Source: an uncultured Pseudomonadota bacterium (lineage in GTDB: Bacteria; Myxococcota_A; UBA796; GCA-2862545). Taken from it: 64,000 bases of DNA. A program made the position numbers and the translations under genes. The notes beneath the pieces are model-generated. The model was given only the letters and a program-made list of their open reading frames with translations, was not told the DNA's origin and made no database searches. This document shows positions 1-64,000 of this stretch, piece by piece. Within the stretch, counting starts at the first letter, position 1, and every line of letters starts with the position of its first letter. The stretch covers positions 434,001 through 498,000 of the forward strand of contig CAJXTB010000001.1 in NCBI GenBank assembly GCA_913061235.1. The letters are read 5' to 3'.

Positions 1-111
1 AAGAAAGCAGGACGTCCGGTCGGGACCATTGAACGCATCCCAGTAGACGAAGACTTCCCAACGCCTGATGGCAAGTCCCCGCTGAAGATGGCGTGGATAT
101 CGGTGCCTTAG
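1..111 (+). CDS. 3' end of an unidentified CDS (5' part outside window)
   Basis: Frame 1 is open from base 1 to a TAG at 109-111 and encodes about 36 residues ending in KMAWISVP. No family is recognisable from so short a tail. It ends tail-to-tail with the leftward gene that follows, and the two stop codons overlap by three bases (TTAG at 108-111). That packing, rather than any homology, is the main reason for calling it coding. Confidence 0.45.
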   Translation, partial: KKAGRPVGTIERIPVDEDFPTPDGKSPLKMAWISVP

Positions 112-1976
112 CTGGTGGGCAGCGTCAGTCCGTGCTTTGCTAAGGCCGTAATGAACAACGTGTGTTGAGGCGGTTCAAGGTGGCGAAACAGCGCTCCCTT
201 GTCGTCCAGCATTGTTCGTGGGTCTGCGCCAAGTTCAAGCAAGGTCTCGAAACAGCTAAGGTCTCGACGGTGACGCATGAGGGGGGTGTTCCGTGCGGAT
301 CCACCTTCGCGTTGCGGACCGTTCAGATCCGCCCCCAATTCTACCGCTGTCCGGAGGGACTCGGGCGTCGTTGCAGCGTGAAGCAGGCCGAGGGGTATCG
401 TGAACAAGCAGGCATCTACCAGCGGCCGCAGACGAGCAAGCGGGGCCGACAACGCTTCGGCTGGCAACGGGACTGGATGACTGGCCGCCCACCAACGTAC
501 GTCGGCCAACAGCCTTTCGGCCTCGGACTGGTCTGCCTCGACGTAGCTGTCCAAGAATGCCGCGCGAGCGGCGTCGACATCGTGTGGCATGGGCTGGCGG
601 GCAACGATGGGGCGAGGTGGGGGGCGGTTGTACATTGCCTCGTCGACCGACGTTGCATTGCACCCCAAGCGCTTCCGTCCCGGGCGCTCTCCCTCGCCCG
701 GCATTGGAAGCTGGTCATCGTCAGCGGCAAAGTAGACACGGTTGCCGAGTAGCGTCGCCTCGGTTCCATGTTCGCTGAAGCTCGATTCAGGCCCACCACC
801 TTGGTGGCCGCGCAGCTCACAATAGACCACTCCTCCCGCCTCTTTGTCGGTCACCCTCAGGCCATTCCATTCGATAAACTTGCGGATTTCTCGCGGGAAA
901 CGACTCGACGCAGACAACACAGTGCCCGCCCAGTCGTCTGCCAGCGCCTTGAGAGTGGTCCGTTGTGCTTCCGTGAGCGCGGTGTTTGCAGACGGCAGAG
1001 CCACGCCAGCCAAACGGGCCGCTTCACAGGCGTCCCGGTACCGGTAAACGGTGGCCCAATGCGGATCAATGGTGATGTCCTCGGCGCCGACTCTCCTGTC
1101 ACCCATAAAGTCTAGGCGAGCGTCAATGAACCGGTCTTCATGCCATCGCACCTCGACGGAATCTCCATCGAGGGGCGGAAATAGCACGGCATATTCGGGG
1201 GGCCGAGCACGCTCGCGCACCGCTCGCTCTACGATTGGCCCGCCCCAGAGTTGACCGGGTCTCGCGTGCTTCGCCAACAGAGGTGCGACAAAGGAGTGAG
1301 CGTGCAGAGGAACGGTCGGACTGCGTTGGGCACACAACTCTTTGGCCAGCTCGTCCACCCCAACAATCAACCCTTGAAGCAATGGGTCGACCACAAGCTC
1401 CTTTCGAACCGTAGTACAAGCAGCGATGGCATTGGCAAGATGGTCATCTCGGTGGGCGTCGTGTCCGAGTTTTTCGCGAATACCCATCGTGTGTTGAACG
1501 ATGGTTGAGGCAACAAGGGCCTCATGCAGCATTGGCGCACGTCCCTGCCCCACTGCCCCTACGACTTGGTGAAGCGCCAATCCTTCAGTCCGACTTACCT
1601 TATGAGCGGTGTGACGCATGACCGCCATGGTCAGGTTCGCCAAGGCATCTACGGTACCGGGCAACACGTCGTCCCATTCGGTATCGAACGCCTGACCGTC
1701 ACAGACCAAGCGACAGTATCGAACCGAGTACCGCGCGTGAACGTAGATGGTCTGACGTAAGACCGCGGCCCACAAGCCGGGGGCTTTGGTGGAGTCCTTG
1801 AGCACGAGCGTGACCGTCTTCTCACCAGCTTCGCGCTGATTTTTGACTAACTGCGACGCCAAGCCGAGCGCAAACCCACCAACATGTTCTGCCTCACTCG
1901 ACCCGCCCCATTCGCACTCAAGGTCTCCGTCATCGGTGGCGTCAAGGGCAACAAGTGGGGATTGGCTCACAAGCAT
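108..1976 (-). CDS. Hypothetical protein with C-terminal ankyrin-like repeats
   Basis: A leftward orphan gene of about 622 residues. I chose the ATG at 1976 because AGGAG lies directly before it, although the spacing is short. The frame stays open to 2138, but that extension (many Arg, Pro and Ser) does not look like protein. The last ~90 residues contain two ankyrin-like units, around the phrases AVELGADLNGP and LLELGADPRTML. These have the 'ELGAD' turn typical of ankyrin repeats and suggest protein-protein binding. The first ~520 residues match no family I recognise. There is no signal peptide or membrane segment, so it is probably cytoplasmic. It lies alone between a convergent neighbour and the thioredoxin gene. 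Confidence 0.7.
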   Translation of the reverse strand: MLVSQSPLVALDATDDGDLECEWGGSSEAEHVGGFALGLASQLVKNQREAGEKTVTLVLKDSTKAPGLWAAVLRQTIYVHARYSVRYCRLVCDGQAFDTEWDDVLPGTVDALANLTMAVMRHTAHKVSRTEGLALHQVVGAVGQGRAPMLHEALVASTIVQHTMGIREKLGHDAHRDDHLANAIAACTTVRKELVVDPLLQGLIVGVDELAKELCAQRSPTVPLHAHSFVAPLLAKHARPGQLWGGPIVERAVRERARPPEYAVLFPPLDGDSVEVRWHEDRFIDARLDFMGDRRVGAEDITIDPHWATVYRYRDACEAARLAGVALPSANTALTEAQRTTLKALADDWAGTVLSASSRFPREIRKFIEWNGLRVTDKEAGGVVYCELRGHQGGGPESSFSEHGTEATLLGNRVYFAADDDQLPMPGEGERPGRKRLGCNATSVDEAMYNRPPPRPIVARQPMPHDVDAARAAFLDSYVEADQSEAERLLADVRWWAASHPVPLPAEALSAPLARLRPLVDACLFTIPLGLLHAATTPESLRTAVELGADLNGPQREGGSARNTPLMRHRRDLSCFETLLELGADPRTMLDDKGALFRHLEPPQHTLFITALAKHGLTLPTS

Positions 1977-2168
1977 TCTCCTGGTATTTCTCGACGTTAG
2001 GGACGGGTCCGAAATTAGTTGACCAAGTCGAGGTGTCGAGGCGCCGCGAGGGCAAGGCGCGAACCCAAAGGAATGACGTGTCATTTCGATGGGTGAGCAA
2101 CGCCGCCATCGCGGATGCATCGGCATCGAGACGGGCAAGTAATTGAGGACCAGTCCCTTACCGGCGTA

Positions 2169-3746
2169 TCACTCCGCTGGTGGCTCAACGTCCACATACG
2201 GAGCCACAAGGTCGATCAGCTTCTGCCGATAGCCCCCTGTCCGAATGTTCAACCCCTCTTCGGGAACCGGCTGGGACGCGAGAACGGCAGCAACATGCGC
2301 ATGAGCGTCCCACAGCTGGCCCAGCTCAATCAGAATCAACGCATGGGTCTTGGCCGCGCGCAGGGCGTTGTCTCCCCAAGCCTGGTCCGTCGCTTCCTGG
2401 GAGCGTTGTAAAGCGAGTCCAAGCTCACCAGCCTTCAGCAAGAGTGACGCCGCTTCCATGTCCCATGTGGGCTCGTTCGGGAAGTGCTCCTCAAACTCCG
2501 CCAAGACATCGAGCGCCGCATCTAGGTCACCGGCATTGGCAAGCAACGTGGCCAGGAAGGTGATGTGGGCCCGGTCTCTCACAGGTTCGCCGACAAGTCC
2601 CGTGCGTAGCGTTGCAGCGGCTCCAGCGTACAACGCCTCTCGCTCTGGCGACTCCGAGAATTTCGCCATTACGTACAAGTAGTCTGCCTTTTCCACCGGA
2701 CTGGGCACCGAGGCCAGCGCAATCCCTGCCGCGGCTTTGACCAGCTCGGGATGCTCCTGTCCCAGCCCCATGGCAGCAAAGACCCACTGCTCGGACGTCT
2801 CTGGGGCGTTGTTCAAGAGCCACTCAACGTCTTCGGCGGTGGCCTCAGCATGGACTCGCGCCATGCGCGTCTCCGCCAGTTCCGGGTCGGCATTTGCACG
2901 CTCCAACCAGGGTTCATGGCCGTCGTCGCCCCGTTCCAACAGGCCGAGTGCTGTCTGGGCGGCAACAAGCGGCGTCACGTCAGCGGGAGCCTGCCCCGGC
3001 ATCCGAGACGAGGCCTCACCATCGGACACATCTTCAATCCACGACAACGTGGCTTCACGGTTGTCGTAGCCCAGCATCCGGTCAATCTCGGTGCCATCCC
3101 CGGAGACCGCAACCACCGTTGGGTAACCGCCAACGTCGTACCGGTCTTTCAGCTGCCAAGAGCTGGGGTCGTCAACGTCTACAATCACTACGATCACGTC
3201 AGACAGGGCTTCTTCGGCATCTGACGCATGAAGCACTTCTGCCGAGAGTAGATTGCAAGGTGGACACCACACCGCACTGAAGTCGAGCAGGACGGGGCGC
3301 CCTGACGCGACGGCAGCCGCCATGGCGTCGGCTACGTCTTCGCTAGCGTCTCGATGGAACGGGCTCTCTTCAGCCGCTACCGGCGCTTCGGGAGTGGCCA
3401 CGTCGAGCAGCAGCCTGCCCCGCTTCACATCGGGAACCACACCGGCAACGTTGACGGTGAGCATCCGGCACTCCGTTCCGTCGTCCTTACAAATAGGCGC
3501 ACGAAAGCTACCTGAGATGGGCTGTCCACGAAGCCCCATGGCCATCAACGGCGCGGAACCGAGGTCCGAGGGGTACTCGGTCATCAAGGTTCGCCCGCCG
3601 TAGTGAAGCTCCATCCAAACCGAGGAATCCGGGGCCACATGCTCACCGTCGGGTGCTGCAATGCGGACACTGCCTTGGTCACGATTCCACGACACTTCTA
3701 GGGTGGGATTCGTAGCAGCCATAGCGAGCGACAGCAGTGCAATCAT
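2169..3746 (-). CDS. Secreted thioredoxin-fold protein with TPR-like C-terminus
   Basis: 525 residues. The short hydrophobic N-terminus MIALLSLAMAA is a probable signal peptide. A DsbD-gamma/thioredoxin-like domain spans about residues 130-240, with the redox motif WCPPC (Cys161 and Cys164) and the expected cis-proline in GYPT (Pro209). The region before it (20-115) resembles the beta-rich N-terminal domain of DsbD-like proteins. Residues ~255-520 are Ala/Glu-rich helical repeats resembling TPRs. It probably reduces or shuffles disulfides in the periplasm, though no target is evident. The ATG at 3746 has a good GAGGAG ribosome site eight bases upstream. It is divergent from the parvulin gene, so 3747-3852 should hold both promoters. 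Confidence 0.85.
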   Translation of the reverse strand: MIALLSLAMAATNPTLEVSWNRDQGSVRIAAPDGEHVAPDSSVWMELHYGGRTLMTEYPSDLGSAPLMAMGLRGQPISGSFRAPICKDDGTECRMLTVNVAGVVPDVKRGRLLLDVATPEAPVAAEESPFHRDASEDVADAMAAAVASGRPVLLDFSAVWCPPCNLLSAEVLHASDAEEALSDVIVVIVDVDDPSSWQLKDRYDVGGYPTVVAVSGDGTEIDRMLGYDNREATLSWIEDVSDGEASSRMPGQAPADVTPLVAAQTALGLLERGDDGHEPWLERANADPELAETRMARVHAEATAEDVEWLLNNAPETSEQWVFAAMGLGQEHPELVKAAAGIALASVPSPVEKADYLYVMAKFSESPEREALYAGAAATLRTGLVGEPVRDRAHITFLATLLANAGDLDAALDVLAEFEEHFPNEPTWDMEAASLLLKAGELGLALQRSQEATDQAWGDNALRAAKTHALILIELGQLWDAHAHVAAVLASQPVPEEGLNIRTGGYRQKLIDLVAPYVDVEPPAE

Positions 3747-3852
3747 GGGGAAACTCCTCGTGTCGCGCGTGTAACCCAGGTCCGCTCATTCCACGGGTTG
3801 TGGCACGAGCGACCCCGCGATACCCCGCGCCCCCTATTTCATGGAGGCCCCT

Positions 3853-4752
3853 ATGCGTGCCATCGCTCTTCTCGCTGCCCTCGCCCTGACCGCTTGTCAG
3901 CCCGTACCCGTTGATGCACCACCACCCGGCGCTTTCCCAGAGACCGAGCCCGCTGTGGCCGTGGTTGACGGACACATCATCCCGACCCTCGTTGTTGACG
4001 CCATCACGAACGGCCTGTCCGACGAAGAGCGCGAGCAGTTCGAGAACTCCCCGCAGTACGCCGAGTTCCAAGACGGCCTCATCACCCAGGAAATCCTCTA
4101 CCGTAAGGCCATTGCGGCCGGCGCCCACGAGTCCGACAACGCACAACTTCTCGTAGCGCTCGCCGCTCGTGAAGCCATTGTCCGTGCGTACATGGAGCAG
4201 GTTGGCGAAGAGTCCGTCACAGACGAAGGCATCGCTCAAGAATACGAAGACCGCGCCGTTGAGTTCCGCCGGGAAGAAGCCAAGGCTTCACACATCCTCG
4301 TTCGTGACGCAGCTCTCGCAGCCGACCTCAAGGCACAGCTCGATGCCGGCGGCGACTTTTCCGCCCTCGCCGCAGAGCACAGCATTGACCCAGGCAGCAA
4401 GGACAAGGGTGGAGACTTGGGCTGGTTCCAGCGCGAGCGCATGCTTCCCGAAGTTGCTGACGCCGCATTCGCTGGCGCCGAAGGCAACGTCATCGGTCCT
4501 GTCGAGAGCCGGGTTGGTTTCCACATCATCCGCGTAGACGGCCGCCGCGACTCGCGTCCACTGGACGAAGTCCGTGGCGAGCTTGAAGAGAGCGTCAAGG
4601 CAGCAGCCCTCGACCAGTTCGTGCGCGAAGCCAAGGAAGCCGCCGAGATTCTGTACCCAACCGCAGACGGCGACGCTGCTGAAGGCACCGGCGCTGCTGC
4701 TCCAGCAGACGACGGTCACGGACACGGCGCTGACGACGGACACGGCCACTGA
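3853..4752 (+). CDS. Parvulin-type peptidyl-prolyl isomerase lipoprotein with His-rich tail
   Basis: 299 residues from the ATG at 3853, which has GGAGG five bases upstream; an ATG at 3841 overlaps that site and is less likely. The lipobox LTAC (Cys15) predicts a lipid-anchored envelope protein. Residues ~50-130 form a SurA/PrsA-like helical chaperone region. Residues ~140-235 form a rotamase domain with typical KASHILV, GGDLGWF and GFHIIRV segments. This suggests folding or quality control of exported proteins. The last ~15 residues are a Gly/His/Asp run (GHGHGADDGHGH), a likely metal-binding tail unusual for parvulins. Its TGA overlaps the next ATG by one base, so it is translationally coupled to the enoyl reductase gene. 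Confidence 0.9.
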   Translation: MRAIALLAALALTACQPVPVDAPPPGAFPETEPAVAVVDGHIIPTLVVDAITNGLSDEEREQFENSPQYAEFQDGLITQEILYRKAIAAGAHESDNAQLLVALAAREAIVRAYMEQVGEESVTDEGIAQEYEDRAVEFRREEAKASHILVRDAALAADLKAQLDAGGDFSALAAEHSIDPGSKDKGGDLGWFQRERMLPEVADAAFAGAEGNVIGPVESRVGFHIIRVDGRRDSRPLDEVRGELEESVKAAALDQFVREAKEAAEILYPTADGDAAEGTGAAAPADDGHGHGADDGHGH

Positions 4753-5531
4753 TGTCCGCCGCTAAGCCCTGGGTCGTCATTCTTGGCGCGTCATCGGGAT
4801 TCGGTGCCGCTGCTGCACGTGCGTACGCCAAAGCGGGTCATCCCATCTTTGGCGCACACATGGACCGTCGCAACACCATGCCCGCAGTTGAGGCCCTCAT
4901 CGAGGAGCTCAAGGGCTACGGCGTTGACGTGCTGTTCCACAACGGAAACGCAGCAGGTGACGAAGTCCGTGCGACCGCTCTGGACGCACTGACAGAAGCG
5001 ATGGGTGACAACAAGGTGGGCGTTGTCCTGCACTCGTTGGCATTCGGCACGCTGCGTCCGTTCTTCGACGACCGCGCCATTGGTCGCAAGCACATGGAAA
5101 TGACCTTGGACGTCATGGCCAATAGCGTGGTGTACTGGACACAAGACATCGTCAAACGCGGGCTGTTCGCCAACGTCGGCCGAGTCTTCGCCATGACCTC
5201 ATCAGGCTCGCTGTTCGTGGTCAAGAACTACGGCGCCGTGTCTGCTGCGAAGAGTGCGTTGGAATCCCATATTCGTCAGCTCGCTCTTGAGCTGGCACCC
5301 TTGGGAATCACCGCTAATGGCATCATGGCGGGAGTCACGCATACGCCGGCTCTCGACAAGATTCCCGGTGCGGACCGTCTCATGGCGCAGATGCGCGAGC
5401 GCAACCCCAACAAGCGCCTGACTACGCCAGAAGACGTTGCGCAGTGCTTGCTAAGTCTGTCCGAACCGGGCACCCAGTGGATGACCGGGAACATCATCCG
5501 GGTCGACGGCGGTGAGACCATCGCCGGATAG
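4752..5531 (+). CDS. SDR-type enoyl-ACP reductase, FabL/FabI-like
   Basis: 259 residues. It has a Rossmann nucleotide site at GASSGFG (residues 12-18). Instead of the common YxxxK motif it has Tyr160-x6-Lys167 (NYGAVSAAK), the spacing that marks FabI/FabL enoyl-ACP reductases, and it ends with the typical IIRVDGGETIAG. The length fits FabL (about 250). The likely role is NAD(P)H-dependent reduction of trans-2-enoyl-ACP, the last step of each fatty-acid elongation cycle. The start overlaps the parvulin stop (TGATG), and a cysteine desulfurase follows 10 bases after the stop. FabL fits better than FabI, but an SDR with another substrate cannot be excluded. Confidence 0.75.
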   Translation: MSAAKPWVVILGASSGFGAAAARAYAKAGHPIFGAHMDRRNTMPAVEALIEELKGYGVDVLFHNGNAAGDEVRATALDALTEAMGDNKVGVVLHSLAFGTLRPFFDDRAIGRKHMEMTLDVMANSVVYWTQDIVKRGLFANVGRVFAMTSSGSLFVVKNYGAVSAAKSALESHIRQLALELAPLGITANGIMAGVTHTPALDKIPGADRLMAQMRERNPNKRLTTPEDVAQCLLSLSEPGTQWMTGNIIRVDGGETIAG

Positions 5532-5541
5532 GGGTGTTTAC

Positions 5542-6708
5542 ATGGCTATCTATCTCGACAACCACGCGACTACACGATGTGACCCGCGGGTTGTCGAGGC
5601 CATGACCCCCTACTTCAGCGACATCTACGGCAACGCCGCGTCTCGCTCGCACAGCTTCGGCATGCGGGCGAACGCTGGTGTTGAGCGTGCACGTGGCCAA
5701 GTGGCCGCATTGCTAGGTGCATCGGCAAAAGAGATTGTGTTCACGTCAGGCGCCACAGAGGCCAACAACCTGGCCGTCTTGGGTGTCTGCCGCACTGCAG
5801 GACGCGGTCACATCATCACCTCGACCCTTGAGCATAAGGCCGTGCTCGACCCGATTGCCAAGCTCGAAGACAACGGGTTTGAGGTGACTCGAATCGCGGT
5901 GGATGCCTCCGGCGTTGTGGACGCATCCGCCGTTGTAGCCGCCATGCGCGACGACACAGTGTTGGTCAGCATCATGATGGCCAACAATGAAATCGGCACG
6001 ATTCAGCCCATCGCCGCCATTGGTGCCGCATGCCGAGAGCGGTCCATCCCCCTTCACACAGACGCGTCTCAAGCCATCGGAAAGGTCGACATTGACGTGG
6101 TCCGCGACCACATTGACCTGCTGAGCCTCACGGCCCACAAGTTCTACGGGCCCAAGGGTATTGGTGCCCTCTTCGTGCGACGCGGCCGACCGCTTCTACG
6201 ACTGGAGCCGCTCCAATACGGAGGCGGCCATGAACGTGGCTACCGAAGCGGCACCCTCCCCGTCCCGCAGTGTGTGGCTCTCGGAGCCGCAGCGGCGCTG
6301 TGCGACGACGAACTCAACAGTAGTGAGCTCGGACGCGTGCAAGCGCTGCGCGACGATCTGCTGGACACGCTGTTGGCGGTCGGCGACGTCGCCCTAAACG
6401 GCTCCAGAGAGCACCGACTCCCGAACAATATCAACGTGAGTATCGGCGGCATCGATTCCAAGGCGCTGATGATGAACCTGCGCGACATCGCCATGTCGTC
6501 GGGCTCTGCCTGTTCGTCCGAGAACCTCAAGCCGTCGCACGTCTTGACCGCGATTGGCACCGATAAGGACCGCGTGCATCGGTCGATTCGGTTGGGCCTG
6601 GGCCGGTTTACAACAGCCGAAGAGGTGCAGACTGCAAAGGCTCGATTCGCAGAGGCGATTCCAGCTCTTCGCCTACTGTCTTCCGGTATGCCGGCCTCAA
6701 CAAGGTAG
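5542..6708 (+). CDS. iscS: Cysteine desulfurase, IscS/NifS type (class I)
   Basis: 388 residues from the ATG at 5542, preceded by AGGGGTG. A longer frame to 5512 overlaps the upstream gene and lacks a ribosome site. It opens with the classical YLDNHATTRCDP segment. The PLP lysine is Lys200 in TAHKFYGPKGIG and the catalytic cysteine is Cys324 in SSGSACSSENLKPSH, close to the E. coli IscS positions. It removes sulfur from L-cysteine as an enzyme-bound persulfide for Fe-S clusters or tRNA thiolation. No IscU, HscA or ferredoxin gene is nearby, so it is not in an isc operon. It sits with a parvulin, an enoyl reductase and a zinc-ribbon protein. The suf operon downstream encodes a second, class II desulfurase. 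Confidence 0.92.
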   Translation: MAIYLDNHATTRCDPRVVEAMTPYFSDIYGNAASRSHSFGMRANAGVERARGQVAALLGASAKEIVFTSGATEANNLAVLGVCRTAGRGHIITSTLEHKAVLDPIAKLEDNGFEVTRIAVDASGVVDASAVVAAMRDDTVLVSIMMANNEIGTIQPIAAIGAACRERSIPLHTDASQAIGKVDIDVVRDHIDLLSLTAHKFYGPKGIGALFVRRGRPLLRLEPLQYGGGHERGYRSGTLPVPQCVALGAAAALCDDELNSSELGRVQALRDDLLDTLLAVGDVALNGSREHRLPNNINVSIGGIDSKALMMNLRDIAMSSGSACSSENLKPSHVLTAIGTDKDRVHRSIRLGLGRFTTAEEVQTAKARFAEAIPALRLLSSGMPASTR

Positions 6709-6737
6709 AGTGGAGGTCGCCCTGAGGTTGTCTAAAC

Positions 6738-6983
6738 ATGAGTGGTCTCGCAAAACTGATAATGATGGCCATGAAGGCCATTCGCAGCTCAAACGGAGCC
6801 AAGAGAGCGAATAGCTCCAAGGCAAGCTGCGTCGCGTGTGGCTCGACCGACGTTCTCGTCGCTGGGGGCAAGCGACTGTGTCTGACCTGCCAATACGAAG
6901 GCCAGGAAGACGGCGGAGGGGACCTCACACGTGAGGAAGTGGCCGCCCTATACAAAGATGAGGGTGGTGGCGTGTTTCGCTAG
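6738..6983 (+). CDS. Small zinc-ribbon protein
   Basis: 81 residues with two CxxC knuckles (Cys31/Cys34 and Cys48/Cys51) separated by 13 residues, as in zinc ribbons. The N-terminus is basic, with hydrophobic MMAM residues, and the C-terminus is acidic. The function is unknown; nucleic-acid or protein binding is the usual role for such a fold. It follows iscS by 29 bases on the same strand and probably closes the operon that begins at 3853. Confidence 0.75.
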   Translation: MSGLAKLIMMAMKAIRSSNGAKRANSSKASCVACGSTDVLVAGGKRLCLTCQYEGQEDGGGDLTREEVAALYKDEGGGVFR

Positions 6984-6984
6984 A

Positions 6985-7026
6985 TCAGCCCGCCAAGTAC
7001 CCACCGTCGACCGGCAAGGTCGCGGG
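6985..7026 (-). pseudogene. Remnant 3' end of a short-chain dehydrogenase gene
   Basis: Read leftward, these bases encode PATLPVDGGYLAG followed by TGA, one base after the zinc-ribbon stop codon. This is the typical C-terminus of an SDR and is nearly identical to the end of the intact SDR gene at 8568 (GATLPIDGGYLAG). By eye, 30 of 36 bases match between 6988-7023 and 8571-8606, and most differences leave the amino acid unchanged. Upstream the frame loses SDR character, so only the tail survives. It looks like a leftover of a duplication or of an insertion in this region. Confidence 0.6.
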
Positions 7027-7078
7027 CGCAATGGCGCAGTTTTGGATAGCAGCGGAGCACCCCCCAGCACAGAGACCC

Positions 7079-7813
7079 ATGTCCGACGTCACGCTCACGC
7101 GCATCAACAAGTATTTAAGCGAGGTGGGCTTCTGCTCGCGTCGTGCTGCCGACAAGCTCATCGAACGCCGCCGCGTGACGATCAACGGCGTGGTGCCCGA
7201 GATGGGCACCAAGGTCGCCCCGGGAGATGTGGTCGCGGTTGACGGTAAGCCGGTGGTGCGCCCCGAAACACCCAAGGTCTACCTTGCTTTTCACAAGCCG
7301 ATTGGCATCGTGTGTACGACGGACACCCGCGTCGAGCGCGACAACATCATCGACTTCATTAACTATCCAACCCGCATCTTCCCCATCGGCCGGCTCGACA
7401 AGCCCAGCGAAGGGCTGATCTTTCTCACGAACGACGGCGACATCGTGAACAAGATCCTGAGGGTCAAGTACAACCACGAGAAGGAGTACATCGTCACGGT
7501 CGACAAGCCGATCACGCCCGACTTCCTCACCAAAATGCGCGGCGGCGTGCCCATCCTCGACACGGTCACCCGCGAGTGCGTGGTCGAGCAACTCAACCGG
7601 CACGTGTTTCGGATTGTGTTGACTCAGGGGCTCAACCGGCAGATCCGCCGCATGTGCGAGCACTTGGGCTTTCGGGTGACCAAGCTCAAGCGGGTGCGCA
7701 TCATGAACGTGCGGCTGGACGTGCCTGTGGGCGAGTACCGGGACCTCACCGCTGAGGAGCTCGCGGACATCCATCACTCTGTCGTGCGTTCGACCGCCGA
7801 CGCACAGGGCTGA
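7079..7813 (+). CDS. rluF: 23S rRNA/tRNA pseudouridine synthase RluF
   Basis: 244 residues from the ATG at 7079. The frame is open to 7031, but that extension overlaps the SDR remnant. An N-terminal S4 RNA-binding domain (residues ~6-60, RINKYLSEVGFCSRR) is followed by the RsuA-family catalytic domain. The catalytic aspartate is Asp107 in FPIGRLDK, the same number as in E. coli RluF. RluF-specific stretches are conserved: DNIIDFINYP, NHEKEYIVTVDKPIT and GLNRQIRRMCEHLGF. RluF isomerises uridine 2604 of 23S rRNA and also acts on tRNA-Tyr. It lies three bases before rluE, so the two are probably cotranscribed. Confidence 0.93.
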   Translation: MSDVTLTRINKYLSEVGFCSRRAADKLIERRRVTINGVVPEMGTKVAPGDVVAVDGKPVVRPETPKVYLAFHKPIGIVCTTDTRVERDNIIDFINYPTRIFPIGRLDKPSEGLIFLTNDGDIVNKILRVKYNHEKEYIVTVDKPITPDFLTKMRGGVPILDTVTRECVVEQLNRHVFRIVLTQGLNRQIRRMCEHLGFRVTKLKRVRIMNVRLDVPVGEYRDLTAEELADIHHSVVRSTADAQG

Positions 7814-7816
7814 ATC

Positions 7817-8368
7817 TTGGCCCGCGTGTTGCTGTTCAACAAGCCCTTCGGGGTGCTCAGCCAGTTCACGAGCCAGCTCGGTCACCAGACCCTCGCCGAG
7901 TACGTCGATGTGCCGGGGGTCTACGCCGCCGGTCGCCTCGACAAGACGTCCGAGGGTCTGCTCGTGCTCACCGATGACGGCGCGCTGCAGGCACGCATCG
8001 CCTCTCCGAAGCACAAGATGGCCAAGACCTACTGGGCGCAGGTCGAGGGGGAGCCCACACAAGCGGCTCTTGCCCAGCTGCGCCGTGGAGTGAAGCTAAA
8101 GGACGGCTGGACCCAGCCCGCTGGGGCGGCGCTACTCGAAGAGCCGGACCTCTGGCCGCGCGACCCGCCGATTCGCGAGCGCAAGGCCATTCCCACCGCT
8201 TGGATTGAGCTCGTGCTGCGCGAGGGAAAGAACCGACAGGTGCGGCGCATGACGGCGGCGGTGGGCTTTCCAACGCTACGTCTGGTTCGCGTTGCTGTGG
8301 GGCCGTGGCGAATCGATAGTATTGCGCCGGGAAGTTGGGCAGAAGGGCAGCTGCCGCCTCGCCGCTGA
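7817..8368 (+). CDS. rluE: 23S rRNA pseudouridine synthase RluE
   Basis: 183 residues beginning at a TTG three bases after the rluF stop. No S4 domain is present, as expected for RluE. The catalytic aspartate is Asp42 in [11 protein letters not shown]. The [12 protein letters not shown] opening and the [21 protein letters not shown] segment are typical of RluE, which modifies uridine 2457 of 23S rRNA. Close pairing with rluF suggests they move and are expressed as a unit. Confidence 0.92.
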
Positions 8369-8408
8369 GGCCTCGCGGTAAAGCGTTGGGTTCACCCGCG
8401 GTGGCGGC

Positions 8409-8544
8409 GGGAGCTTGAACGTCCGCCTGCCCAGCCTCTACACACGCCGGGCCTTGCGCTGTCGGGGCGCCGGCCTCATCCGACACCCTCAAGCCGTCCT
8501 ACGTGCTGGCCGCCCCACATGCGCTGAGTGCGAGAATTTCGGCC
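8409..8544 (+). pseudogene. Decayed fragment of an IscS/NifS-type cysteine desulfurase gene
   Basis: The space between rluE and the leftward SDR gene contains broken pieces that match the C-terminal third of a cysteine desulfurase, in order. Bases 8409-8456 read GSLNVRLPSLYTRRAL, like the LPNNINVSIGGIDSKAL segment of the intact gene at 5542. After a frame change, 8462-8544 read roughly SG-APASSDTLKPSYVLAA, like SGSACSSENLKPSHVLTA around the active-site cysteine. The cysteine itself is lost. The match is short and judged by eye only. Confidence 0.5.
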
Positions 8545-8567
8545 GATACGGCGCCCTGTAGGCCGAC

Positions 8568-9329
8568 TTAGCCAGCCAAATAGCCACCATCGATCGGCAA
8601 TGTCGCACCGGTAATGAAGCTCGCCGCGTCGCTGGCTAGGAAGGTCGCAATCCCAGCGATTTCTTCGGCAACAGCATGCCGCTTGAGCGCACTACGGTCT
8701 GTGAAAATTGCCGATAGCGCTGGGTTGTGAACAATGGCCGCCGCGAACTTGGTGTCTACCAGCCCCGGTGCCAGCGCATTGACCCGAATCTTGCTGGGGC
8801 CCCACTCTTGCGCCAGCGTCATGGTCAGGCTGATCAGTGCAGCCTTGGTCATGGCGTAGATGCCCTGGTACGGGGCGCCGGTCATTCCGTACACGCTCGA
8901 CAGGTTGATGATGCTGCCCGGCCGCTTGTCATCCATGCATCGCGTGGCAACTTGGCGAGCGAACTCGAAGCTGCCCTTGAGGTTGACGTCAAAGGTCTTG
9001 TCCCAAGCCGTGTACTCCAGCGGAATCATGGGCCCAAAGTACGGGTTGGTCGCGGCATTGTTTACCAGGACATCCACCCGTACTCCCGCGTCATCCAACT
9101 CGGCGAACATGGCACCGACATTGGCCAAGTCTCCAGTATTGCAGGGAGCAATTCGGCACTGAACCCCAGTTGCCTCCAAGATACGCTGAGCAGACGCTTC
9201 TAGGCCGTCGCGCTTGCGACTGACCAAGACCAACTGTGCCCCTTCTGCGGCAAACTGTGTAGCGATGGCCTCACCAATGCCTCGGCTCGCGCCCGTCACC
9301 AGCGCCATCTTTCCGTCCAAGCTGCCCAT
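8568..9329 (-). CDS. Short-chain dehydrogenase/reductase
   Basis: 253 residues from the ATG at 9329, chosen because GGAGGG lies just upstream; an ATG at 9341 is possible. It is a classical SDR with TGASRGIG for cofactor binding, NNAA, the catalytic Ser of LSSVYG, and YAMTK as the YxxxK pair. The C-terminus is ITGATLPIDGGYLAG. NAD(P)-dependent oxidation or reduction of a small alcohol or ketone is expected, possibly a 3-oxoacyl substrate, but the substrate cannot be read from the sequence. Its 3' end is duplicated in degenerate form at 6985. Confidence 0.88.
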   Translation of the reverse strand: MGSLDGKMALVTGASRGIGEAIATQFAAEGAQLVLVSRKRDGLEASAQRILEATGVQCRIAPCNTGDLANVGAMFAELDDAGVRVDVLVNNAATNPYFGPMIPLEYTAWDKTFDVNLKGSFEFARQVATRCMDDKRPGSIINLSSVYGMTGAPYQGIYAMTKAALISLTMTLAQEWGPSKIRVNALAPGLVDTKFAAAIVHNPALSAIFTDRSALKRHAVAEEIAGIATFLASDAASFITGATLPIDGGYLAG

Positions 9330-9422
9330 GCGTCCCTCCAAAAAATGTCTCGGCAGGACTCTAAGTCGTTGGCAGGCGTCTGGCGTTGTGGGCTACAACG
9401 AGGCGGGGCCCAAGGATTCGCT

Positions 9423-10211
9423 ATGCGCATTGCTCTCATCTTCGCCATCTTCGCACCCATACAGCTGTGCTCGTTCGGTCGAAACGACATCGGCATCGTC
9501 CGCATTGACACATGGGGCGGGCCCGACTCGCAGCCACAGCAAGATGGTTCGGTCGGTGTCGATCAGCCCGCGAACAACACCATCGTGGAGCCCGGCCAAG
9601 AGGTTGCCCTCGTGGGTAGTGCCGACTTTCTCGGCGCCTTCCCGGAAGACATTGAAGCGATGTGGATTCGTCCGGACCAATCCGACGCCATCTGCGCCGG
9701 TGAGCTCAACACCTCCGGTACCTTTGCCTGTGCCTTCACTGTTCCGCAGACATGGGAGCCTGGTACACACCGTCTACAGTTCCACGTCGAAGCGCCATGG
9801 GGCGAAGTCCAAGACGCCTTCGTGACACTGGTCATCGAAGCAGATGAGCCAGACCCGATCGGTCCTCCAGTCCTGACCATCGGCTCCCCCACCCTCTCCA
9901 GCCGCTGGAGTGAAACGAGTCCGGTTCCGTTCGTAGCCACCCTTCGAGCTGGGGAGACACCCATCGCAGACGCCCGAGTGGTCTGGGAGATCGACGGTCT
10001 ACAGGTCTCTGGCCTGACCGCACGTACCAACTCCGACGGCACCATCGTGCGCGCTGAGACCTTCGCCGTAGGCCCCCATGAAGCCCTTGCCACGGTGTTT
10101 GTAGACAGCGAGGCGGTCACCGCCAGTACGCGCTTCGTGGTCACGGCAGATGAAGACCCAGACACCGATTCTGACTCGGACAGTGACAGCCAAGCCGCGA
10201 ACGAACTGTAG
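9423..10211 (+). CDS. Secreted protein with Ig-like domains and Asp/Ser-rich tail
   Basis: 262 residues from the ATG at 9423, with AAGGA upstream. The longer frame from 9345 overlaps the SDR promoter region. The N-terminus (MRIALIFAIFAPIQLC) is a signal peptide and possibly a lipobox ending at Cys16. Two beta-rich regions (about 45-145 and 150-235), with phrases such as VDQPANNTIVEPGQEV and GTHRLQFHVEAPWG, resemble Ig-like or cadherin-like folds of bacterial surface proteins. The tail DPDTDSDSDSDS is an acidic low-complexity stretch. The function is unknown. Confidence 0.75.
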   Translation: MRIALIFAIFAPIQLCSFGRNDIGIVRIDTWGGPDSQPQQDGSVGVDQPANNTIVEPGQEVALVGSADFLGAFPEDIEAMWIRPDQSDAICAGELNTSGTFACAFTVPQTWEPGTHRLQFHVEAPWGEVQDAFVTLVIEADEPDPIGPPVLTIGSPTLSSRWSETSPVPFVATLRAGETPIADARVVWEIDGLQVSGLTARTNSDGTIVRAETFAVGPHEALATVFVDSEAVTASTRFVVTADEDPDTDSDSDSDSQAANEL

Positions 10212-10253
10212 TTCCGCGAATCGACCTGCAGCCCGTGACTGCGCATGACACTG

Positions 10254-10290
10254 CTAATCTTGACTCTTTCGTACAGATAGATAGACGCCC
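10254..10290 (+). promoter_or_regulatory. Candidate suf operon promoter / Rrf2 operator
   Basis: The 82-base gap before the Rrf2 gene contains TTGACT at 10260-10265, a good -35 match and also the core half-site of IscR-type operators. About five bases later comes GTACAG, a weak inverted partner, then an A/T-rich GATAGATAG stretch. No clear -10 hexamer at ideal spacing is visible. Autoregulation by the Rrf2 protein through this site is an inference. Confidence 0.3.
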
Positions 10291-10293
10291 TGC

Positions 10294-10766
10294 ATGAAGC
10301 TGTCGTCCCAAGAAGAATACGGTCTGCGTTGTTTGCTCCAGGTTGCACGCCTGGACCAAGGTTCGCCCGTGCCTATTTCGGACGTTGCCCAGCGTGAGGG
10401 CCTGTCGACGGACTACGTCGCCAAGCTCATGCGCGTCCTCCGGCAACATGAGCTGGTGGTGTCTGTGCGTGGACCACAGGGCGGGTACAAACTCGCTCGT
10501 CCGGCCGAAGACATCACTGTCCATGACGCTGTCGTCGCTCTAGACGGCCCGCTGTATGACGGTGGATTCTGCGAAGCCCATAGCGGCAAGCAGGTGTCCT
10601 GCGTTCACAGCACACGCTGCTCCCTTCGGGGACTGTGGCGTTGGGTCGGAAGCGCCCTCGAACAAGCCCTCGCAGGCATCACCCTCGCCGATTTGATGCG
10701 GGGTGAGAGCTTTGTTGATTCCGCACTCCCTCCACTGCCAGCCTCCGCGTTGGCCGAGGTGACCCC

Positions 10767-10770
<4 letters not shown>
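10294..10770 (+). CDS. Rrf2-family regulator of the suf operon
   Basis: 158 residues. The N-terminal winged helix-turn-helix (residues ~1-75, with [12 protein letters not shown] and [11 protein letters not shown]) is typical of Rrf2/IscR proteins. Three cysteines (Cys93, Cys103, Cys109) lie where IscR ligates its [2Fe-2S] cluster, although the first gap is wider than in E. coli IscR (92, 98, 104). It is therefore a likely Fe-S sensor controlling cluster assembly. Its ATGA stop overlaps the sufB start, so it is the first gene of the suf operon and probably represses it when clusters are plentiful. It could equally be named SufR or IscR by position. Confidence 0.9.
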
Positions 10771-12200
<1,430 letters not shown>

Positions 12201-12346
12201 CCTTAGCCCTCCGCGGACCGAACTTTCAGCTTTCAGAGCGGCCTCGCCGCACACTTTTTGAACAACGAGAGGCGCACAAGCGCCGAGCCCAGGCGGCAGA
12301 CAGCGTACTGCTGACAGCCCCATGGCCCAAACTCTTGGAAGACACC

Positions 12347-13132
12347 ATGATTCACATCTCCGACCTCAAAGCCAACATTGGCGAGACCCCGATTCTCAAG
12401 GGCCTGTCCCTCGACATTGAACCGGGAACCGTTCACGCCATCATGGGCCCGAACGCCGCTGGTAAGTCCACCTTGTCCAAGGTCGTGGCTGGCCATGAAG
12501 ACTACGACGTCAAGAGCGGGGACATCACCCTCAACGGCGAGTCCATCATGGAGCTGTCTGCCGAAGAGCGCGCACAGAAGGGCATCTTCATGTCCTTTCA
12601 GTACCCGGTCGCGATTCCGGGCATCAGCACCGCCTACTTCGTTCGCACGGCAGTCAACGCTGTTCGGACCGCCAACGGCGAAGAAGAGATGGACGCCGTC
12701 ACGTTCCTCAAGACCGCTCGTGAGCGCATGAAGTGGGTCGGCATGGACAAGGCGCTGCTCAACCGTCCGCTCAACGTCGGGTTCTCCGGTGGAGAGAAGA
12801 AGCGCAACGAAATCTTCCAGCTCGCCATGCTCGAGCCGCAGTTCGCCATCTTGGACGAGACCGACTCCGGTCTGGACATCGATGCTCTGCGCACCGTCGC
12901 AGACGGCGTGAACAAGATGCGCGACCCTAAGCGCAGCTTCCTGGTCATCACGCACTACCAGCGCCTTCTCGACTACCTCAAGCCAGACGTCGTACATGTC
13001 CTGGTCGACGGACGCATTGTGTACACCGGCGGCTTTGAGCTGGTTCACACCCTCGAAGAGCACGGATACGGCTGGGCCGAAGAGCAGATCAAGAATGGCG
13101 AGCCTGTGTGCCCGCCAGGTGCGGAGGCGTAA
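12347..13132 (+). CDS. sufC: Fe-S cluster assembly ATPase SufC
   Basis: 261 residues from the ATG at 12347; an upstream ATG at 12335 is less likely. It is an ABC-type ATPase with Walker A GPNAAGKST (residues 34-42), a signature region FSGGEKKR near 145-152 and Walker B FAILDETDSGLD near 166. The EKKRNEIFQ and DETDSGLD sequences are SufC-specific. It powers conformational change of the SufBC2D scaffold. The leader 12201-12346 contains a small hairpin (GGCGC/GCGCC, 12271-12284) but no clear promoter. Its TAA overlaps the sufD ATG (TAATG). Confidence 0.97.
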   Translation: MIHISDLKANIGETPILKGLSLDIEPGTVHAIMGPNAAGKSTLSKVVAGHEDYDVKSGDITLNGESIMELSAEERAQKGIFMSFQYPVAIPGISTAYFVRTAVNAVRTANGEEEMDAVTFLKTARERMKWVGMDKALLNRPLNVGFSGGEKKRNEIFQLAMLEPQFAILDETDSGLDIDALRTVADGVNKMRDPKRSFLVITHYQRLLDYLKPDVVHVLVDGRIVYTGGFELVHTLEEHGYGWAEEQIKNGEPVCPPGAEA

Positions 13133-14373
13133 TGTCCGATTGGCGCGCGACCTTCGTCGCAAATCAAGAGACCTTTGTTGGCGGAGCACACGCTCTGGCA
13201 TGGCGAGAAGATGCACTGGCTGCATTTGAAGACGCTGGCATGCCACGTCCCAAGGCCCACGCGTGGAAGCACACGCCACTCAAGGCCCTCAAGACCGCGT
13301 TCAATGCCGCTCCGGTGGCCTACAGTGGCACGACTCCACGCATCGAAGGCGCGGTCAACATCGTCCTCGTCGGCGGCGTTGTGGACCCATCGCAGAGTGA
13401 TGCGCTTCCGGAAGGCGTCACGGTGACGTCGCTACAAGCGAACCTGTCGATGGGAGCCCCTGCCCTTCCAACAGACGCCCCGGCAACCCTGAACGCCCCG
13501 TTCGACACCCTCAACAAGGCCTTTGTCAACGGCGGCACCGTCGTCACCGTCGCAAAGAACAGCACTATTGAGGCACCGATTGTCTTGGTTCATGTCGGTG
13601 GGGCGACCGGTCACGCCGTACATGTTCAGAACCACATTCGCTTGGAGCGTAGCGCCAAGGCGACCATCGTTGAGTTGTGGGCCATGGACGGCCTAGCCAA
13701 CGCGCTGACGACAACGGACACAGCGGACAACGCCGAGCTGCACCACATCGTCCTTCAGAACAACGGCCCCGAGGCGCTGTTCTTGGCCGACCACAGGCAT
13801 GTCTTGGGCCGCAATGCTCGTGTCTTCGGCACAAGCGTCGCTCTGGGCTCTCTGCTCGCCCGTGTTGGCGTACACACCCGGCTCAACGGCGAAGGCGCAG
13901 AGTGCGACTTGTCTGGCGTCTACTTGGGCCACGGCAGCCAGCACCACGACCACACGCTTCGTATGGAACACAAGGCTCCGAACTGCACGAGCAATCAGCG
14001 GTTCCGAGGCATTCTGGGTGGTAAGTCGCGCGGTGTGTTCAGCTCGCTGCTCGTCGTCACTGAGACCGGCGTCAAGGCTGACGGCACCCAGGACAACCGC
14101 AACGTCCTGCTGTCCGAGACCGCGCGCGCCAACAGTGAGCCCATGCTCGAGATCTACACCGATGACGTCAAGGCCGCCCACGGCAGCGCCATCGGAAAGC
14201 TCGATGATGAGGCACTCTTCTACATGCGCGCTCGCGGCATCGACGCCTCCACAGCACGTCGCATGCTGACCGGTGGTATCGCCCGCGAGATCATCGCGGA
14301 TATCGCTGACGAAGCCATTCGTACCCATGCCGAGACCCTGGTCGAAGCCTGGCTACTGGAGTCTGTTGCATGA
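13132..14373 (+). CDS. sufD: Fe-S cluster assembly protein SufD
   Basis: 413 residues from the ATG at 13132, inside the sufC stop. SufD-type features include PRPKAHAWKHTPLKAL near the N-terminus, GGTVVTVAKNSTIEAPIVLVHVG in the middle (quoted in part), and the C-terminal HGSAIGKLDDEALFYMRARG followed by ARRMLTGG. It is the SufB paralogue that completes the SufBC2D complex and helps iron entry. Its stop overlaps the sufS start (ATGA). Confidence 0.95.
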   Translation: MSDWRATFVANQETFVGGAHALAWREDALAAFEDAGMPRPKAHAWKHTPLKALKTAFNAAPVAYSGTTPRIEGAVNIVLVGGVVDPSQSDALPEGVTVTSLQANLSMGAPALPTDAPATLNAPFDTLNKAFVNGGTVVTVAKNSTIEAPIVLVHVGGATGHAVHVQNHIRLERSAKATIVELWAMDGLANALTTTDTADNAELHHIVLQNNGPEALFLADHRHVLGRNARVFGTSVALGSLLARVGVHTRLNGEGAECDLSGVYLGHGSQHHDHTLRMEHKAPNCTSNQRFRGILGGKSRGVFSSLLVVTETGVKADGTQDNRNVLLSETARANSEPMLEIYTDDVKAAHGSAIGKLDDEALFYMRARGIDASTARRMLTGGIAREIIADIADEAIRTHAETLVEAWLLESVA

Positions 14374-15608
14374 GCACGTTGACTGCTGATCTCGACATCG
14401 ACGCTATCCGCGCCGAGTTCCCGGTCCTTGACCAAGAGGTCGGTGGCCATCCCTTGGCGTACCTAGACAGCGCGGCCAGCTCACAGAAACCAACGGCCGT
14501 CATTGACGCGATCTCGAACTACTACCGTCACAATCACGCCAACGTGCATCGCGGTGTGCACCACCTGTCCCAGACAGCAACGGTGGCCTTTGAGAACGCG
14601 CGAAAGGCGCTGGCTAGCTTCCTGAATGCGCCAACGGACCGCGACATCGTGTTCACCCGCGGAACCACAGAGGCCATCAACCTCGTCGCAAACACCTGGG
14701 GCCAAGCCAATATTGGGTCGGGCGACGAGATCATCGTCTCGCACATGGAGCACCACTCCAACATCGTGCCCTGGCAGATGTTGTGCCAGAGGACCGGGGC
14801 CATCCTCAAGGTCATCCCCGTCCTAGATGACGGCACCTTGGACATGGACGCCTACGCCGCTCTGCTGAACGACCGCACCAAGCTTGTCGGCGTCGTTCAC
14901 GTCTCCAACAGCCTCGGTACGGTCAATCCGGTGGCCGACATCATCCGTTTGGCGCACGACGTTGGCGCAGTGGTCTTGCTCGACGGCGCCCAAGCAACGC
15001 CGCACACCCGTGTCGACGTGACGGCACTGGACGTCGACTTCTATGCCCTGTCCGCGCACAAAATGTACGGTCCTACCGGTATTGGCGCTCTGTACGGTCG
15101 CAGCTCACTTCTTGAGAGCATGCCTCCGTGGGAAGGCGGCGGCGACATGATCAAGAACGTGTCCTTCGACGGCACAACCTACGCTCCCCCCCCAGCGAAG
15201 TTCGAAGCCGGCACGCCCAATATTGCCGGCACCGTTGGCCTACATGCGGCTATCGACTGGATGAATCGCGTGGGCGTCGACGCTATTGCGGCTCACGAAC
15301 ATCGCTTGCTGACCTACGGAACCGAGCTACTAAGCGAGATTCCAGCGCTGCGAATTCTGGGTACTGCCCCGAACAAAGCCGGCGTCATCACCTTCACTTT
15401 CGGTGATGCTCACCCCCATGATGTTGGCACCCTGCTCAACGAAATGGGCATTGCCATCCGCACCGGACATCACTGCACAGAGCCTCTGTGGGCCCGCTTC
15501 GGCGTTCCTGCTACCGCTCGTGCATCATTCGCTGCCTACTCCACCCTAGACGAGGTAGATCGCCTCGCCGCTGGCCTGCGCAAAGCGGGCCGGATGCTGG
15601 GAGCCTGA
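14370..15608 (+). CDS. sufS: Cysteine desulfurase SufS (class II)
   Basis: 412 residues. The PLP lysine is Lys231 in SAHKMYGPTGIGALYG, and the catalytic cysteine is Cys369 in the class II motif RTGHHCTEPLW. Both positions are close to E. coli SufS (226 and 364). It supplies persulfide sulfur to SufB. SufS normally needs SufE or SufU to relay sulfur, yet neither gene is in this operon or window, so a partner must be encoded elsewhere or be dispensable. The stop is followed one base later by the DUF59 gene. Confidence 0.96.
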   Translation: MSTLTADLDIDAIRAEFPVLDQEVGGHPLAYLDSAASSQKPTAVIDAISNYYRHNHANVHRGVHHLSQTATVAFENARKALASFLNAPTDRDIVFTRGTTEAINLVANTWGQANIGSGDEIIVSHMEHHSNIVPWQMLCQRTGAILKVIPVLDDGTLDMDAYAALLNDRTKLVGVVHVSNSLGTVNPVADIIRLAHDVGAVVLLDGAQATPHTRVDVTALDVDFYALSAHKMYGPTGIGALYGRSSLLESMPPWEGGGDMIKNVSFDGTTYAPPPAKFEAGTPNIAGTVGLHAAIDWMNRVGVDAIAAHEHRLLTYGTELLSEIPALRILGTAPNKAGVITFTFGDAHPHDVGTLLNEMGIAIRTGHHCTEPLWARFGVPATARASFAAYSTLDEVDRLAAGLRKAGRMLGA

Positions 15609-15609
15609 C

Positions 15610-15960
15610 ATGACCGCACTCGAAGACATTGAAGGACCCGAGGTTGAATTCGCCGGCGACCCCGTGGTGGTTGCCAAGGTCGTAGACGCCCTGATGACGA
15701 TCTACGACCCCGAAATTCCCATCGACATCTACCAGCTTGGCCTCATCTACAAGGTCGACATTGAAGAAGATGGCACCTGCCTCATCACAATGACGCTCAC
15801 CACGCCCATGTGCCCAGAAGCTCAGTCGATGCCGCCAAAGATTGAGCAAGAATGCAGCGTTGTCGAAGGTGTCACCCATGCTCAGGTGGACCTGGTCTGG
15901 GATCCGCCATGGACGCCGGACCGCATGACTGAAGCAGCAAAGCTGACCCTGGGCTTTTAG
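15610..15960 (+). CDS. sufT: SufT-like DUF59/MIP18 Fe-S assembly factor
   Basis: 116 residues of the DUF59 (MIP18) family: VVDALMTIYDPEIPIDIYQLGLIY, shown here in part, and the MTLTTPMCPEAQSMP segment with the conserved cysteine. Such proteins help cluster maturation or transfer under high demand and commonly end suf operons. The last gene of the operon; a 314-base gap follows. It could also be labelled a PaaD-like protein, but the suf context favours SufT. Confidence 0.9.
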   Translation: MTALEDIEGPEVEFAGDPVVVAKVVDALMTIYDPEIPIDIYQLGLIYKVDIEEDGTCLITMTLTTPMCPEAQSMPPKIEQECSVVEGVTHAQVDLVWDPPWTPDRMTEAAKLTLGF

Positions 15961-16274
15961 ACCCAGCGCTCGCCAGAAACTCGCTGACCAATGCCCCGCG
16001 CTCACTGATGGATGGTGGAGTGCGGGTGCTCATTTTTGGATGCGGATCTGGTCAGGGGGCTGGTCGGCTGGACCGGTCGCGAGAAAAACGCCCCGCGGGG
16101 GTGCTTATGGGCTACTTTTCGAAGAGTAGGCTTACGTCTGTCGCGTCTTTGACGGGCTAGCCGGACGTCTATTGGCTGCGCGAGCAGTCCTCTTCAATCC
16201 CATTTCTTTCATGCATCAACACGGTAGCCAATCCAGCCTTTGCTGGTACCGTAGCGCCGCAAACGGGAAGCCCC
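15961..16274. other. Non-coding gap between suf operon and L,D-transpeptidase gene, with two inverted repeats
   Basis: No gene is supported here. Two structures are visible. First, 16089-16103 can form a six-pair GC hairpin with a three-base loop. It is preceded on the plus strand by five A residues, so it would act as a terminator only for leftward transcripts. Second, 16112-16129 is an 18-base imperfect palindrome (CTACTTTTCGAAGAGTAG), a possible operator. The promoter of the gene at 16275 should lie in the last 150 bases, but I cannot point to clear hexamers. Confidence 0.4.
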
Positions 16275-17558
16275 ATGCCCGCACTTCGCAATCGTCGGTC
16301 CTCAACGAACGCCTCCACCTCCGCTCCGACGGGTGGTGCCAACGCAGCCTCCCAAGAGTCCAACGCTGCCCTTGCGTCCGCCCTCAACCGGCCAACGCTC
16401 AAGCAAGGCGCGCGCGGACCGGACGTGTCTGCGCTGCAAGAACAGCTGCTGGCGACGGGGTACCTGCGCGAGCGTCCCGACGGCATCTTTGGTTCTGGAA
16501 CGGCGGGTGGACTGCGCATGTTCCAGAGCGCTCACGGCCTAGACGATGACGGTGTCGCGGGTCCAAAGACAAATATGGCCCTGGCGAATCCTAGAGTTTA
16601 CCGAGCCATTCCTGTTGAGGAGTCGCAAAACCAATCGGAAGGCCAAGCACAAGCCCAGCAGCAGGAGGCCGCCGCGCCCAAAGACCAGCGGTCATGGTGG
16701 GACAAGCTGACCGGAGGCGGCAAAGACAACGACAACAACCGAGGTCGAGACCGCTCCAATACCCACGGTGCCAAAGGGGCGATGAAGCTCGACAAGCTCG
16801 GGATATCCGTCCCCACGCGACAGTTCTACGCCTCTGGCGTCTCTCCGCAGGCACTCTCAACGGCACTGACTGCGTACCAAAACTATTCGAGCAGCAAGCG
16901 CGACGCACAGAGCACACGCCTGACACTGGTCGACTACACAAAGCCGCGTACTGAAAAGCGCCTGTGGGTCCTAGACCTGACAACGGGACAGGTCCTACAC
17001 AAGGAATTCGTTGCTCACGGGTATGGCTCCTCGCACAAAGGCAACGCCAACTACTCAAGCCGCTTCAAACAAGCGACCAAGACCGGGTCCGGTCAGAGCC
17101 AGCTTGGCTTGATGAAGGCCAAAGGTGCCAACGGACGCACAGGTACAAGTAGTCGCGTCAGACAAGCAAATGCAGCGAAACGTGCGGGGGACACCGACGG
17201 ATACGAAGACCGTATCTCCACCCAACGCTTCTCAAGTCTCGAAAAGGAGGCAAACGGGAAGGCAGACGTAGACGTCATCATGCACTGGGCGCACAACTCC
17301 AAGGGAAACACCTACGCGACCGACAAAGGCGGCGTGGGAGGCAACAGTGCCGGCTGCTGGGCCCTGCCCGAAGAGGGCAACGGGAAAGTAGTCGACCTGA
17401 TTCGGTCCGGAGATTTCATCTTCAACTACTACCCATCCAAGTGGTATTTCGAAGAGAGCTCCAAGTACCTAGGCGGGCAGTGGGTCAAAGACAGCCAGGG
17501 CGAAGAGCACAAGCCCGAGCTTCAAAAAGAGGGCCAACACCCCGCGTTCTCCGGGTAG
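16275..17558 (+). CDS. Peptidoglycan-binding, YkuD_2-type murein L,D-transpeptidase-like protein
   Basis: 427 residues. The N-terminus is disordered and rich in Ser, Thr and Ala, with no signal peptide, and contains SNAALASAL. Residues ~41-102 form a PG_binding_1 domain (QGARGPDVSALQEQLL, then FQSAHGLDDDGVAGPKT). A Gln- and charge-rich linker follows. From ~200 on it resembles the murein L,D-transpeptidase catalytic family (YkuD_2): RLWVLDLTTGQVL, FVAHGYGSS, SQLGLM, a histidine at 337 (MHWAHN) and the nucleophile Cys361 in GNSAGCWALP. It would cut or cross-link peptidoglycan. A wall-acting enzyme without a secretion signal is odd and suggests delivery by a specialised secretion machine. Confidence 0.8.
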   Translation: MPALRNRRSSTNASTSAPTGGANAASQESNAALASALNRPTLKQGARGPDVSALQEQLLATGYLRERPDGIFGSGTAGGLRMFQSAHGLDDDGVAGPKTNMALANPRVYRAIPVEESQNQSEGQAQAQQQEAAAPKDQRSWWDKLTGGGKDNDNNRGRDRSNTHGAKGAMKLDKLGISVPTRQFYASGVSPQALSTALTAYQNYSSSKRDAQSTRLTLVDYTKPRTEKRLWVLDLTTGQVLHKEFVAHGYGSSHKGNANYSSRFKQATKTGSGQSQLGLMKAKGANGRTGTSSRVRQANAAKRAGDTDGYEDRISTQRFSSLEKEANGKADVDVIMHWAHNSKGNTYATDKGGVGGNSAGCWALPEEGNGKVVDLIRSGDFIFNYYPSKWYFEESSKYLGGQWVKDSQGEEHKPELQKEGQHPAFSG

Positions 17559-17563
17559 AACCG

Positions 17564-17589
17564 CCCGACATGCGTGCTCCCTTGTCGGG
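17564..17589 (+). terminator. Possible hairpin terminator after the transpeptidase gene
   Basis: Perfect seven-base arms CCCGACA (17564-17570) and TGTCGGG (17583-17589) enclose a 12-base loop a few bases after the stop codon. There is no T-run, so it is at best a weak or Rho-assisted terminator. Confidence 0.3.
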
Positions 17590-17731
17590 ATTCGGACGCC
17601 ACGACAAGCGTGTTGAGCGGGCGCCCCGTTGTGTGGCTTCATGACGGGTTGCCAACGACGTTCGCCCTAGTTTCTATGGCATTCGCTCACACCCACGACA
17701 CCGACCTCTTAGGCATCCGCCGAGGTGATTG

Positions 17732-20476
17732 ATGATGTCGATGATTGCAGTTCCGGCCCGCGAACAAGACCGCCCCCTTCACGCTGACGTGCGCTATCTC
17801 TCCAGCGCACTTGGACGCGTTATTCGTCGCTTTGAAGGTGATGATGTCTACGAAGCCGTTGAGAGTCTTCGCGTCGCGTCACGGGACCGTCGCAACGAAG
17901 CTGGCTCGCTGGTACCGCTGCTTGATCACGTCAACACGCTGGATCTGGAGACCGCCGCGAAGGTCGCTCGCGCGTTCACCTTGTTCTTCATGCTCATCAA
18001 CACCGCCGAGCAGATTCACCGGGTGCGCAGGCGCCGTTGGTATGCCCGCCGCGCCGACACCCCAGCACAACCAGGCTCTCTGGAGTGGGTGCTAAGCCAG
18101 CTCAAAGACGACGGCGTTTCCTCCGATGAGGTTGCCGCTGCGCTCGGCGAGCTCGAAGTCAGCCCCGTCATGACGGCACATCCGACAGAGTCCACACGTC
18201 GCACCGTGCTGGCACTTCAGTCACGCGTGGCCGACCTGTTGCTGTCCGCCGATGGTCTGCCCGAACACCAACGCACCCTCCGCCTTCAGGCTGTTGAAGC
18301 CGAGGTGGAGTTGCTCTGGACCACCGCCGAGAACCGCCCAGACCGGCCCAATGTTCTTGACGAAGTCAGCACGGTCCTGTGGTACTTCGAGACCCGACTA
18401 GCAGATGCTGGAACCGCAGTGCTCATGGGGTTGGATGACGCGTTTGAGCGGGCGTTCGGCGTGCCGCTTGAATCCGGCCCGCGCCTCATTCCCGGAACCT
18501 GGGTCGCTGGCGACCGTGACGGCAACCCCTTCGTTACCCCCCAGACCACGATTGCCGCCGCTCGTCGTGCCAAGCACCGCACGCTGGAGCGCTACGCAGA
18601 GGCCGTCGAACAGCTGGTCCACCGCCTGTCCTTGTCCAAGCAGGTCGTAGGCGAGTCCACCGCACTGCGCCAAGCTATCGAAGGCTACCGTTCGCGCATG
18701 CCGGGCGTGTTCGAGCGGGACGGAAGACGGGACCAGAACGAGCCCTTGCGCCTGCTTCTGTCCGTGGTCCACCAACGCCTGCACAACACCCGCGACGCCG
18801 TCGCCGCAGCAGACGCCGGTGCCAACGCTTCCAACGCTCTGACCTACTCAACCGTTGCCGAGTTCACCCAAGACCTAACCACCGTCGCGAGCGCCCTGGA
18901 CGAGGCTGGCGCCGACCTCACCCGCCGACGCTGGCTCGACCCGCTACGCAAAGAATGCGCTACGCACGGCTTCTTCGGTCTACGCATGGACATCCGCGAG
19001 GACAGCGGCGTTCACACCGCCACCCTCAACGCCTTGTGTGAGGCCACTGGAACCCCAACTCTCGACCGCGATGGCATGGTCGCTGAGCTGCTCGGACGCC
19101 GGCCACTCGCCGGTCCACACCTGCCCTTGGACGACGCGTCGACACAGTGCATGGATGTGTTCCGCGCCATCCGCCAACTACACGATGAAGCCGGTCCAGC
19201 CATTGCCGAGACCTACGTCATCTCCATGGCACGTCGGTCCGAAGACCTGCTTCGCGTAGCACTGTTGGCACGTGAGGCCGGTCTCATTGACCTTGCCGCC
19301 GAGCCCCCCAGAAGCACTCTGGACATCGTCCCCCTCTTCGAGACCCGCGACGACCTCGTCCGCGCTCCCGACGTCCTCCGCAGCCTGTTCGCTGACCCCG
19401 CCTACTCCCGTCAGCTCGCGGCCCGAGGCATGCGACAAGAGGTCATGATTGGCTACAGCGACAGCGGAAAGGACGCCGGCACGCTCACCGCCGCCTGGGA
19501 GTTGGTGAAGGCCCAAGACGCCCTCGCAGATGTGTGCCGAGAGCACAACGTACGCCTGACCCTGTTTCACGGACGCGGGGGAACCGTTGGACGCGGCGGC
19601 GGAAGTCCTGCCTACCGAGGCATCGTGTCGCTGCCCCCAGGGACCGTCAACAGCCGCATCAAGATCACCGAGCAAGGCGAAGTCATCAGCCAAAAGTTCG
19701 GGCTGGCAGAGCTGGCGGAGCGCAGCCTAGAGGTCATGCTTGCTGGAACACTCATGGCGAGCCGGCTGGACTGGCGAGACGCCGTAGACGACGCACACAT
19801 CCAGTCTTGGCGCGCCCTCATGGACCGCATGGCAGCCACCGCCCTGCCCTTCTTCCAGAAGCGGGTTCACGTGGACCAAGACGTCTACAAGATGTTCCTA
19901 GAGTGTACGCCGGTTCGCGAGCTAGCCCATGTGCACTTCGGCAGCCGTCCCGCCTACCGGGACAAGGGTGCTGGAACAATGGCTGGAATCCGTGCCATTC
20001 CCTGGATTTTCGGCTGGACCCAGATTCGTTTGATGCTGCCCGGTTGGCTCGGTGTAGGCACAGCTCTGCAGTCCGAAATCGACGCCGGAAACCTAGGCGA
20101 GCTTCAGCAGATGGCCCGCGAGTGGCCATTCTTCGACGACCTACTGGGCAAGATTGAGATGGTGTGCGCCAAGGCCGACCTAGACATCGCTCGGCTGTAC
20201 ATTGACGCTCTGGGCGGTGATGTTGGGCTGTTCGACGAGCTTGCCGCCGAGTTCAAGCGAACCGTAGATGCGACTCTCGCTATTCGCGGGAAAGACACCT
20301 TGCTGAGTGACAACTCCGTCCTTCGCGGCAGCATCGCTCTTCGCAATCCGTACGTGGATGTTCTGTCGCTGCTCCAGGTCAGCCTGCTGACGCGGAAGCG
20401 AGCCGGAGAGGACGTTGGACTAGCCCTGGCGACGACGCTCAATGGCGTGGCCCAAGGTCTGCGAAACACCGGGTAG
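17732..20476 (+). CDS. ppc: Phosphoenolpyruvate carboxylase
   Basis: 914 residues. GAGGTG at 17722-17727 precedes ATGs at 17732 and 17735, and I use the first. The catalytic histidine region is MTAHPTEST (His about 150). Other hallmarks are IPGTWVAGDRDGNPFVT, QEVMIGYSDSGKDAG, FHGRGGTVGRGGGSP and the invariant C-terminus LRNTG. Length and all active-site blocks are intact. It carboxylates PEP to oxaloacetate, replenishing the TCA cycle, which here is also represented by sucA and sucB. It is apparently monocistronic. Confidence 0.97.
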   Translation: MMSMIAVPAREQDRPLHADVRYLSSALGRVIRRFEGDDVYEAVESLRVASRDRRNEAGSLVPLLDHVNTLDLETAAKVARAFTLFFMLINTAEQIHRVRRRRWYARRADTPAQPGSLEWVLSQLKDDGVSSDEVAAALGELEVSPVMTAHPTESTRRTVLALQSRVADLLLSADGLPEHQRTLRLQAVEAEVELLWTTAENRPDRPNVLDEVSTVLWYFETRLADAGTAVLMGLDDAFERAFGVPLESGPRLIPGTWVAGDRDGNPFVTPQTTIAAARRAKHRTLERYAEAVEQLVHRLSLSKQVVGESTALRQAIEGYRSRMPGVFERDGRRDQNEPLRLLLSVVHQRLHNTRDAVAAADAGANASNALTYSTVAEFTQDLTTVASALDEAGADLTRRRWLDPLRKECATHGFFGLRMDIREDSGVHTATLNALCEATGTPTLDRDGMVAELLGRRPLAGPHLPLDDASTQCMDVFRAIRQLHDEAGPAIAETYVISMARRSEDLLRVALLAREAGLIDLAAEPPRSTLDIVPLFETRDDLVRAPDVLRSLFADPAYSRQLAARGMRQEVMIGYSDSGKDAGTLTAAWELVKAQDALADVCREHNVRLTLFHGRGGTVGRGGGSPAYRGIVSLPPGTVNSRIKITEQGEVISQKFGLAELAERSLEVMLAGTLMASRLDWRDAVDDAHIQSWRALMDRMAATALPFFQKRVHVDQDVYKMFLECTPVRELAHVHFGSRPAYRDKGAGTMAGIRAIPWIFGWTQIRLMLPGWLGVGTALQSEIDAGNLGELQQMAREWPFFDDLLGKIEMVCAKADLDIARLYIDALGGDVGLFDELAAEFKRTVDATLAIRGKDTLLSDNSVLRGSIALRNPYVDVLSLLQVSLLTRKRAGEDVGLALATTLNGVAQGLRNTG

Positions 20477-20535
20477 GTCCAACGAACCCAGCACGATGAA
20501 CGGCGAACATGCCAAAACCGTAAGCCGTGACGGAT

Positions 20536-20572
20536 CATGTTGACCGATAATGCTCCCTACTCGGTCGACATG
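20536..20572. promoter_or_regulatory. Long inverted repeat between ppc and the giant-protein gene
   Basis: Twelve-base arms CATGTTGACCGA (20536-20547) and TCGGTCGACATG (20561-20572) match at 11 of 12 positions around a 13-base spacer. No T-run follows, so it is more likely an operator or RNA structure than an intrinsic terminator. It lies 60 bases after ppc and 157 before the next start codon. Further weak repeats (CGCAA...TTGCG) occur around 20590-20620. The whole gap 20477-20729 holds no gene. Confidence 0.4.
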
Positions 20573-20729
20573 TTCACACACGAAATGTACGCAATAAGTA
20601 CGTAACAACGCCTTGTTGCGCACTACCCCGCTTAGATTTCCACCGCGAACTCCCGACTCGAAGTAATGTGGTGGCACGGTCGACACGCTGCCCCGTTGGT
20701 ACCGCCCCCTCCAATCCTCGGAGCGAGTC

Positions 20730-23700
20730 ATGAGCGGAAAATCCAGAGCCCCCACACGTGCGCCTGAGCAGAGTGCGGTCGGGCCTGAGCAGCAAGCGCC
20801 AGAGTCGGCGGTCAGCGGCAATGCGCAGACTGCTGAAATGCTGCCCATGCCTCTGGCCTTGCCAACGCTTGGCTACGAAATCTTGGACTTGCTGGACGAG
20901 AGTCTCGGTGAGTCGGAGATGGGCTTGGGACCCGTAGACCACTCTGGCAATGGCGTAGTGGCAGACCCTGCGAGTCCGCCATCTGGACCACCGGCCGCCC
21001 CGGGAACGTGTGACGCACCCGACACACTGGACGCAAAAGACCGTCAGCTCCTGCATCAGCTCGCCAAGTTGCTGACGTACAGCGGCTTTACCGACCGCAT
21101 CACCTTCGAAGAGATTCTCACCGTCCAAGGCCTCGTTGGTCAGTTGAGCGAGTGCGGACACGCGCAATTCCTCGCGTTGGGTGATGGAGCCCTGGTTGAC
21201 CGTCTCCTGGCCAATCCAGAAGGTGAGGGTTGGTTTGCGAATGTGGTCGGCAACGTGGCCGACCGCCCCGAGGGACTCCTGGATGCGGCGTACTCGTGGT
21301 GGAAGGGGGATGAAGCGCTTGAGGTGGCTCAAGCAGCAATGGGGGGCTCCATTGACGGCGTCACCCTAGACACGTCCAAAGACAACAGCGTGAACGTCGG
21401 TGCCAACGTTCATTCCGGCACTATCCAGGCCACAATTCCAAACTTGTCCATCAAGTCGATTCGTCACGCATCACAAGGAGCTACAGTCAGCTCCGGGGCT
21501 GGAACCGTCCTGCACAGTGTGGTGACGCTGAACCTTCCCGACCGCGCGTCTAGCCAGCTGTCGGGCAGCGTAAGCATCGATTCGATCGACTGGACGGGTC
21601 TGATGGTCGAGGCCCCCGCAACCACAGCCATCATCGAACGGTTGGTGGTCTCAAGCATCGCTCTCAGCGCCTTTCAGGCGACACTCGACCCGCAGACTGT
21701 CGCGAAGGCGACCCTGACACCCGCTCTCGCACGTGCTCCTATGGCCTCGCAGCTCGCCCGCACTCTGCTGCCCCAGCTCAACCTCTTCGCCACCCTGATG
21801 GCCCCCTTGGCACTCGCCGCCACGCGAACGGCGCAAGATGCCGAGGTTGCTGTGCGTGAGGCCATGGAGCTCGGTTCGGTCGACGCGCTTGATGCGCGGG
21901 TAGATATCGGTAGTATTGACCTGCCCAACGGCGTTGTGGTGACCGCCACCGCCGAAGGTGGCACAGACGCCAATATCTCGAGCCTAAAGATTGAAGGCGT
22001 TGCCCTTGCCCTTAAGCAGGTCGACCGCATCGCGGCTCTCAAAGCACAAGCCGCGCAGCTCGCCGAATCGCACGATGTGCTCGACCAAGAACGGCTGGCG
22101 AGTATCCAAGAGCAGATTGCGGAGCTCGAACCCAAGGCCATCGAGCGTGCGGAGCTGGAGCAACGTGCGCAGAGCGGAACACTCACACAAGCAGAGACCG
22201 ACACCCTCACCCTGCTCAAGCGCGACCTATCCGCCGGCATGCTGAGCCTAGATATTCGTTCCGTCACCGCGACGGGTATCGAAGCGAACGGCACCGGTGC
22301 GCAAGACATTGACGGCAAGGGTCTCAAGCTGGTCGCGATAGGCGACGCCCTCGGTGTGCGAATGCAAGACCAGCCGACTGCGGCGGAGGAAATACGAGAG
22401 AAGCAAGAGGTCAAAGAGACCCGGCTAGCCGACTATGACGCCTATCTACAGAGCATTGGCGCGCGACCTCTCGCCGCCTCTGAGGACTCTGAGGACTCTG
22501 ACGAAGCGTCGAGCGCGCCACTCTGGTCGCTACCTGAATTCCTAGACGACCTGGACTTTGAAGGCTCCGCACAGCAACTGTCAGCAGGTGGCGTGGACAC
22601 CGCCTACGGAGATGCCGGACATGCAGGTGCCGGGGGCGTCGAATTCCGCGGAAACGCCGAAGTCATCAGGGTTCAGGCACAGACGGTAGATGCGCAAGGT
22701 CTAGATGCCTTTGGCGTCACCGCAGGACACGTCTCAGGGGACCGCACCGACATCCGCGTGTCCGGCAATGACGTTGGCGGCTCCATTCAGGGCGTCAGCG
22801 GACAGGACGTCCAGTACGCGGGCGACGGCATGACCGCCGCGATGGACTCCGCCCAAGCTGGCGCCATTCGCTTCGACGCAGATGCGGGTACCAAGAGTCT
22901 GCGCAGCGCAAAGGTCGACCAAGCGAGCGCCACGGGCCTCGACTACAAAGACGCTGGACAGCACGTCGTTGCAGCAAGTGCGTCGGCCCAGACCATTGAA
23001 GCCAGCGGAGCCAGCGCTAGCGGCATCGATAGTCTCACCGTCGCAAGTGGCCAGGCGGCAGACGGCACTTACCGTCGAAACGCAGCACCGGAACGCATTG
23101 GCGATGAGGGTCAGACCATCGAGGCCGTCACAGGCGTGGACGCTGCCTTCGATGCTGCACAAATTGCCGACCTGCGAATCACAGACGCCACAACCGCGGG
23201 CACAGGCACCGTGGACCTTGCCAGCTTGGACGCACAAGGGGTGAGCGGCGGCATGGATGGGATGGGGACAGCCAGCGCCGATGTCGTAAGCATGCGCACG
23301 CTCAACGCAAGCCGTGACGGCGATGGTGCAATGCGGGGCAGCATTGATGAAGTGACCGCTAGCGGAGCCATCGGCCAGATGCCGGGTACCGCCTACGCAA
23401 GCGCGGATGAAATCGCGATTCACGACATCACCGGTACGGGGGACTCGGCCGGGAACTACGGCGCGCGGGCCGAGACCGGAAGCGTTGAAGGGGTTCATGT
23501 TCTGGCGCCGGGAGTCGCGGAAGGCACCGTGGATAGTGTGGATCTGACAGGCCTACATGGAGGCCTGAGCCCTGACGGCTCCATGGGTGCCGGTGCGGAC
23601 GTACTCACCGCGCATGGCATCGAGGGAGAAGCCCGAGGATACGGCACAGGAAGCCTTGAGAGCGCGACGCTCCGAGATGCAGAGGGCCACCTGAACGCTG

Positions 23701-25049
23701 ACGGAACGGGTGGGGTCCGCACCAGCGGTGGTGAGCTGACGACGATTGATGGCGTGTACGGGCAAAGCCTAGATCCCACGGCCACCGGGCATGTTGACAG
23801 TGTTGGATTTGGATACGCCGGCGCGAACTTCGATGACGAGTACAACATCACCGGCGCCGAGGTGAATGACTTGGACAGCGCTGGGATTTCGGTGGAGTTG
23901 TTGAAGCTGCCGCTGGATGAGGGGAGTGAGGAAGAGGCGGCGAACGAAACCGTTACCACAGCAATCGAGCGCACCTTGGCCCACTTGAATGGAGAGCCGG
24001 CGCAGGCGCCCGCAACGTTGGCGGACCTGGGAATTGCGCCCAATATGACCCCTACTGCAGCCGAGCAGCCAGACCTGTTCACGGCGGATGCGATGGGAGG
24101 AATGAGCGGAGAAATTCATGTTGATATCCCCACAAGTCTCGGGGCACCGCTCACAATCTCGGCTACCGCGACAGAGGGATTCATCGCGATGCGCAGTATT
24201 CGCGCAGGCATGAACGGACACAACAACATGCTGACCAGAACCGTGCAAATTGATGAAGGTCGGGGCCTCGTCGTCGGCATTGGTCCCACCAGTCTGTCGT
24301 GCATCTTCGACGAACGCGACTACGCAGGCCTAGTTTCCGCCAGAGAGGGAGGAGGCCGACGCGGCTCCATCGACATCGCCGCTTTCGTAGAAGGGATTCA
24401 AAACGGCTCAGTTGAGTACTCCGACTCCGGCAATGCCAGACTTGACGAGCGCCGCGACACGCGTCACGCGAATCGAGAGGACCGAGACTCCGTAGCGGAG
24501 GAGCAAGCTGAAGAACGAGCACCACGAGTCCAGGCTCGACAAACGAGAAAGGCAGATCGAAGAGCAGATCGACGCGAACGAAAAGGACTCGAACCAGAGG
24601 TACCGACCGTGTACGACGGCGAGGAGGGTTCGATTCAGCGAATGCTGGGTGAATACAGTGACGATATCGATGTCGGCCCAAGCGCTCTTCCATTGATGCA
24701 ACTGTTCCCGTCCCGAAGCATCGTCCGTGGCACGTCGTTCGATTTGGGGGCTGGGAGCATCGGCTACGCATCAATGTCAGCAGAACTAGCCAACACAGAT
24801 TCTGATACCTTCGAGATCTCCGGCTCTCTAGACACGAGCCTCTCTGTGGGTGCACAAGAGATTCTCGCAGAATCGCTGTTCATTCGCGATGCACTTGGCG
24901 CTCCAACTACGTTTGAGAAAGCCGGCATTCGAGGACTCAAAATATCCATTGATCGCCCACTCACCATGGACAGGACCATCACAACCACCATCGAGTCAGG
25001 TACCATCAAGCGCATCGTGTACGGTAACGGAGCTCCCGATGCAGAGTAG
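20730..25049 (+). CDS. Giant repeat-rich protein, no signal peptide, unknown function
   Basis: 1439 residues. The start at 20730 has GGAG upstream. The N-terminal ~40 residues are disordered (Pro, Gln, Ala, Ser) and include SGNAQTAEML. Residues ~100-165 look helical. Residues ~205-300 are beta-rich. A predicted coiled coil lies at about 428-507. From ~620 to ~1025 there is a long array of imperfect Gly/Ala/Asp-rich repeats alternating short beta-prone stretches with 'xGxxG' turns, suggesting a beta-solenoid. Residues 1230-1290 are dominated by Arg, Asp and Glu. There are no signal peptide or membrane segments. The 3' end overlaps the next gene, an outer-membrane-type lipoprotein, by 11 bases. 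I do not recognise the family. Its build resembles cargo or structural proteins of specialised secretion systems. Confidence 0.85.
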   Translation: MSGKSRAPTRAPEQSAVGPEQQAPESAVSGNAQTAEMLPMPLALPTLGYEILDLLDESLGESEMGLGPVDHSGNGVVADPASPPSGPPAAPGTCDAPDTLDAKDRQLLHQLAKLLTYSGFTDRITFEEILTVQGLVGQLSECGHAQFLALGDGALVDRLLANPEGEGWFANVVGNVADRPEGLLDAAYSWWKGDEALEVAQAAMGGSIDGVTLDTSKDNSVNVGANVHSGTIQATIPNLSIKSIRHASQGATVSSGAGTVLHSVVTLNLPDRASSQLSGSVSIDSIDWTGLMVEAPATTAIIERLVVSSIALSAFQATLDPQTVAKATLTPALARAPMASQLARTLLPQLNLFATLMAPLALAATRTAQDAEVAVREAMELGSVDALDARVDIGSIDLPNGVVVTATAEGGTDANISSLKIEGVALALKQVDRIAALKAQAAQLAESHDVLDQERLASIQEQIAELEPKAIERAELEQRAQSGTLTQAETDTLTLLKRDLSAGMLSLDIRSVTATGIEANGTGAQDIDGKGLKLVAIGDALGVRMQDQPTAAEEIREKQEVKETRLADYDAYLQSIGARPLAASEDSEDSDEASSAPLWSLPEFLDDLDFEGSAQQLSAGGVDTAYGDAGHAGAGGVEFRGNAEVIRVQAQTVDAQGLDAFGVTAGHVSGDRTDIRVSGNDVGGSIQGVSGQDVQYAGDGMTAAMDSAQAGAIRFDADAGTKSLRSAKVDQASATGLDYKDAGQHVVAASASAQTIEASGASASGIDSLTVASGQAADGTYRRNAAPERIGDEGQTIEAVTGVDAAFDAAQIADLRITDATTAGTGTVDLASLDAQGVSGGMDGMGTASADVVSMRTLNASRDGDGAMRGSIDEVTASGAIGQMPGTAYASADEIAIHDITGTGDSAGNYGARAETGSVEGVHVLAPGVAEGTVDSVDLTGLHGGLSPDGSMGAGADVLTAHGIEGEARGYGTGSLESATLRDAEGHLNADGTGGVRTSGGELTTIDGVYGQSLDPTATGHVDSVGFGYAGANFDDEYNITGAEVNDLDSAGISVELLKLPLDEGSEEEAANETVTTAIERTLAHLNGEPAQAPATLADLGIAPNMTPTAAEQPDLFTADAMGGMSGEIHVDIPTSLGAPLTISATATEGFIAMRSIRAGMNGHNNMLTRTVQIDEGRGLVVGIGPTSLSCIFDERDYAGLVSAREGGGRRGSIDIAAFVEGIQNGSVEYSDSGNARLDERRDTRHANREDRDSVAEEQAEERAPRVQARQTRKADRRADRRERKGLEPEVPTVYDGEEGSIQRMLGEYSDDIDVGPSALPLMQLFPSRSIVRGTSFDLGAGSIGYASMSAELANTDSDTFEISGSLDTSLSVGAQEILAESLFIRDALGAPTTFEKAGIRGLKISIDRPLTMDRTITTTIESGTIKRIVYGNGAPDAE

Positions 25050-25545
25050 ATTCACGCTAACAAAGCTGCTCTCAACCACGCTCGTGTTCTCGGTCCTCTA
25101 CGGTTGTCAGGTCCTAAGCAAGAGCGCCGGAATCGACGTTGGAACCAACGGACGGGTCGGAGCTTCAGCTGACGTTGACTTAGTTTTTTTCATTCCAGAT
25201 CAACCCTGGTCATTCAATGCAGTGGCTCGAGTTCGAGCCGGGTACCCGTTCTTCGACACCGGCTTGGGAGTCGGAGGATGCGGTCACATTGAGAGTGCCG
25301 GTCTTGGCATTTGCGGACGTGTGTTCTTCGTTGAGCTTGGCTCCTACGAGAATCAGTTCACGGTCGGAAGTGGTTCACCACAGTTCTTCTTGGTCCGACC
25401 CTTCCCGTTTTCTTACAATGCTGAACACGACACCTATCGACACATGTTGGTTGTTCGCGCGGGTACCGGCTTCGACGTGCGTCCACTCAACGACTGGAAC
25501 GGAAGCACACCCTACGTCAACGCTAGTGTCGGCTACTTCTTCTAG
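25039..25545 (+). CDS. Outer-membrane-type lipoprotein, unknown
   Basis: 168 residues from the ATG at 25039, with CGGAG seven bases upstream. The longer frame from 24850 lies wholly inside the giant gene and is not used. A signal peptide ends in the lipobox VLYGC. The mature part alternates polar and aromatic residues (DVDLVFFIPDQPWSFNAVARVRAGYPF, quoted as a region from about residue 50) and ends in NASVGYFF. A terminal phenylalanine is typical of outer-membrane beta-barrels. It is translationally coupled to the giant repeat protein, so the two probably act together. Confidence 0.75.
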   Translation: MQSRFTLTKLLSTTLVFSVLYGCQVLSKSAGIDVGTNGRVGASADVDLVFFIPDQPWSFNAVARVRAGYPFFDTGLGVGGCGHIESAGLGICGRVFFVELGSYENQFTVGSGSPQFFLVRPFPFSYNAEHDTYRHMLVVRAGTGFDVRPLNDWNGSTPYVNASVGYFF

Positions 25546-25814
25546 CGCCTCAACAGCATGAGTTGTCGCCTGTCTCCGAGCCGAACTGCGTTGACCTACA
25601 TCCAACGTCGCATCCACAGGCCCATGACGCTTCATTTCAACGTCTCAGCACTCCCTCGCCGAGCAAGCGCACGCCAAGTACCCACAACGTCCTGGCCGCC
25701 CTAGCCACGCATTCGTACCGACGTTCAGCTCGTCCTTCCGGGCGCACCGGTCCAACCAAGCGAAACCTGCCATAATTGCCGCTCCTCCCGCGCCAGAAGA
25801 GGCTAAACAGCGCC

Positions 25815-26615
25815 ATGACATCCAATATTCGCTACCACATTGGCTTCGGCCCCGACGACATTGACGGTATCGATGTAGCCATTCTCTGCGGCGACCCCGG
25901 TCGCGCTGAGCGGGTCGCGCGCGACCACCTGACGTTTGAAAAGACGCTGTCTACGAATCGCGCGCTGAACAGCTTCGTCGGCGTCACGCCGGGCGGCCGC
26001 CGGGTGGTCAGTGCGACCAGCGGAATGGGCGCTCCGTCCACCAGTATTGTGGTCAATGAGCTGGCCCAGGTTGGAATCCGCCACATCATTCGAGTCGGTA
26101 CCTGCGGCTCGATTCAGCCCCATGTAAAGACCGGTAGCGTGGTGATTTCTCGGGCGTCTCTGTGTAGACAGGGGGCCGCAGACGACATCGCGCCAAAGGA
26201 GTATCCAGCGGCTGCAAGCCCCTTCTGGACCCTAGCTCTAGCTGACGCGGCCAAGAACCTCGGCATTGACTGGCACGTTGGACTCACCGCTTCGGTGGAC
26301 ACGTTCTATGAGGGACAGGAGCGTACCGACACGTCGTACAACCACACCCTCATCCCGTCGCGAACGGGTCTGATTGAGAGCTACAAGGCCCTGCGTGTGC
26401 TCAACTTCGAGATGGAGTCTGGCACCCTCTTCAAGATGGCCAACGCCTACGGCCTCGGTGCTGCCTGCATCGCTGCAGTCATTGCTTCGCGAGACGAAGC
26501 CGAGTCAGTGGCCGTAGAGGCAAAAGCAAAGGCGGAGTACGATGCGATTCGCGCAGCCGTGGCAGCCGTGGACGGCATTGACCCCACCTGGCTGGACACG
26601 CACCACCGCTGGTGA
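25815..26615 (+). CDS. udp: Uridine phosphorylase
   Basis: 266 residues from the ATG at 25815. It belongs to the nucleoside phosphorylase I family, with the closest recognisable pattern in Udp: CGDPGRAERVA (phosphate site), SGMGAPSTSIVVNELAQVGIRHIIRVGTCGSIQP (quoted as a block, residues ~77-111) and the substrate glutamate/methionine block NFEMESGTLFKMA. It splits uridine with phosphate into uracil and ribose-1-phosphate in pyrimidine salvage. The 269-base gap before it (25546-25814) shows no gene. The gene converges on the cupin gene with 20 bases between. Confidence 0.88.
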   Translation: MTSNIRYHIGFGPDDIDGIDVAILCGDPGRAERVARDHLTFEKTLSTNRALNSFVGVTPGGRRVVSATSGMGAPSTSIVVNELAQVGIRHIIRVGTCGSIQPHVKTGSVVISRASLCRQGAADDIAPKEYPAAASPFWTLALADAAKNLGIDWHVGLTASVDTFYEGQERTDTSYNHTLIPSRTGLIESYKALRVLNFEMESGTLFKMANAYGLGAACIAAVIASRDEAESVAVEAKAKAEYDAIRAAVAAVDGIDPTWLDTHHRW

Positions 26616-26635
26616 TGTGAGCCCAATAGGCGGAC

Positions 26636-27061
26636 CTACCGGCTCGTCGCATCTCCAATCGGGTTCTTCTCGAAGTACCCGACAATGTGCGGCAGGGACG
26701 TCTCGAAGCCACCCGGCACACTGATGGACATGAAGCCGACCTTCCCGCCACTTCGGTTTTCAAACCCGTGCTCGGTGTCACCCGGAATGAAGAGGTACGC
26801 GCCCTTGTCGGCTTCAAACCAGCCGCGTCCCTCTAGGTAGAACGCAACGGGGCCTTCAATTACGTAGAACAGATGGCTCTCAGGATGCTGGTGATTCGGC
26901 GGGCCCCCGGTGTTGGGCTCTAGCCACCACTCAGACACGGACATTGCCGAGTCCGTCTCGTCGAGGTCGGCCTTGAAGACCGCCGACATGCGGCCCATTG
27001 GGTACACGCGACCCCCGCCGGGGGGTACCACCAAGGGGGGCAACTTGGGTTCGTCGCTCAT
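26636..27061 (-). CDS. Cupin-domain protein
   Basis: 141 residues. Cupin motif 1 is visible as NHQHPESHLFYVIEGPV, with metal-ligand histidines and a glutamate, and motif 2 as YLFIPGDTEHGFEN. This is a single-domain cytoplasmic cupin. Such proteins are small metal enzymes (isomerases, dioxygenases) or sugar-binding regulators, and the substrate is not evident. The neighbours on both sides are unrelated. Confidence 0.85.
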   Translation of the reverse strand: MSDEPKLPPLVVPPGGGRVYPMGRMSAVFKADLDETDSAMSVSEWWLEPNTGGPPNHQHPESHLFYVIEGPVAFYLEGRGWFEADKGAYLFIPGDTEHGFENRSGGKVGFMSISVPGGFETSLPHIVGYFEKNPIGDATSR

Positions 27062-27121
27062 GTTCGCTTCCCGGGCTCGATATCGGCGTCGTTCGTAACG
27101 CTCGTGCGCAGGGAAAGCAGG

Positions 27122-28954
27122 TCAACGCCGACTGCGGCGACGTCGCACACCTGCAAGTGCAACCAACGACAGCATGGGTAGCCAGCCCAGTTCCAGGGGC
27201 GAGGTCACACTGCATCCACATCCGTCGGCCGGCGTGCGACCGTCTGGACCGGTCGTGTCCGCGTCCGAATCGGTGTCCACGTCCGAGCCTTCGTCAGGCT
27301 CGGTATCAGCCCCGGTGTCCACATCGGGCTCTGTGTCGACGTCAGACGCCGTGTCGCCCTCTGTGTCGACGTCAGGCGCCGTGTCGCCCTCTGTATCGAC
27401 GTCAGGCGCTGTGTCGGCCTCTGTATCGACGTCAGGCGCTGTGTCGGCCTCTGTGTCGACGTCGGGCTCGGTGTCCGCGTCGGGCTCGGTGTCCGCGTCC
27501 GTGTCCACATCGACGTCAGGCTCAAAGCCCCACTCCTCCGCCAGCTCGTAGATGTGCTGGCGCACGGTCTGCCCGTCAATGACGGTGTTGTGCTTGCCCG
27601 GAAACAGGTACAGCGTGAACTGCTCGTCCATTCCCGGAGCAATCGCAAAATCGCCGATGGGCGTCATGTACCCGTACCCGCGACTTGCCGGCCCCAAGCT
27701 GAACTCGCGCAGCGCATCCGAGAACATGGCAATGGTCATGCACCGGTCTCGTGAGGCGTTGCAACCCGTCACCCAGCGCTCCGAAATCGTGCCGTCGAAT
27801 GTCGGATGCGGGTACGACGCCTGGTCGGGCACCCGGTAGATTCCACCGTCAGACTCGTTCATCCGCGTCACTGCCTGACCGGTCCACGGCTCGTCGCCGT
27901 CGTAGAAGAAGTAGACCTCCGACATGGTGTCGCCGGGGAAGACCGCAGGAATTTCCTGGGGATGCGTCGATAGCGTTGCGGTTCCGTCGTACGTAATGCT
28001 GTACTGCACTTCAACGAAAGCCGAGTGCCTGACCACTCGTTGCCCGAAGTCGAGCCCGAGCATCGCGTTGTCTTGCGTGAAGTGAAACGGGTCCGTGTGC
28101 ACAATCTCAATGCTTGATGCATCTGCGGTCACACTGGCGACGTCGTTGGTGGTCGACAGCCAGCCACATCCGACGGCTTGCGCTTGGATGGGGTTGAACG
28201 GCGCCCCAGCGCCCCACTCGACGCACGACTGCACAGAGCCGCAGTTTGTGACGTGGTCACCGCGACTGTGGCCATACCGGCGGCACGAGGTGTTCTGCGC
28301 TTCACATGCCGCTTGCGACGGGTACGGCGTTGGGTCGCACACGCCGATGCCCTTTCCGAACCACGCAGCCGGTCCCACAGGGTCGTAGCCCCAGATCGAC
28401 AGCTGAATCGCAGCCCCGCCGTGTTGACTCACCAGGGACGTGCTGTGATCTGCACCGTAAAACTCAAGAATCGTCCCGCCGTACGACGTGTCTACCCCTA
28501 CCCGATAGTTGCGAGTGTACAGGTAGTCCGTGGTTGCGTGCCGGTTCGCGAAGTAGCCGCCGACACCGCGACACCACGACAGGGCGGGCTCTGGGAAGTC
28601 GCTACACTCGCCCGATGACGTGCGCGGCGAGTTGTTTAGCGCGGGATTGTCGCCATCCGGCATGCCAACGGCGTTCACCCCAATGGCGTAGGCAACGACA
28701 GAGTGCGAGCCAGGGCCCAACAACGGTGGCACCCAGGTAAATCCGTGCTCTTGGTCGCTGAACGGCAGGTCGGAGCGCAAGGAGTTGGCGGACAGATCAT
28801 GGGCTAGATGGCCATCAATGTAGATATGAACCGGAACTGGCCCTGGAAAGTCAGGGTCTCGCGCCCACCCACCTACAAGGTCCACGTCGCCACGGTCCAG
28901 GTTGCCAGTGGGAGGGGCGGCGAGTGCCAGTGCGGTGAGGAGGAAGGTCAGCAT
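27122..28954 (-). CDS. Secreted protein with Asp/Thr repeat stalk and MYXO-CTERM anchor
   Basis: 610 residues. The signal peptide is MLTFLLTALALAAP. Residues ~20-490 form a large globular Cys- and Trp-containing region of unknown family. Residues ~490-575 form a stalk of DVDTE-type repeats encoded by a 30-base tandem array. The C-terminus has a Cys motif (DGCGCSV), a hydrophobic helix and RRRRSRR: the MYXO-CTERM sorting signal processed by myxosortase for surface attachment. It is therefore a cell-surface protein on an acidic stalk, probably calcium-binding. The gene is leftward and single. Confidence 0.85.
   Translation of the reverse strand: MLTFLLTALALAAPPTGNLDRGDVDLVGGWARDPDFPGPVPVHIYIDGHLAHDLSANSLRSDLPFSDQEHGFTWVPPLLGPGSHSVVAYAIGVNAVGMPDGDNPALNNSPRTSSGECSDFPEPALSWCRGVGGYFANRHATTDYLYTRNYRVGVDTSYGGTILEFYGADHSTSLVSQHGGAAIQLSIWGYDPVGPAAWFGKGIGVCDPTPYPSQAACEAQNTSCRRYGHSRGDHVTNCGSVQSCVEWGAGAPFNPIQAQAVGCGWLSTTNDVASVTADASSIEIVHTDPFHFTQDNAMLGLDFGQRVVRHSAFVEVQYSITYDGTATLSTHPQEIPAVFPGDTMSEVYFFYDGDEPWTGQAVTRMNESDGGIYRVPDQASYPHPTFDGTISERWVTGCNASRDRCMTIAMFSDALREFSLGPASRGYGYMTPIGDFAIAPGMDEQFTLYLFPGKHNTVIDGQTVRQHIYELAEEWGFEPDVDVDTDADTEPDADTEPDVDTEADTAPDVDTEADTAPDVDTEGDTAPDVDTEGDTASDVDTEPDVDTGADTEPDEGSDVDTDSDADTTGPDGRTPADGCGCSVTSPLELGWLPMLSLVALAGVRRRRSRR
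27332..27481 (-). repeat. Five tandem 30-base repeats coding for PDVDTExDTA units
   Basis: Units start at 27332, 27362, 27392, 27422 and 27452. Each is exactly 30 bases and in frame, giving ten-residue units rich in Asp, Thr and Glu within the stalk of the MYXO-CTERM protein. Units three and four are identical, implying recent duplication. The flanks carry shorter six- and twelve-base variants. Slippage here would change stalk length without breaking the frame. Confidence 0.85.
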
Positions 28955-29054
28955 TCACCAATGATACCGCACATGCCTTTCCGCACTCGCCCACTCACGG
29001 GTCTAAGATGCGCCCGCGAGTGTTCCATGCAATGCACTCGAGGCTGGAATCCCC

Positions 29055-30128
29055 ATGTTCGCAAGAATCGCTCTCCCGACATTCGGTTTCGCCGCACTCC
29101 TTCTGGCCTGTAACCCCGCAACACCGACAGGTTCCACAGACACAGACACCGGCTCGGAGGCAGACACAGACACAGATGCCACCGTCGACGAAGGCTGGCA
29201 CTTTGAGTCCGTCGACGGCATGATGTGTGGGGGCGGCGACGCCACCGGAATTGGCGTGAACCCCGGCTCCAACGCTGAACAGCTGGTCGTATTGATGGCC
29301 GGCGGAGGCGGCTGCTGGGACACTGCTTCGTGCTTTGTCTTTGAGACCGCAGCCAACCTAGAGACGGCATGGGGAGCCACACACCTGGCCAACGAGGTCG
29401 TCGCTCTCGATGCATCGGGCATGCTCGACCGAACAGACCTCGACAACCCCTACCGCAACGCCACCTACGTGTATGTCCCCTACTGCACCGGCGACTTTCA
29501 CAGCGGCGACGCCATTCAGTACTACGACGCCTTCAACCCGAACCGCGCCACACACCACGCTGGCGCCAGCAATCTGTCGGCCATGCTCGACCACGTCTCA
29601 GCCCATCAGCCCGACGTCGCCGACCTATGGCTGCTCGGCATCAGTGCTGGCGGCTACGGTGCACAGATCCAAGCCCATCAATACCGGGACACGTGGCCAG
29701 CAGCCGACTTCCGACTGTTCGCGGACGGCTCGCCAATGATTCAGCCCAACGAGTATCGGTGGCCGGCGTGGCAGCAGTCGTGGAACATCCAGCTCCCGCC
29801 CGACTGTACCGACTGCGCCCAGTCCTTTCCGGCCATTCTTCAGGCCCAATCCACCGCCCTGCCAGACGTGAACTTCGCCCTGGCCACGTTCACCGAAGAC
29901 AACGTCGTCACACTGTTCTTCGCCCAACCGCTCGGCGGCCTAAACACAGCACAAACGGGCCTCATCAACACCCAATACGGCACCGACCAGCTGTCTGTGT
30001 TTCGAGCGACGGGAACCGAGCACGTCATGATGAGCAATCCACCAGCATGGACCGCATCCAACGGCGAGACCTTCACCGACTTCTACTGGAGCTGGGCCAA
30101 CGGAGAGTTCCCAGCAGACGCCCTGTAG
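29055..30128 (+). CDS. Pectinacetylesterase-like lipoprotein
   Basis: 357 residues. The signal peptide has lipobox LLLAC, followed by an Asp/Thr-rich linker (TDTDTGSEADTDTD). The body has the pectinacetylesterase/Notum pattern: MAGGGGCWD (oxyanion block), VPYCTGDFHSG, the nucleophile serine in GISAGGYG (about Ser197), DGSPM, and a late histidine in GTEHVMM. It is an alpha/beta-hydrolase esterase, probably acting on acetylated or acylated polymers outside the cell. The natural substrate is unknown; an animal-like Notum activity is not implied. Confidence 0.85.
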   Translation: MFARIALPTFGFAALLLACNPATPTGSTDTDTGSEADTDTDATVDEGWHFESVDGMMCGGGDATGIGVNPGSNAEQLVVLMAGGGGCWDTASCFVFETAANLETAWGATHLANEVVALDASGMLDRTDLDNPYRNATYVYVPYCTGDFHSGDAIQYYDAFNPNRATHHAGASNLSAMLDHVSAHQPDVADLWLLGISAGGYGAQIQAHQYRDTWPAADFRLFADGSPMIQPNEYRWPAWQQSWNIQLPPDCTDCAQSFPAILQAQSTALPDVNFALATFTEDNVVTLFFAQPLGGLNTAQTGLINTQYGTDQLSVFRATGTEHVMMSNPPAWTASNGETFTDFYWSWANGEFPADAL

Positions 30129-30133
30129 CCAAG

Positions 30134-30166
30134 AAAAACGCCCCACCTACAGCTGTAGGCGGGGCG
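30134..30166 (-). terminator. Intrinsic terminator of the sucA-sucB operon
   Basis: Fourteen-base arms (30139-30152 and 30153-30166) pair with a single non-canonical position at the sequence CGCCCCACCTACAG/CTGTAGGCGGGGCG. On the minus strand the hairpin is followed directly by TTTTT (30138-30134). It sits 20 bases past the sucB stop and 11 past the convergent esterase stop. It may stop both transcripts, but the T-run marks it mainly as the sucB terminator. Confidence 0.85.
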
Positions 30167-30185
30167 GTCTGACCGGTGAGACGGC

Positions 30186-31355
30186 CTAGATCTCGATGAG
30201 CAACCGGCGCGGGTCTTCGATGAGCTGCTTGACGCGGACCAGGAAGCTCACGGCTCCCTTGCCGTCGATGACGCGGTGGTCGTACGACAACGCCAAGTAC
30301 ATCATGGGGCGGATGACGATTTCGTCATTGACCACCATGGCGCGCTTCACAATATTGTGCATGCCCAGGATGCCCACTTGAGGTGGGTTGATGATTGGGG
30401 TGCTCATCATGCTGCCGAACACACCACCATTGGTGATGGTGAACGTACCTTCTTGGAAGTCAGCAATCTGCAGCTTGCCGTCGCGGGCCTTGATGGCGAC
30501 GTCGCGGATGGCTTGCTCAGTCTCGGCCATGGACAGCTGGTCGGCGTCACGGATGACCGGAACCATGAGTCCCTTGGGCCCGCTGACAGCCATGCCAATG
30601 TTGTAGAAGTGCTTGTACAGGATGTCCGTTCCATCAATCTCTGAATTGACAGCTGGGAACTCCTGAAGTGCAGCAATGACCGCCTTGGTGAAGAAGGACA
30701 TGAAGCCAAGCTTGATGTCGTACTTCTTGACGAAGATGTCTTGGTACTGCTTCCGCAGGGCCATGACCTCGGTCATGTCCACTTCGTTGAACGTGGTCAG
30801 AAGCGCAGCGTTTTGCTGTGCTTCGACCAATCGACGAGCGATGGTGCGACGCAACGGAGTCATCGGCACACGCTCAATACGACCCGGAGCAGCCTTCGGC
30901 TTGGACGCAGCAGGTGCCGACGCCTTGGGGGCCTTGGCCTTGCTGACGTCGCCCGTTGTGATGCGTCCGCGTGGTCCACTTCCGGTCACATCGTTCAGGT
31001 CCACATGGGACTTCTGCGCGGATTGACGGGCAGCAGGGCCAGCCTTGACGTCGTCCGAGCTGGACGCGTCTTCTGCGGCAGGTGCAGCGGCAACAACGGC
31101 AGGAGCGGCGGCAACAGCGCCCTCTTTGATACGTGCGACGACGGAGCCAATATCGACTTCGTCCCCTTCTTCACCCATCACTTCCGTGATGACACCGGCG
31201 ACCGGAGATGGAATCTCCATGCTGGCTTTGTCAGAGTCGACTTCCAGGATGCTCTCGCCAACAGCAACGCTGTCTCCTGGCTGCTTGAGCCAGCTTGCGA
31301 TGAACACCGTGGTGATGGACTCCCCGATCTTCGGGATTTCGACGTCAACAGACAT
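30186..31355 (-). CDS. sucB: Dihydrolipoyllysine succinyltransferase, E2 of 2-oxoglutarate dehydrogenase
   Basis: 389 residues. The N-terminal lipoyl domain carries Lys43 in [14 protein letters not shown] Glu/Ala/Pro linker follows, then a peripheral-subunit-binding domain ([18 protein letters not shown]) and the catalytic acyltransferase core, with the [16 protein letters not shown] active-site block. It transfers the succinyl group to CoA in the TCA cycle. It starts three bases after the sucA stop, so it is the second gene of a sucAB operon. The E3 (lpd) gene is not in the window. Confidence 0.95.
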
Positions 31356-31358
31356 GGT

Positions 31359-34223
31359 TCAGGAGCCTCGGAGGGTGAGTGCGTCAGAGACCAACTTGGC
31401 CTGCTGAGCGTGATGAACTTTGTTCGAGCCGGTCGCAGGGGATGCAGACGCGTCTCGGCCTACGTAGCGTGGAATGCCTTGTGCTCCCAGGTGCTCGTAG
31501 AACCAGTGTAAGTAGCTGGGCCATGCGCCCATATTCTTGGGCTCTTCTTGGGCCCACACGACCTCGGCACCGCTGAAGCGGTCGAGAACGGCGGAGATGA
31601 GGTCCACGGGAAAGGGGTACAGAAGCTCGATACGCACGAGAGCAACGTCATTCTGGCCGCGCTCTTCGCGCGCTGCGAGTAGCTCGTAGTACAGCTTTCC
31701 ACTGCACAGAACCACGCGCTTGACGTCTTTGGGCTCAACGCTGGTATCGTCGTAAACCCGCTGGAACGCGCCCTCTGCGAGTTCGTCCAACGTGGATGTG
31801 GCCTTGGCATGCCGGAGCAGCGACTTGGGCGACATTACAATCAGCGGCTTGCGCACACGGCGCAGCACTTGACGCCGCAACAAGTGGAAGAAGTTTGCCG
31901 GTGTAGTGCAGTTAGCAACCTGGATATTGTCTTCCGCACAGGCATTGAGGAAGCGCTCAAGCTTCGCTGAACTGTGCTCTGGTCCCTGGCCTTCGTAGCC
32001 GTGAGGCAACAGCATGGTCAGGCCTGACAGGCGCTGCCACTTGGTCTCGGTGCTCGTGACGAACTGGTCAATGATGACCTGGGCACCGTTGGCAAAGTCG
32101 CCAAACTGCGCTTCCCACAGCACCAACGCTTCCGGCGTGTCTAGGCTGTAGCCAAACTCAAACCCAAGGACGGCCGCTTCGGACAGAAACGAGTCGATGG
32201 CAATGAAGTGGCCTTGGTCTTCGCTCAGGTGCTGGAGCGGTAAGTGCTCTTCACCCGTCTTGACGTCGGTGATGATGGCATGGCGATGACTGAAGGTACC
32301 GCGACCGCTGTCCTGCCCAGACAGGCGAACCGGTTGGCCGGCTGCAACGAGCGTAGCGAAGGCTGCTTGTTCGCCAATCGCCCAGTCTACAGGGCGCTCT
32401 CCGCGAACAATTTCCATGCGTTGCTTGAGCAAGCGCTTGATCTTGGCGTGAGCGTTGAAGTCTTCAGGCAACGTATTTGCACGGGTCAGCAAGTCAACGA
32501 GCGTGGCTTTGTCCACGGTTGTGTCCGCGACTTCCAGCGCATCGCCATTGAGGTGGCTGGCCCAGGCGTGCTTGGTCTCGGTATCGACTTCGTCACCGCC
32601 GTCCAGAGCGTTGGTGGTCGCACCAGACTTATCGAACGCTGAGACGTCAGACTTGCCCTTGGTACCCAGAGCGCCAACAGCTGTGGGCTCTGCGGTTCCG
32701 GCTGCCGCCACCTGGTCTTCAAAGGCCTGGCGACTGTCAGCGAGGATGCCGTTGACGTCCGCGTCTTCGAGGTATCCGCGCTCTTTGAGGAAGCTCGCGT
32801 AGTGCTCACGCGGCGTTGGATGCCGACGAATGGCGCCATACATGAGGGGCTGGGTGAAGCTGGGCTCGTCGCCTTCGTTGTGACCGTGCTTACGGAAGCA
32901 CAGCATGTCAATAATGGCGTCTCGGTGGTACTTCTGACGCCAAGCGACAGCCAGGCGCACACAGGCAGCAACGCTGCGCGGGTCTTCACCGTTCACGTGG
33001 AAGATGGGCACAGCCAGCATGCGGGCAACGTCCGTCGCGTACGGCGTCGAGCGGGCATCCTTTGGACTGGTGGTGAACCCGATCTGGTTGTTGACGATGA
33101 CGTGAATCGTTCCGCCTGTCTTGTAGCCATTGAGCTCAGACAGGTTCAGCACCTCGGCCACAAGTCCCTGACCCGCAAACGCGGCGTCTCCGTGAAGGAG
33201 GATGGGCATGACCGTGTGGTGCTCAGAATCTCCGCGGCGTTCCTGCTTGGCCCGAACACGTCCCTCGGCAACCGGGTCCACGGCTTCCAGGTGCGATGGG
33301 TTGAAGCACAAGGACAAGTGAACTTCATCGCCTCGCGCCGTGGTGACGTCTGCCGAGTAGCCCAAGTGGTACTTCACATCGCCAGAACCCGGCGTGACAC
33401 CGCGGGTGTCTTCGAACTCCGAGACAATGACGTTGAAGGGCTTCTCGAAGATGTTGCACAGAACGCTCAAACGACCACGGTGAGCCATTCCAATGACGAA
33501 CTCGTCCACGCCTTCTTTCGCTGCGTGCTCCAAGGTCAGGTCGAGAAGCGGAATCAGTGTCTCCCCGCCTTCGAGCGAGAACCGCTTGGTGCCGGGAAAG
33601 CGCTGATGTAGGAGCTGCTCAAAGTTCTCAGCGTCAGACAGCTTGCGCAGGACACGCTTTTCCTGCTCACGGTTGAGCATCTCGGTGTCCGGAAGGGTCT
33701 CGAGCTGCTCCTGAATCCACAGCTTCTGCTCCATGGACAGAACGTTCATGAACTCGGCGCCGAGAGTGCCGCAGTAGGCCTTCTGGCAGCGAGTGATGAT
33801 GTCGCGAAGCGTGGCTTGCGCGGGCATTCCGAACAATGGAGACGTAGAGAACGTGCGGTCCAAGTCCGACTCAGTCAGCCCGTAGAAGGACAGCTCCAGC
33901 TCAGGATGGGTGACGCGTTCCCGACGACCGAGCGGGTCAATCTGCGCCACCATGTGCCCGCGAACGCGGTACGAATTGATGAGCTGGGCGACCTTGACCT
34001 GGGCAATGTCCACTGCACCGCTGGTGCTCGCGCCGCCGCCGCCGTGAAAGATCGAGCGACCCGACGGTTCGGGCGAGGGTGCGACGCCCCCCGTGGGACG
34101 GTCCCAGGTGTCGAAGAGTTCGGACCATTCGGCATCTACGCTGGAAGGGTCGTCCAACCAGGAGGAGTATTGCTGGTCGAGAAAGACGGCGTTGTCGCCA
34201 CTGAGCAGGCTGTCGGGAATCAA
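31359..34223 (-). CDS. sucA: 2-Oxoglutarate dehydrogenase E1 component
   Basis: 954 residues. The best start is the TTG at 34223, because GGAGG (34229-34233) sits five bases upstream and translation then opens with IPDSLLSGDNAVFLDQQY, the normal SucA N-terminus; the frame runs on to 34283 without support. Hallmarks are LINSYRVRGHMVAQIDPLG, FVIGMAHRGRLSVL, FNPSHLEAVDPV (substrate and thiamine pyrophosphate sites) and the C-terminal YVGRDASASPATGS. It decarboxylates 2-oxoglutarate and passes the succinyl group to SucB. Confidence 0.96.
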   Translation of the reverse strand: MIPDSLLSGDNAVFLDQQYSSWLDDPSSVDAEWSELFDTWDRPTGGVAPSPEPSGRSIFHGGGGASTSGAVDIAQVKVAQLINSYRVRGHMVAQIDPLGRRERVTHPELELSFYGLTESDLDRTFSTSPLFGMPAQATLRDIITRCQKAYCGTLGAEFMNVLSMEQKLWIQEQLETLPDTEMLNREQEKRVLRKLSDAENFEQLLHQRFPGTKRFSLEGGETLIPLLDLTLEHAAKEGVDEFVIGMAHRGRLSVLCNIFEKPFNVIVSEFEDTRGVTPGSGDVKYHLGYSADVTTARGDEVHLSLCFNPSHLEAVDPVAEGRVRAKQERRGDSEHHTVMPILLHGDAAFAGQGLVAEVLNLSELNGYKTGGTIHVIVNNQIGFTTSPKDARSTPYATDVARMLAVPIFHVNGEDPRSVAACVRLAVAWRQKYHRDAIIDMLCFRKHGHNEGDEPSFTQPLMYGAIRRHPTPREHYASFLKERGYLEDADVNGILADSRQAFEDQVAAAGTAEPTAVGALGTKGKSDVSAFDKSGATTNALDGGDEVDTETKHAWASHLNGDALEVADTTVDKATLVDLLTRANTLPEDFNAHAKIKRLLKQRMEIVRGERPVDWAIGEQAAFATLVAAGQPVRLSGQDSGRGTFSHRHAIITDVKTGEEHLPLQHLSEDQGHFIAIDSFLSEAAVLGFEFGYSLDTPEALVLWEAQFGDFANGAQVIIDQFVTSTETKWQRLSGLTMLLPHGYEGQGPEHSSAKLERFLNACAEDNIQVANCTTPANFFHLLRRQVLRRVRKPLIVMSPKSLLRHAKATSTLDELAEGAFQRVYDDTSVEPKDVKRVVLCSGKLYYELLAAREERGQNDVALVRIELLYPFPVDLISAVLDRFSGAEVVWAQEEPKNMGAWPSYLHWFYEHLGAQGIPRYVGRDASASPATGSNKVHHAQQAKLVSDALTLRGS

Positions 34224-34337
34224 GAGCGCCTCCGCTGGCGGATGCCTAACCGCCTGTGTGCGGACGGCGACCCCTGGATGCAATGGCGGGTCGCCATCGA
34301 CCGGGTGTTGTGTGCCAAACTGCGGACTGGAGGTCCA

Positions 34338-35228
34338 ATGATTCTATGGACGAGCATCGCATTCGCCGCCTACCCGACCAACCTCGCCGTCCACGGATGG
34401 GAGCGTAGCGAGTTCTTCGTCGTCGAAACCACAGAATCGTCCCACGGAGAGTACAGCGAGGAGGCCGAAGACGGAGAAATCGAGCAGCTAGTCTATGGAG
34501 ACCGGTTCGATGTTTGGGGAGAGCGACACCGCACCTTGATTCGTCACCAAAACCATGAACCCGCGGAAATCCCTGGACCCACCAACGAGTCGGGATGGTC
34601 CGAATGGTTAGCCGGGCGAGAGTTTTCCAACGCGACCAGTACACAACGTCTCGGCGCTGACGTCGAGCTATCGATCCGGTCCGAATTCCCCGGCGAGTGG
34701 GCCGACGGTGTCTGGCGGGACGCTGCGTCTTCCTCAAGCATCTTGACTCTTGGCGTCAAGCGAGACGGGGGTGGCTGGTGGCCCCTGCACACCGTGCAAC
34801 CAGGAGACTCGGCGTTCGGAATCCCAAAACGAACCATCCGCACCTACCCATCCCCCGACGGACGATGGGTAGCGGTCGACGTCCACACAGGCGGGCTGAT
34901 GACAATGCGAGGGCCGACGCTCAGCCACGCAGAGTGGACCATCCACCAAGTCAGACCGCTCGTCTCCGTCTTGGCTCCAGAGGGCGCTCGCCAGCACGCA
35001 AGAGCAGTCGTAGAGATCCTCAGTAAGCCCGGCAATGGGCTCATCCAGGCCGGCGTGGCCCAAGCCGCGCGAGAGCAAACGGTTGTGTACTTCCGCGAAG
35101 GATTTGAGAGCGACGCTCAACGGATTGACCGGCAATTGGGGAGCGGCGTCACACGGGAGCCCATGACCTGGGAGGGACCCCAGGACATCGTTGTGGCCCT
35201 CGGCCCGCCTCCCGAAGCGACCGACTAG
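34338..35228 (+). CDS. Exported hypothetical protein with LytR_C-like C-terminus
   Basis: 296 residues from the ATG at 34338, which has GGAGG four bases upstream. The long open frame from 33816 lies antisense to sucA and is not coding. The signal peptide is MILWTSIAFAAYP. The middle is a beta-rich region containing SPDGRWVAVDVHTGG. The last ~80 residues (VSVLAPEGARQHARAVVEIL through DIVVALG) loosely resemble the LytR_C fold, but this is weak. The function is unknown. It is divergent from sucA (115-base gap), and its stop shares CTAG with the convergent hydrolase stop. Confidence 0.7.
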   Translation: MILWTSIAFAAYPTNLAVHGWERSEFFVVETTESSHGEYSEEAEDGEIEQLVYGDRFDVWGERHRTLIRHQNHEPAEIPGPTNESGWSEWLAGREFSNATSTQRLGADVELSIRSEFPGEWADGVWRDAASSSSILTLGVKRDGGGWWPLHTVQPGDSAFGIPKRTIRTYPSPDGRWVAVDVHTGGLMTMRGPTLSHAEWTIHQVRPLVSVLAPEGARQHARAVVEILSKPGNGLIQAGVAQAAREQTVVYFREGFESDAQRIDRQLGSGVTREPMTWEGPQDIVVALGPPPEATD

Positions 35229-36061
35229 TCGCGCAAACAGTCGAGCAGCGTGTCGATAAACGGCTGCGGATGCTCACGATGCAAAAAGTGGCCTCCGGGC
35301 AGCATCTCGACCCGACAGTTCCCATCGACAAACCGCGCACTCCGCTCAAAGTCAGCCGCCGAGACAACCCCGTCCGACTGGCCACCAATCACGAATGCAT
35401 TGCAGCTGACCTTACCTTTGAAAGGCCACAGCCCAAGTCGGCGGTAGTAGCCGATGGCCGCACTTGCGCAGCCAGGATGCGCATAGGCGTTCTTGGCCGA
35501 CTCGAACTCGCTGTCCGGCCAGGCAAACCCAGGTGACCAACGCTCGTACATGCGCCGCACCTCGGCAAAGTCGTTCTTGCGGAACCGGCGGGTGGCCCAT
35601 GGCAACTTGTTCGCCAAAAAGTGCCGTGCTCCCCAGAGCTTGGAGAGCGTCGGCCGAACGGCGGGTGGATACGGAATACCGACCACGACCAGCTTGGAAA
35701 TCCGCTCTGGCGCGATGTGCCCCGCCCCCCAGACCGCAGCGGCGCCCCAGTCATGGCCAACCACTATCGCCGTCTCCTCACCGAGCGCTTCGATGAGCGC
35801 CACGACATCTGCGGCGAGGTCGCGCACATGAAATGCGTTTCCGGAAGGAATCTCGGAGGGCGCAATGCCACGACCAAAGGGACGGACCACGCGGAACCCC
35901 TCAGCAACCAACGCTGGGGCGACCTCATCCCACGTGTGCGCGGTGTCGGGAAAGCCGTGAATAAGAAGAACCAGTGGGCCCTCTCCCTCATCAAAGACAG
36001 CGTGAGTCACGCCATTTGCGACGACGGGAACCCAGCCTGTCTCGGGGATGTGTGTACGCAT
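35225..36061 (-). CDS. Alpha/beta-hydrolase, epoxide hydrolase/haloalkane dehalogenase-like
   Basis: 278 residues. The oxyanion motif is HGFPD (35-39) and the nucleophile is Asp104 in VVGHDWGAA, with a catalytic histidine in GGHFLHRE near residue 258. An aspartate nucleophile in GHDWG points to the epoxide hydrolase/dehalogenase/fluoroacetate dehalogenase branch rather than serine esterases. It is cytoplasmic. The substrate is unknown. It lies six bases upstream of the stop side of the DUF885 gene, on the same strand, so the two could be cotranscribed. Confidence 0.88.
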   Translation of the reverse strand: MRTHIPETGWVPVVANGVTHAVFDEGEGPLVLLIHGFPDTAHTWDEVAPALVAEGFRVVRPFGRGIAPSEIPSGNAFHVRDLAADVVALIEALGEETAIVVGHDWGAAAVWGAGHIAPERISKLVVVGIPYPPAVRPTLSKLWGARHFLANKLPWATRRFRKNDFAEVRRMYERWSPGFAWPDSEFESAKNAYAHPGCASAAIGYYRRLGLWPFKGKVSCNAFVIGGQSDGVVSAADFERSARFVDGNCRVEMLPGGHFLHREHPQPFIDTLLDCLRD

Positions 36062-36067
36062 TGTTGG

Positions 36068-37885
36068 TTACTCCTGGTCCACTAGCCATGCATCCACACG
36101 ACGGGTCAGCACCGGCAGACTCACCGCACCACCACCGAGCACCACATCATGGAACGCCGACAGGTCGAAGTCGTCTCCCAGCTGCTCTTCGGCCTTGTGA
36201 CGCAGCTCCCAGATGTGCAACTGACCGGTCTTGTACGCCAGCGCCTGACCCGGCCATGAGATGTAGCGGTCGACCTCATTGGCAATGTTGTTCGTTGCTA
36301 GTGGGGTTTTTTCCTGCATGTAGGCCTCGGCCTGTTCGCGGGTCCAGCCTTGGCTGTGGATGCCGGTATCGACCACCAAGCGGGCCGCACGCCACGCATC
36401 GAAGGACAGCATGCCCAGACGGTCCACGTCTTCTGGGTACAGTCCCAGCTCGTCGGACAAGCGCTCGGTGTACAGGGCCCACCCTTCCACGAACGCGGTC
36501 ATGCCCATGTGACGACGAACGGCCGGCATGTCAGGCAGTTCCTGGGCAATGGCAATCTGAAGGTGATGTCCAGGGATCGCTTCATGGTACGCCAGAACGC
36601 GCGCCTCGTGACGCGGGCGCGTCTCTGGAGCGTAGGTGTTGACGTAGTAGGTACCGGGGCGCGAGCCGTCTGGAGCGGGCTGCCGGTAGTAGGCAATGGT
36701 GGTGTACGGCGCTTCGTTGGCCGGTACTGGGCGCACGTCGCACTCGGCTTGCGGCAGACGACCAAAGGCTTGAACCATGGCTTCGCGAGCGTCTTGGAGG
36801 GCCTGCTCGGCGGTCTGCTGGACTTCTTCGGCGGTGGTGAACAACAACTCGTCGTCCGTGCGCATGTGTTCGAAGATCTCACCAATGTCTCGGGTCCCAA
36901 ACACCCGCTCGCCTACGTCTTGGAACTCAACATGGATTTTCGCCATTTCGTCCAAGCCAAGCTGGTGAATGTCCGCTGCTGAACGGTCGAGGGTGGTGTA
37001 GGCACGCACCCGTGATTCGTAGCAGGCTGGACCGTCGGGCAAGGCGCCAACGCCCACGGCATCTGCCGAGCGCGCGACGGGTAGGACCTCGGCTTTGAGG
37101 AAGGCCAGGTACGTCTCTAAGGCGGCTCGGAACGGCCCCATAGCGGCGAGAACGCGGGCGTCGAAAGCGTCATTGTCCACGTCTGAGAACTCGGTCGTGC
37201 CTCGAACGAGGGCCAACGCCCACTCTTCATCAGCGGATGCAAGCTGACGCTCGACCTGTTCAACGACCAGCGCGGCGGTGTCCGCGTTGACCACCCAACC
37301 GTCGGCCAATCCAAGGCGAAGCTGCGCGATGTCATCGTCTACGACACTCGGAAGCTGGCTAAGGCGGGTGGTGAAATCCAGGCCATTCTGCACCGTGTCT
37401 AGCGGATGAGTATCTGCGAGATCATTGTAGGAAACCGAGGGGTTACCGCGCGGAGAGATCGACCACTGTTCGAAGCGGCAGACCTCGCTGGCGGTGTCGT
37501 ACGACAGGTCTTCGATGAACAGCTCGAGGGTCGTGCGCTCGCTGTCGTTCAAAGAGGCCACATCAATGGCGCGTGCGCGACTCAAGAACGCGGCGCGCTC
37601 CGTCTTATGACGCTCACTGGCCGCCGGGGAACCGTCCGACAGCAGTGCGTTGTAGCGGGAGTCGCCAAGTGCAGTGGCCCAGGTGGGAGCGTTCGCCATG
37701 GTCGTCTCCCAGTGGCTGTGGAGCAGCCCTTGGAGCACGGGATGGTCGATGCCAGCGACCGCCTCGGCGTTCAGTGCCGGAGTCGTGACGACGACGGGTG
37801 GGGCTTGAACCTCGGGAGCGGTAGGAACCATCGGCTTTGCGCAGCCGACCAAGGCGATGAGTGAGACCAGGGACCACTTGGACAT
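36068..37885 (-). CDS. DUF885-family lipoprotein (putative metallopeptidase)
   Basis: 605 residues from the ATG at 37885, with GGGAGTC upstream. The signal peptide has lipobox ALVGC. The DUF885 hallmark AYHEAIPGHHLQIAIAQ (HExxxGHH) lies near residue 440, with the LYTERLSDELGLY block after it, consistent with a zinc peptidase fold related to M3/M32-like enzymes. It is probably an envelope-anchored peptidase, though most members are uncharacterised. It is in line with the downstream hydrolase gene. Confidence 0.9.
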   Translation of the reverse strand: MSKWSLVSLIALVGCAKPMVPTAPEVQAPPVVVTTPALNAEAVAGIDHPVLQGLLHSHWETTMANAPTWATALGDSRYNALLSDGSPAASERHKTERAAFLSRARAIDVASLNDSERTTLELFIEDLSYDTASEVCRFEQWSISPRGNPSVSYNDLADTHPLDTVQNGLDFTTRLSQLPSVVDDDIAQLRLGLADGWVVNADTAALVVEQVERQLASADEEWALALVRGTTEFSDVDNDAFDARVLAAMGPFRAALETYLAFLKAEVLPVARSADAVGVGALPDGPACYESRVRAYTTLDRSAADIHQLGLDEMAKIHVEFQDVGERVFGTRDIGEIFEHMRTDDELLFTTAEEVQQTAEQALQDAREAMVQAFGRLPQAECDVRPVPANEAPYTTIAYYRQPAPDGSRPGTYYVNTYAPETRPRHEARVLAYHEAIPGHHLQIAIAQELPDMPAVRRHMGMTAFVEGWALYTERLSDELGLYPEDVDRLGMLSFDAWRAARLVVDTGIHSQGWTREQAEAYMQEKTPLATNNIANEVDRYISWPGQALAYKTGQLHIWELRHKAEEQLGDDFDLSAFHDVVLGGGAVSLPVLTRRVDAWLVDQE

Positions 37886-37912
37886 ATCGACTCCCAATGA
37901 CGAGGAGCGCGC

Positions 37913-38923
37913 CTATCCGACCGTCACCCACACCGCCGCAATCGCCAGGAACAGCGCGATGACGCCGACGACGACAAGAGCGGCAACACCACCAGCCACG
38001 GCAAAGATGCGCCACTGACCCGGGCGCTTCTCTCGCCGCACGACAATCCGCTCCACTTCGGCGCGTCTCTCCAGCGAGCGCGCAAGATTCGCCGCTGAGG
38101 CCGGCCGCTTCTCGGGGTCACGGCTCAAGCACTGCATGATCAGCGCACCGAGCCACTCTGGAAGCTGAGGCTGATGCACCCGCGGGTGTGTCGGAGGCTG
38201 CTGGGTCTGCTGGCGCAACACCTCCCGCGCGCTGCCTCGGTACGGGAGCTGCCCTGTTGCCAGCTCGTACAGCACAGCACCCAGCGCATAGATGTCGCTG
38301 CGCTCGTCCACCTGCCGGAGCTCGATGTACTCGGGCGCCATGTACAGGGGGGTCCCCACACGCTTGCCGACCGCCGTCAGATCTTGCGAGGTGTCGCTCT
38401 CAATGCGAGCGAGACCAAAGTCGAGCACCTTCACCCAATCGGGCGTGCCGTATTGAGTCGTCAACAGCACGTTGTCCGGCTTCAAGTCACGATGAACCAC
38501 ACCGTTCGCGTGCGCCGCCTCCAACGCCCGAGCAATGCGCCCACCAATACGTGCGACGCGCTGTGGGTCCATCGGCGCCTCCGCATCCATCACCGAGGAC
38601 AACGTGGGGCCACGAAGAAGCTCCATCACCAAGAATAGATCGCCGTCATCTGTGTGGCCGAAGTCGTAGACACGAACAGTGTGCGGATGTTCGATCCGCG
38701 CCGTGGCGCGCATCTCTGTGTAGAAACGTTTGACCACAGTGTCGTCATCTGTGTGCCGTCCATGAAGGACTTTCAGCGCTACCCAACGCTCCATGCCACG
38801 CTGCCGTGCCCGATACACGCGCCCCATTCCGCCGGTCGCCACCAGGTCATTGACTTGGTACTTCCCAGCGAAGAGCCGTCCCAGCCACGGATCGGTACTC
38901 GACAGTGGCCCACGACCACTCAA
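37913..38923 (-). CDS. Ser/Thr protein kinase with C-terminal membrane helix
   Basis: About 336 residues. No ATG is available near the domain. I place the start at the TTG at 38923, preceded by AGGTGG; a GTG at 38932 is nearly as good. It is a Hanks-type kinase: GGMGRVYRA glycine loop, Lys51 in ALKVL, VHRDLKPDNVLL, LDFGLAR, MAPEYIE, and a C-lobe ending at ~residue 290. A basic linker (RREKRPG) leads to one C-terminal transmembrane helix, with no extracellular sensor domain. It is typical of myxobacterial signalling kinases. It lies 157 bases downstream of the methionine sulfoxide reductase gene on the same strand. Confidence 0.9.
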   Translation of the reverse strand: MSGRGPLSSTDPWLGRLFAGKYQVNDLVATGGMGRVYRARQRGMERWVALKVLHGRHTDDDTVVKRFYTEMRATARIEHPHTVRVYDFGHTDDGDLFLVMELLRGPTLSSVMDAEAPMDPQRVARIGGRIARALEAAHANGVVHRDLKPDNVLLTTQYGTPDWVKVLDFGLARIESDTSQDLTAVGKRVGTPLYMAPEYIELRQVDERSDIYALGAVLYELATGQLPYRGSAREVLRQQTQQPPTHPRVHQPQLPEWLGALIMQCLSRDPEKRPASAANLARSLERRAEVERIVVRREKRPGQWRIFAVAGGVAALVVVGVIALFLAIAAVWVTVG

Positions 38924-39080
38924 CGCTGCCACCTGTCGCTTGCCGGAAGCCTCCCCCGTTCGGGGGATGCCCGACCCAACAACGCGTGAGTAACAAACCT
39001 CTGACGGCGACCCGATGGGCAGGGACAGCCACGCAGGAGCGTTATTTCGACGCTCAGGCGGGGTAGCTCGAAGGTCGCCG

Positions 39081-39551
39081 TCACTCTGTCCCCCAGCGCG
39101 CACCAAGGTCAGAGCACACCGCCTCAACGTTGAGCTGGTCGGCCTCTGTGAATGCGTTGAGGGTGTCACTGTCCAGGTCCAAGACGGCCAGAACGGTACC
39201 GCTCGGCCCACAGATCGGGACAACGAGCTCGCTCTGTGTTGACGAGGAACAGGCGATGTGGCCTGGAAAGGCATTCACGTCTGCGACGCGTTGGGTTGTG
39301 CGAGTTCGCGCAGCGGCGCCACACACACCCTTGTCGAACGGAATGCGCAAGCACCCATGACCACCTTGGTAGGGCCCAATGACCAGCAGGTTTGGGGCCG
39401 TGACGCGGTAAAAACCGGTCCAATGGAAGTGGTCAAATGCGTGATGCAGTTCACACGCGACCGTCGCCATCATAGCGATAATATCGGTCTCGCCGTCCAA
39501 CAGACCCGTGATGCGGAGGCGCGTCTGTTCCCATCGCTCCGATTCGGTCAT
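39081..39551 (-). CDS. msrC: Free methionine-(R)-sulfoxide reductase (GAF-fold fRMsr)
   Basis: 156 residues, a single GAF domain. Cys67, Cys77 and Cys101 have the same spacing (10 and 24) as the catalytic and resolving cysteines of E. coli fRMsr, within GPYQGGHGCLRI, GVCGAA and FPGHIACSS. The LDLDSDTLNAFTEADQ end is also typical. It reduces free methionine-R-sulfoxide, not the protein-bound form, as an antioxidant repair step in the cytoplasm. GGAG precedes its ATG. It lies upstream of the kinase gene and may share its transcript. Confidence 0.93.
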   Translation of the reverse strand: MTESERWEQTRLRITGLLDGETDIIAMMATVACELHHAFDHFHWTGFYRVTAPNLLVIGPYQGGHGCLRIPFDKGVCGAAARTRTTQRVADVNAFPGHIACSSSTQSELVVPICGPSGTVLAVLDLDSDTLNAFTEADQLNVEAVCSDLGARWGTE

Positions 39552-39641
39552 GCTGTCTCCCAGGTAGCGGTCCGGCCCGACCTGTACCCTACTCCAACCT
39601 CAAGCGGTGATGGGAAGGGACAGTCGGGGTAGACTCGCTGC

Positions 39642-40292
39642 ATGACCCACCGCGCCCTACTCGTTTTTTGTCTGACACCGTTTGCCCTGGCCTCTTTGGC
39701 CTGCATGCAATCCGAGACGTCAGTGACCCCGACCCCAGAACCCGTGGCGCGTGAGGAGCCCGATGACGAGGGCTTCGGCGCGTTGTTCGACCAGGACCGG
39801 GCCCCAGCTCCACGGCCGACCGGTGATACCGCTGAGCCCGCCGCAGTACCCGTCGCAGCACCCGTCGCAGATGTGGCTCCCACACCGACACCTGCCGCAG
39901 CACCGGCCACCGCACCCAGCTCACGGGACCTGCCCGCAGTCCAAGCAGCCACGACTCCAGGCAGTGCAGCCGTGGCCGAACCCGAGCCGGCTACCGGCGG
40001 GTACAAGGCCATCGTCGCCTTTTACGGAGGCGAGCAACCCGAAGATTTTGCCGGCACCGTCGCAGGTCTACGCAGCGCCGCGAGCGCACAGGGCATCCAG
40101 GTCGTTCTCGCTCCAATCGGAAGCGACACCGTCACGGTTGAAGGCGGACGCGTCAACATCGGCGCTTTCCGCGCAGCACGTGACGCGGGCTTCGTCTTTG
40201 CCGCGGATGGCCGCCAGTCCGTCTTTGCCTACTACCCGCCAGAGACGCCCATTCGGACGTCTGCTAGCAGCTACTTCGGCGTCTCCCTCTAG
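39642..40292 (+). CDS. Lipoprotein with Pro/Ala-rich linker, unknown
   Basis: 216 residues. The lipobox LASLAC (Cys21) is followed by a long low-complexity linker of Pro, Ala, Val and Thr (about residues 25-120), then a compact C-terminal domain of about 90 residues (AIVAFYGGEQPEDFAG ... YFGVSL). The domain matches nothing I recognise. It is probably an envelope protein held away from the membrane by the linker. It converges with the UPF0182 gene with six bases between. Confidence 0.75.
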   Translation: MTHRALLVFCLTPFALASLACMQSETSVTPTPEPVAREEPDDEGFGALFDQDRAPAPRPTGDTAEPAAVPVAAPVADVAPTPTPAAAPATAPSSRDLPAVQAATTPGSAAVAEPEPATGGYKAIVAFYGGEQPEDFAGTVAGLRSAASAQGIQVVLAPIGSDTVTVEGGRVNIGAFRAARDAGFVFAADGRQSVFAYYPPETPIRTSASSYFGVSL

Positions 40293-40298
40293 ACCGCC

Positions 40299-43127
40299 CT
40301 ACTCGGGGGCGGCTTGAGGAACGGAATCGAGCTCGACCCCTTCTTCCTGCGCATCTTCAAGGCCAGCGAGGTCTTGTAGCGTCAGCTCAAGCGCGTCCAG
40401 AGCAACGCCGTACGCAGCCCAGTCACCGGCTTGCATCGCAACCTCAGCATCTTGGTACTGGCGCAGGGCCATCGCAGCGAGGTCGCCACCATCGGCTGAC
40501 CCCTGTGTCGCAGTGGTCTCCGCTGCACGTTCTTCACGCGCTTGGTCTTCCACTTCGACAGCAAACAGCTTGCGAAGCGCGCCCTCAAGTGTCGGCTCCA
40601 TCGCCACCCGGTTCTCGTAGCCAACAAGCACACGCTTGAGCTCTGGAATGGCTGAACGGGCCTCGGTCTGTCCGGCACTCGTCGCCTGGGACGCCTGCAG
40701 GTACAGCGGCTGCACGTAGATCAGGGACTCCTCGACGGGAATGACCAGCATGGTGCCGAGGTTGGTCTGCGAGCCATTGCTGCTCCACAAGGTCAGCTGC
40801 GGGCTAATCGTGGCGTCCTGCTTGAAGCGCGATGCCACCTGTGACGGCCCATACAAGACCCGGTCCTTCGGGAACTGGTAGGCGCGAAGCCCGCCGTAGG
40901 CAGACCCATCGCTGCGAGCGACCATCCATGCGGCCAGGTTCTCCTTGGTCTTCGGAACGAACGGCAACATCACAATGAACTCTTCGGTCTCTTCGCCGGG
41001 GAGCTTCATAACGGTGTAGTACGGCTCCATCATCTGACCGTCAACGGCGGGAACCTCCCATTCATCCTCACGATTGTAGAACACCTGTGGATCGGTCATG
41101 TGGTAGGTCGCGAACAGCTTGGCCTGCGCCTCGAAGGCATCTTGCGGGTAGCGAAGGTGCGAGCGAAGTCCGTCGGAAAGGTCGCTTCCAGGCCGGAATA
41201 GATCCGGGAAGGTTGCGCGCCAGGCAGCCAAGATGGGGTCGTTGTCGTCTACCGCGTAGAACAGCGTCTCACCCGTGTAGGCGTCTACCGTGATCTTGAC
41301 GCTACTACGCATGTAGTTGACGGTTCGCCAGCCAGGGAAACGCCAGGGTTCGGCGTACGGAAAGCGCCGAGTTCCGGTGTAGCCGTCGAGTACCCAGACC
41401 AGTCGGCCGTCGTCGATGACCAAGTAGGGGTCGTTGTCGATGCCCAAGAAGGGGGCAATGGTCTCAACGCGCTCGCGGATGTCTCGGTACAGCAGAATGC
41501 GGCTGTCCGCATTGATCTCGCCGGCCAGAATCACGTTGCTACTGTTCAGTCGTAGAGCCCAAGCAGCGCGCCAAAGCCCGCCGCCGATCTGCACGCCACC
41601 ATCGCCTTCGTAGGTCGTGTAGGCCTCACCGTCACCGGTTGGGTAGTCGAATTCGCGGTTGTCGGTCCGTACGAAGACGGGCTCGGTCATCACTTCACCG
41701 AAGTACAGCGCCGGCTCATCGATCCGCAGATCATCCGGGTAGGCAACCTGTGGGGGTAGGTCCTGTACCCACAAACGCGGCAGTCCCTCTTCGGTCACCT
41801 CGTTGACGGGCCCCAGCGCAATGCCGTAGCCATGGGTGTAGGTCATGGTCTCATTGACCCAGGTCCGGGCACGGGCAGGCAGGCTGGATGCCACGAGCTC
41901 ACGTGGGGACAGCATGATCTGACGCAGCTGACCGTCGACCATGTACCGGTCGTTGTCGACGTGGGCGAAGTCGTAGTAGGTCCGAATTTCTTGGACCTGC
42001 GAGAAGGTGTCGAGCAGCGGCTTGTGGTCCCATAGACGGACATTGTCCAGCGTGGGCTGGTTGGCCTGAATGTCAGCCCAGCTCAGCTCCGCCGTGCCCG
42101 AGAGGTCTCGCTCTTCAACACCGTCCAACGAGAAGGCGTGGCGGGTAGCGGCAATGTGCGAGGTGATGTGCTCCGACTCAAGAGCAATCTCATTCGGCTC
42201 AACGCGGTAGCGCTGGACCAAGCCCGGAACGAACGCCGAGAGCAGTCCCGGCACGAAGACCAGGGCGCCGACACCGGCCCAAGCCGGACGAAGTCCACGG
42301 GCAATCGCCGCAAAAGCGATGGGGGCAGCAATGACCGCACACGCCGCTTGCAACGTGAGTAGCGGCATTGTAGCGGTGATGTCCGCGCTGCCGGGTCCAG
42401 AGATGAGTCCCGTTTGCAGGTACATGAGGTCGTAGCGAGCCAACCAAGAGCCGGCTCCAACGAGAACCAAGCCCGCTCCGACCAACACACCCAGGTGGGA
42501 CTTGACGAAAGTCGAGATGTGGACGCCTCGGACTTCAGCCTGTCCGCCACGCTCCACAATGTCCAGACGGATGGCACCGCGAAGGCCGTACAGGATGGCT
42601 GCCGAGATGGCGCCAAGGACTACGACGGCGAAGAGCGTTCCGCGCAGGACTTGCAGCAGAGGAAGCGTGAAGACGTAGAAGCTCGCGTCATGTCCAAGAA
42701 CAGGCTCGGTCCATCCAAACGACCCGCCGTTCAAAAACAGCAACAGCAGCGACCACTGTGTAGACATGAACAGCCCAACGAATACCGCCAAGATGGCCGA
42801 GACGACACCCGTCAAGGTTGCCGCTGGAATGCGCATGAGCATCTGACCCACTGGATTGTCGACGAGCTCTGGGTTCATAGCAGCCCCGCCTGGGGAGCGC
42901 GCCAACGCAACGACAGCGTTCGCCTGCAACAGCGCAAAAGCACCCAGAGCCGAAGCCACTCCAAGTCCGATCTGCGCGAGCAGTGTGGTCTGGAAGATAC
43001 TTCCGTAGCCAATCGCGTCAAACCACAGCCAGTCCGTCGCAATGACCACCATGGAGCGGCCAAATAGGAACGTGAGTAGACCAACAACAACGACAATGAC
43101 CGCAGCAATGCGGGCTGCCTTGGGCAT
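40299..43127 (-). CDS. UPF0182 (COG1615) family membrane protein
   Basis: 942 residues. About seven hydrophobic segments occupy the first ~300 residues (first: IAAVIVVVVGLLTFLFG). A large extracytoplasmic region follows, with family blocks such as ATRHAFSLDGVEERDL, VDGQLRQIMLSPREL, YTHGYGIALGPVNEV and MRSSVKITVDAYTGE. Length and order fit UPF0182, whose function is unknown. The C-terminal ~80 residues are Glu/Ala-rich and helical. It is a single leftward gene. Confidence 0.93.
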   Translation of the reverse strand: MPKAARIAAVIVVVVGLLTFLFGRSMVVIATDWLWFDAIGYGSIFQTTLLAQIGLGVASALGAFALLQANAVVALARSPGGAAMNPELVDNPVGQMLMRIPAATLTGVVSAILAVFVGLFMSTQWSLLLLFLNGGSFGWTEPVLGHDASFYVFTLPLLQVLRGTLFAVVVLGAISAAILYGLRGAIRLDIVERGGQAEVRGVHISTFVKSHLGVLVGAGLVLVGAGSWLARYDLMYLQTGLISGPGSADITATMPLLTLQAACAVIAAPIAFAAIARGLRPAWAGVGALVFVPGLLSAFVPGLVQRYRVEPNEIALESEHITSHIAATRHAFSLDGVEERDLSGTAELSWADIQANQPTLDNVRLWDHKPLLDTFSQVQEIRTYYDFAHVDNDRYMVDGQLRQIMLSPRELVASSLPARARTWVNETMTYTHGYGIALGPVNEVTEEGLPRLWVQDLPPQVAYPDDLRIDEPALYFGEVMTEPVFVRTDNREFDYPTGDGEAYTTYEGDGGVQIGGGLWRAAWALRLNSSNVILAGEINADSRILLYRDIRERVETIAPFLGIDNDPYLVIDDGRLVWVLDGYTGTRRFPYAEPWRFPGWRTVNYMRSSVKITVDAYTGETLFYAVDDNDPILAAWRATFPDLFRPGSDLSDGLRSHLRYPQDAFEAQAKLFATYHMTDPQVFYNREDEWEVPAVDGQMMEPYYTVMKLPGEETEEFIVMLPFVPKTKENLAAWMVARSDGSAYGGLRAYQFPKDRVLYGPSQVASRFKQDATISPQLTLWSSNGSQTNLGTMLVIPVEESLIYVQPLYLQASQATSAGQTEARSAIPELKRVLVGYENRVAMEPTLEGALRKLFAVEVEDQAREERAAETTATQGSADGGDLAAMALRQYQDAEVAMQAGDWAAYGVALDALELTLQDLAGLEDAQEEGVELDSVPQAAPE

Positions 43128-43199
43128 ACGACCTCCGGGGAGAACCGTCCCTATCGCTTTCGCAGAGTCGTGAGCGCCACAGTTGGAATCTGCATCAGC

Positions 43200-44015
43200 T
43201 CATGGCAGCCACGCCGCCACACTGGCTTGTGACAGCTCCCACAGTCGCTTGGCGTCATGTTCGCTCCGCGCCTGCTTGCTGGGCGTCTTCTCGCAGCTCT
43301 TTGCGTAGTAGGCCCCGCTACGGACGGTGGGCGTCGTCGCACAAAACACACTGGTCTTGGCGCCATCATCCACTGACAGCTGAACAAGGCGTGTCAGACG
43401 CATAATCCAGCTCATCCACCCAGTGTTCATGCCGAAGTTTGACGCCACAAAGCCCGGATGCAGACTGACTACCTCGACCTCAGGGTGACGACGGGCGAAC
43501 TCGGCCGCGAACAACACATTCATCAGCTTGCTCTGCTGGTAGCGCTTCCAGCCGGCGTAGGAGCCTTCACCGTCTAGGTCCGAGAACGGAACGCTCGCGC
43601 CATAGTGGGCATCCGACGCCACACAGACCACCCGTCCCCCACTCTCGGTCAGCCGGGGCAGCAGAAGCTGGGTGAGCAGGAAGTGCGCGAGGTGATTGAC
43701 GCCCCAGGTGGATTCGTGGCCGTCCTCCGTGAGCACGGTCTCGGTCTGAATCAGCCCAGCATTGTTGAGCAGGACGTCTAGGCGCGACCATCGCTCAACC
43801 ACATCCGCGGCCAAGGCCGAGACCTGTTCGAGCGACATCAAGTCGGCAAGAAAGACCGTGGCTTGTCCGCCGGCCTGTTCGATCTCTCCGGCGACAGCCT
43901 TTGCCTTGTCGGCTGAGCGCCCGTGAACGCCAATGTGATGGCCAAGAGCGGCAAGCTCCAGAGCCGTCTGTCGTCCAATCCCGCTCGTTGCCCCTGTGAT
44001 CAAGATGTTCGCCAC
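43200..44015 (-). CDS. SDR family oxidoreductase, retinol dehydrogenase-like
   Basis: 271 residues. TGATSGIG (7-14) binds the cofactor, NNAG follows, and the catalytic motif is Tyr-Gln-Gln-Ser-Lys (YQQSK). HGRSADKA suggests NADPH preference. The SLHPGFVASNFGMN and WGVNHLAHFLLTQLLLP segments are typical of the RDH/WW-oxidoreductase-like SDRs. The substrate is unknown. It lies 33 bases downstream of the VWA gene on the same strand and might be the last gene of that transcript. Confidence 0.88.
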   Translation of the reverse strand: MANILITGATSGIGRQTALELAALGHHIGVHGRSADKAKAVAGEIEQAGGQATVFLADLMSLEQVSALAADVVERWSRLDVLLNNAGLIQTETVLTEDGHESTWGVNHLAHFLLTQLLLPRLTESGGRVVCVASDAHYGASVPFSDLDGEGSYAGWKRYQQSKLMNVLFAAEFARRHPEVEVVSLHPGFVASNFGMNTGWMSWIMRLTRLVQLSVDDGAKTSVFCATTPTVRSGAYYAKSCEKTPSKQARSEHDAKRLWELSQASVAAWLP

Positions 44016-44048
44016 GTCGCCTCCGGGTGTCAGGGTAGCGCCGGTCCC

Positions 44049-45164
44049 CTAGCCTCTCCCGCGCGCCCAAGCGGTGAGGTCACGGCCATCAAGTGCAGCG
44101 GCTAGCAGAGGCCCGAGCTGGCCAGGAGCACAGGCGAGGCACGGCATGCCTAGACGTCGCAATCGGTCGGCGGTGCCGGCGTCATAGGACGGTGCGCCGT
44201 CGTCACTGACCGCCAACAGCCCGACCATGCGCACACCCGCGTCACACAACCGCGCCACGACCTGAAGAAGCCCGCTGGAGCTCGGCCCCTCGAACAGATC
44301 GCTCATCAGAACAACCGTTGTTCGCCGGGGCGTCTGCAGTCCGTCTTCCACAACCCTCAAGGCACCAGCAATGTCCGTTCCGCCACCGAGCTGGGCTCCG
44401 AACAACACGGCGACAGGATCCCGCACGTGCTCGGTCAGGTCGACCACGCGCGTGTCGAACGCGAGCAAGCGAGTAGCGATGGACGGAACCTGCGCCAAGG
44501 CACTCGCCGCAATGGCCGCGTACACCAACGAGGCGCTCATGGAGCCAGATTGGTCCACACACAGCACCACATGGTCGAGCCGTGTGCCATGACGCGACGT
44601 GCCCACAAGGGTGTCTGGAATGACCGTCTTTCGCGCAGCATCGTAGTGCCGCAAGTTCTTCAGAATGGTTCGATTCCAGTCAATGTCCCCACCCACAGGA
44701 TGCCGTGAACGACGACGCCTCAGCGACCCACGCACCGCCTGTTCTACGGGCCCCCGCAGTGTCTTGGCGAGCTCTCGAACCACCTGGTCAACAACGGACC
44801 GAGCGCGCTCACGGACCTCATTGGGCATGCCCTCGCTAAGCCCGACCAACGCGACTGCCAGGTCAACATCCACCTGCAGCGTGTCCAACAGCTCAGGCTC
44901 CAGCAGCAGCCGGGTCAGGTCCAGACGCTCGACCGCATCCTTCTGTAGAAGCTGGACCGTTCGGGGTGGGAAGAGGTCTCGGACCTCGCCTAGCCACTGT
45001 GCGACTTTGGGCGCGGTTCGTCCCATTCCGCCGGTTCGTTCGGCGTCGTACACCGCTTCGAGCGCACGGTCCCTCCGCTGGTCGGTCTCGGACAGTTCCG
45101 CAGGCAATGCAGGGGCAGCACTCTCGCCTAGGACGAGTCGCCAGCGTCGGTCTCGCTCGGTCAT
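44049..45164 (-). CDS. VWA-domain protein of a MoxR/DUF5682 cassette
   Basis: 371 residues. Residues ~1-150 are helical and charged, and ~196-345 form a von Willebrand A domain with MIDAS motif DQSGS (204-208), GGGTDIAGAL and the later Asp of MSDLFEG. There is no signal peptide, so it is a cytoplasmic VWA, as usual for partners of MoxR ATPases. In related cassettes it follows DUF5682 directly; here a sigma factor, a membrane protein and an HDOD protein lie between. It probably works with the MoxR ATPase in a metal-dependent remodelling complex. Confidence 0.85.
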   Translation of the reverse strand: MTERDRRWRLVLGESAAPALPAELSETDQRRDRALEAVYDAERTGGMGRTAPKVAQWLGEVRDLFPPRTVQLLQKDAVERLDLTRLLLEPELLDTLQVDVDLAVALVGLSEGMPNEVRERARSVVDQVVRELAKTLRGPVEQAVRGSLRRRRSRHPVGGDIDWNRTILKNLRHYDAARKTVIPDTLVGTSRHGTRLDHVVLCVDQSGSMSASLVYAAIAASALAQVPSIATRLLAFDTRVVDLTEHVRDPVAVLFGAQLGGGTDIAGALRVVEDGLQTPRRTTVVLMSDLFEGPSSSGLLQVVARLCDAGVRMVGLLAVSDDGAPSYDAGTADRLRRLGMPCLACAPGQLGPLLAAALDGRDLTAWARGRG

Positions 45165-45174
45165 GCCTAGGTGG

Positions 45175-45987
45175 CTATCCGGCGACGCGAACCTTGCCAG
45201 AAGCGGTGTCGAGCCAGTGGTGAATCTCTTCGCCGCGAATCTCGAGGGCCTGGGACGCTGGCAGGTTCACCAGCTGTCCAACGGCATCTTGTGTGGGCGT
45301 CTGCGACTGCATCGCGGTGTCGATAGCGTCGGCCACTTGAACAACGACAGCGAGGGGGTCGGTCGCGGACGTCACAGGGTCATGGTGACAGCGAACTCCG
45401 GTCGCAATGCGTGGTGCAATGCCCCACTGAAGCAACAACGCGCTCATCAGCGCTGCGTGGTCGACTCCCAACGCTTCTCGTTCGGCCCGTACCAATCTCT
45501 CTCCATGACACTCGGCAGCCATCGCGTCGTACGCTGGATGAGACTCGGAGAACACGGGCATGGCGCCATCATGTAGGCAGCCGGCAAGGAACGCGTCTCC
45601 AGGGTCGACTCCGGCTGTCCGTCGGGCAATCAGCCGGGCCAAACCGCCCACACGAACCGCATGATAGCCGATGCGTCGACCGGTCAGTGTGTCCCAGAGC
45701 TGGGCGCCAATGGACACTGCCAAGATGAGCCGCAAAGCCTCGGCCATGCCGGTGTACACGAAGACATCGTTCAACCGATGAATCGGACGCGGCATGTCGT
45801 AGAACGGTCCATTGACCAGTCGAACGATACGCATGCTCACCGCAGGATGCCGGTGAACCACACGCACCAAGTCGGTGACCGAAGAGTCCGGATTGGAGAC
45901 GACAGCAACCGCGTGCGACGCAATGGCCGGGAACAATCCCAGTCGCGTGGCGCGCGTTGACCATGTTTGAATGTCTGTAGGACGCAT
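45175..45987 (-). CDS. HDOD-domain signalling protein
   Basis: 270 residues. An HDOD domain covers about residues 15-215: LVRVVHRHPAVSMRIVRLVN at the start, FLAGCLHDGAMPVF, and the late YHAVRVGGLARLIARR and CHHDP stretches. It lacks a GGDEF or receiver domain. HDOD proteins act in bacterial signal transduction without a fixed catalytic activity. AGGA precedes the ATG. It ends 10 bases before the VWA gene and starts 65 bases after the probable anti-sigma gene. Confidence 0.85.
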   Translation of the reverse strand: MRPTDIQTWSTRATRLGLFPAIASHAVAVVSNPDSSVTDLVRVVHRHPAVSMRIVRLVNGPFYDMPRPIHRLNDVFVYTGMAEALRLILAVSIGAQLWDTLTGRRIGYHAVRVGGLARLIARRTAGVDPGDAFLAGCLHDGAMPVFSESHPAYDAMAAECHGERLVRAEREALGVDHAALMSALLLQWGIAPRIATGVRCHHDPVTSATDPLAVVVQVADAIDTAMQSQTPTQDAVGQLVNLPASQALEIRGEEIHHWLDTASGKVRVAG

Positions 45988-46051
45988 GTGGTCCTATCGA
46001 CGCACGTCCGGCCGACTAAAGGAAAAAGATGCGACGGACCGTCGTACGCGA

Positions 46052-46753
46052 CTACGCGCGGATCCGACTGCGAATCCAAACGAACGCAACCAGTACTGCA
46101 GCCACACCCACGCCAGCAAAGCCATGGGCAAAGACGCGGTGCTCAAAGGTGGTCAGCGGACACGTAGCGACCTGTACAACAAAGGCGATAGCGCCAGCCG
46201 AGCCGGCAGCGCTGAGTAATGACCAGCGACGAAGCAGACCGTGCCGCTCAAGGACGATGAACGGAAGCGTCGCCAGCAACGCGATGAAAGCGCTGCGGGC
46301 CATACAACCCAGATGGATAGGCATGGCCTCCCAAAAGCCCATACCGGTCATGCCAGGCCAAAAGTTGGGCAGTGCCACAACCGCGGGAACAATGAGCAGC
46401 CACGGCGACAGACGGGCCAAGGCAGTGGTGGCTGTACCCGACGACTTCAGTGATAGCGCACTGCCGATGCCGCCCAGAACTCCGATGACCAGCAGTGGCC
46501 CAAGAACGAGCAGCCAGTCGCCTCTGGGTGTCTGAAGCCCAATACCAACGGCCGCAACAACGACCTGAAAGGCAATCGCCAGTCCAACACGCATGCCCGA
46601 AGGCAGCTCGCGCAATTTCTCAATGGGCCCAGACGGGGCATCGACCGTTTCTGCAGCGATGACGGCGAACAGGGCGTCCATTTGACCCACGTCGAGAGAC
46701 GGAAGCTCAGGCGCACGTTCGGGGCGGACGGGGTCGGACGGTTCTGTGTTCAC
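46052..46753 (-). CDS. Six-helix membrane protein, probable NrsF-like anti-sigma factor
   Basis: 233 residues from a GTG at 46753 with GGGAGGG upstream. A soluble N-terminus of ~55 residues is followed by six hydrophobic segments and a CPLTTFEHRVFAHG motif. The fold and Cys/His motif resemble the NrsF/DUF1109 class of membrane anti-sigma factors. The start overlaps the sigma-factor stop (GTGA), the usual layout of a sigma/anti-sigma pair. It probably holds the sigma factor at the membrane until an unknown signal arrives. Confidence 0.65.
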   Translation of the reverse strand: MNTEPSDPVRPERAPELPSLDVGQMDALFAVIAAETVDAPSGPIEKLRELPSGMRVGLAIAFQVVVAAVGIGLQTPRGDWLLVLGPLLVIGVLGGIGSALSLKSSGTATTALARLSPWLLIVPAVVALPNFWPGMTGMGFWEAMPIHLGCMARSAFIALLATLPFIVLERHGLLRRWSLLSAAGSAGAIAFVVQVATCPLTTFEHRVFAHGFAGVGVAAVLVAFVWIRSRIRA

Positions 46754-47283
46754 AGGGTCCCTCCCAAGTTTTCCCGTAGTCGTTTGTACCCGCGGTGTGC
46801 GCGTACTTTAACCGCAGACAAGGACGCGCCAACCACGCTGGATATTTCCGAGAAGGACAGGCCTTCGAACCAGTGCAGGACAATGACCTCCCGCTGCGCA
46901 TCCGGAAGTAGGTCCAAGGAACGACGCACCAACCGATCTTCCGGTGAGGACACAGACGGAGCAACAGAGGCTGTTGAACGCTCCAACGGGTCGACCAACA
47001 CTTCAGGGCGACGACTCGACTTGCGGGCCGCCTCGCGCACCAAGTTGGCGGCAATCGTGAAAATCCAAGGCCGCAGCGGGCGCGACAAGTCGAAGTCGTT
47101 GCGGGCTCGGTGCAAGTGTAGGAAGGTCTGCTGGGTCAGGTCGTCGGTCAGATGCCGATTTCCACGCGTCCGACGCAAGATGAAACGGTGCACCCGTGGC
47201 GCATACTCGGTGAAGATGGCCTCAAATGCCGCCTTGTCACCGGTCTGCACATACAGCCGCATCCATTCCTTCTCATTGCTCAC
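46750..47283 (-). CDS. ECF-type RNA polymerase sigma factor
   Basis: 177 residues from the GTG at 47283, chosen because GGAG lies five bases upstream and the coding character starts there; the frame runs open to 47382. Region 2 (FTEYAPRVHRFILRRTRGNRHLTDDLTQQTF, residues ~20-50, quoted in part) and region 4 (LPDAQREVIVLHWFEGLSFSEIS, ~120-160) are both present. It directs RNA polymerase to a stress or surface regulon. Its partner anti-sigma follows with a four-base overlap. The pair sits inside the MoxR/DUF5682 cassette, 100 bases downstream of DUF5682. Confidence 0.92.
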   Translation of the reverse strand: MSNEKEWMRLYVQTGDKAAFEAIFTEYAPRVHRFILRRTRGNRHLTDDLTQQTFLHLHRARNDFDLSRPLRPWIFTIAANLVREAARKSSRRPEVLVDPLERSTASVAPSVSSPEDRLVRRSLDLLPDAQREVIVLHWFEGLSFSEISSVVGASLSAVKVRAHRGYKRLRENLGGTL

Positions 47284-47382
47284 CGAGACTCCACTCCATG
47301 CGGCGGCGCGAGGGTATCGCAGAGAGAGCAGTGCTGGTGGATTGTTGACGACGGCGGCTCCGGATTCTGCAAACCCGTACAA

Positions 47383-49584
47383 CTATTCGCGGTCATTGGT
47401 TACCACTGCATCTGGCTCTGATTCAGACCCGGCCGGCCCAATCCAGCCAATTAGCCCCATCCGAACTGTCCTATCTCTCCGAGAGTTGTCAACAACAGGC
47501 GCGATTGTGGCAGATGACGTGGTCAGCGCTGCGGCCAGACGACCGCGAACATCCGATGAAAAGGCTGCGAAGCATCGGCGCAGAGCTGGAAGTACCGTCT
47601 GGAAAGCGGGCTCAGGCAGACCCGTGAGCCAAGTATCGATGCGCTTGTAGATGTCCGGACGCAACACCAAGACGTAGCCGCTACCGGTCAAAAAGCCTTG
47701 TAGCCACGCAGCTGCCAGGTCTGGTTCCGGGACGCTCAAGGCACGCCCTAACAACGTGGGTAGGTCCACCTCCTGCCCCGCATCGAACAACCACCGCGCC
47801 GCCTGACCGCGGATTCGTGGATGGCATGCGCTCCCCAGAACCAACCACAAGGTTCGTCGCCACAGGGTGGTCAGCTCACCGTCAGCCAGCGTGCGTATGG
47901 CTCGCTCTGCATCTGACAGTGCCTCGGCAATTCGCTCAGCGGCGTCGGCGTCCACACCGACCCCAACGGTCGGCAGGCCCGCCAGTCCACGCTGGCACAG
48001 TCGAACGGCAATGCCGGCAATACCGCTCTCCGACCCACGAACCCGGCCATAGACAGCAGCACGCGCCAAGCCAGGCGATGCGGTCAACAGGACCATCGGG
48101 TCTGCGGTGCGCGCCGCAACAACATCCAGCGCATCGAGCAGCTCCGGCAAGGCGCCCGCCAATCCAGCGAGCAGCGCACTCTCCACATCCGCCACCGATG
48201 CCGTCAAGTGCCCTCGAAGTGCCGCTCGGGCCACAAGCGTACTGTGAGCGGCCTGTTCTGCGGTCACTCCCCACGGGCTCGCTGCGACCAACGCCCGTTC
48301 ACAGCTTGGCGTCCAGGCAGTCGTCCACGCTTCGCGAAACGTACCCAGGGCACCTTCTGGCGACGGACTCCGGGTGCCCCACCGCACACCAAGAATGACC
48401 AGCTGATGGAGGAGCTGACTCTTCTGTAGACCGCGGGGCTGGCGTAGGTCCAGCTCGACGGTCTTTGCCGTGGGCGATGTGGAGAGCCGCAGCCTTCGTT
48501 GTTCGGCGCGCACAGCCACCACAAGCGGCACTGCGGGCGCATCCCTGGGCACTTGCCCAATCGCGTCCCCCAGGCGAACGCGGTCGGCTACAATCGCAGT
48601 GGCGTCGTGGCCAAAGACCGCTCGAACAGCGTCATCGAGGTCGTCCCGCGAAGGTCGCGAACGCTCACGCAGCTCGCACAGCTGCTGAGCCAGCTGCACC
48701 GCATCCACGCACTGTGCGGCACTCGCCTGCTGGCCCGCATCTCGCAGCGCACTCGCCCACGTAGACACCCAGCGCGCCTCACGGTCTGTCACACCGCCCG
48801 CAATGACCGCAGACCAGCCCGGCGACGCGACCCCTGCCCCGTACCCACTCGTCGAACACAGCAGCTCGGCCGACCATGGAATCCACGCAGCGTCCACGCG
48901 AACCCGAGCCCGCCCTCGAAGCAGTGCCTTGTCCTCCCCCACGCCGCCCAGGCTCAACAGCGCGGGCACATGCCACGCACCACACACCACAGCAATGCGT
49001 TGGTTGCCAGCGTTGACCGCTTTCCGCAGAACTTGGCGCATAGCCGCTTCTCGTACCGCATCGACGGGATCAGAGGAGCGGATACCAAACCGCCCTTCCT
49101 GTCGCTCCCGAACCGCAGTCATGGCCTGCACGACCGCCGCAAAGACATCCATTCCGTGCGACTCGACCATCCCGTCCCACCACGCGGACACGCTGTCGAA
49201 GCCACCTAGACTCGCCAACGTTCCCAAGTCAGCATCCCGACGCTCGGAGTGCGGGCAGTCCATCGCGAGACGCTGTCCAATGGACAGATCCATAAAGTGC
49301 GTCGGGACGCCATTGTGAGCCGCCCACAACAGCGCAGTCCACTCGGGCGACCATGACGCAAACGGGTAGGTCACCGACCGGTCGGGCTCGCCGCGAACGT
49401 ACACAGACAGGGCCACCGGAGGGTTCAGGTCTGCCCGCCCAACAAACGCCAGCAGGGACTCGGCCTCTGGAGGCCCCTCGACCAACACGCAGTCCGGCGC
49501 GTACGCCTGTAGGCCCTCTGTCAACGCGCAGACCGTACCCGCCCCGTGATGCCGGATAGGAAACCAGCGAACGGCCTCGGTCAC
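47383..49584 (-). CDS. DUF5682-family protein
   Basis: 733 residues. The N-terminus carries the DUF5682 hallmarks: RWFPIRHHGAG (7-16), VLVEGPPEAE (33-42) and YPFASWSPEWTALLWAA (73 on), plus AVVCGAWHVPAL near 210, reminiscent of TraB/EreA/ChaN-like folds. The C-terminal half is helical, repeat-like and Ala/Leu-rich. Function is unknown; the family is found next to MoxR ATPases and VWA proteins in predicted NTP-dependent conflict systems. Its ATG overlaps the MoxR stop (ATGA), so the two are coupled. Confidence 0.88.
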   Translation of the reverse strand: MTEAVRWFPIRHHGAGTVCALTEGLQAYAPDCVLVEGPPEAESLLAFVGRADLNPPVALSVYVRGEPDRSVTYPFASWSPEWTALLWAAHNGVPTHFMDLSIGQRLAMDCPHSERRDADLGTLASLGGFDSVSAWWDGMVESHGMDVFAAVVQAMTAVRERQEGRFGIRSSDPVDAVREAAMRQVLRKAVNAGNQRIAVVCGAWHVPALLSLGGVGEDKALLRGRARVRVDAAWIPWSAELLCSTSGYGAGVASPGWSAVIAGGVTDREARWVSTWASALRDAGQQASAAQCVDAVQLAQQLCELRERSRPSRDDLDDAVRAVFGHDATAIVADRVRLGDAIGQVPRDAPAVPLVVAVRAEQRRLRLSTSPTAKTVELDLRQPRGLQKSQLLHQLVILGVRWGTRSPSPEGALGTFREAWTTAWTPSCERALVAASPWGVTAEQAAHSTLVARAALRGHLTASVADVESALLAGLAGALPELLDALDVVAARTADPMVLLTASPGLARAAVYGRVRGSESGIAGIAVRLCQRGLAGLPTVGVGVDADAAERIAEALSDAERAIRTLADGELTTLWRRTLWLVLGSACHPRIRGQAARWLFDAGQEVDLPTLLGRALSVPEPDLAAAWLQGFLTGSGYVLVLRPDIYKRIDTWLTGLPEPAFQTVLPALRRCFAAFSSDVRGRLAAALTTSSATIAPVVDNSRRDRTVRMGLIGWIGPAGSESEPDAVVTNDRE

Positions 49585-50651
49585 AAGCGCGCTCGCAGCG
49601 CCCGTGCCCAGTCCTCCCAGTCAGGGCGATTGTCTAGGACGGCGAGGACGTATTCACGAACGGCGGTCGAATCCCGCTCATCTTGAATAGCCACGCCTAG
49701 CAAGCCATCCGCAAGGTGGTCCGCCGAGAGTTCACCGCCACCGTAGTAGGCGGCCCGCGTCCATCCTTGGGACAGCACGCCAATGGCTTCCGCTGTAGAG
49801 AGCGTGCCGCTCGGCTGCTTGAGGCTCAGCGTGCCGTCTTCGGTAATGCCCGCTCGGAGTTCCCGAAAGACGGTCACCAATCGATGAATCGCTTGGGCTG
49901 GTGGAACCTCTCCAGGAAGCGAGAGTCCCTTACCCAGAGCGAGCAGTCGTGTGCGCACGATCTCGACTTCAAGCGCAATGGTCGCTGGTGCCGGCAACTC
50001 TACAACCGCAAACCGACGCCGCAGGGCGCTCGACAGCTCGTTGACACCGCGGTCACGACGATTCGCTGTGGCAATGAGGTTGAAGCCACGCTGCGCCTGA
50101 ACCTCAATGCCCAGCTCCGGCACTGGAACGGCCTTCTCGGACAGGGTTCCAAGGAGAGCGTCCTGAACTTCCGGACTGACCCGCGTGAGCTCTTCGACAC
50201 GCGCAATACCGCCAGTGCGCATGGCCACAAGAATGGGGCTCTCGACCATCGCCTCGCGAGACGGGCCCTCGGACAGGAGCTTGGCGTAGTTCCACCCGTA
50301 GCGAAACGCGGACTCATCTGTGCCGGCGGTTCCCTGGACCAGCAAGGTGGAGTCGCCACAGATCGCCGCCGCGAGGTGCTCACTAAGCCAAGACTTACCG
50401 GTTCCTGGGTCTCCTTGCAGGAGCAGCGCACGGTCCGTCGCCAACGTAGCGATCGCCACCTCAACGCGGCGAACGTCTCCGATGTACTTGGGCTCAACTA
50501 CGGTTCCGTCCGCAAGCTCGCCTCCCATGATGAAGGTGCGCACTGCGCTAGGCGTCAGCGACCATCCGTACGGTCGCGGCCCTGGAACCTCTGCGAGAGT
50601 CGCCAACTCATCCGCGCACGCCTCTTCGGCATGACGACGGAGAACGCTCAC
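49581..50651 (-). CDS. MoxR-family AAA+ ATPase
   Basis: 356 residues. Walker A is GDPGTGKS (80-87), Walker B/sensor region GIARVEELTR (148-157), sensor 1 LIATANRRD and an arginine-finger stretch LSSALRRRFAVVELP. MoxR ATPases act as chaperones that load or activate VWA partners. Start and stop both overlap neighbours by four bases (the 150-residue membrane protein upstream and DUF5682 downstream), so this is the centre of a tight operon. Confidence 0.93.
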   Translation of the reverse strand: MSVLRRHAEEACADELATLAEVPGPRPYGWSLTPSAVRTFIMGGELADGTVVEPKYIGDVRRVEVAIATLATDRALLLQGDPGTGKSWLSEHLAAAICGDSTLLVQGTAGTDESAFRYGWNYAKLLSEGPSREAMVESPILVAMRTGGIARVEELTRVSPEVQDALLGTLSEKAVPVPELGIEVQAQRGFNLIATANRRDRGVNELSSALRRRFAVVELPAPATIALEVEIVRTRLLALGKGLSLPGEVPPAQAIHRLVTVFRELRAGITEDGTLSLKQPSGTLSTAEAIGVLSQGWTRAAYYGGGELSADHLADGLLGVAIQDERDSTAVREYVLAVLDNRPDWEDWARALRARL

Positions 50652-51100
50652 TCTGCGTCAGCCTCACCAAGTGCGGCCATCTCTGGTGCCCACCATGCGT
50701 CAAAGCACCGTGTGGTGCACTGGCTCGTGACGGTCACCTGACACTGCGCTTCAATGGCCGGACGGGCTTCAGCGACGATGGCCTGAACCTGTGCCGGGGT
50801 CAGCGACTCATCTTTTCCAGCGTCTTTGCCGACGGTTGCCGTGGAGCCCAAGACACAGGCGTCGTACGCGGTGGTGACTTCGGCGGAGGACATTGTGCAA
50901 TCGCTGGAGCAGCTGTTCCACTGCACGACCGACGGCCCAAGGCAAAGAATTGGGCTCGACACCAGCAAAAGAGTCCCCGGAACCAAGAACCAAATTGGCT
51001 TTACGGCGGTGGGGATAATGGTGCGATGGCCGGACAACCACGCGAGCATCAGCAGAAAGACTGCTGTCGAACAAGCGAGGATTGCGAGGATTGCGAACAT
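50648..51100 (-). CDS. Small cysteine-rich membrane protein in the MoxR operon
   Basis: 150 residues with two N-terminal transmembrane helices (FAILAILACSTAVFLLMLAW and IWFLVPGTLLLVSSPILCLG) and a C-terminal extracytoplasmic domain of ~95 residues. That domain has six cysteines at CSSDC, DACV, AQC, SQC and TRC, probably disulfide-bonded. No family is recognised. It overlaps the MoxR start by four bases, implying coexpression. A membrane component is not a usual part of this cassette, so it may tether the complex to the envelope. Confidence 0.75.
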   Translation of the reverse strand: MFAILAILACSTAVFLLMLAWLSGHRTIIPTAVKPIWFLVPGTLLLVSSPILCLGPSVVQWNSCSSDCTMSSAEVTTAYDACVLGSTATVGKDAGKDESLTPAQVQAIVAEARPAIEAQCQVTVTSQCTTRCFDAWWAPEMAALGEADAE

Positions 51101-51185
51101 TCAGCGGCTCCGGCGCGGGAGAATACGTGTTGAAACGTTGAGAGGGAAGCGACCACCCGTAGTTCGGCACACGACGCGCTGCGCA

Positions 51186-53537
51186 CTAGCCCAAGTTTGC
51201 CAATGTCGCACTACGGGGTGACCCCGGAAAACTTATCAATCGCTCTCTCACCCCCATCCACTCTGCGGCATCACGAAGCGAGCCAATCAAATGTTGTGTG
51301 ATGGGATCGGTGGCGCGCGGCAGGTCGAGCGGCGTCGTGACCGCTTCCGATCGGTCGAGTGGGACCGCCCGACAAGCGACAAAAAGCGTGTCCGACCAGC
51401 CAGCAGAGGACCTGCCCACACCCATGGACACAAAACGGGCGTGTTGCTCCAGTCCATCCCGCCACGCTTGAGTCACCTCATCACCCCAAGGTTGAGGAAA
51501 TGACGTCACAATCGCCGGAAGAACATCGCCCACACGCCGCTCACAGGCCCAATCAAACCACCGCATTCGTTCCGACGGCTCGACCAAGCGCAACAATGCG
51601 GTCACTGACGCGCGGGGCAGACCGAAGGTCTTGTCGAGTGCCGTCCAGCGAGCAGCCATCTCACGATCTGCGAACCGCACAATGGCCAGCCCGAGTGCGT
51701 GCCCTACAACATCATCAACGTGATCCCAGTCCACTTGTCCCGACCAACTCGAAGGGGGAACACAGGCGACCGTCTGCATCCAGACACGCTCGCGTGCGCT
51801 GACCGTCGACAAATCCGGGCCGAGACCATCCCGCAGAGCCGCATCGTCGAGTGTTGTGGGTACCTGTCGCGCTCGATGTTGTTCACGCAAGGGCCACCAC
51901 GTCTCGGCGCGCTGTGTCATTCGCGCCACAAAGTCCGGACACCTCTCCTGCGCAAGAAGTGCCGCCGCACGTCGCCGGACCGTCTTTGATGAGTCGTCTA
52001 GCAGACCGTCTAGGAAACCCTCGTTTACGACGCTTTCATGGATCGCGAGTACGTCCAGCAGCGCCAATCGGTCCGCCGCCCGCGACACGTCGCCCCAGCG
52101 CTGTTGCACCTCCAACAACGCGGTCCGAGGTCGCTGACGACACTCAGAGTGCACGCAGGACACGCGCAGCTCTTCACGATCCCAGCCAACGTCGATGGGC
52201 AGGTCCGCCGCCCATCGCCAACGATCGTCCAGCGCAGCCACTTGGCGCGCATGCGGACCGAGGACTGGCTCAACGTCCTGCCATTGCGAGGCGGGCGCCC
52301 CCAACAACCGCGTGAGCAGACTGCCGTCAGGACGCTCCTTCATGGCCACGATACTTGCGACCACCATTTCTAGCGCCTTGGGATGACGCTGAAGAACCCC
52401 ATCAAAGACCCGGACCGCAGAGGCCGACATCACGGGCGTCGTATCGTGCGAGACGGCCGGGAGTGGAACGCGCACCCTCGGTGGGTTCGCCCGCCGCTCA
52501 ATCCGACGAATCCCCGCTTCTAGAAGACGTGCCATTCGGCCACCAACCAGAAGCTCGCGGGTGAGAGCGTCTTGCGCGCGAGGGGGGCCGTCCGTCCGCT
52601 CCACAGCGTCGATCGGCACAAAGCGCTCCCCCACCACGACTCCGGCAATCGCAACCGCGTGACCTGTCCACCATCCGCCCACGACAACCGGTCCTCCGAC
52701 GGATGCGGCGACGGCGTCCCACGGAAGGCCAACGGTCGGCAGGGCGTCCGTGTCGTCGGCTACCCAAGCCCGCCCCTCATGAACCACAACGCGAACATCA
52801 CAAATCGCGAGGGGGATCTGAGCGGTCAGCGGCGCCCTCGCGTAGTGAAGAGCCAGGTGTTCACGAACGTCGCCCAGTGACAGTGCACCGTCTGGCCGCC
52901 ACTCTCCCGTGGTCTCAGCGTCAACAATCCGGGCTCGAATGGCTCCACGTCCTGGCCAAAATGCGAGCTCTGCGAACAGCTCGGCCCCCGGAGCCAGGGT
53001 CGCTGGCGGTGCCGTCCCAAATTGATGCTCCACGACCATCGCCGGTCGCGGTCCCATCAAGGCGGTCCGGCGAGTGGACAAGCCGCGGTCGTCTTCTGTG
53101 AGGTGCTGGCCAATGACCGACCACAATCCAGGGACGCGGTCTCCGAGCGCCAAGACCGTCTGCTTTCGCACGACCACGCCGCTGCGTACCAACAGGCCGT
53201 GCTGAACGTCCACGTGAAGGTGGTCCCACCGCGTCCAGGCCTTCGTCGCAATGGCCAACCGACCCAGCTCACCCACAACAACCGATGGCCAACCAGGCCC
53301 GTCGCCAATCCGTTCACCGATAAATTGCAGCCATCGCGCAAGCCCAGGAAGCTGGGCGTCATGGAGTCGGGCGACGCGCTCCGTCAGACCCGCCTCACTC
53401 TCCTCCAGACGGGCAATGCCGTCTCGAACCGTGCTTTCCAGCCATCCCCACAAAGCCTCAGCGCCATCACGCATCCGGCTCAGACGCTCGTCAGACACAA
53501 GGCTCGGCGCAGCGGACGTTTGACCAGCGCGCGGCAT
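51186..53537 (-). CDS. SWIM-associated region fused to DUF5691-like HEAT region
   Basis: 783 residues from the ATG at 53537, which has GGAGAGG just upstream; an ATG at 53549 is possible. The N-terminal ~350 residues resemble the part of SWIM zinc-finger cassette proteins that follows the finger: WGWLESTVRDGIARLEE, DAQLPGLARWLQFIG and WPSVVVGELGRLAI. No CxC...CxH SWIM finger is present. The C-terminal half resembles DUF5691, with helical HEAT-like units such as DDSSKTVRRRAAALLAQE. In actinobacterial relatives these are usually two genes. It is the first gene of the leftward MoxR/DUF5682 operon; the family calls are from memory of conserved phrases. Confidence 0.7.
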   Translation of the reverse strand: MPRAGQTSAAPSLVSDERLSRMRDGAEALWGWLESTVRDGIARLEESEAGLTERVARLHDAQLPGLARWLQFIGERIGDGPGWPSVVVGELGRLAIATKAWTRWDHLHVDVQHGLLVRSGVVVRKQTVLALGDRVPGLWSVIGQHLTEDDRGLSTRRTALMGPRPAMVVEHQFGTAPPATLAPGAELFAELAFWPGRGAIRARIVDAETTGEWRPDGALSLGDVREHLALHYARAPLTAQIPLAICDVRVVVHEGRAWVADDTDALPTVGLPWDAVAASVGGPVVVGGWWTGHAVAIAGVVVGERFVPIDAVERTDGPPRAQDALTRELLVGGRMARLLEAGIRRIERRANPPRVRVPLPAVSHDTTPVMSASAVRVFDGVLQRHPKALEMVVASIVAMKERPDGSLLTRLLGAPASQWQDVEPVLGPHARQVAALDDRWRWAADLPIDVGWDREELRVSCVHSECRQRPRTALLEVQQRWGDVSRAADRLALLDVLAIHESVVNEGFLDGLLDDSSKTVRRRAAALLAQERCPDFVARMTQRAETWWPLREQHRARQVPTTLDDAALRDGLGPDLSTVSARERVWMQTVACVPPSSWSGQVDWDHVDDVVGHALGLAIVRFADREMAARWTALDKTFGLPRASVTALLRLVEPSERMRWFDWACERRVGDVLPAIVTSFPQPWGDEVTQAWRDGLEQHARFVSMGVGRSSAGWSDTLFVACRAVPLDRSEAVTTPLDLPRATDPITQHLIGSLRDAAEWMGVRERLISFPGSPRSATLANLG

Positions 53538-53612
53538 GAACCTCTCCATTGGCGAGTTTGTGGACCAGCGACTATCTTGCCAGCCGACTTAAGAGACTTG
53601 GACAGATCCACT

Positions 53613-54641
53613 ATGCGGACCCTCCTCCCTAGCCTATTGGCACTGACCTTCGCATGCAGCGAGACCGGCATCACCCGGCAAGAGACGGTCAACGTCTTCT
53701 TTCAGGAGCCCGCCGAGCGCGTGGATATTCTGATTGTCGTTGATAACTCGGGTTCAATGGCGCCCTACCAGCGAAGCCTGGGCGACAACTTCAACGCTTT
53801 CATTCAGTTCTTCATTGATGCCAATGTCGACTACCACATCGCCGTCACAACTACGACGATTCAAAAGCCTGAATACACCGACCAAATTCCGCAGTGCACC
53901 CAAGCGCTAATCAATGAGATTCCGAACGCCGGGTACATTGTGAACGGCACGGTCATCACGTCGAACACACCCGACGCCGACCTGGTCTTCCGCGACCTCG
54001 TCAACGTTGGCGTCTGCGGCGCGGGCTTTGAGATGGGCCTCGAAGCGGCACGTCTCGCCTTCACTCCTGAACTGCTGACCACCGTCAACGCCGGGTTCAT
54101 CCGCGAGCAGGCAGAGCTCAGCGTCATCTTTGTCAGTGACGAAGAAGACGTCTCTCCCTTCCCAGTCAACGAGTACATCAACGACCTACGGGATGTAAAG
54201 GGACAGCGCAGCCGCGAGGCCATCAACGCCTCATCGCTCACCGTTATCGACCCCGCTGCCTGCCTAAACGCCGCCGGTTCATCGCCCGGCGCCAGGTACG
54301 TAGACGTCACCGCGCAGACCAATGGCGTGTCTCGAGATCTGTGCGACCAGAACTTCGAGTCCATCGTGACCGACTTGTCTCTGAACTCTTCTCGGCTTCG
54401 AGACACCTATTTCTTGGCACGAGCGCCCGACCTCAACACACTGTCCGTTGGTGTCGAGAGCGACATCATCCCGTGTGACAGCGGCGAGTGGACGTTCGAG
54501 TTCATCAACGAAGGCGGGGAAGACTTGCCAGCTATCGTCTTCGCACGCGACGCCCTGCCGCCTATCGGTTCGCAGATCACCGTCCGCTACAACAATGGCA
54601 GTGGCATGGAAGAAGGCTTCTGTGGCGGAGGTGCCGAATGA
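53613..54641 (+). CDS. VWA-domain lipoprotein
   Basis: 342 residues from the ATG at 53613; the open frame to 53022 is antisense to the previous gene. The lipobox is LTFAC (Cys15). A VWA domain begins at ~35, with the MIDAS motif DNSGS (44-48) and the later SDEEDVSPF acidic loop, and a beta-rich C-terminal domain follows. Surface lipoproteins of this type are common in Myxococcota and probably bind proteins or metal outside the cell. The stop overlaps the next start (ATGATG), giving a two-gene unit. It is divergent from the MoxR cassette, with 75 bases between the start codons. Confidence 0.88.
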   Translation: MRTLLPSLLALTFACSETGITRQETVNVFFQEPAERVDILIVVDNSGSMAPYQRSLGDNFNAFIQFFIDANVDYHIAVTTTTIQKPEYTDQIPQCTQALINEIPNAGYIVNGTVITSNTPDADLVFRDLVNVGVCGAGFEMGLEAARLAFTPELLTTVNAGFIREQAELSVIFVSDEEDVSPFPVNEYINDLRDVKGQRSREAINASSLTVIDPAACLNAAGSSPGARYVDVTAQTNGVSRDLCDQNFESIVTDLSLNSSRLRDTYFLARAPDLNTLSVGVESDIIPCDSGEWTFEFINEGGEDLPAIVFARDALPPIGSQITVRYNNGSGMEEGFCGGGAE

Positions 54642-55231
54642 TGCGTTCCCTACTCTTCGCGTCGACAACACTGCTGCTTAGCTGCACAGGAAGCAGCAAC
54701 CTGCGCTGTATCGACAACGGCGACTGCGACGGCATTGCCGTGTGTAACGAAGTCGGTCTGTGCCAAGCGGTCGAGTGCACCCAGCCCGACCAGTGCAACC
54801 TTGGCTTCACCTGCGATGACGCCAATACCTGCGTTGTCGGCTGTGCCGGTGACGGCGACTGCCTCGCTGGCGAGACCTGTGGCGCGACCAACCAGTGTGA
54901 GCCCTACGGCTGCCGCAGCACCACTCTCGATTGCACCTACGGCGAACGCTGCGATGTTGGCAGTGGCCAGTGCGTGCAAGACCCCGCTCCACACTGCCAA
55001 GCCGAGTGCACCGTAGACGCCTTCGGTGACTCGTGCGCCGCCCAGTCGCCCGGTGCGGTGTGCGCGTGTTTCGAAGCCGACGCCTTTGGTTGCACCGAGA
55101 GCGCCTGTCTGGTTGAGTGCAATCCGGCGTCTGCCGATGCCTGTCCGCGCGGTTATCAGTGCGCTCAAGTGTTCGAAGCCAACACCAGCAGCTACTGCTT
55201 TGCAGACTGTCCGACTCTCTCGCAGTTCTAG
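54638..55231 (+). CDS. Cysteine-rich lipoprotein
   Basis: 197 residues from the ATG at 54638, overlapping the VWA lipoprotein stop. The lipobox is LLLSC. The mature protein has more than 20 cysteines in repeated patterns such as CxxxGDCxxxxxC and CxxPDQCxxGFTC, like the small Cys-rich modules of myxobacterial surface proteins. It is probably disulfide-linked and extracellular. The function is unknown. Coupling to the VWA lipoprotein suggests a shared surface complex. Confidence 0.85.
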   Translation: MMRSLLFASTTLLLSCTGSSNLRCIDNGDCDGIAVCNEVGLCQAVECTQPDQCNLGFTCDDANTCVVGCAGDGDCLAGETCGATNQCEPYGCRSTTLDCTYGERCDVGSGQCVQDPAPHCQAECTVDAFGDSCAAQSPGAVCACFEADAFGCTESACLVECNPASADACPRGYQCAQVFEANTSSYCFADCPTLSQF

Positions 55232-55249
55232 ACTCTCGCAACGGGCCCC

Positions 55250-56140
55250 ATGAACACACCGCTTCCACAGTCCAACGGACTGCGCATTCGCTTCTGGGGC
55301 GTGCGCGGTAGCTGTCCAGCGCCTGGTCCCGAGACCGTGCGTCACGGCGGCAACACATCGTGTGTGACCGTTGAGCTACCCAATGACGTTGTCTTGGTGT
55401 TGGACGCCGGCACAGGAATGCGAAAGCTGGGCCACGAGCTGGTCGCAAGTGGCCGGACAGACAACATCCACCTGTTGTTGAGTCACACCCACTGGGACCA
55501 CATTCTCGGCCTGCCCTTCTTCGTGCCGCTGTACCTGCCACAGGGCCGAATCCTTCTGCACCCACTGCCCAACAAGGCGCAAGAGCGCTTCAGACGGCAG
55601 CCTGCACTGTTCGACCCCATCCACTTTCCGGTTCCAGCAGCGGACGTTCCGGCACGAATTGAGCGGGTCGAACACGACAGCGAGCCGTGGTGTATTGGCG
55701 GGGCTACCGTTCAGCCCATTCCGCTAAATCATCCCGGTGGCGCCCAAGGATTCCGCATTGAACACCGTGGCCGGTCCCTGTGCTACCTGACGGACAACGA
55801 GCTCAATCCACCGGGTCCCGTCACCACAACCGTGGAGCAGCTAGCGGCCTTCGCACGCCACTGTGACGTCCTGATTCACGACACTCAGTACGTTCACGCT
55901 GACCGCGCACACAAGGTCGGCTGGGGCCACTCGTTCCTTCAAGACGTCTTGGAGCTGGCCAAACAAGCGCGTCCGAAACACCTCGTTCTGTATCACCACG
56001 ACCCGGATCGCTCAGACGACGCTCTGGACGACGTACAGCGGCAGGCCCAGGCATGGCTAGATGAACACGCCCCTGGCATTGTCGTCAGCGTTGCCTCGGA
56101 AGGTTTGACCTTGGACCTCCCAAGGACTGACGAGGGTTGA
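55250..56140 (+). CDS. MBL-fold metallo-hydrolase
   Basis: 296 residues. The metal motif is HTHWDH (about 79-84), with further ligands at NHPGG, TDNE and the late YHHDPDRSD. The opening FWGVRGSCPAPGPETVRHGGNTSC is typical of the MBL branch often annotated as cyclic-nucleotide phosphodiesterase or PhnP-like hydrolases. It is cytoplasmic. The substrate is uncertain, with a cyclic nucleotide or phosphodiester most likely. It lies 18 bases after the Cys-rich lipoprotein gene. Confidence 0.9.
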   Translation: MNTPLPQSNGLRIRFWGVRGSCPAPGPETVRHGGNTSCVTVELPNDVVLVLDAGTGMRKLGHELVASGRTDNIHLLLSHTHWDHILGLPFFVPLYLPQGRILLHPLPNKAQERFRRQPALFDPIHFPVPAADVPARIERVEHDSEPWCIGGATVQPIPLNHPGGAQGFRIEHRGRSLCYLTDNELNPPGPVTTTVEQLAAFARHCDVLIHDTQYVHADRAHKVGWGHSFLQDVLELAKQARPKHLVLYHHDPDRSDDALDDVQRQAQAWLDEHAPGIVVSVASEGLTLDLPRTDEG

Positions 56141-56182
56141 CGACGGGTTGACCCCTCTTCGCGCTACAACCCCTAAACAAGA

Positions 56183-56208
56183 CCGCCCCACAGAACACTC
56201 GTGGGCGG
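56183..56208 (+). other. Hairpin just upstream of the first tandem paralogue
   Basis: CCGCCCCAC (56183-56191) pairs with GTGGGCGG (56201-56208) with one bulged C, around a nine-base loop. It ends directly before the GAGAGG ribosome site of the gene at 56218. It may end the MBL transcript or influence translation of the next gene. Confidence 0.35.
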
Positions 56209-56217
56209 GAGAGGTCC

Positions 56218-57270
56218 ATGCGCTTCATCACACCACTGCTTTTGTGTCTCGCGACCGCCACATCGGCGTACGCGCAAGACACCCCTACCGACGGCACTGC
56301 TGACGGGGGCGAACCGACGCCTGCTGCACCGGCAACTGCCCTCGAAGACGACGACATTGACTACAGCATCACGGTGTACGACGACATGTTCGCGCGATGG
56401 GACGGCACCCGCTGGTTCGTCGCGACCGAAGTCACGGTGCCCGACCCTGTCGTGTTCCAGGCCCGAAACAACTGGGAATTTCGGAGTACCAAGTACCAAG
56501 TTCGCACCATCATTGCGTGCGAGAAGGACTGGCGCCGAAGCCGCCGACGGTTTGAGGTCGACTGCACCATTGAAGACTTCGGAATGCAGTCGATAGCCCA
56601 GGACCGGGACAACCCCGCGCGGGTCCAGCAGATCCTAGACGAAATCGATACCGCCCTGTCCGGTAGCTACCTACAGCTGTCCGTCCGCGATGACGGCCGC
56701 GTCGTAGGAATTGACCTAGAAGGTCCGACCAAGCGAAACAATCGCGAAGATGTCATCCACGAGACGCTGCGCTTGGTGATGAGCCGGGTCATCGTTGGCT
56801 ACGACATGCGTCTGCGCAAGTTCAAGGACCTGTCGGAGGGTGTGTGGGTCGAGTACAACTCCTCGCTCATGTCGATTCCAAGCCTCGATGCCAGCAGCCG
56901 GGGCACCTCTACGCTCGTTCACAAGCTGGAGATGCTCGAAGGCCACGCAACGGTTGAGTCGCGGGGTCGCGGCCTGATTGCAACCGGCAACGACCAAGTG
57001 TTCGGCTACTTTGACACCGACTACAGCGGCGTTGCTGTGTACGACCGGGTTGAAGGCTTCATGACCGAGCGCGTCTGGGCACTTCGCGGCATTCCAACGG
57101 CGTCCAGTACCTTCTCGACCTTTGGCGTAGGCAACGAGTACCACCACGTTGGACGCCTGCGCATCATCCAAGATGAAAACGAGATTCCCGAGGTCGGCCC
57201 CACCCGCCAGTGCTCGCCTCCGGGTATCCAGCATGCCCTCCTCCCAGCGTGGCTTCCCCTCGAGGACTAG
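56218..57270 (+). CDS. Secreted protein, first of a tandem paralogous pair
   Basis: 350 residues. The signal peptide MRFITPLLLCLATATSAYA ends before QDTP, and GAGAGG precedes the ATG. The mature protein shares a run of blocks with the next gene: ARWDGTRWFVATEV, NWEFRSTKYQVR, RRSRRRFEVDC, DTALSGSYLQL, GVWVEYNSSLMSIP, DASSRGTSTLVHK and YDRVEGFMTERVW. The fold is unknown, likely beta-rich and periplasmic. Its stop overlaps the GTG start of its paralogue by one base. Confidence 0.85.
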   Translation: MRFITPLLLCLATATSAYAQDTPTDGTADGGEPTPAAPATALEDDDIDYSITVYDDMFARWDGTRWFVATEVTVPDPVVFQARNNWEFRSTKYQVRTIIACEKDWRRSRRRFEVDCTIEDFGMQSIAQDRDNPARVQQILDEIDTALSGSYLQLSVRDDGRVVGIDLEGPTKRNNREDVIHETLRLVMSRVIVGYDMRLRKFKDLSEGVWVEYNSSLMSIPSLDASSRGTSTLVHKLEMLEGHATVESRGRGLIATGNDQVFGYFDTDYSGVAVYDRVEGFMTERVWALRGIPTASSTFSTFGVGNEYHHVGRLRIIQDENEIPEVGPTRQCSPPGIQHALLPAWLPLED

Positions 57271-58259
57271 TGCGGTTTCGCCTCTGCCTAGCCGCCGGTG
57301 TGTTGCTCACCACCACCGCCTTCGCCCAAGACGACGTTGACGCCGAGATTCGAATCTACGACGCTGACGCGCGCTGGGCTGGCACAGAGTGGTTCGTTGA
57401 GACCGAGGTCGTCCTCCCTTGGGTGACGACGCTCTCCGGCGCGAACAACCAGTCTTTTCGCACGTCTCAGTACCAGCTACGCGCCCACTTGCGCTGTGAC
57501 CGAATGGAGCAGGCACGCCGACGCAGGCGACAGGTGGACTGCGCCATCGCGGATGTGGGCCTACAGGTTGTCGCGGTCGAGGATGACCCAGAATCCACCG
57601 TTGCTGCCGTCCTACAAGACGTCGACACCGCTCTGACGGGCGCATCCCTACAGCTCCAAGCACACGCCGACGGCCGTATTGTTGGACTCGCTCTTACCCA
57701 GCTTGGAGACGGTCTCTCCAACGACCGCCACTTCCCAGAGACCCTGCGCATGTTGATGAGTCGCGTTGTCGTGGGCTTCACGATGAAGCTGCCGGACAAC
57801 CACGACCTCAGTGATGGTGTTTGGGTGGAGTACAACAGCGACTTGATGTCCATGCCGACAGAAGACGCCACAAGCCGAGGGACCAACGAGCTCGCCCATC
57901 GCATGACCACTCACGCGAGCCACGCAGTCGTCGAGTCAACCGGACGTGGCATGACCCAAGTGGGCGACTTCTTTGGTCAGAACACGCTGCCCGAGATGAC
58001 GTTCACCATGAGCTACGCCGGCCTCGCGATCTACGACCGCGACCTTGGCTACATGAACGAGCGAGTGTGGCGACTGGTCGGCACACCCAGCATCCTGTCG
58101 ACCCGCCGCGCCGAAGGCAAGGTCATTGGCTATGCGCACACTGGGCGACTCCTAGAGGTTCGGGGCCATGCCGTACCTGACGTCGGGCCGAGCCGGCAGA
58201 TAGCCGAGCCAGATACTGTGAGCCCAACACTCCCCGCCTACACCGCGCTCGATTTCTAG
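57270..58259 (+). CDS. Secreted protein, second of a tandem paralogous pair
   Basis: 329 residues from the GTG at 57270, inside the previous stop, with GAGG at 57262-57265; a frame extension to 57210 is not needed. Signal peptide to AFAQ. It carries the same ordered blocks as its neighbour: ARWAGTEWFVETEV, RRRRQVDC, DTALTGASLQL, GVWVEYNSDLMSMP, DATSRGTNELAHRM, YDRDLGYMNERVW. The two clearly arose by tandem duplication and have diverged widely. Its stop shares CTAG with the convergent LtrA-Kir gene. Confidence 0.85.
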   Translation: MRFRLCLAAGVLLTTTAFAQDDVDAEIRIYDADARWAGTEWFVETEVVLPWVTTLSGANNQSFRTSQYQLRAHLRCDRMEQARRRRRQVDCAIADVGLQVVAVEDDPESTVAAVLQDVDTALTGASLQLQAHADGRIVGLALTQLGDGLSNDRHFPETLRMLMSRVVVGFTMKLPDNHDLSDGVWVEYNSDLMSMPTEDATSRGTNELAHRMTTHASHAVVESTGRGMTQVGDFFGQNTLPEMTFTMSYAGLAIYDRDLGYMNERVWRLVGTPSILSTRRAEGKVIGYAHTGRLLEVRGHAVPDVGPSRQIAEPDTVSPTLPAYTALDF

Positions 58260-60268
58260 TCGTCCATCGACTCGGTCAGATGGAACTTATCGAGGTCCAA
58301 CACAATACGACCGTCGTCCGTCTGACCCATGACATCCACGAATCGGTGATTGTGGCGGACCTCTTCCGGCTGGTAGACATGGCGCGCGTAGATGGTCTGG
58401 CTGTAGGTACCGTCGTAGCCAGTCAGCGTGACAATATAGCCGAAGACGTGTTCCCAGACGTCTTCGGCAACCAGTGGGCTGTCCTCGTCAATCACGTGCA
58501 TGACCGACCACGTCAGTCGGAACAATGGGGTGACATCCCGCAGTAATTCCAGATCGTGTAAGCGACGCATGTGGTCGCCTTCCGGCGTGACTTCATCCAG
58601 CAGAACCGAGATGGTGAGGCTGGCACCGACCACGTCATTGCCCCGTGCATTCGCGACGCGCAGCATGAGCGTGTCCTGGCCATGCCGCGAGTTGATGACC
58701 ATGCAGTCGCTCCACAGAATGGACGCGCGCGGTCGGCTCGCTTTCGCGAACATCATTCCCGTTGCAAGAGCGCCGTACAAGATGCCAACAGCGGACTCCA
58801 CAGTCACCAGGCTGTGTCCCCAGGTCGTAGCCGGCGCATACACGCCGTAGCCGAGCGATGTGAGGGTCTGAACGCTGAAAAAGAAGGCTTCAGCGTAGGT
58901 CTGCCCGGCAGTCCCGGAGATGGAGCCCGGCTCGACTTGGTACAGCCCGGCGAACAGTGCGTTGATCACCACGTAGACGAAACAGAAGGCCATGAGCACG
59001 CGGGTCCACGAGCCTTCCATCAGGAAGAAATAGAGGTCTCGGCCAGAACGTGCGGCCGCGCCAATACGAATGGAGTTGTCCAAGTTCGGACGCTGCGCCG
59101 CAGGGGTCCCGGTGCCCTCCCGACGCTCGCGGTCCAGTTCCGCGGTAGGCCGAGCGCCCTCAATGATCCCGGCTTCAAGCGGTACTGCCAGCATATCTGT
59201 GATGACCTGTCCAACGCACAAGGCCACAATGCCCAGCAGGTAGGTCATCGTGGACAGATCCGACGCAGCCTGGGTCAGAACCAAGATGAACACGGCCGTC
59301 AACACCCGTATTGCAATGCGGGCACGGTCCGAGAGCGCCGCTTCATACCGTTCTGTGAAGGTGTCGACTACGGCAACACTGATCAGTACGCCCGCCAGAC
59401 TCGCCCCCAGCAACCAACGTCCAGCCGCAGCGGCGGGAACATCCATCTGTCCGGTGGCTACGAGTGTCACGCCAAGCCCAACCAGCGTCAGACACAACGA
59501 CAGCGGTAAGTGGGCCAGGCGCCAAACCAGTGATGCACCCGGCGAATCCCGCAGGCGACGGCCAGCGACGTCGTCGAAATAGATCCACCACACACTCACC
59601 GCAATGAGCAGATGGAAGGCGCCACGCCCCAGGGTCTGGAGGTCTGCATTCTCCACGGAGAGCTCAGCTTGGACCTTCACAAAGGAGGCGCCCATCAACA
59701 CCAAAATGAACAGGCCAAATCGCCGTGACAGATGTTCTTGATGCAGTGGGATGGCGGCTTCGACGCGACGGCTCGCTGGGTGCACCGTAACGACCACAAA
59801 GCCGAGCGCCGTTACCCCCCACAGGGCCAAACCGATGGGAGCCGGTACGACTGCGCAGACCGAGGCGACCAGCGTACTCACCGCAAATGCGCTGGCCCAG
59901 ATCCTGCTAAACGTTCGCGCCGCTGGCGTCTGAATTAGAGCACGAACGTAAGCCACACACACCGTGGCCTGCGACACAGCAAAGGCCAAGGCGAAGAGTG
60001 TCCAGTCGCCGCCGAGAGCCTCGCGTGCTGTGACACCCATGGCACCAACGCCCAAGACCTGAACCAAGACCAATGCACGGTGAGGCAGGTCGTCGAGCTC
60101 AAACCGGTTGGCGAAGAAGGTGGCCCCGCTCCAGACCAGCCACACAGACGCCGCACAGATCGTCGCCGACAGCACGCGCACCGGAGTCATGGCATCCGGA
60201 AGTAGACTCGCGACTTGAACCAAACAAGCCGCCACAACGACATCAACTAGGATCTCGAGCCAGTCCAC
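58256..60268 (-). CDS. LtrA membrane domain fused to KirBac-type inward-rectifier K+ channel
   Basis: 670 residues from the GTG at 60268, with GAGGGG nine bases upstream; no ATG lies near. Residues 1-~385 have many transmembrane helices and LtrA (low temperature requirement A) features: DWLEILVDVVVAACLVQVA, then WLVWSGATFFANRFELDDL and VLGVGAMGVTA. From ~408 it is a bacterial inward rectifier: slide helix RDLYFFLMEGSW, pore helix AFFFSVQTLTSLGYG with the filter near 470, second helix GILYGALATGMMFAKASRP, then the cytoplasmic beta domain with LRVANARGNDVVGA, TPEGDHMRRLHDLELLRD and VMHVIDEDSPL. It probably conducts K+ through a tetramer. The joining of the two domains is in one continuous frame. 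Confidence 0.9.
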   Translation of the reverse strand: MDWLEILVDVVVAACLVQVASLLPDAMTPVRVLSATICAASVWLVWSGATFFANRFELDDLPHRALVLVQVLGVGAMGVTAREALGGDWTLFALAFAVSQATVCVAYVRALIQTPAARTFSRIWASAFAVSTLVASVCAVVPAPIGLALWGVTALGFVVVTVHPASRRVEAAIPLHQEHLSRRFGLFILVLMGASFVKVQAELSVENADLQTLGRGAFHLLIAVSVWWIYFDDVAGRRLRDSPGASLVWRLAHLPLSLCLTLVGLGVTLVATGQMDVPAAAAGRWLLGASLAGVLISVAVVDTFTERYEAALSDRARIAIRVLTAVFILVLTQAASDLSTMTYLLGIVALCVGQVITDMLAVPLEAGIIEGARPTAELDRERREGTGTPAAQRPNLDNSIRIGAAARSGRDLYFFLMEGSWTRVLMAFCFVYVVINALFAGLYQVEPGSISGTAGQTYAEAFFFSVQTLTSLGYGVYAPATTWGHSLVTVESAVGILYGALATGMMFAKASRPRASILWSDCMVINSRHGQDTLMLRVANARGNDVVGASLTISVLLDEVTPEGDHMRRLHDLELLRDVTPLFRLTWSVMHVIDEDSPLVAEDVWEHVFGYIVTLTGYDGTYSQTIYARHVYQPEEVRHNHRFVDVMGQTDDGRIVLDLDKFHLTESMDD

Positions 60269-60512
60269 TTTGAACGACCCCTCAAGGTCGTGCCGAACTC
60301 GCGGATAATGGTGCCATCGACTGCGCAACGGGGACTCTCCAAAGGGTTGCCGCCCTACCCAGTCCGAGGGAGACGTGCACCTATGCGGCTTTTTTGTCGC
60401 ACTTGTGCCGGTGTCAATGGTCAATCCTGGCTGATGGTCCGGGTTTCGTGCGGTATGCTTATTGCAGAAGTGTGGAACCTCAGCGCACACTCGCCGTATG
60501 GACGGAGTCCCG

Positions 60513-62195
60513 ATGACCATTCGAAACAGCTTGCTACCCCTCGCCGCACTCACACTCTTCTCGTGTGCAGACGACGGGAACTTTGTGCAGTTCGATACGC
60601 CACCCGCGGTGACCATTGCTGAACCCCTCGAAGGCATGATCTTCGACACCGGCGAGACCGTGGTGTTCCGTGGCCTCGTCAGCGACAACGGCGGCGTGGC
60701 CAACCTTGAGATTCAGTGGGCATCGTCCATCGACGGCATCCTGTTGGACACCGACCTCCCCGACCCGAACGGCGCCGTTGAGTTGGCCACCGCATCGCTG
60801 TCGACCGGAACACACATCGTCACACTTCGCGCCTTCGACGAAGGTTCCAACCAGGGCGAAGCGCGCGTGAACATCGTGATCGAAGGCGTTCCCGAGACGC
60901 CGTCCATCGAGATCGAGCATCCGCTCCCCGGCGAGACCGGCCTCGAAGGCACGCCCTACACCTTCGCCGCTCGTGTGAGCGACGCCCAAGACGACGTCGC
61001 ATCCCTAGCCGTTGAGCTGAGCAGCGACGTCGCTGGCTTCATCTGCGACATGACGCCCACATCGGTCGGCGTAGCTAGCTGCCCGGCCACCTTGGACTTC
61101 GGCGAACACATCGTCACCTTCACCGTGACCGACAGCGATGGCCTGACAAACAGCGCAAGCGCCGTGTTCCAGGTTGTGTCCCTCGAAGACTACGACGCCG
61201 ACCGCGACGGCTGGACCCCGCGTCAGATGGACTGCGACGACAACAACAACACCGTGCATCCGGGTGCAACCGAGCTGTGTGACGGCCTGGACAACGACTG
61301 TGACCCACGCACTCCCATCGACTCAAACACCGAGTGCTACGACGACGACGGCGACAACTACTGCGAAGCACCACCGTGTGTGAACGCGAGTGGTGGGCTG
61401 TCCGATTGTGATGATGCGGCACCGGGGATTTACCCTGGGGCGAATGAGGTTCCGGACCTAGTCGACAATGACTGTGATGGCATTGTGGATGATGGACTGA
61501 ACAACTTTGATGATGATGGTGATGGCTTTTGTGAACGGCCACCGTGTGTGAACGTCGCCGGCAGCACCAGCAGCAGCCCTCGTGACTGTAACGATGGCAA
61601 CTTCTCCGTAAGCCCTGCTGAAACTGAGATCTGCGGCAACGGTGTTGACGACAACTGCAACAACACCCAGAACGAACAGAACGCCATTCAGTGCACCAAC
61701 TTCTACGTAGACTCTGACAATGACAACTACGGCGTGAACGGACCGCGGGAGTGCTGGTGTGAAGGCGGTGGTGAAGCCCATCCGTATGGAGCGACCAATC
61801 CCAACGACTGTCTGGACACAAACGCCAACGTCCGGCCAAACCAGACCCAGTACTTCACCGAGCACCGTGGTGATGGCAGCTTCGACTATGACTGCAGTGG
61901 CTCGGCTTCCCGAAACCCCAGCCTAGACGAAATCATTGGTTGTGAGGCTGGTTTCCTGGGCCTGTCTTGTGACACAGTAGGGTCCGGTGGCTACGCTGGC
62001 GGCATCCCCCAATGCGGCCAAGCAGGCGTATGGGCTAACGACTGTGACAGCTGTACTCTCATCTTGGCTTTGTGCTTCGGTGGAAACATCGCACTGGGCG
62101 GCCAGCTCATCCCCTGCGACGTCCTGTGTCCGACCGGCGTGAGCTGCTCGATCGATACGGGTGATGTATCGAATCGCCGGATGTCGTGCCGGTAG
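60513..62195 (+). CDS. Surface lipoprotein with Ig-like domains and MopE-type metal-binding repeats
   Basis: 560 residues from the ATG at 60513, with CGGAG six bases upstream. The lipobox is LFSC. Two Ig/PKD-like domains cover about 22-115 and 125-222 (both with PGETG or TGETV turns). From ~225 come MopE-type units: DADRDGW...CDDNNNTVHPGATELCDGLDNDCD and variants (CDDAAPGIYPGANEVPDLVDNDCDG, GNGVDDNCN). These Asp/Cys modules bind calcium or other metals. A Cys-rich C-terminal domain follows. The 60269-60512 gap to the divergent channel gene should hold both promoters. It converges with the gene at 62247. Confidence 0.88.
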   Translation: MTIRNSLLPLAALTLFSCADDGNFVQFDTPPAVTIAEPLEGMIFDTGETVVFRGLVSDNGGVANLEIQWASSIDGILLDTDLPDPNGAVELATASLSTGTHIVTLRAFDEGSNQGEARVNIVIEGVPETPSIEIEHPLPGETGLEGTPYTFAARVSDAQDDVASLAVELSSDVAGFICDMTPTSVGVASCPATLDFGEHIVTFTVTDSDGLTNSASAVFQVVSLEDYDADRDGWTPRQMDCDDNNNTVHPGATELCDGLDNDCDPRTPIDSNTECYDDDGDNYCEAPPCVNASGGLSDCDDAAPGIYPGANEVPDLVDNDCDGIVDDGLNNFDDDGDGFCERPPCVNVAGSTSSSPRDCNDGNFSVSPAETEICGNGVDDNCNNTQNEQNAIQCTNFYVDSDNDNYGVNGPRECWCEGGGEAHPYGATNPNDCLDTNANVRPNQTQYFTEHRGDGSFDYDCSGSASRNPSLDEIIGCEAGFLGLSCDTVGSGGYAGGIPQCGQAGVWANDCDSCTLILALCFGGNIALGGQLIPCDVLCPTGVSCSIDTGDVSNRRMSCR

Positions 62196-62212
62196 GAGCG
62201 CCCTGAACGTGC

Positions 62213-62238
62213 AGAGACGCGGCAGTGGTCGCGCCTCT
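62213..62238. terminator. Inverted repeat between convergent surface-protein genes
   Basis: Nine-base arms AGAGACGCG (62213-62221) and CGCGCCTCT (62230-62238) match at eight positions around an eight-base loop. It is placed between two convergent stop codons, so a bidirectional terminator is plausible, although no T-run follows on either strand. Confidence 0.4.
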
Positions 62239-62246
62239 GGCGGTGA

Positions 62247-64000
62247 CTACAGTGCAGTGCCTCGGAAGATGTAGATACGGCGCCCGACAACGTCGGACAC
62301 CGCCAAGTCGTTGACTCCGTCATCATCCAGGTCGCCGCAGGCAACATCGAAGGGAGCTACGCCTCGCACGATGACAGTCGTGTCGTTTGGATAGCTACTT
62401 CCTTGTTCGGTGAAGAAGCTGACTAGTCGACTGATGGGCTCCATAACTCCATCAACAACTTCCCCGAACAGCTCGCTGACAAACACGTCGCCAAACGGTG
62501 ACAGGCCACACTGGTCGACCCCTAGAATTGCCCGCTGACCCGCTTGAAGTTGGCCAACGCCGGTCACGCTCTGAACCGACGGATCTAAGTCTGCCAATCC
62601 GAAGGGCTGCCGAGACACCGCCCCCAAGTCCAAGAACGCAGGCGTCAGGCCGCCACCGACGGTGAAATTCAGCTGGGCATCGATACCCAGGAACTGGACA
62701 GTCACCGGAGTGTTGTCCCCGCCAGGCAATCGCGACCCCATCAATCGAAAGGCAAACTGAGCGTCATCTCCTCCAATGGATGCGGATGTCATTAGCGGAG
62801 CAAACGACCGTAACTCCGTATCTAATGAGTTGAACGGTAGGGACAAGGCATGCACGCCAGCGAGGTCATCGACTTCGCCTACAAAGGTCACATGCTTGAT
62901 GAATCCATCAAAGCGAGACGCACCAAAGCTAGTCGCACTTCCACCTTCAAAGCTCGCGAAGGGCGAGTTAGCCTCCAGCGGGGAGCCCGTCCAAGGTCCG
63001 GCGTACAAACGAATTCCGCGTTCGAATGTTCCCCCGCCGACAAGGGGACGCGAACGCTCGCTCGACACGAGAAGGCCACTTCCCCAGCTGGGATTGATGC
63101 CATCCACTACCCTAAGTACTTCGCCAAACTCGACCGGAAAGTCCGTATCTGGAGAAGCAACCAGCGTAGGTAGATCAACGTCCGTACGACGGCCCTCTAG
63201 GTCCGTTGGGTTCCACCAAACGGCGACTCTGTCGCCCGCGTCATCTCCAACAACCCACTCAAGTGTGCCTTGATTGTCGAGATTGGCGAAGTCGACGGCT
63301 GCGCCCTCGTCAGTCCTCGCATGGTCTAGGCGAAGGTCGGCGGACCCTGACGGAATCAGGCCGAGCAGAGGACCGAAGTACGCGCTGGTTCGGTAAGGTT
63401 CATGGACCACAAGGTCATCCACTCCATCCGAGTTCAAATCCAACACACGGATGACTGCCCCTTCGGCGGGGAGAAACGCCAGCGCATCCGCAATCTCCCT
63501 CGGACTCTCCAGACCACATTGGTTTGGCGAACTGTCACAGTTGTCATCGATTCCGTTGTTGCAGATCTCAGGAAGACCTGGGCGAACGTTCGGGTCGTTG
63601 TCATTGCAGTCAGGCCCACCCGCACCAGAGATGCCGTCGCCATCGGCGTCAGTGTCGTTGCCATCGCAGTCTTGATCAACACTGTCGTACCAAATCTCCT
63701 GCGCGTTCGGAGACACACCGGCGTTGCCATCATCACAATCCACACCGCCCACTAGGTCCGGCAGCGCCCCAGCTGGGACAACACATCCAACCTGGGGTGT
63801 GCTCCCGGCAACGCCATCACCATCGGAGTCGACATACCAAGTCGACTCCCCCATTCCGCGGTCATCAACCAAACCATCGCAGTTGTCATCTACACCGTTT
63901 CCGCAGACTTCATCTTGATCAGGATTAACCGCAGGATTGTCATCGTCGCAGTCTGAACCATCCAACTGCCACGCTTCGTGGCCGTCACCATCACGGTCCC
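62247..64000 (-). CDS. MopE-repeat / FG-GAP surface protein (5' end outside window)
   Basis: At least 584 residues; the frame is open at the window edge, so the N-terminus is missing. The visible start has four MopE-type units (DRDGDGHE..., CDDDNPAVNPDQDEVCGNGVDDNCDG, CDDGNAGVSPNAQEIWYDSVDQDCDG, CNDNDPNVRPGLPEICNNGIDDNCD), each a likely metal-binding module. Then come FG-GAP/VCBS-like beta-propeller blades, e.g. VLDLNSDGVDDLVV and the final GDLDDDGVNDLAVSDVVGRRIYIF. It is probably an extracellular calcium-dependent adhesion or structural protein. Its TTG-like apparent start near 63965 is internal. Confidence 0.88.
   Translation of the reverse strand, partial: DRDGDGHEAWQLDGSDCDDDNPAVNPDQDEVCGNGVDDNCDGLVDDRGMGESTWYVDSDGDGVAGSTPQVGCVVPAGALPDLVGGVDCDDGNAGVSPNAQEIWYDSVDQDCDGNDTDADGDGISGAGGPDCNDNDPNVRPGLPEICNNGIDDNCDSSPNQCGLESPREIADALAFLPAEGAVIRVLDLNSDGVDDLVVHEPYRTSAYFGPLLGLIPSGSADLRLDHARTDEGAAVDFANLDNQGTLEWVVGDDAGDRVAVWWNPTDLEGRRTDVDLPTLVASPDTDFPVEFGEVLRVVDGINPSWGSGLLVSSERSRPLVGGGTFERGIRLYAGPWTGSPLEANSPFASFEGGSATSFGASRFDGFIKHVTFVGEVDDLAGVHALSLPFNSLDTELRSFAPLMTSASIGGDDAQFAFRLMGSRLPGGDNTPVTVQFLGIDAQLNFTVGGGLTPAFLDLGAVSRQPFGLADLDPSVQSVTGVGQLQAGQRAILGVDQCGLSPFGDVFVSELFGEVVDGVMEPISRLVSFFTEQGSSYPNDTTVIVRGVAPFDVACGDLDDDGVNDLAVSDVVGRRIYIFRGTAL

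Follow-up and report, generated by a model that had tools for sequence, protein, structure and literature searches.

KirBac channels are tetramers, and TMEM175, a lysosomal K+/H+ channel, is linked to Parkinson's disease. Each subunit of human TMEM175 contains two repeats, and the dimer has a pore built of four repeats (PMC7176437, PMC7141809); the protein is organised by the RxxxFSD motif (PMC7141809). The known bacterial TMEM175 proteins (PF06736) contain one repeat. Relatives of the KirBac channels with altered pore loops, the NirBacs of Anaeromyxobacter and Gemmatimonas, are devoid of the TxGYG filter and are non-selective (PMC4607889).

The only descriptions of LtrA that we found concern annotation and a cold-growth phenotype. 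Work cited in PMC5491136 showed that Listeria requires ltrA to grow in the cold, and its expression shows no notable change under these conditions (PMC5491136). The sequence-only reading of the DNA analysed here had presented LtrA as a membrane family of unknown activity; a recognisable fold, that of TMEM175, can now be predicted for it. No paper dealing with KirBac and LtrA together, or with TMEM175 and LtrA together, was found in a search that lay outside subscription papers, preprints and domain-architecture listings. An earlier notice of either link is therefore possible.

An LtrA domain and a KirBac channel in one reading frame

Within the window (the whole stretch of 64,000 nucleotides that was analysed), a minus-strand frame is open throughout from 58256 to 60703, with no break. 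The complete fused gene (58256..60328, minus strand) encodes 690 amino acids, from a TTG start to a TAG stop. Its start had been placed at GTG 60268. We move it to TTG 60328, because the 20 codons gained, LRSRWHHYPRVRHDLEGSFK, agree with the N-terminus MxSRWFHxPxLH of 11 of 11 aligned relatives (the window protein has LRSRWHHYPRVRH at this position) and because a Shine-Dalgarno sequence, GGAGAG (60335..60340, minus strand), lies 6 nt before the TTG codon. A sigma-70-type promoter was looked for upstream of the gene, and none was found.

The prediction that LtrA is joined in one frame to a complete KirBac channel was borne out by profile searches with the 670-residue version of the protein. Its N-terminal half matched LtrA (PF06772) with E=3.6e-46 and 158.5 bits, against a gathering cut-off of 31.9, over residues 2-348 and nearly the whole profile (3-348 of 356). 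The C-terminal half matched IRK_C (6.9e-20), Ion_trans_2 (6e-7) and IRK (3e-5), all above their gathering cut-offs, while residues 400-668 could be aligned end to end with KirBac1.1 (6.7e-54) and KirBac3.1 (5.8e-52) from the PDB. Membership in the KirBac family by sequence thus extends over the transmembrane (TM) and cytoplasmic domains.

In the complete protein, the LtrA half (residues 1-388; 59165..60328, minus strand), delimited by Pfam, an AlphaFold2 model and Foldseek/VIA comparisons, begins with the segment RSRWHHYPRVRH, followed by two 6-TM repeats, 12 TM helices in all (TM1-6 at residues 23-192, TM7-12 at residues 197-381), with the predicted TMEM175 fold. A cytosolic linker (residues 389-426; 59051..59164, minus strand) of low model confidence and of variable length among relatives leads to the KirBac slide helix (residues 427-438; 59015..59050, minus strand), placed by the KirBac match and the model. 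Across the fused proteins, the gap between the ends of the LtrA and Kir profiles is 12-30 residues. The cytoplasmic beta domain (IRK_C; residues 531-690; 58259..58738, minus strand) is supported by Pfam, the PDB match and the model. In the full-length AlphaFold2 model (pTM 0.54, linker pLDDT <50) the mutual orientation of the domains is not fixed.

The likeness to KirBac1.1 and KirBac3.1 (IRK_C PF17655, IRK PF01007) covers the full C-terminal half, i.e. the slide helix, two TM helices, the pore helix, a TxGYG-type filter and the cytoplasmic beta domain, but the fused protein has a 12-TM module ahead of the channel. The filter of the window protein, S491-L-G-Y-G495 (58844..58858, minus strand), contains a conservative T to S change and is followed by Val, whereas KirBac1.1 has Asp there. 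Most relatives have TIGYG (30 of 37 fused proteins), and all keep TxGYG, SxGYG or TxGFG. A non-selective filter of the NirBac kind can therefore be ruled out. The NirBacs share the KirBac scaffold and, in part, the phylum, but they have not been described as fused and differ from the LtrA-KirBac proteins.

The fusion is not confined to this genome. Scanning of a genome collection revealed 11 fused loci, 33-45% identical to the window protein; ten of them are full-length and one ends early, at residue 553. Profile searches combined with ORF analysis identified the fusion in about 35 of 379 Myxococcota genomes (30 full-length proteins, the window's own included, two further fusions in the genomes G015 and G069, and three that are truncated, in G253, G165 and G263), and more than 100 further genomes of the same set contain a KirBac-type match alone. 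LtrA itself was detected in 47 of 360 genomes of the phylum, mostly in fused form, with about eight clear standalone genes. Elsewhere the fusion is rare: it occurs in one of 297 sampled Acidobacteriota and at the locus L011, and in one of 192 genomes of the Bdellovibrionota, the phylum to which the Bdellovibrionales genome belongs. The window genome carries a single LtrA gene, the fused one, and one other, ordinary KirBac gene. This second KirBac (L003, G000:C13:64002) is encoded on another contig as a standalone protein of 321 aa and belongs to a separate clade.

The predicted TMEM175 fold of the LtrA half

The LtrA half was modelled by AlphaFold2 (12-sequence alignment) as a bundle of 12 helices, with pLDDT 83 and pTM 0.80. 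The sole confident Foldseek matches in the PDB were to human TMEM175 (prob 1.00, TM 0.55-0.61, E about 5e-3 to 2e-2). In VIA-align the top ten entries were all TMEM175; the best six, about 10% identical to the model, scored Z 24.6-25.6 with 329-350 residues aligned (339-344 residues at Z 25.6), and the next, unrelated, entry reached Z 8.9, a gap well above the level about which the tool cautions for helical bundles. The predicted model thus shows 6-TM repeats as in human TMEM175, over some 340 residues. Further points of likeness are an FSD-like motif in TM1, a conserved Trp in TM2 and cytosolic termini (PMC7141809, PMC7176437).

At TM1 the structural and profile alignments agree. Most VIA rows start at residues 20-22 of the model and 32-34 of the chain, i.e. 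with an offset of 12, which sets W23-L-E-x-x-x-D29 of LtrA on R35-M-L-S-F39-S40-D41 of human TMEM175 (residues 27 and 29 corresponding to F39 and D41). The window copy reads W23-L-E-I-L-V-D29 here (60242..60262, minus strand) and its relatives WLELFYD, so that the WxxxFYD (LELFYD) of LtrA stands in register with the RxxxFSD (LEAFSD) of TMEM175. Profile alignment of repeat 1 gave the same register (P 0.0014) and placed W66 of LtrA opposite the Trp that is conserved in TM2 of TMEM175. Repeat 2 retains R203 and has no FSD; profile alignment gave no significant signal between this repeat and TMEM175, nor any between the two LtrA repeats. PF06736, the Pfam TMEM175 model, did not match the window protein, and our own HMMs scored TMEM175 slightly above shuffled, reversed and Kir decoys, with marginal separation.

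The Pfam LtrA model also matched an Acidobacteriota TMEM175 protein (2.1e-7; 30.9 bits against the cut-off of 31.9), the match starting at the FSD motif. This bacterial protein, encoded at L122:1243-2121, shows in addition a match to rhodopsin (3e-4), which is probably spurious. Taken together, LtrA and TMEM175 are likely to be homologous, a relationship that sequence alone does not prove. LtrA would then be a bacterial counterpart of TMEM175 with two repeats instead of the one of known bacterial TMEM175 proteins. According to the models, two unrelated K+-channel folds of different symmetry, one a dimer of two-repeat subunits and the other a tetramer, seem to be combined in a natural polypeptide.

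The orientation of the LtrA half is indicated by its charges: the predicted loops contain 11.8 K/R residues per sequence inside and 1.0 outside. LtrA therefore has the N-in/C-in topology that both the KirBac half and TMEM175 require. Comparison of fused proteins with standalone LtrA identified 28 positions conserved in at least 94% of the former but in less than half of the latter. Most of these lie at the cytosolic ends, for example R4, H7, N74, R75, D196, D252, D253, D322, T325, R327, R337, D378 and P383, and sixteen are located in the cytosolic third (Fisher p 0.044, a modest enrichment to which clade ancestry could contribute). Such extra invariant residues on the cytosolic face fit, without proving, a contact surface for the channel.

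A working model and its alternatives

We propose, with about even confidence, that these proteins are KirBac K+ channels bearing an N-terminal 12-TM module of TMEM175 fold, LtrA, which biases the KirBac gate. The KirBac half would form the usual central tetrameric K+ pore, surrounded in the same membrane by four LtrA modules, probably arranged as two TMEM175-like dimers. Since KirBac is a tetramer, four chains would comprise one KirBac pore and two LtrA dimers, provided that LtrA pairs as TMEM175 does. LtrA would act on the KirBac gate through the short linker into the slide helix, and also through residues of its cytosolic face that fused, though not standalone, LtrA proteins keep invariant. 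The module would monitor its own ionic state or pH, and possibly conducts H+ or K+ itself. By biasing the opening of the KirBac pore it would enable a single protein to link K+ flow with another ionic signal. In general terms, the LtrA half may regulate the KirBac half or conduct a second ion. The sequence-only reading had considered that LtrA could gate the channel or sense for it, or be a transporter coupled to K+ flow.

It is also conceivable, though doubtful, that the LtrA dimers are working TMEM175-like pores for H+ or K+ lying beside the KirBac pore, the fusion fixing their ratio and place with no mutual gating. The TMEM175 fold and the retained FSD-like motif are consistent with this, as is a buried glutamate in TM7, E214, which is invariant except in the window copy. 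It follows R203 by 11 residues, a spacing that seems to equal that from R260 to the gate residue Ile271 in TMEM175; by this R-to-gate spacing E214 would, hypothetically, sit at the Ile271 gate position. However, no description of conduction by LtrA was found in the literature searched, the register of repeat 2 is without profile-alignment support, and in the window copy position 214 is Ala. Moreover, LtrA, when aligned by the motif register, does not keep the pore residues of TMEM175, Ile46/Ile271 (gate) and Thr49/Thr274 (layer).

A rather unlikely alternative is that LtrA is passive, serving as an anchor, an assembly factor or a lipid-binding collar for the folding, clustering or placement of KirBac, with no sensing or conduction. 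Among 35 fused proteins, the window copy has the LtrA half that diverges most (33.9% mean identity to the other fused proteins, whose median is 47.1%), whereas its Kir half is unremarkable (46.1%, the others having 49.0%). Furthermore, one lineage has dropped LtrA and kept the channel (L141). On our own, unpublished list of near-invariant LtrA residues (E25, D29, W66, R84, H199, E202, R203, G213, E214, W247 and W248), the window copy keeps all except E202, which is Arg (Glu in the other fused proteins, save for one Lys), and E214. The latter is Ala (codon 59687..59689, minus strand) only in this one of the 37 fused proteins, and Glu in all others compared and in 14 of 14 standalone LtrA. The other fused proteins nevertheless keep the motif residues E25, D29, W66, H199, R203, E214, W247 and W248 as standalone LtrA does. 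This disfavours a passive collar, which would not need such conservation.

The window protein has a full-length LtrA domain, a family in which most members carry the WLEL.xD, HxxER...LGE, WWxYF and His motifs, but it differs from that family in being fused and in the absence of E202 and E214. Judged by sequence, this marks it as a divergent member of LtrA, as the Pfam profile defines the family. Having lost E202 and E214, its LtrA half may be only a scaffold or an altered regulator. The window copy is therefore a good pointer to the family and not its best experimental member; L006 and L008 are canonical.

It is likewise improbable that LtrA proteins at large are bacterial two-repeat channels of the TMEM175 type and that, in the fused clade, the pores of the LtrA dimer and the KirBac tetramer gate one another, four chains of one polypeptide making one KirBac pore and two LtrA pores. 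The last alternative, that an assembly chimera or a frameshift at the junction near 59060 joined two neighbouring genes, found no support and is ruled out for practical purposes by the genome survey, since dozens of independently assembled genomes of different phyla carry the same uninterrupted fusion. The earlier suggestion that the fusion is a functional clue for LtrA gains weight: conservation of the link to a K+ channel, combined with the predicted TMEM175 fold, offers a concrete and testable role for this family in K+/H+ physiology.

Origin of the fusion and its genomic surroundings

Nearly all fused proteins fall into one clade in the trees of both halves, with 3 label changes in the Kir tree (22.8 in shuffles) and 3 in the LtrA tree (15.6 in shuffles); both were quick trees with many weak forks, and no branch order inside the fused clade is claimed. 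The simplest reading, consistent with these trees, is a single old fusion, after which one or the other half was probably lost in rare cases. A true KirBac-only gene of 327 aa with no LtrA upstream (L141:2876-3859) is nested in the fused clade and keeps a linker-like AIRIGAP segment. L129 is a true LtrA-only gene, which has lost R327, D378 and P383 and adjoins a putative ClC chloride channel gene. Neither half, therefore, strictly needs the other. Two further candidates for standalone genes within the fused clade, L083 (Kir) and L064 (LtrA), were rejected, as the genes run off the contig ends.

At L142:3620-6095, an LtrA-only gene of the fused clade from the phylum of the Bdellovibrionales genome is convergent with a gene resembling a ClC chloride channel and has a LysR-like regulator upstream; a stop-masked read-through of this locus gave no match when scanned against Pfam. 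A different LtrA fusion was observed in Acidobacteriota (L118:1435-2859), where a UBP-type zinc finger (zf-UBP, 3.2e-11) is attached at the C-terminus.

No conserved neighbour was seen as a partner of the fused gene in a scan of five relatives and one window neighbour. The neighbouring genes are unrelated, encoding an enoyl-CoA hydratase, an amino-acid permease with a TrkA_C domain, an ABC-F-like ATPase, an SDR, or proteins without a Pfam match. The permease, whose TrkA_C domain is C-terminal, is encoded at L014:3113-5134, a short distance upstream of a fused gene. In the window, positions 56218-58259 contain a duplicated pair of adjacent plus-strand genes, whose similar products are about 350 aa long and look secreted; the second gene has no Pfam match and ends convergently with the fused gene. 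On the other side (60462-63965), two convergent genes encode Asp-rich proteins with many repeats of the D-x-D-x-D-G type, MopE-like in look.
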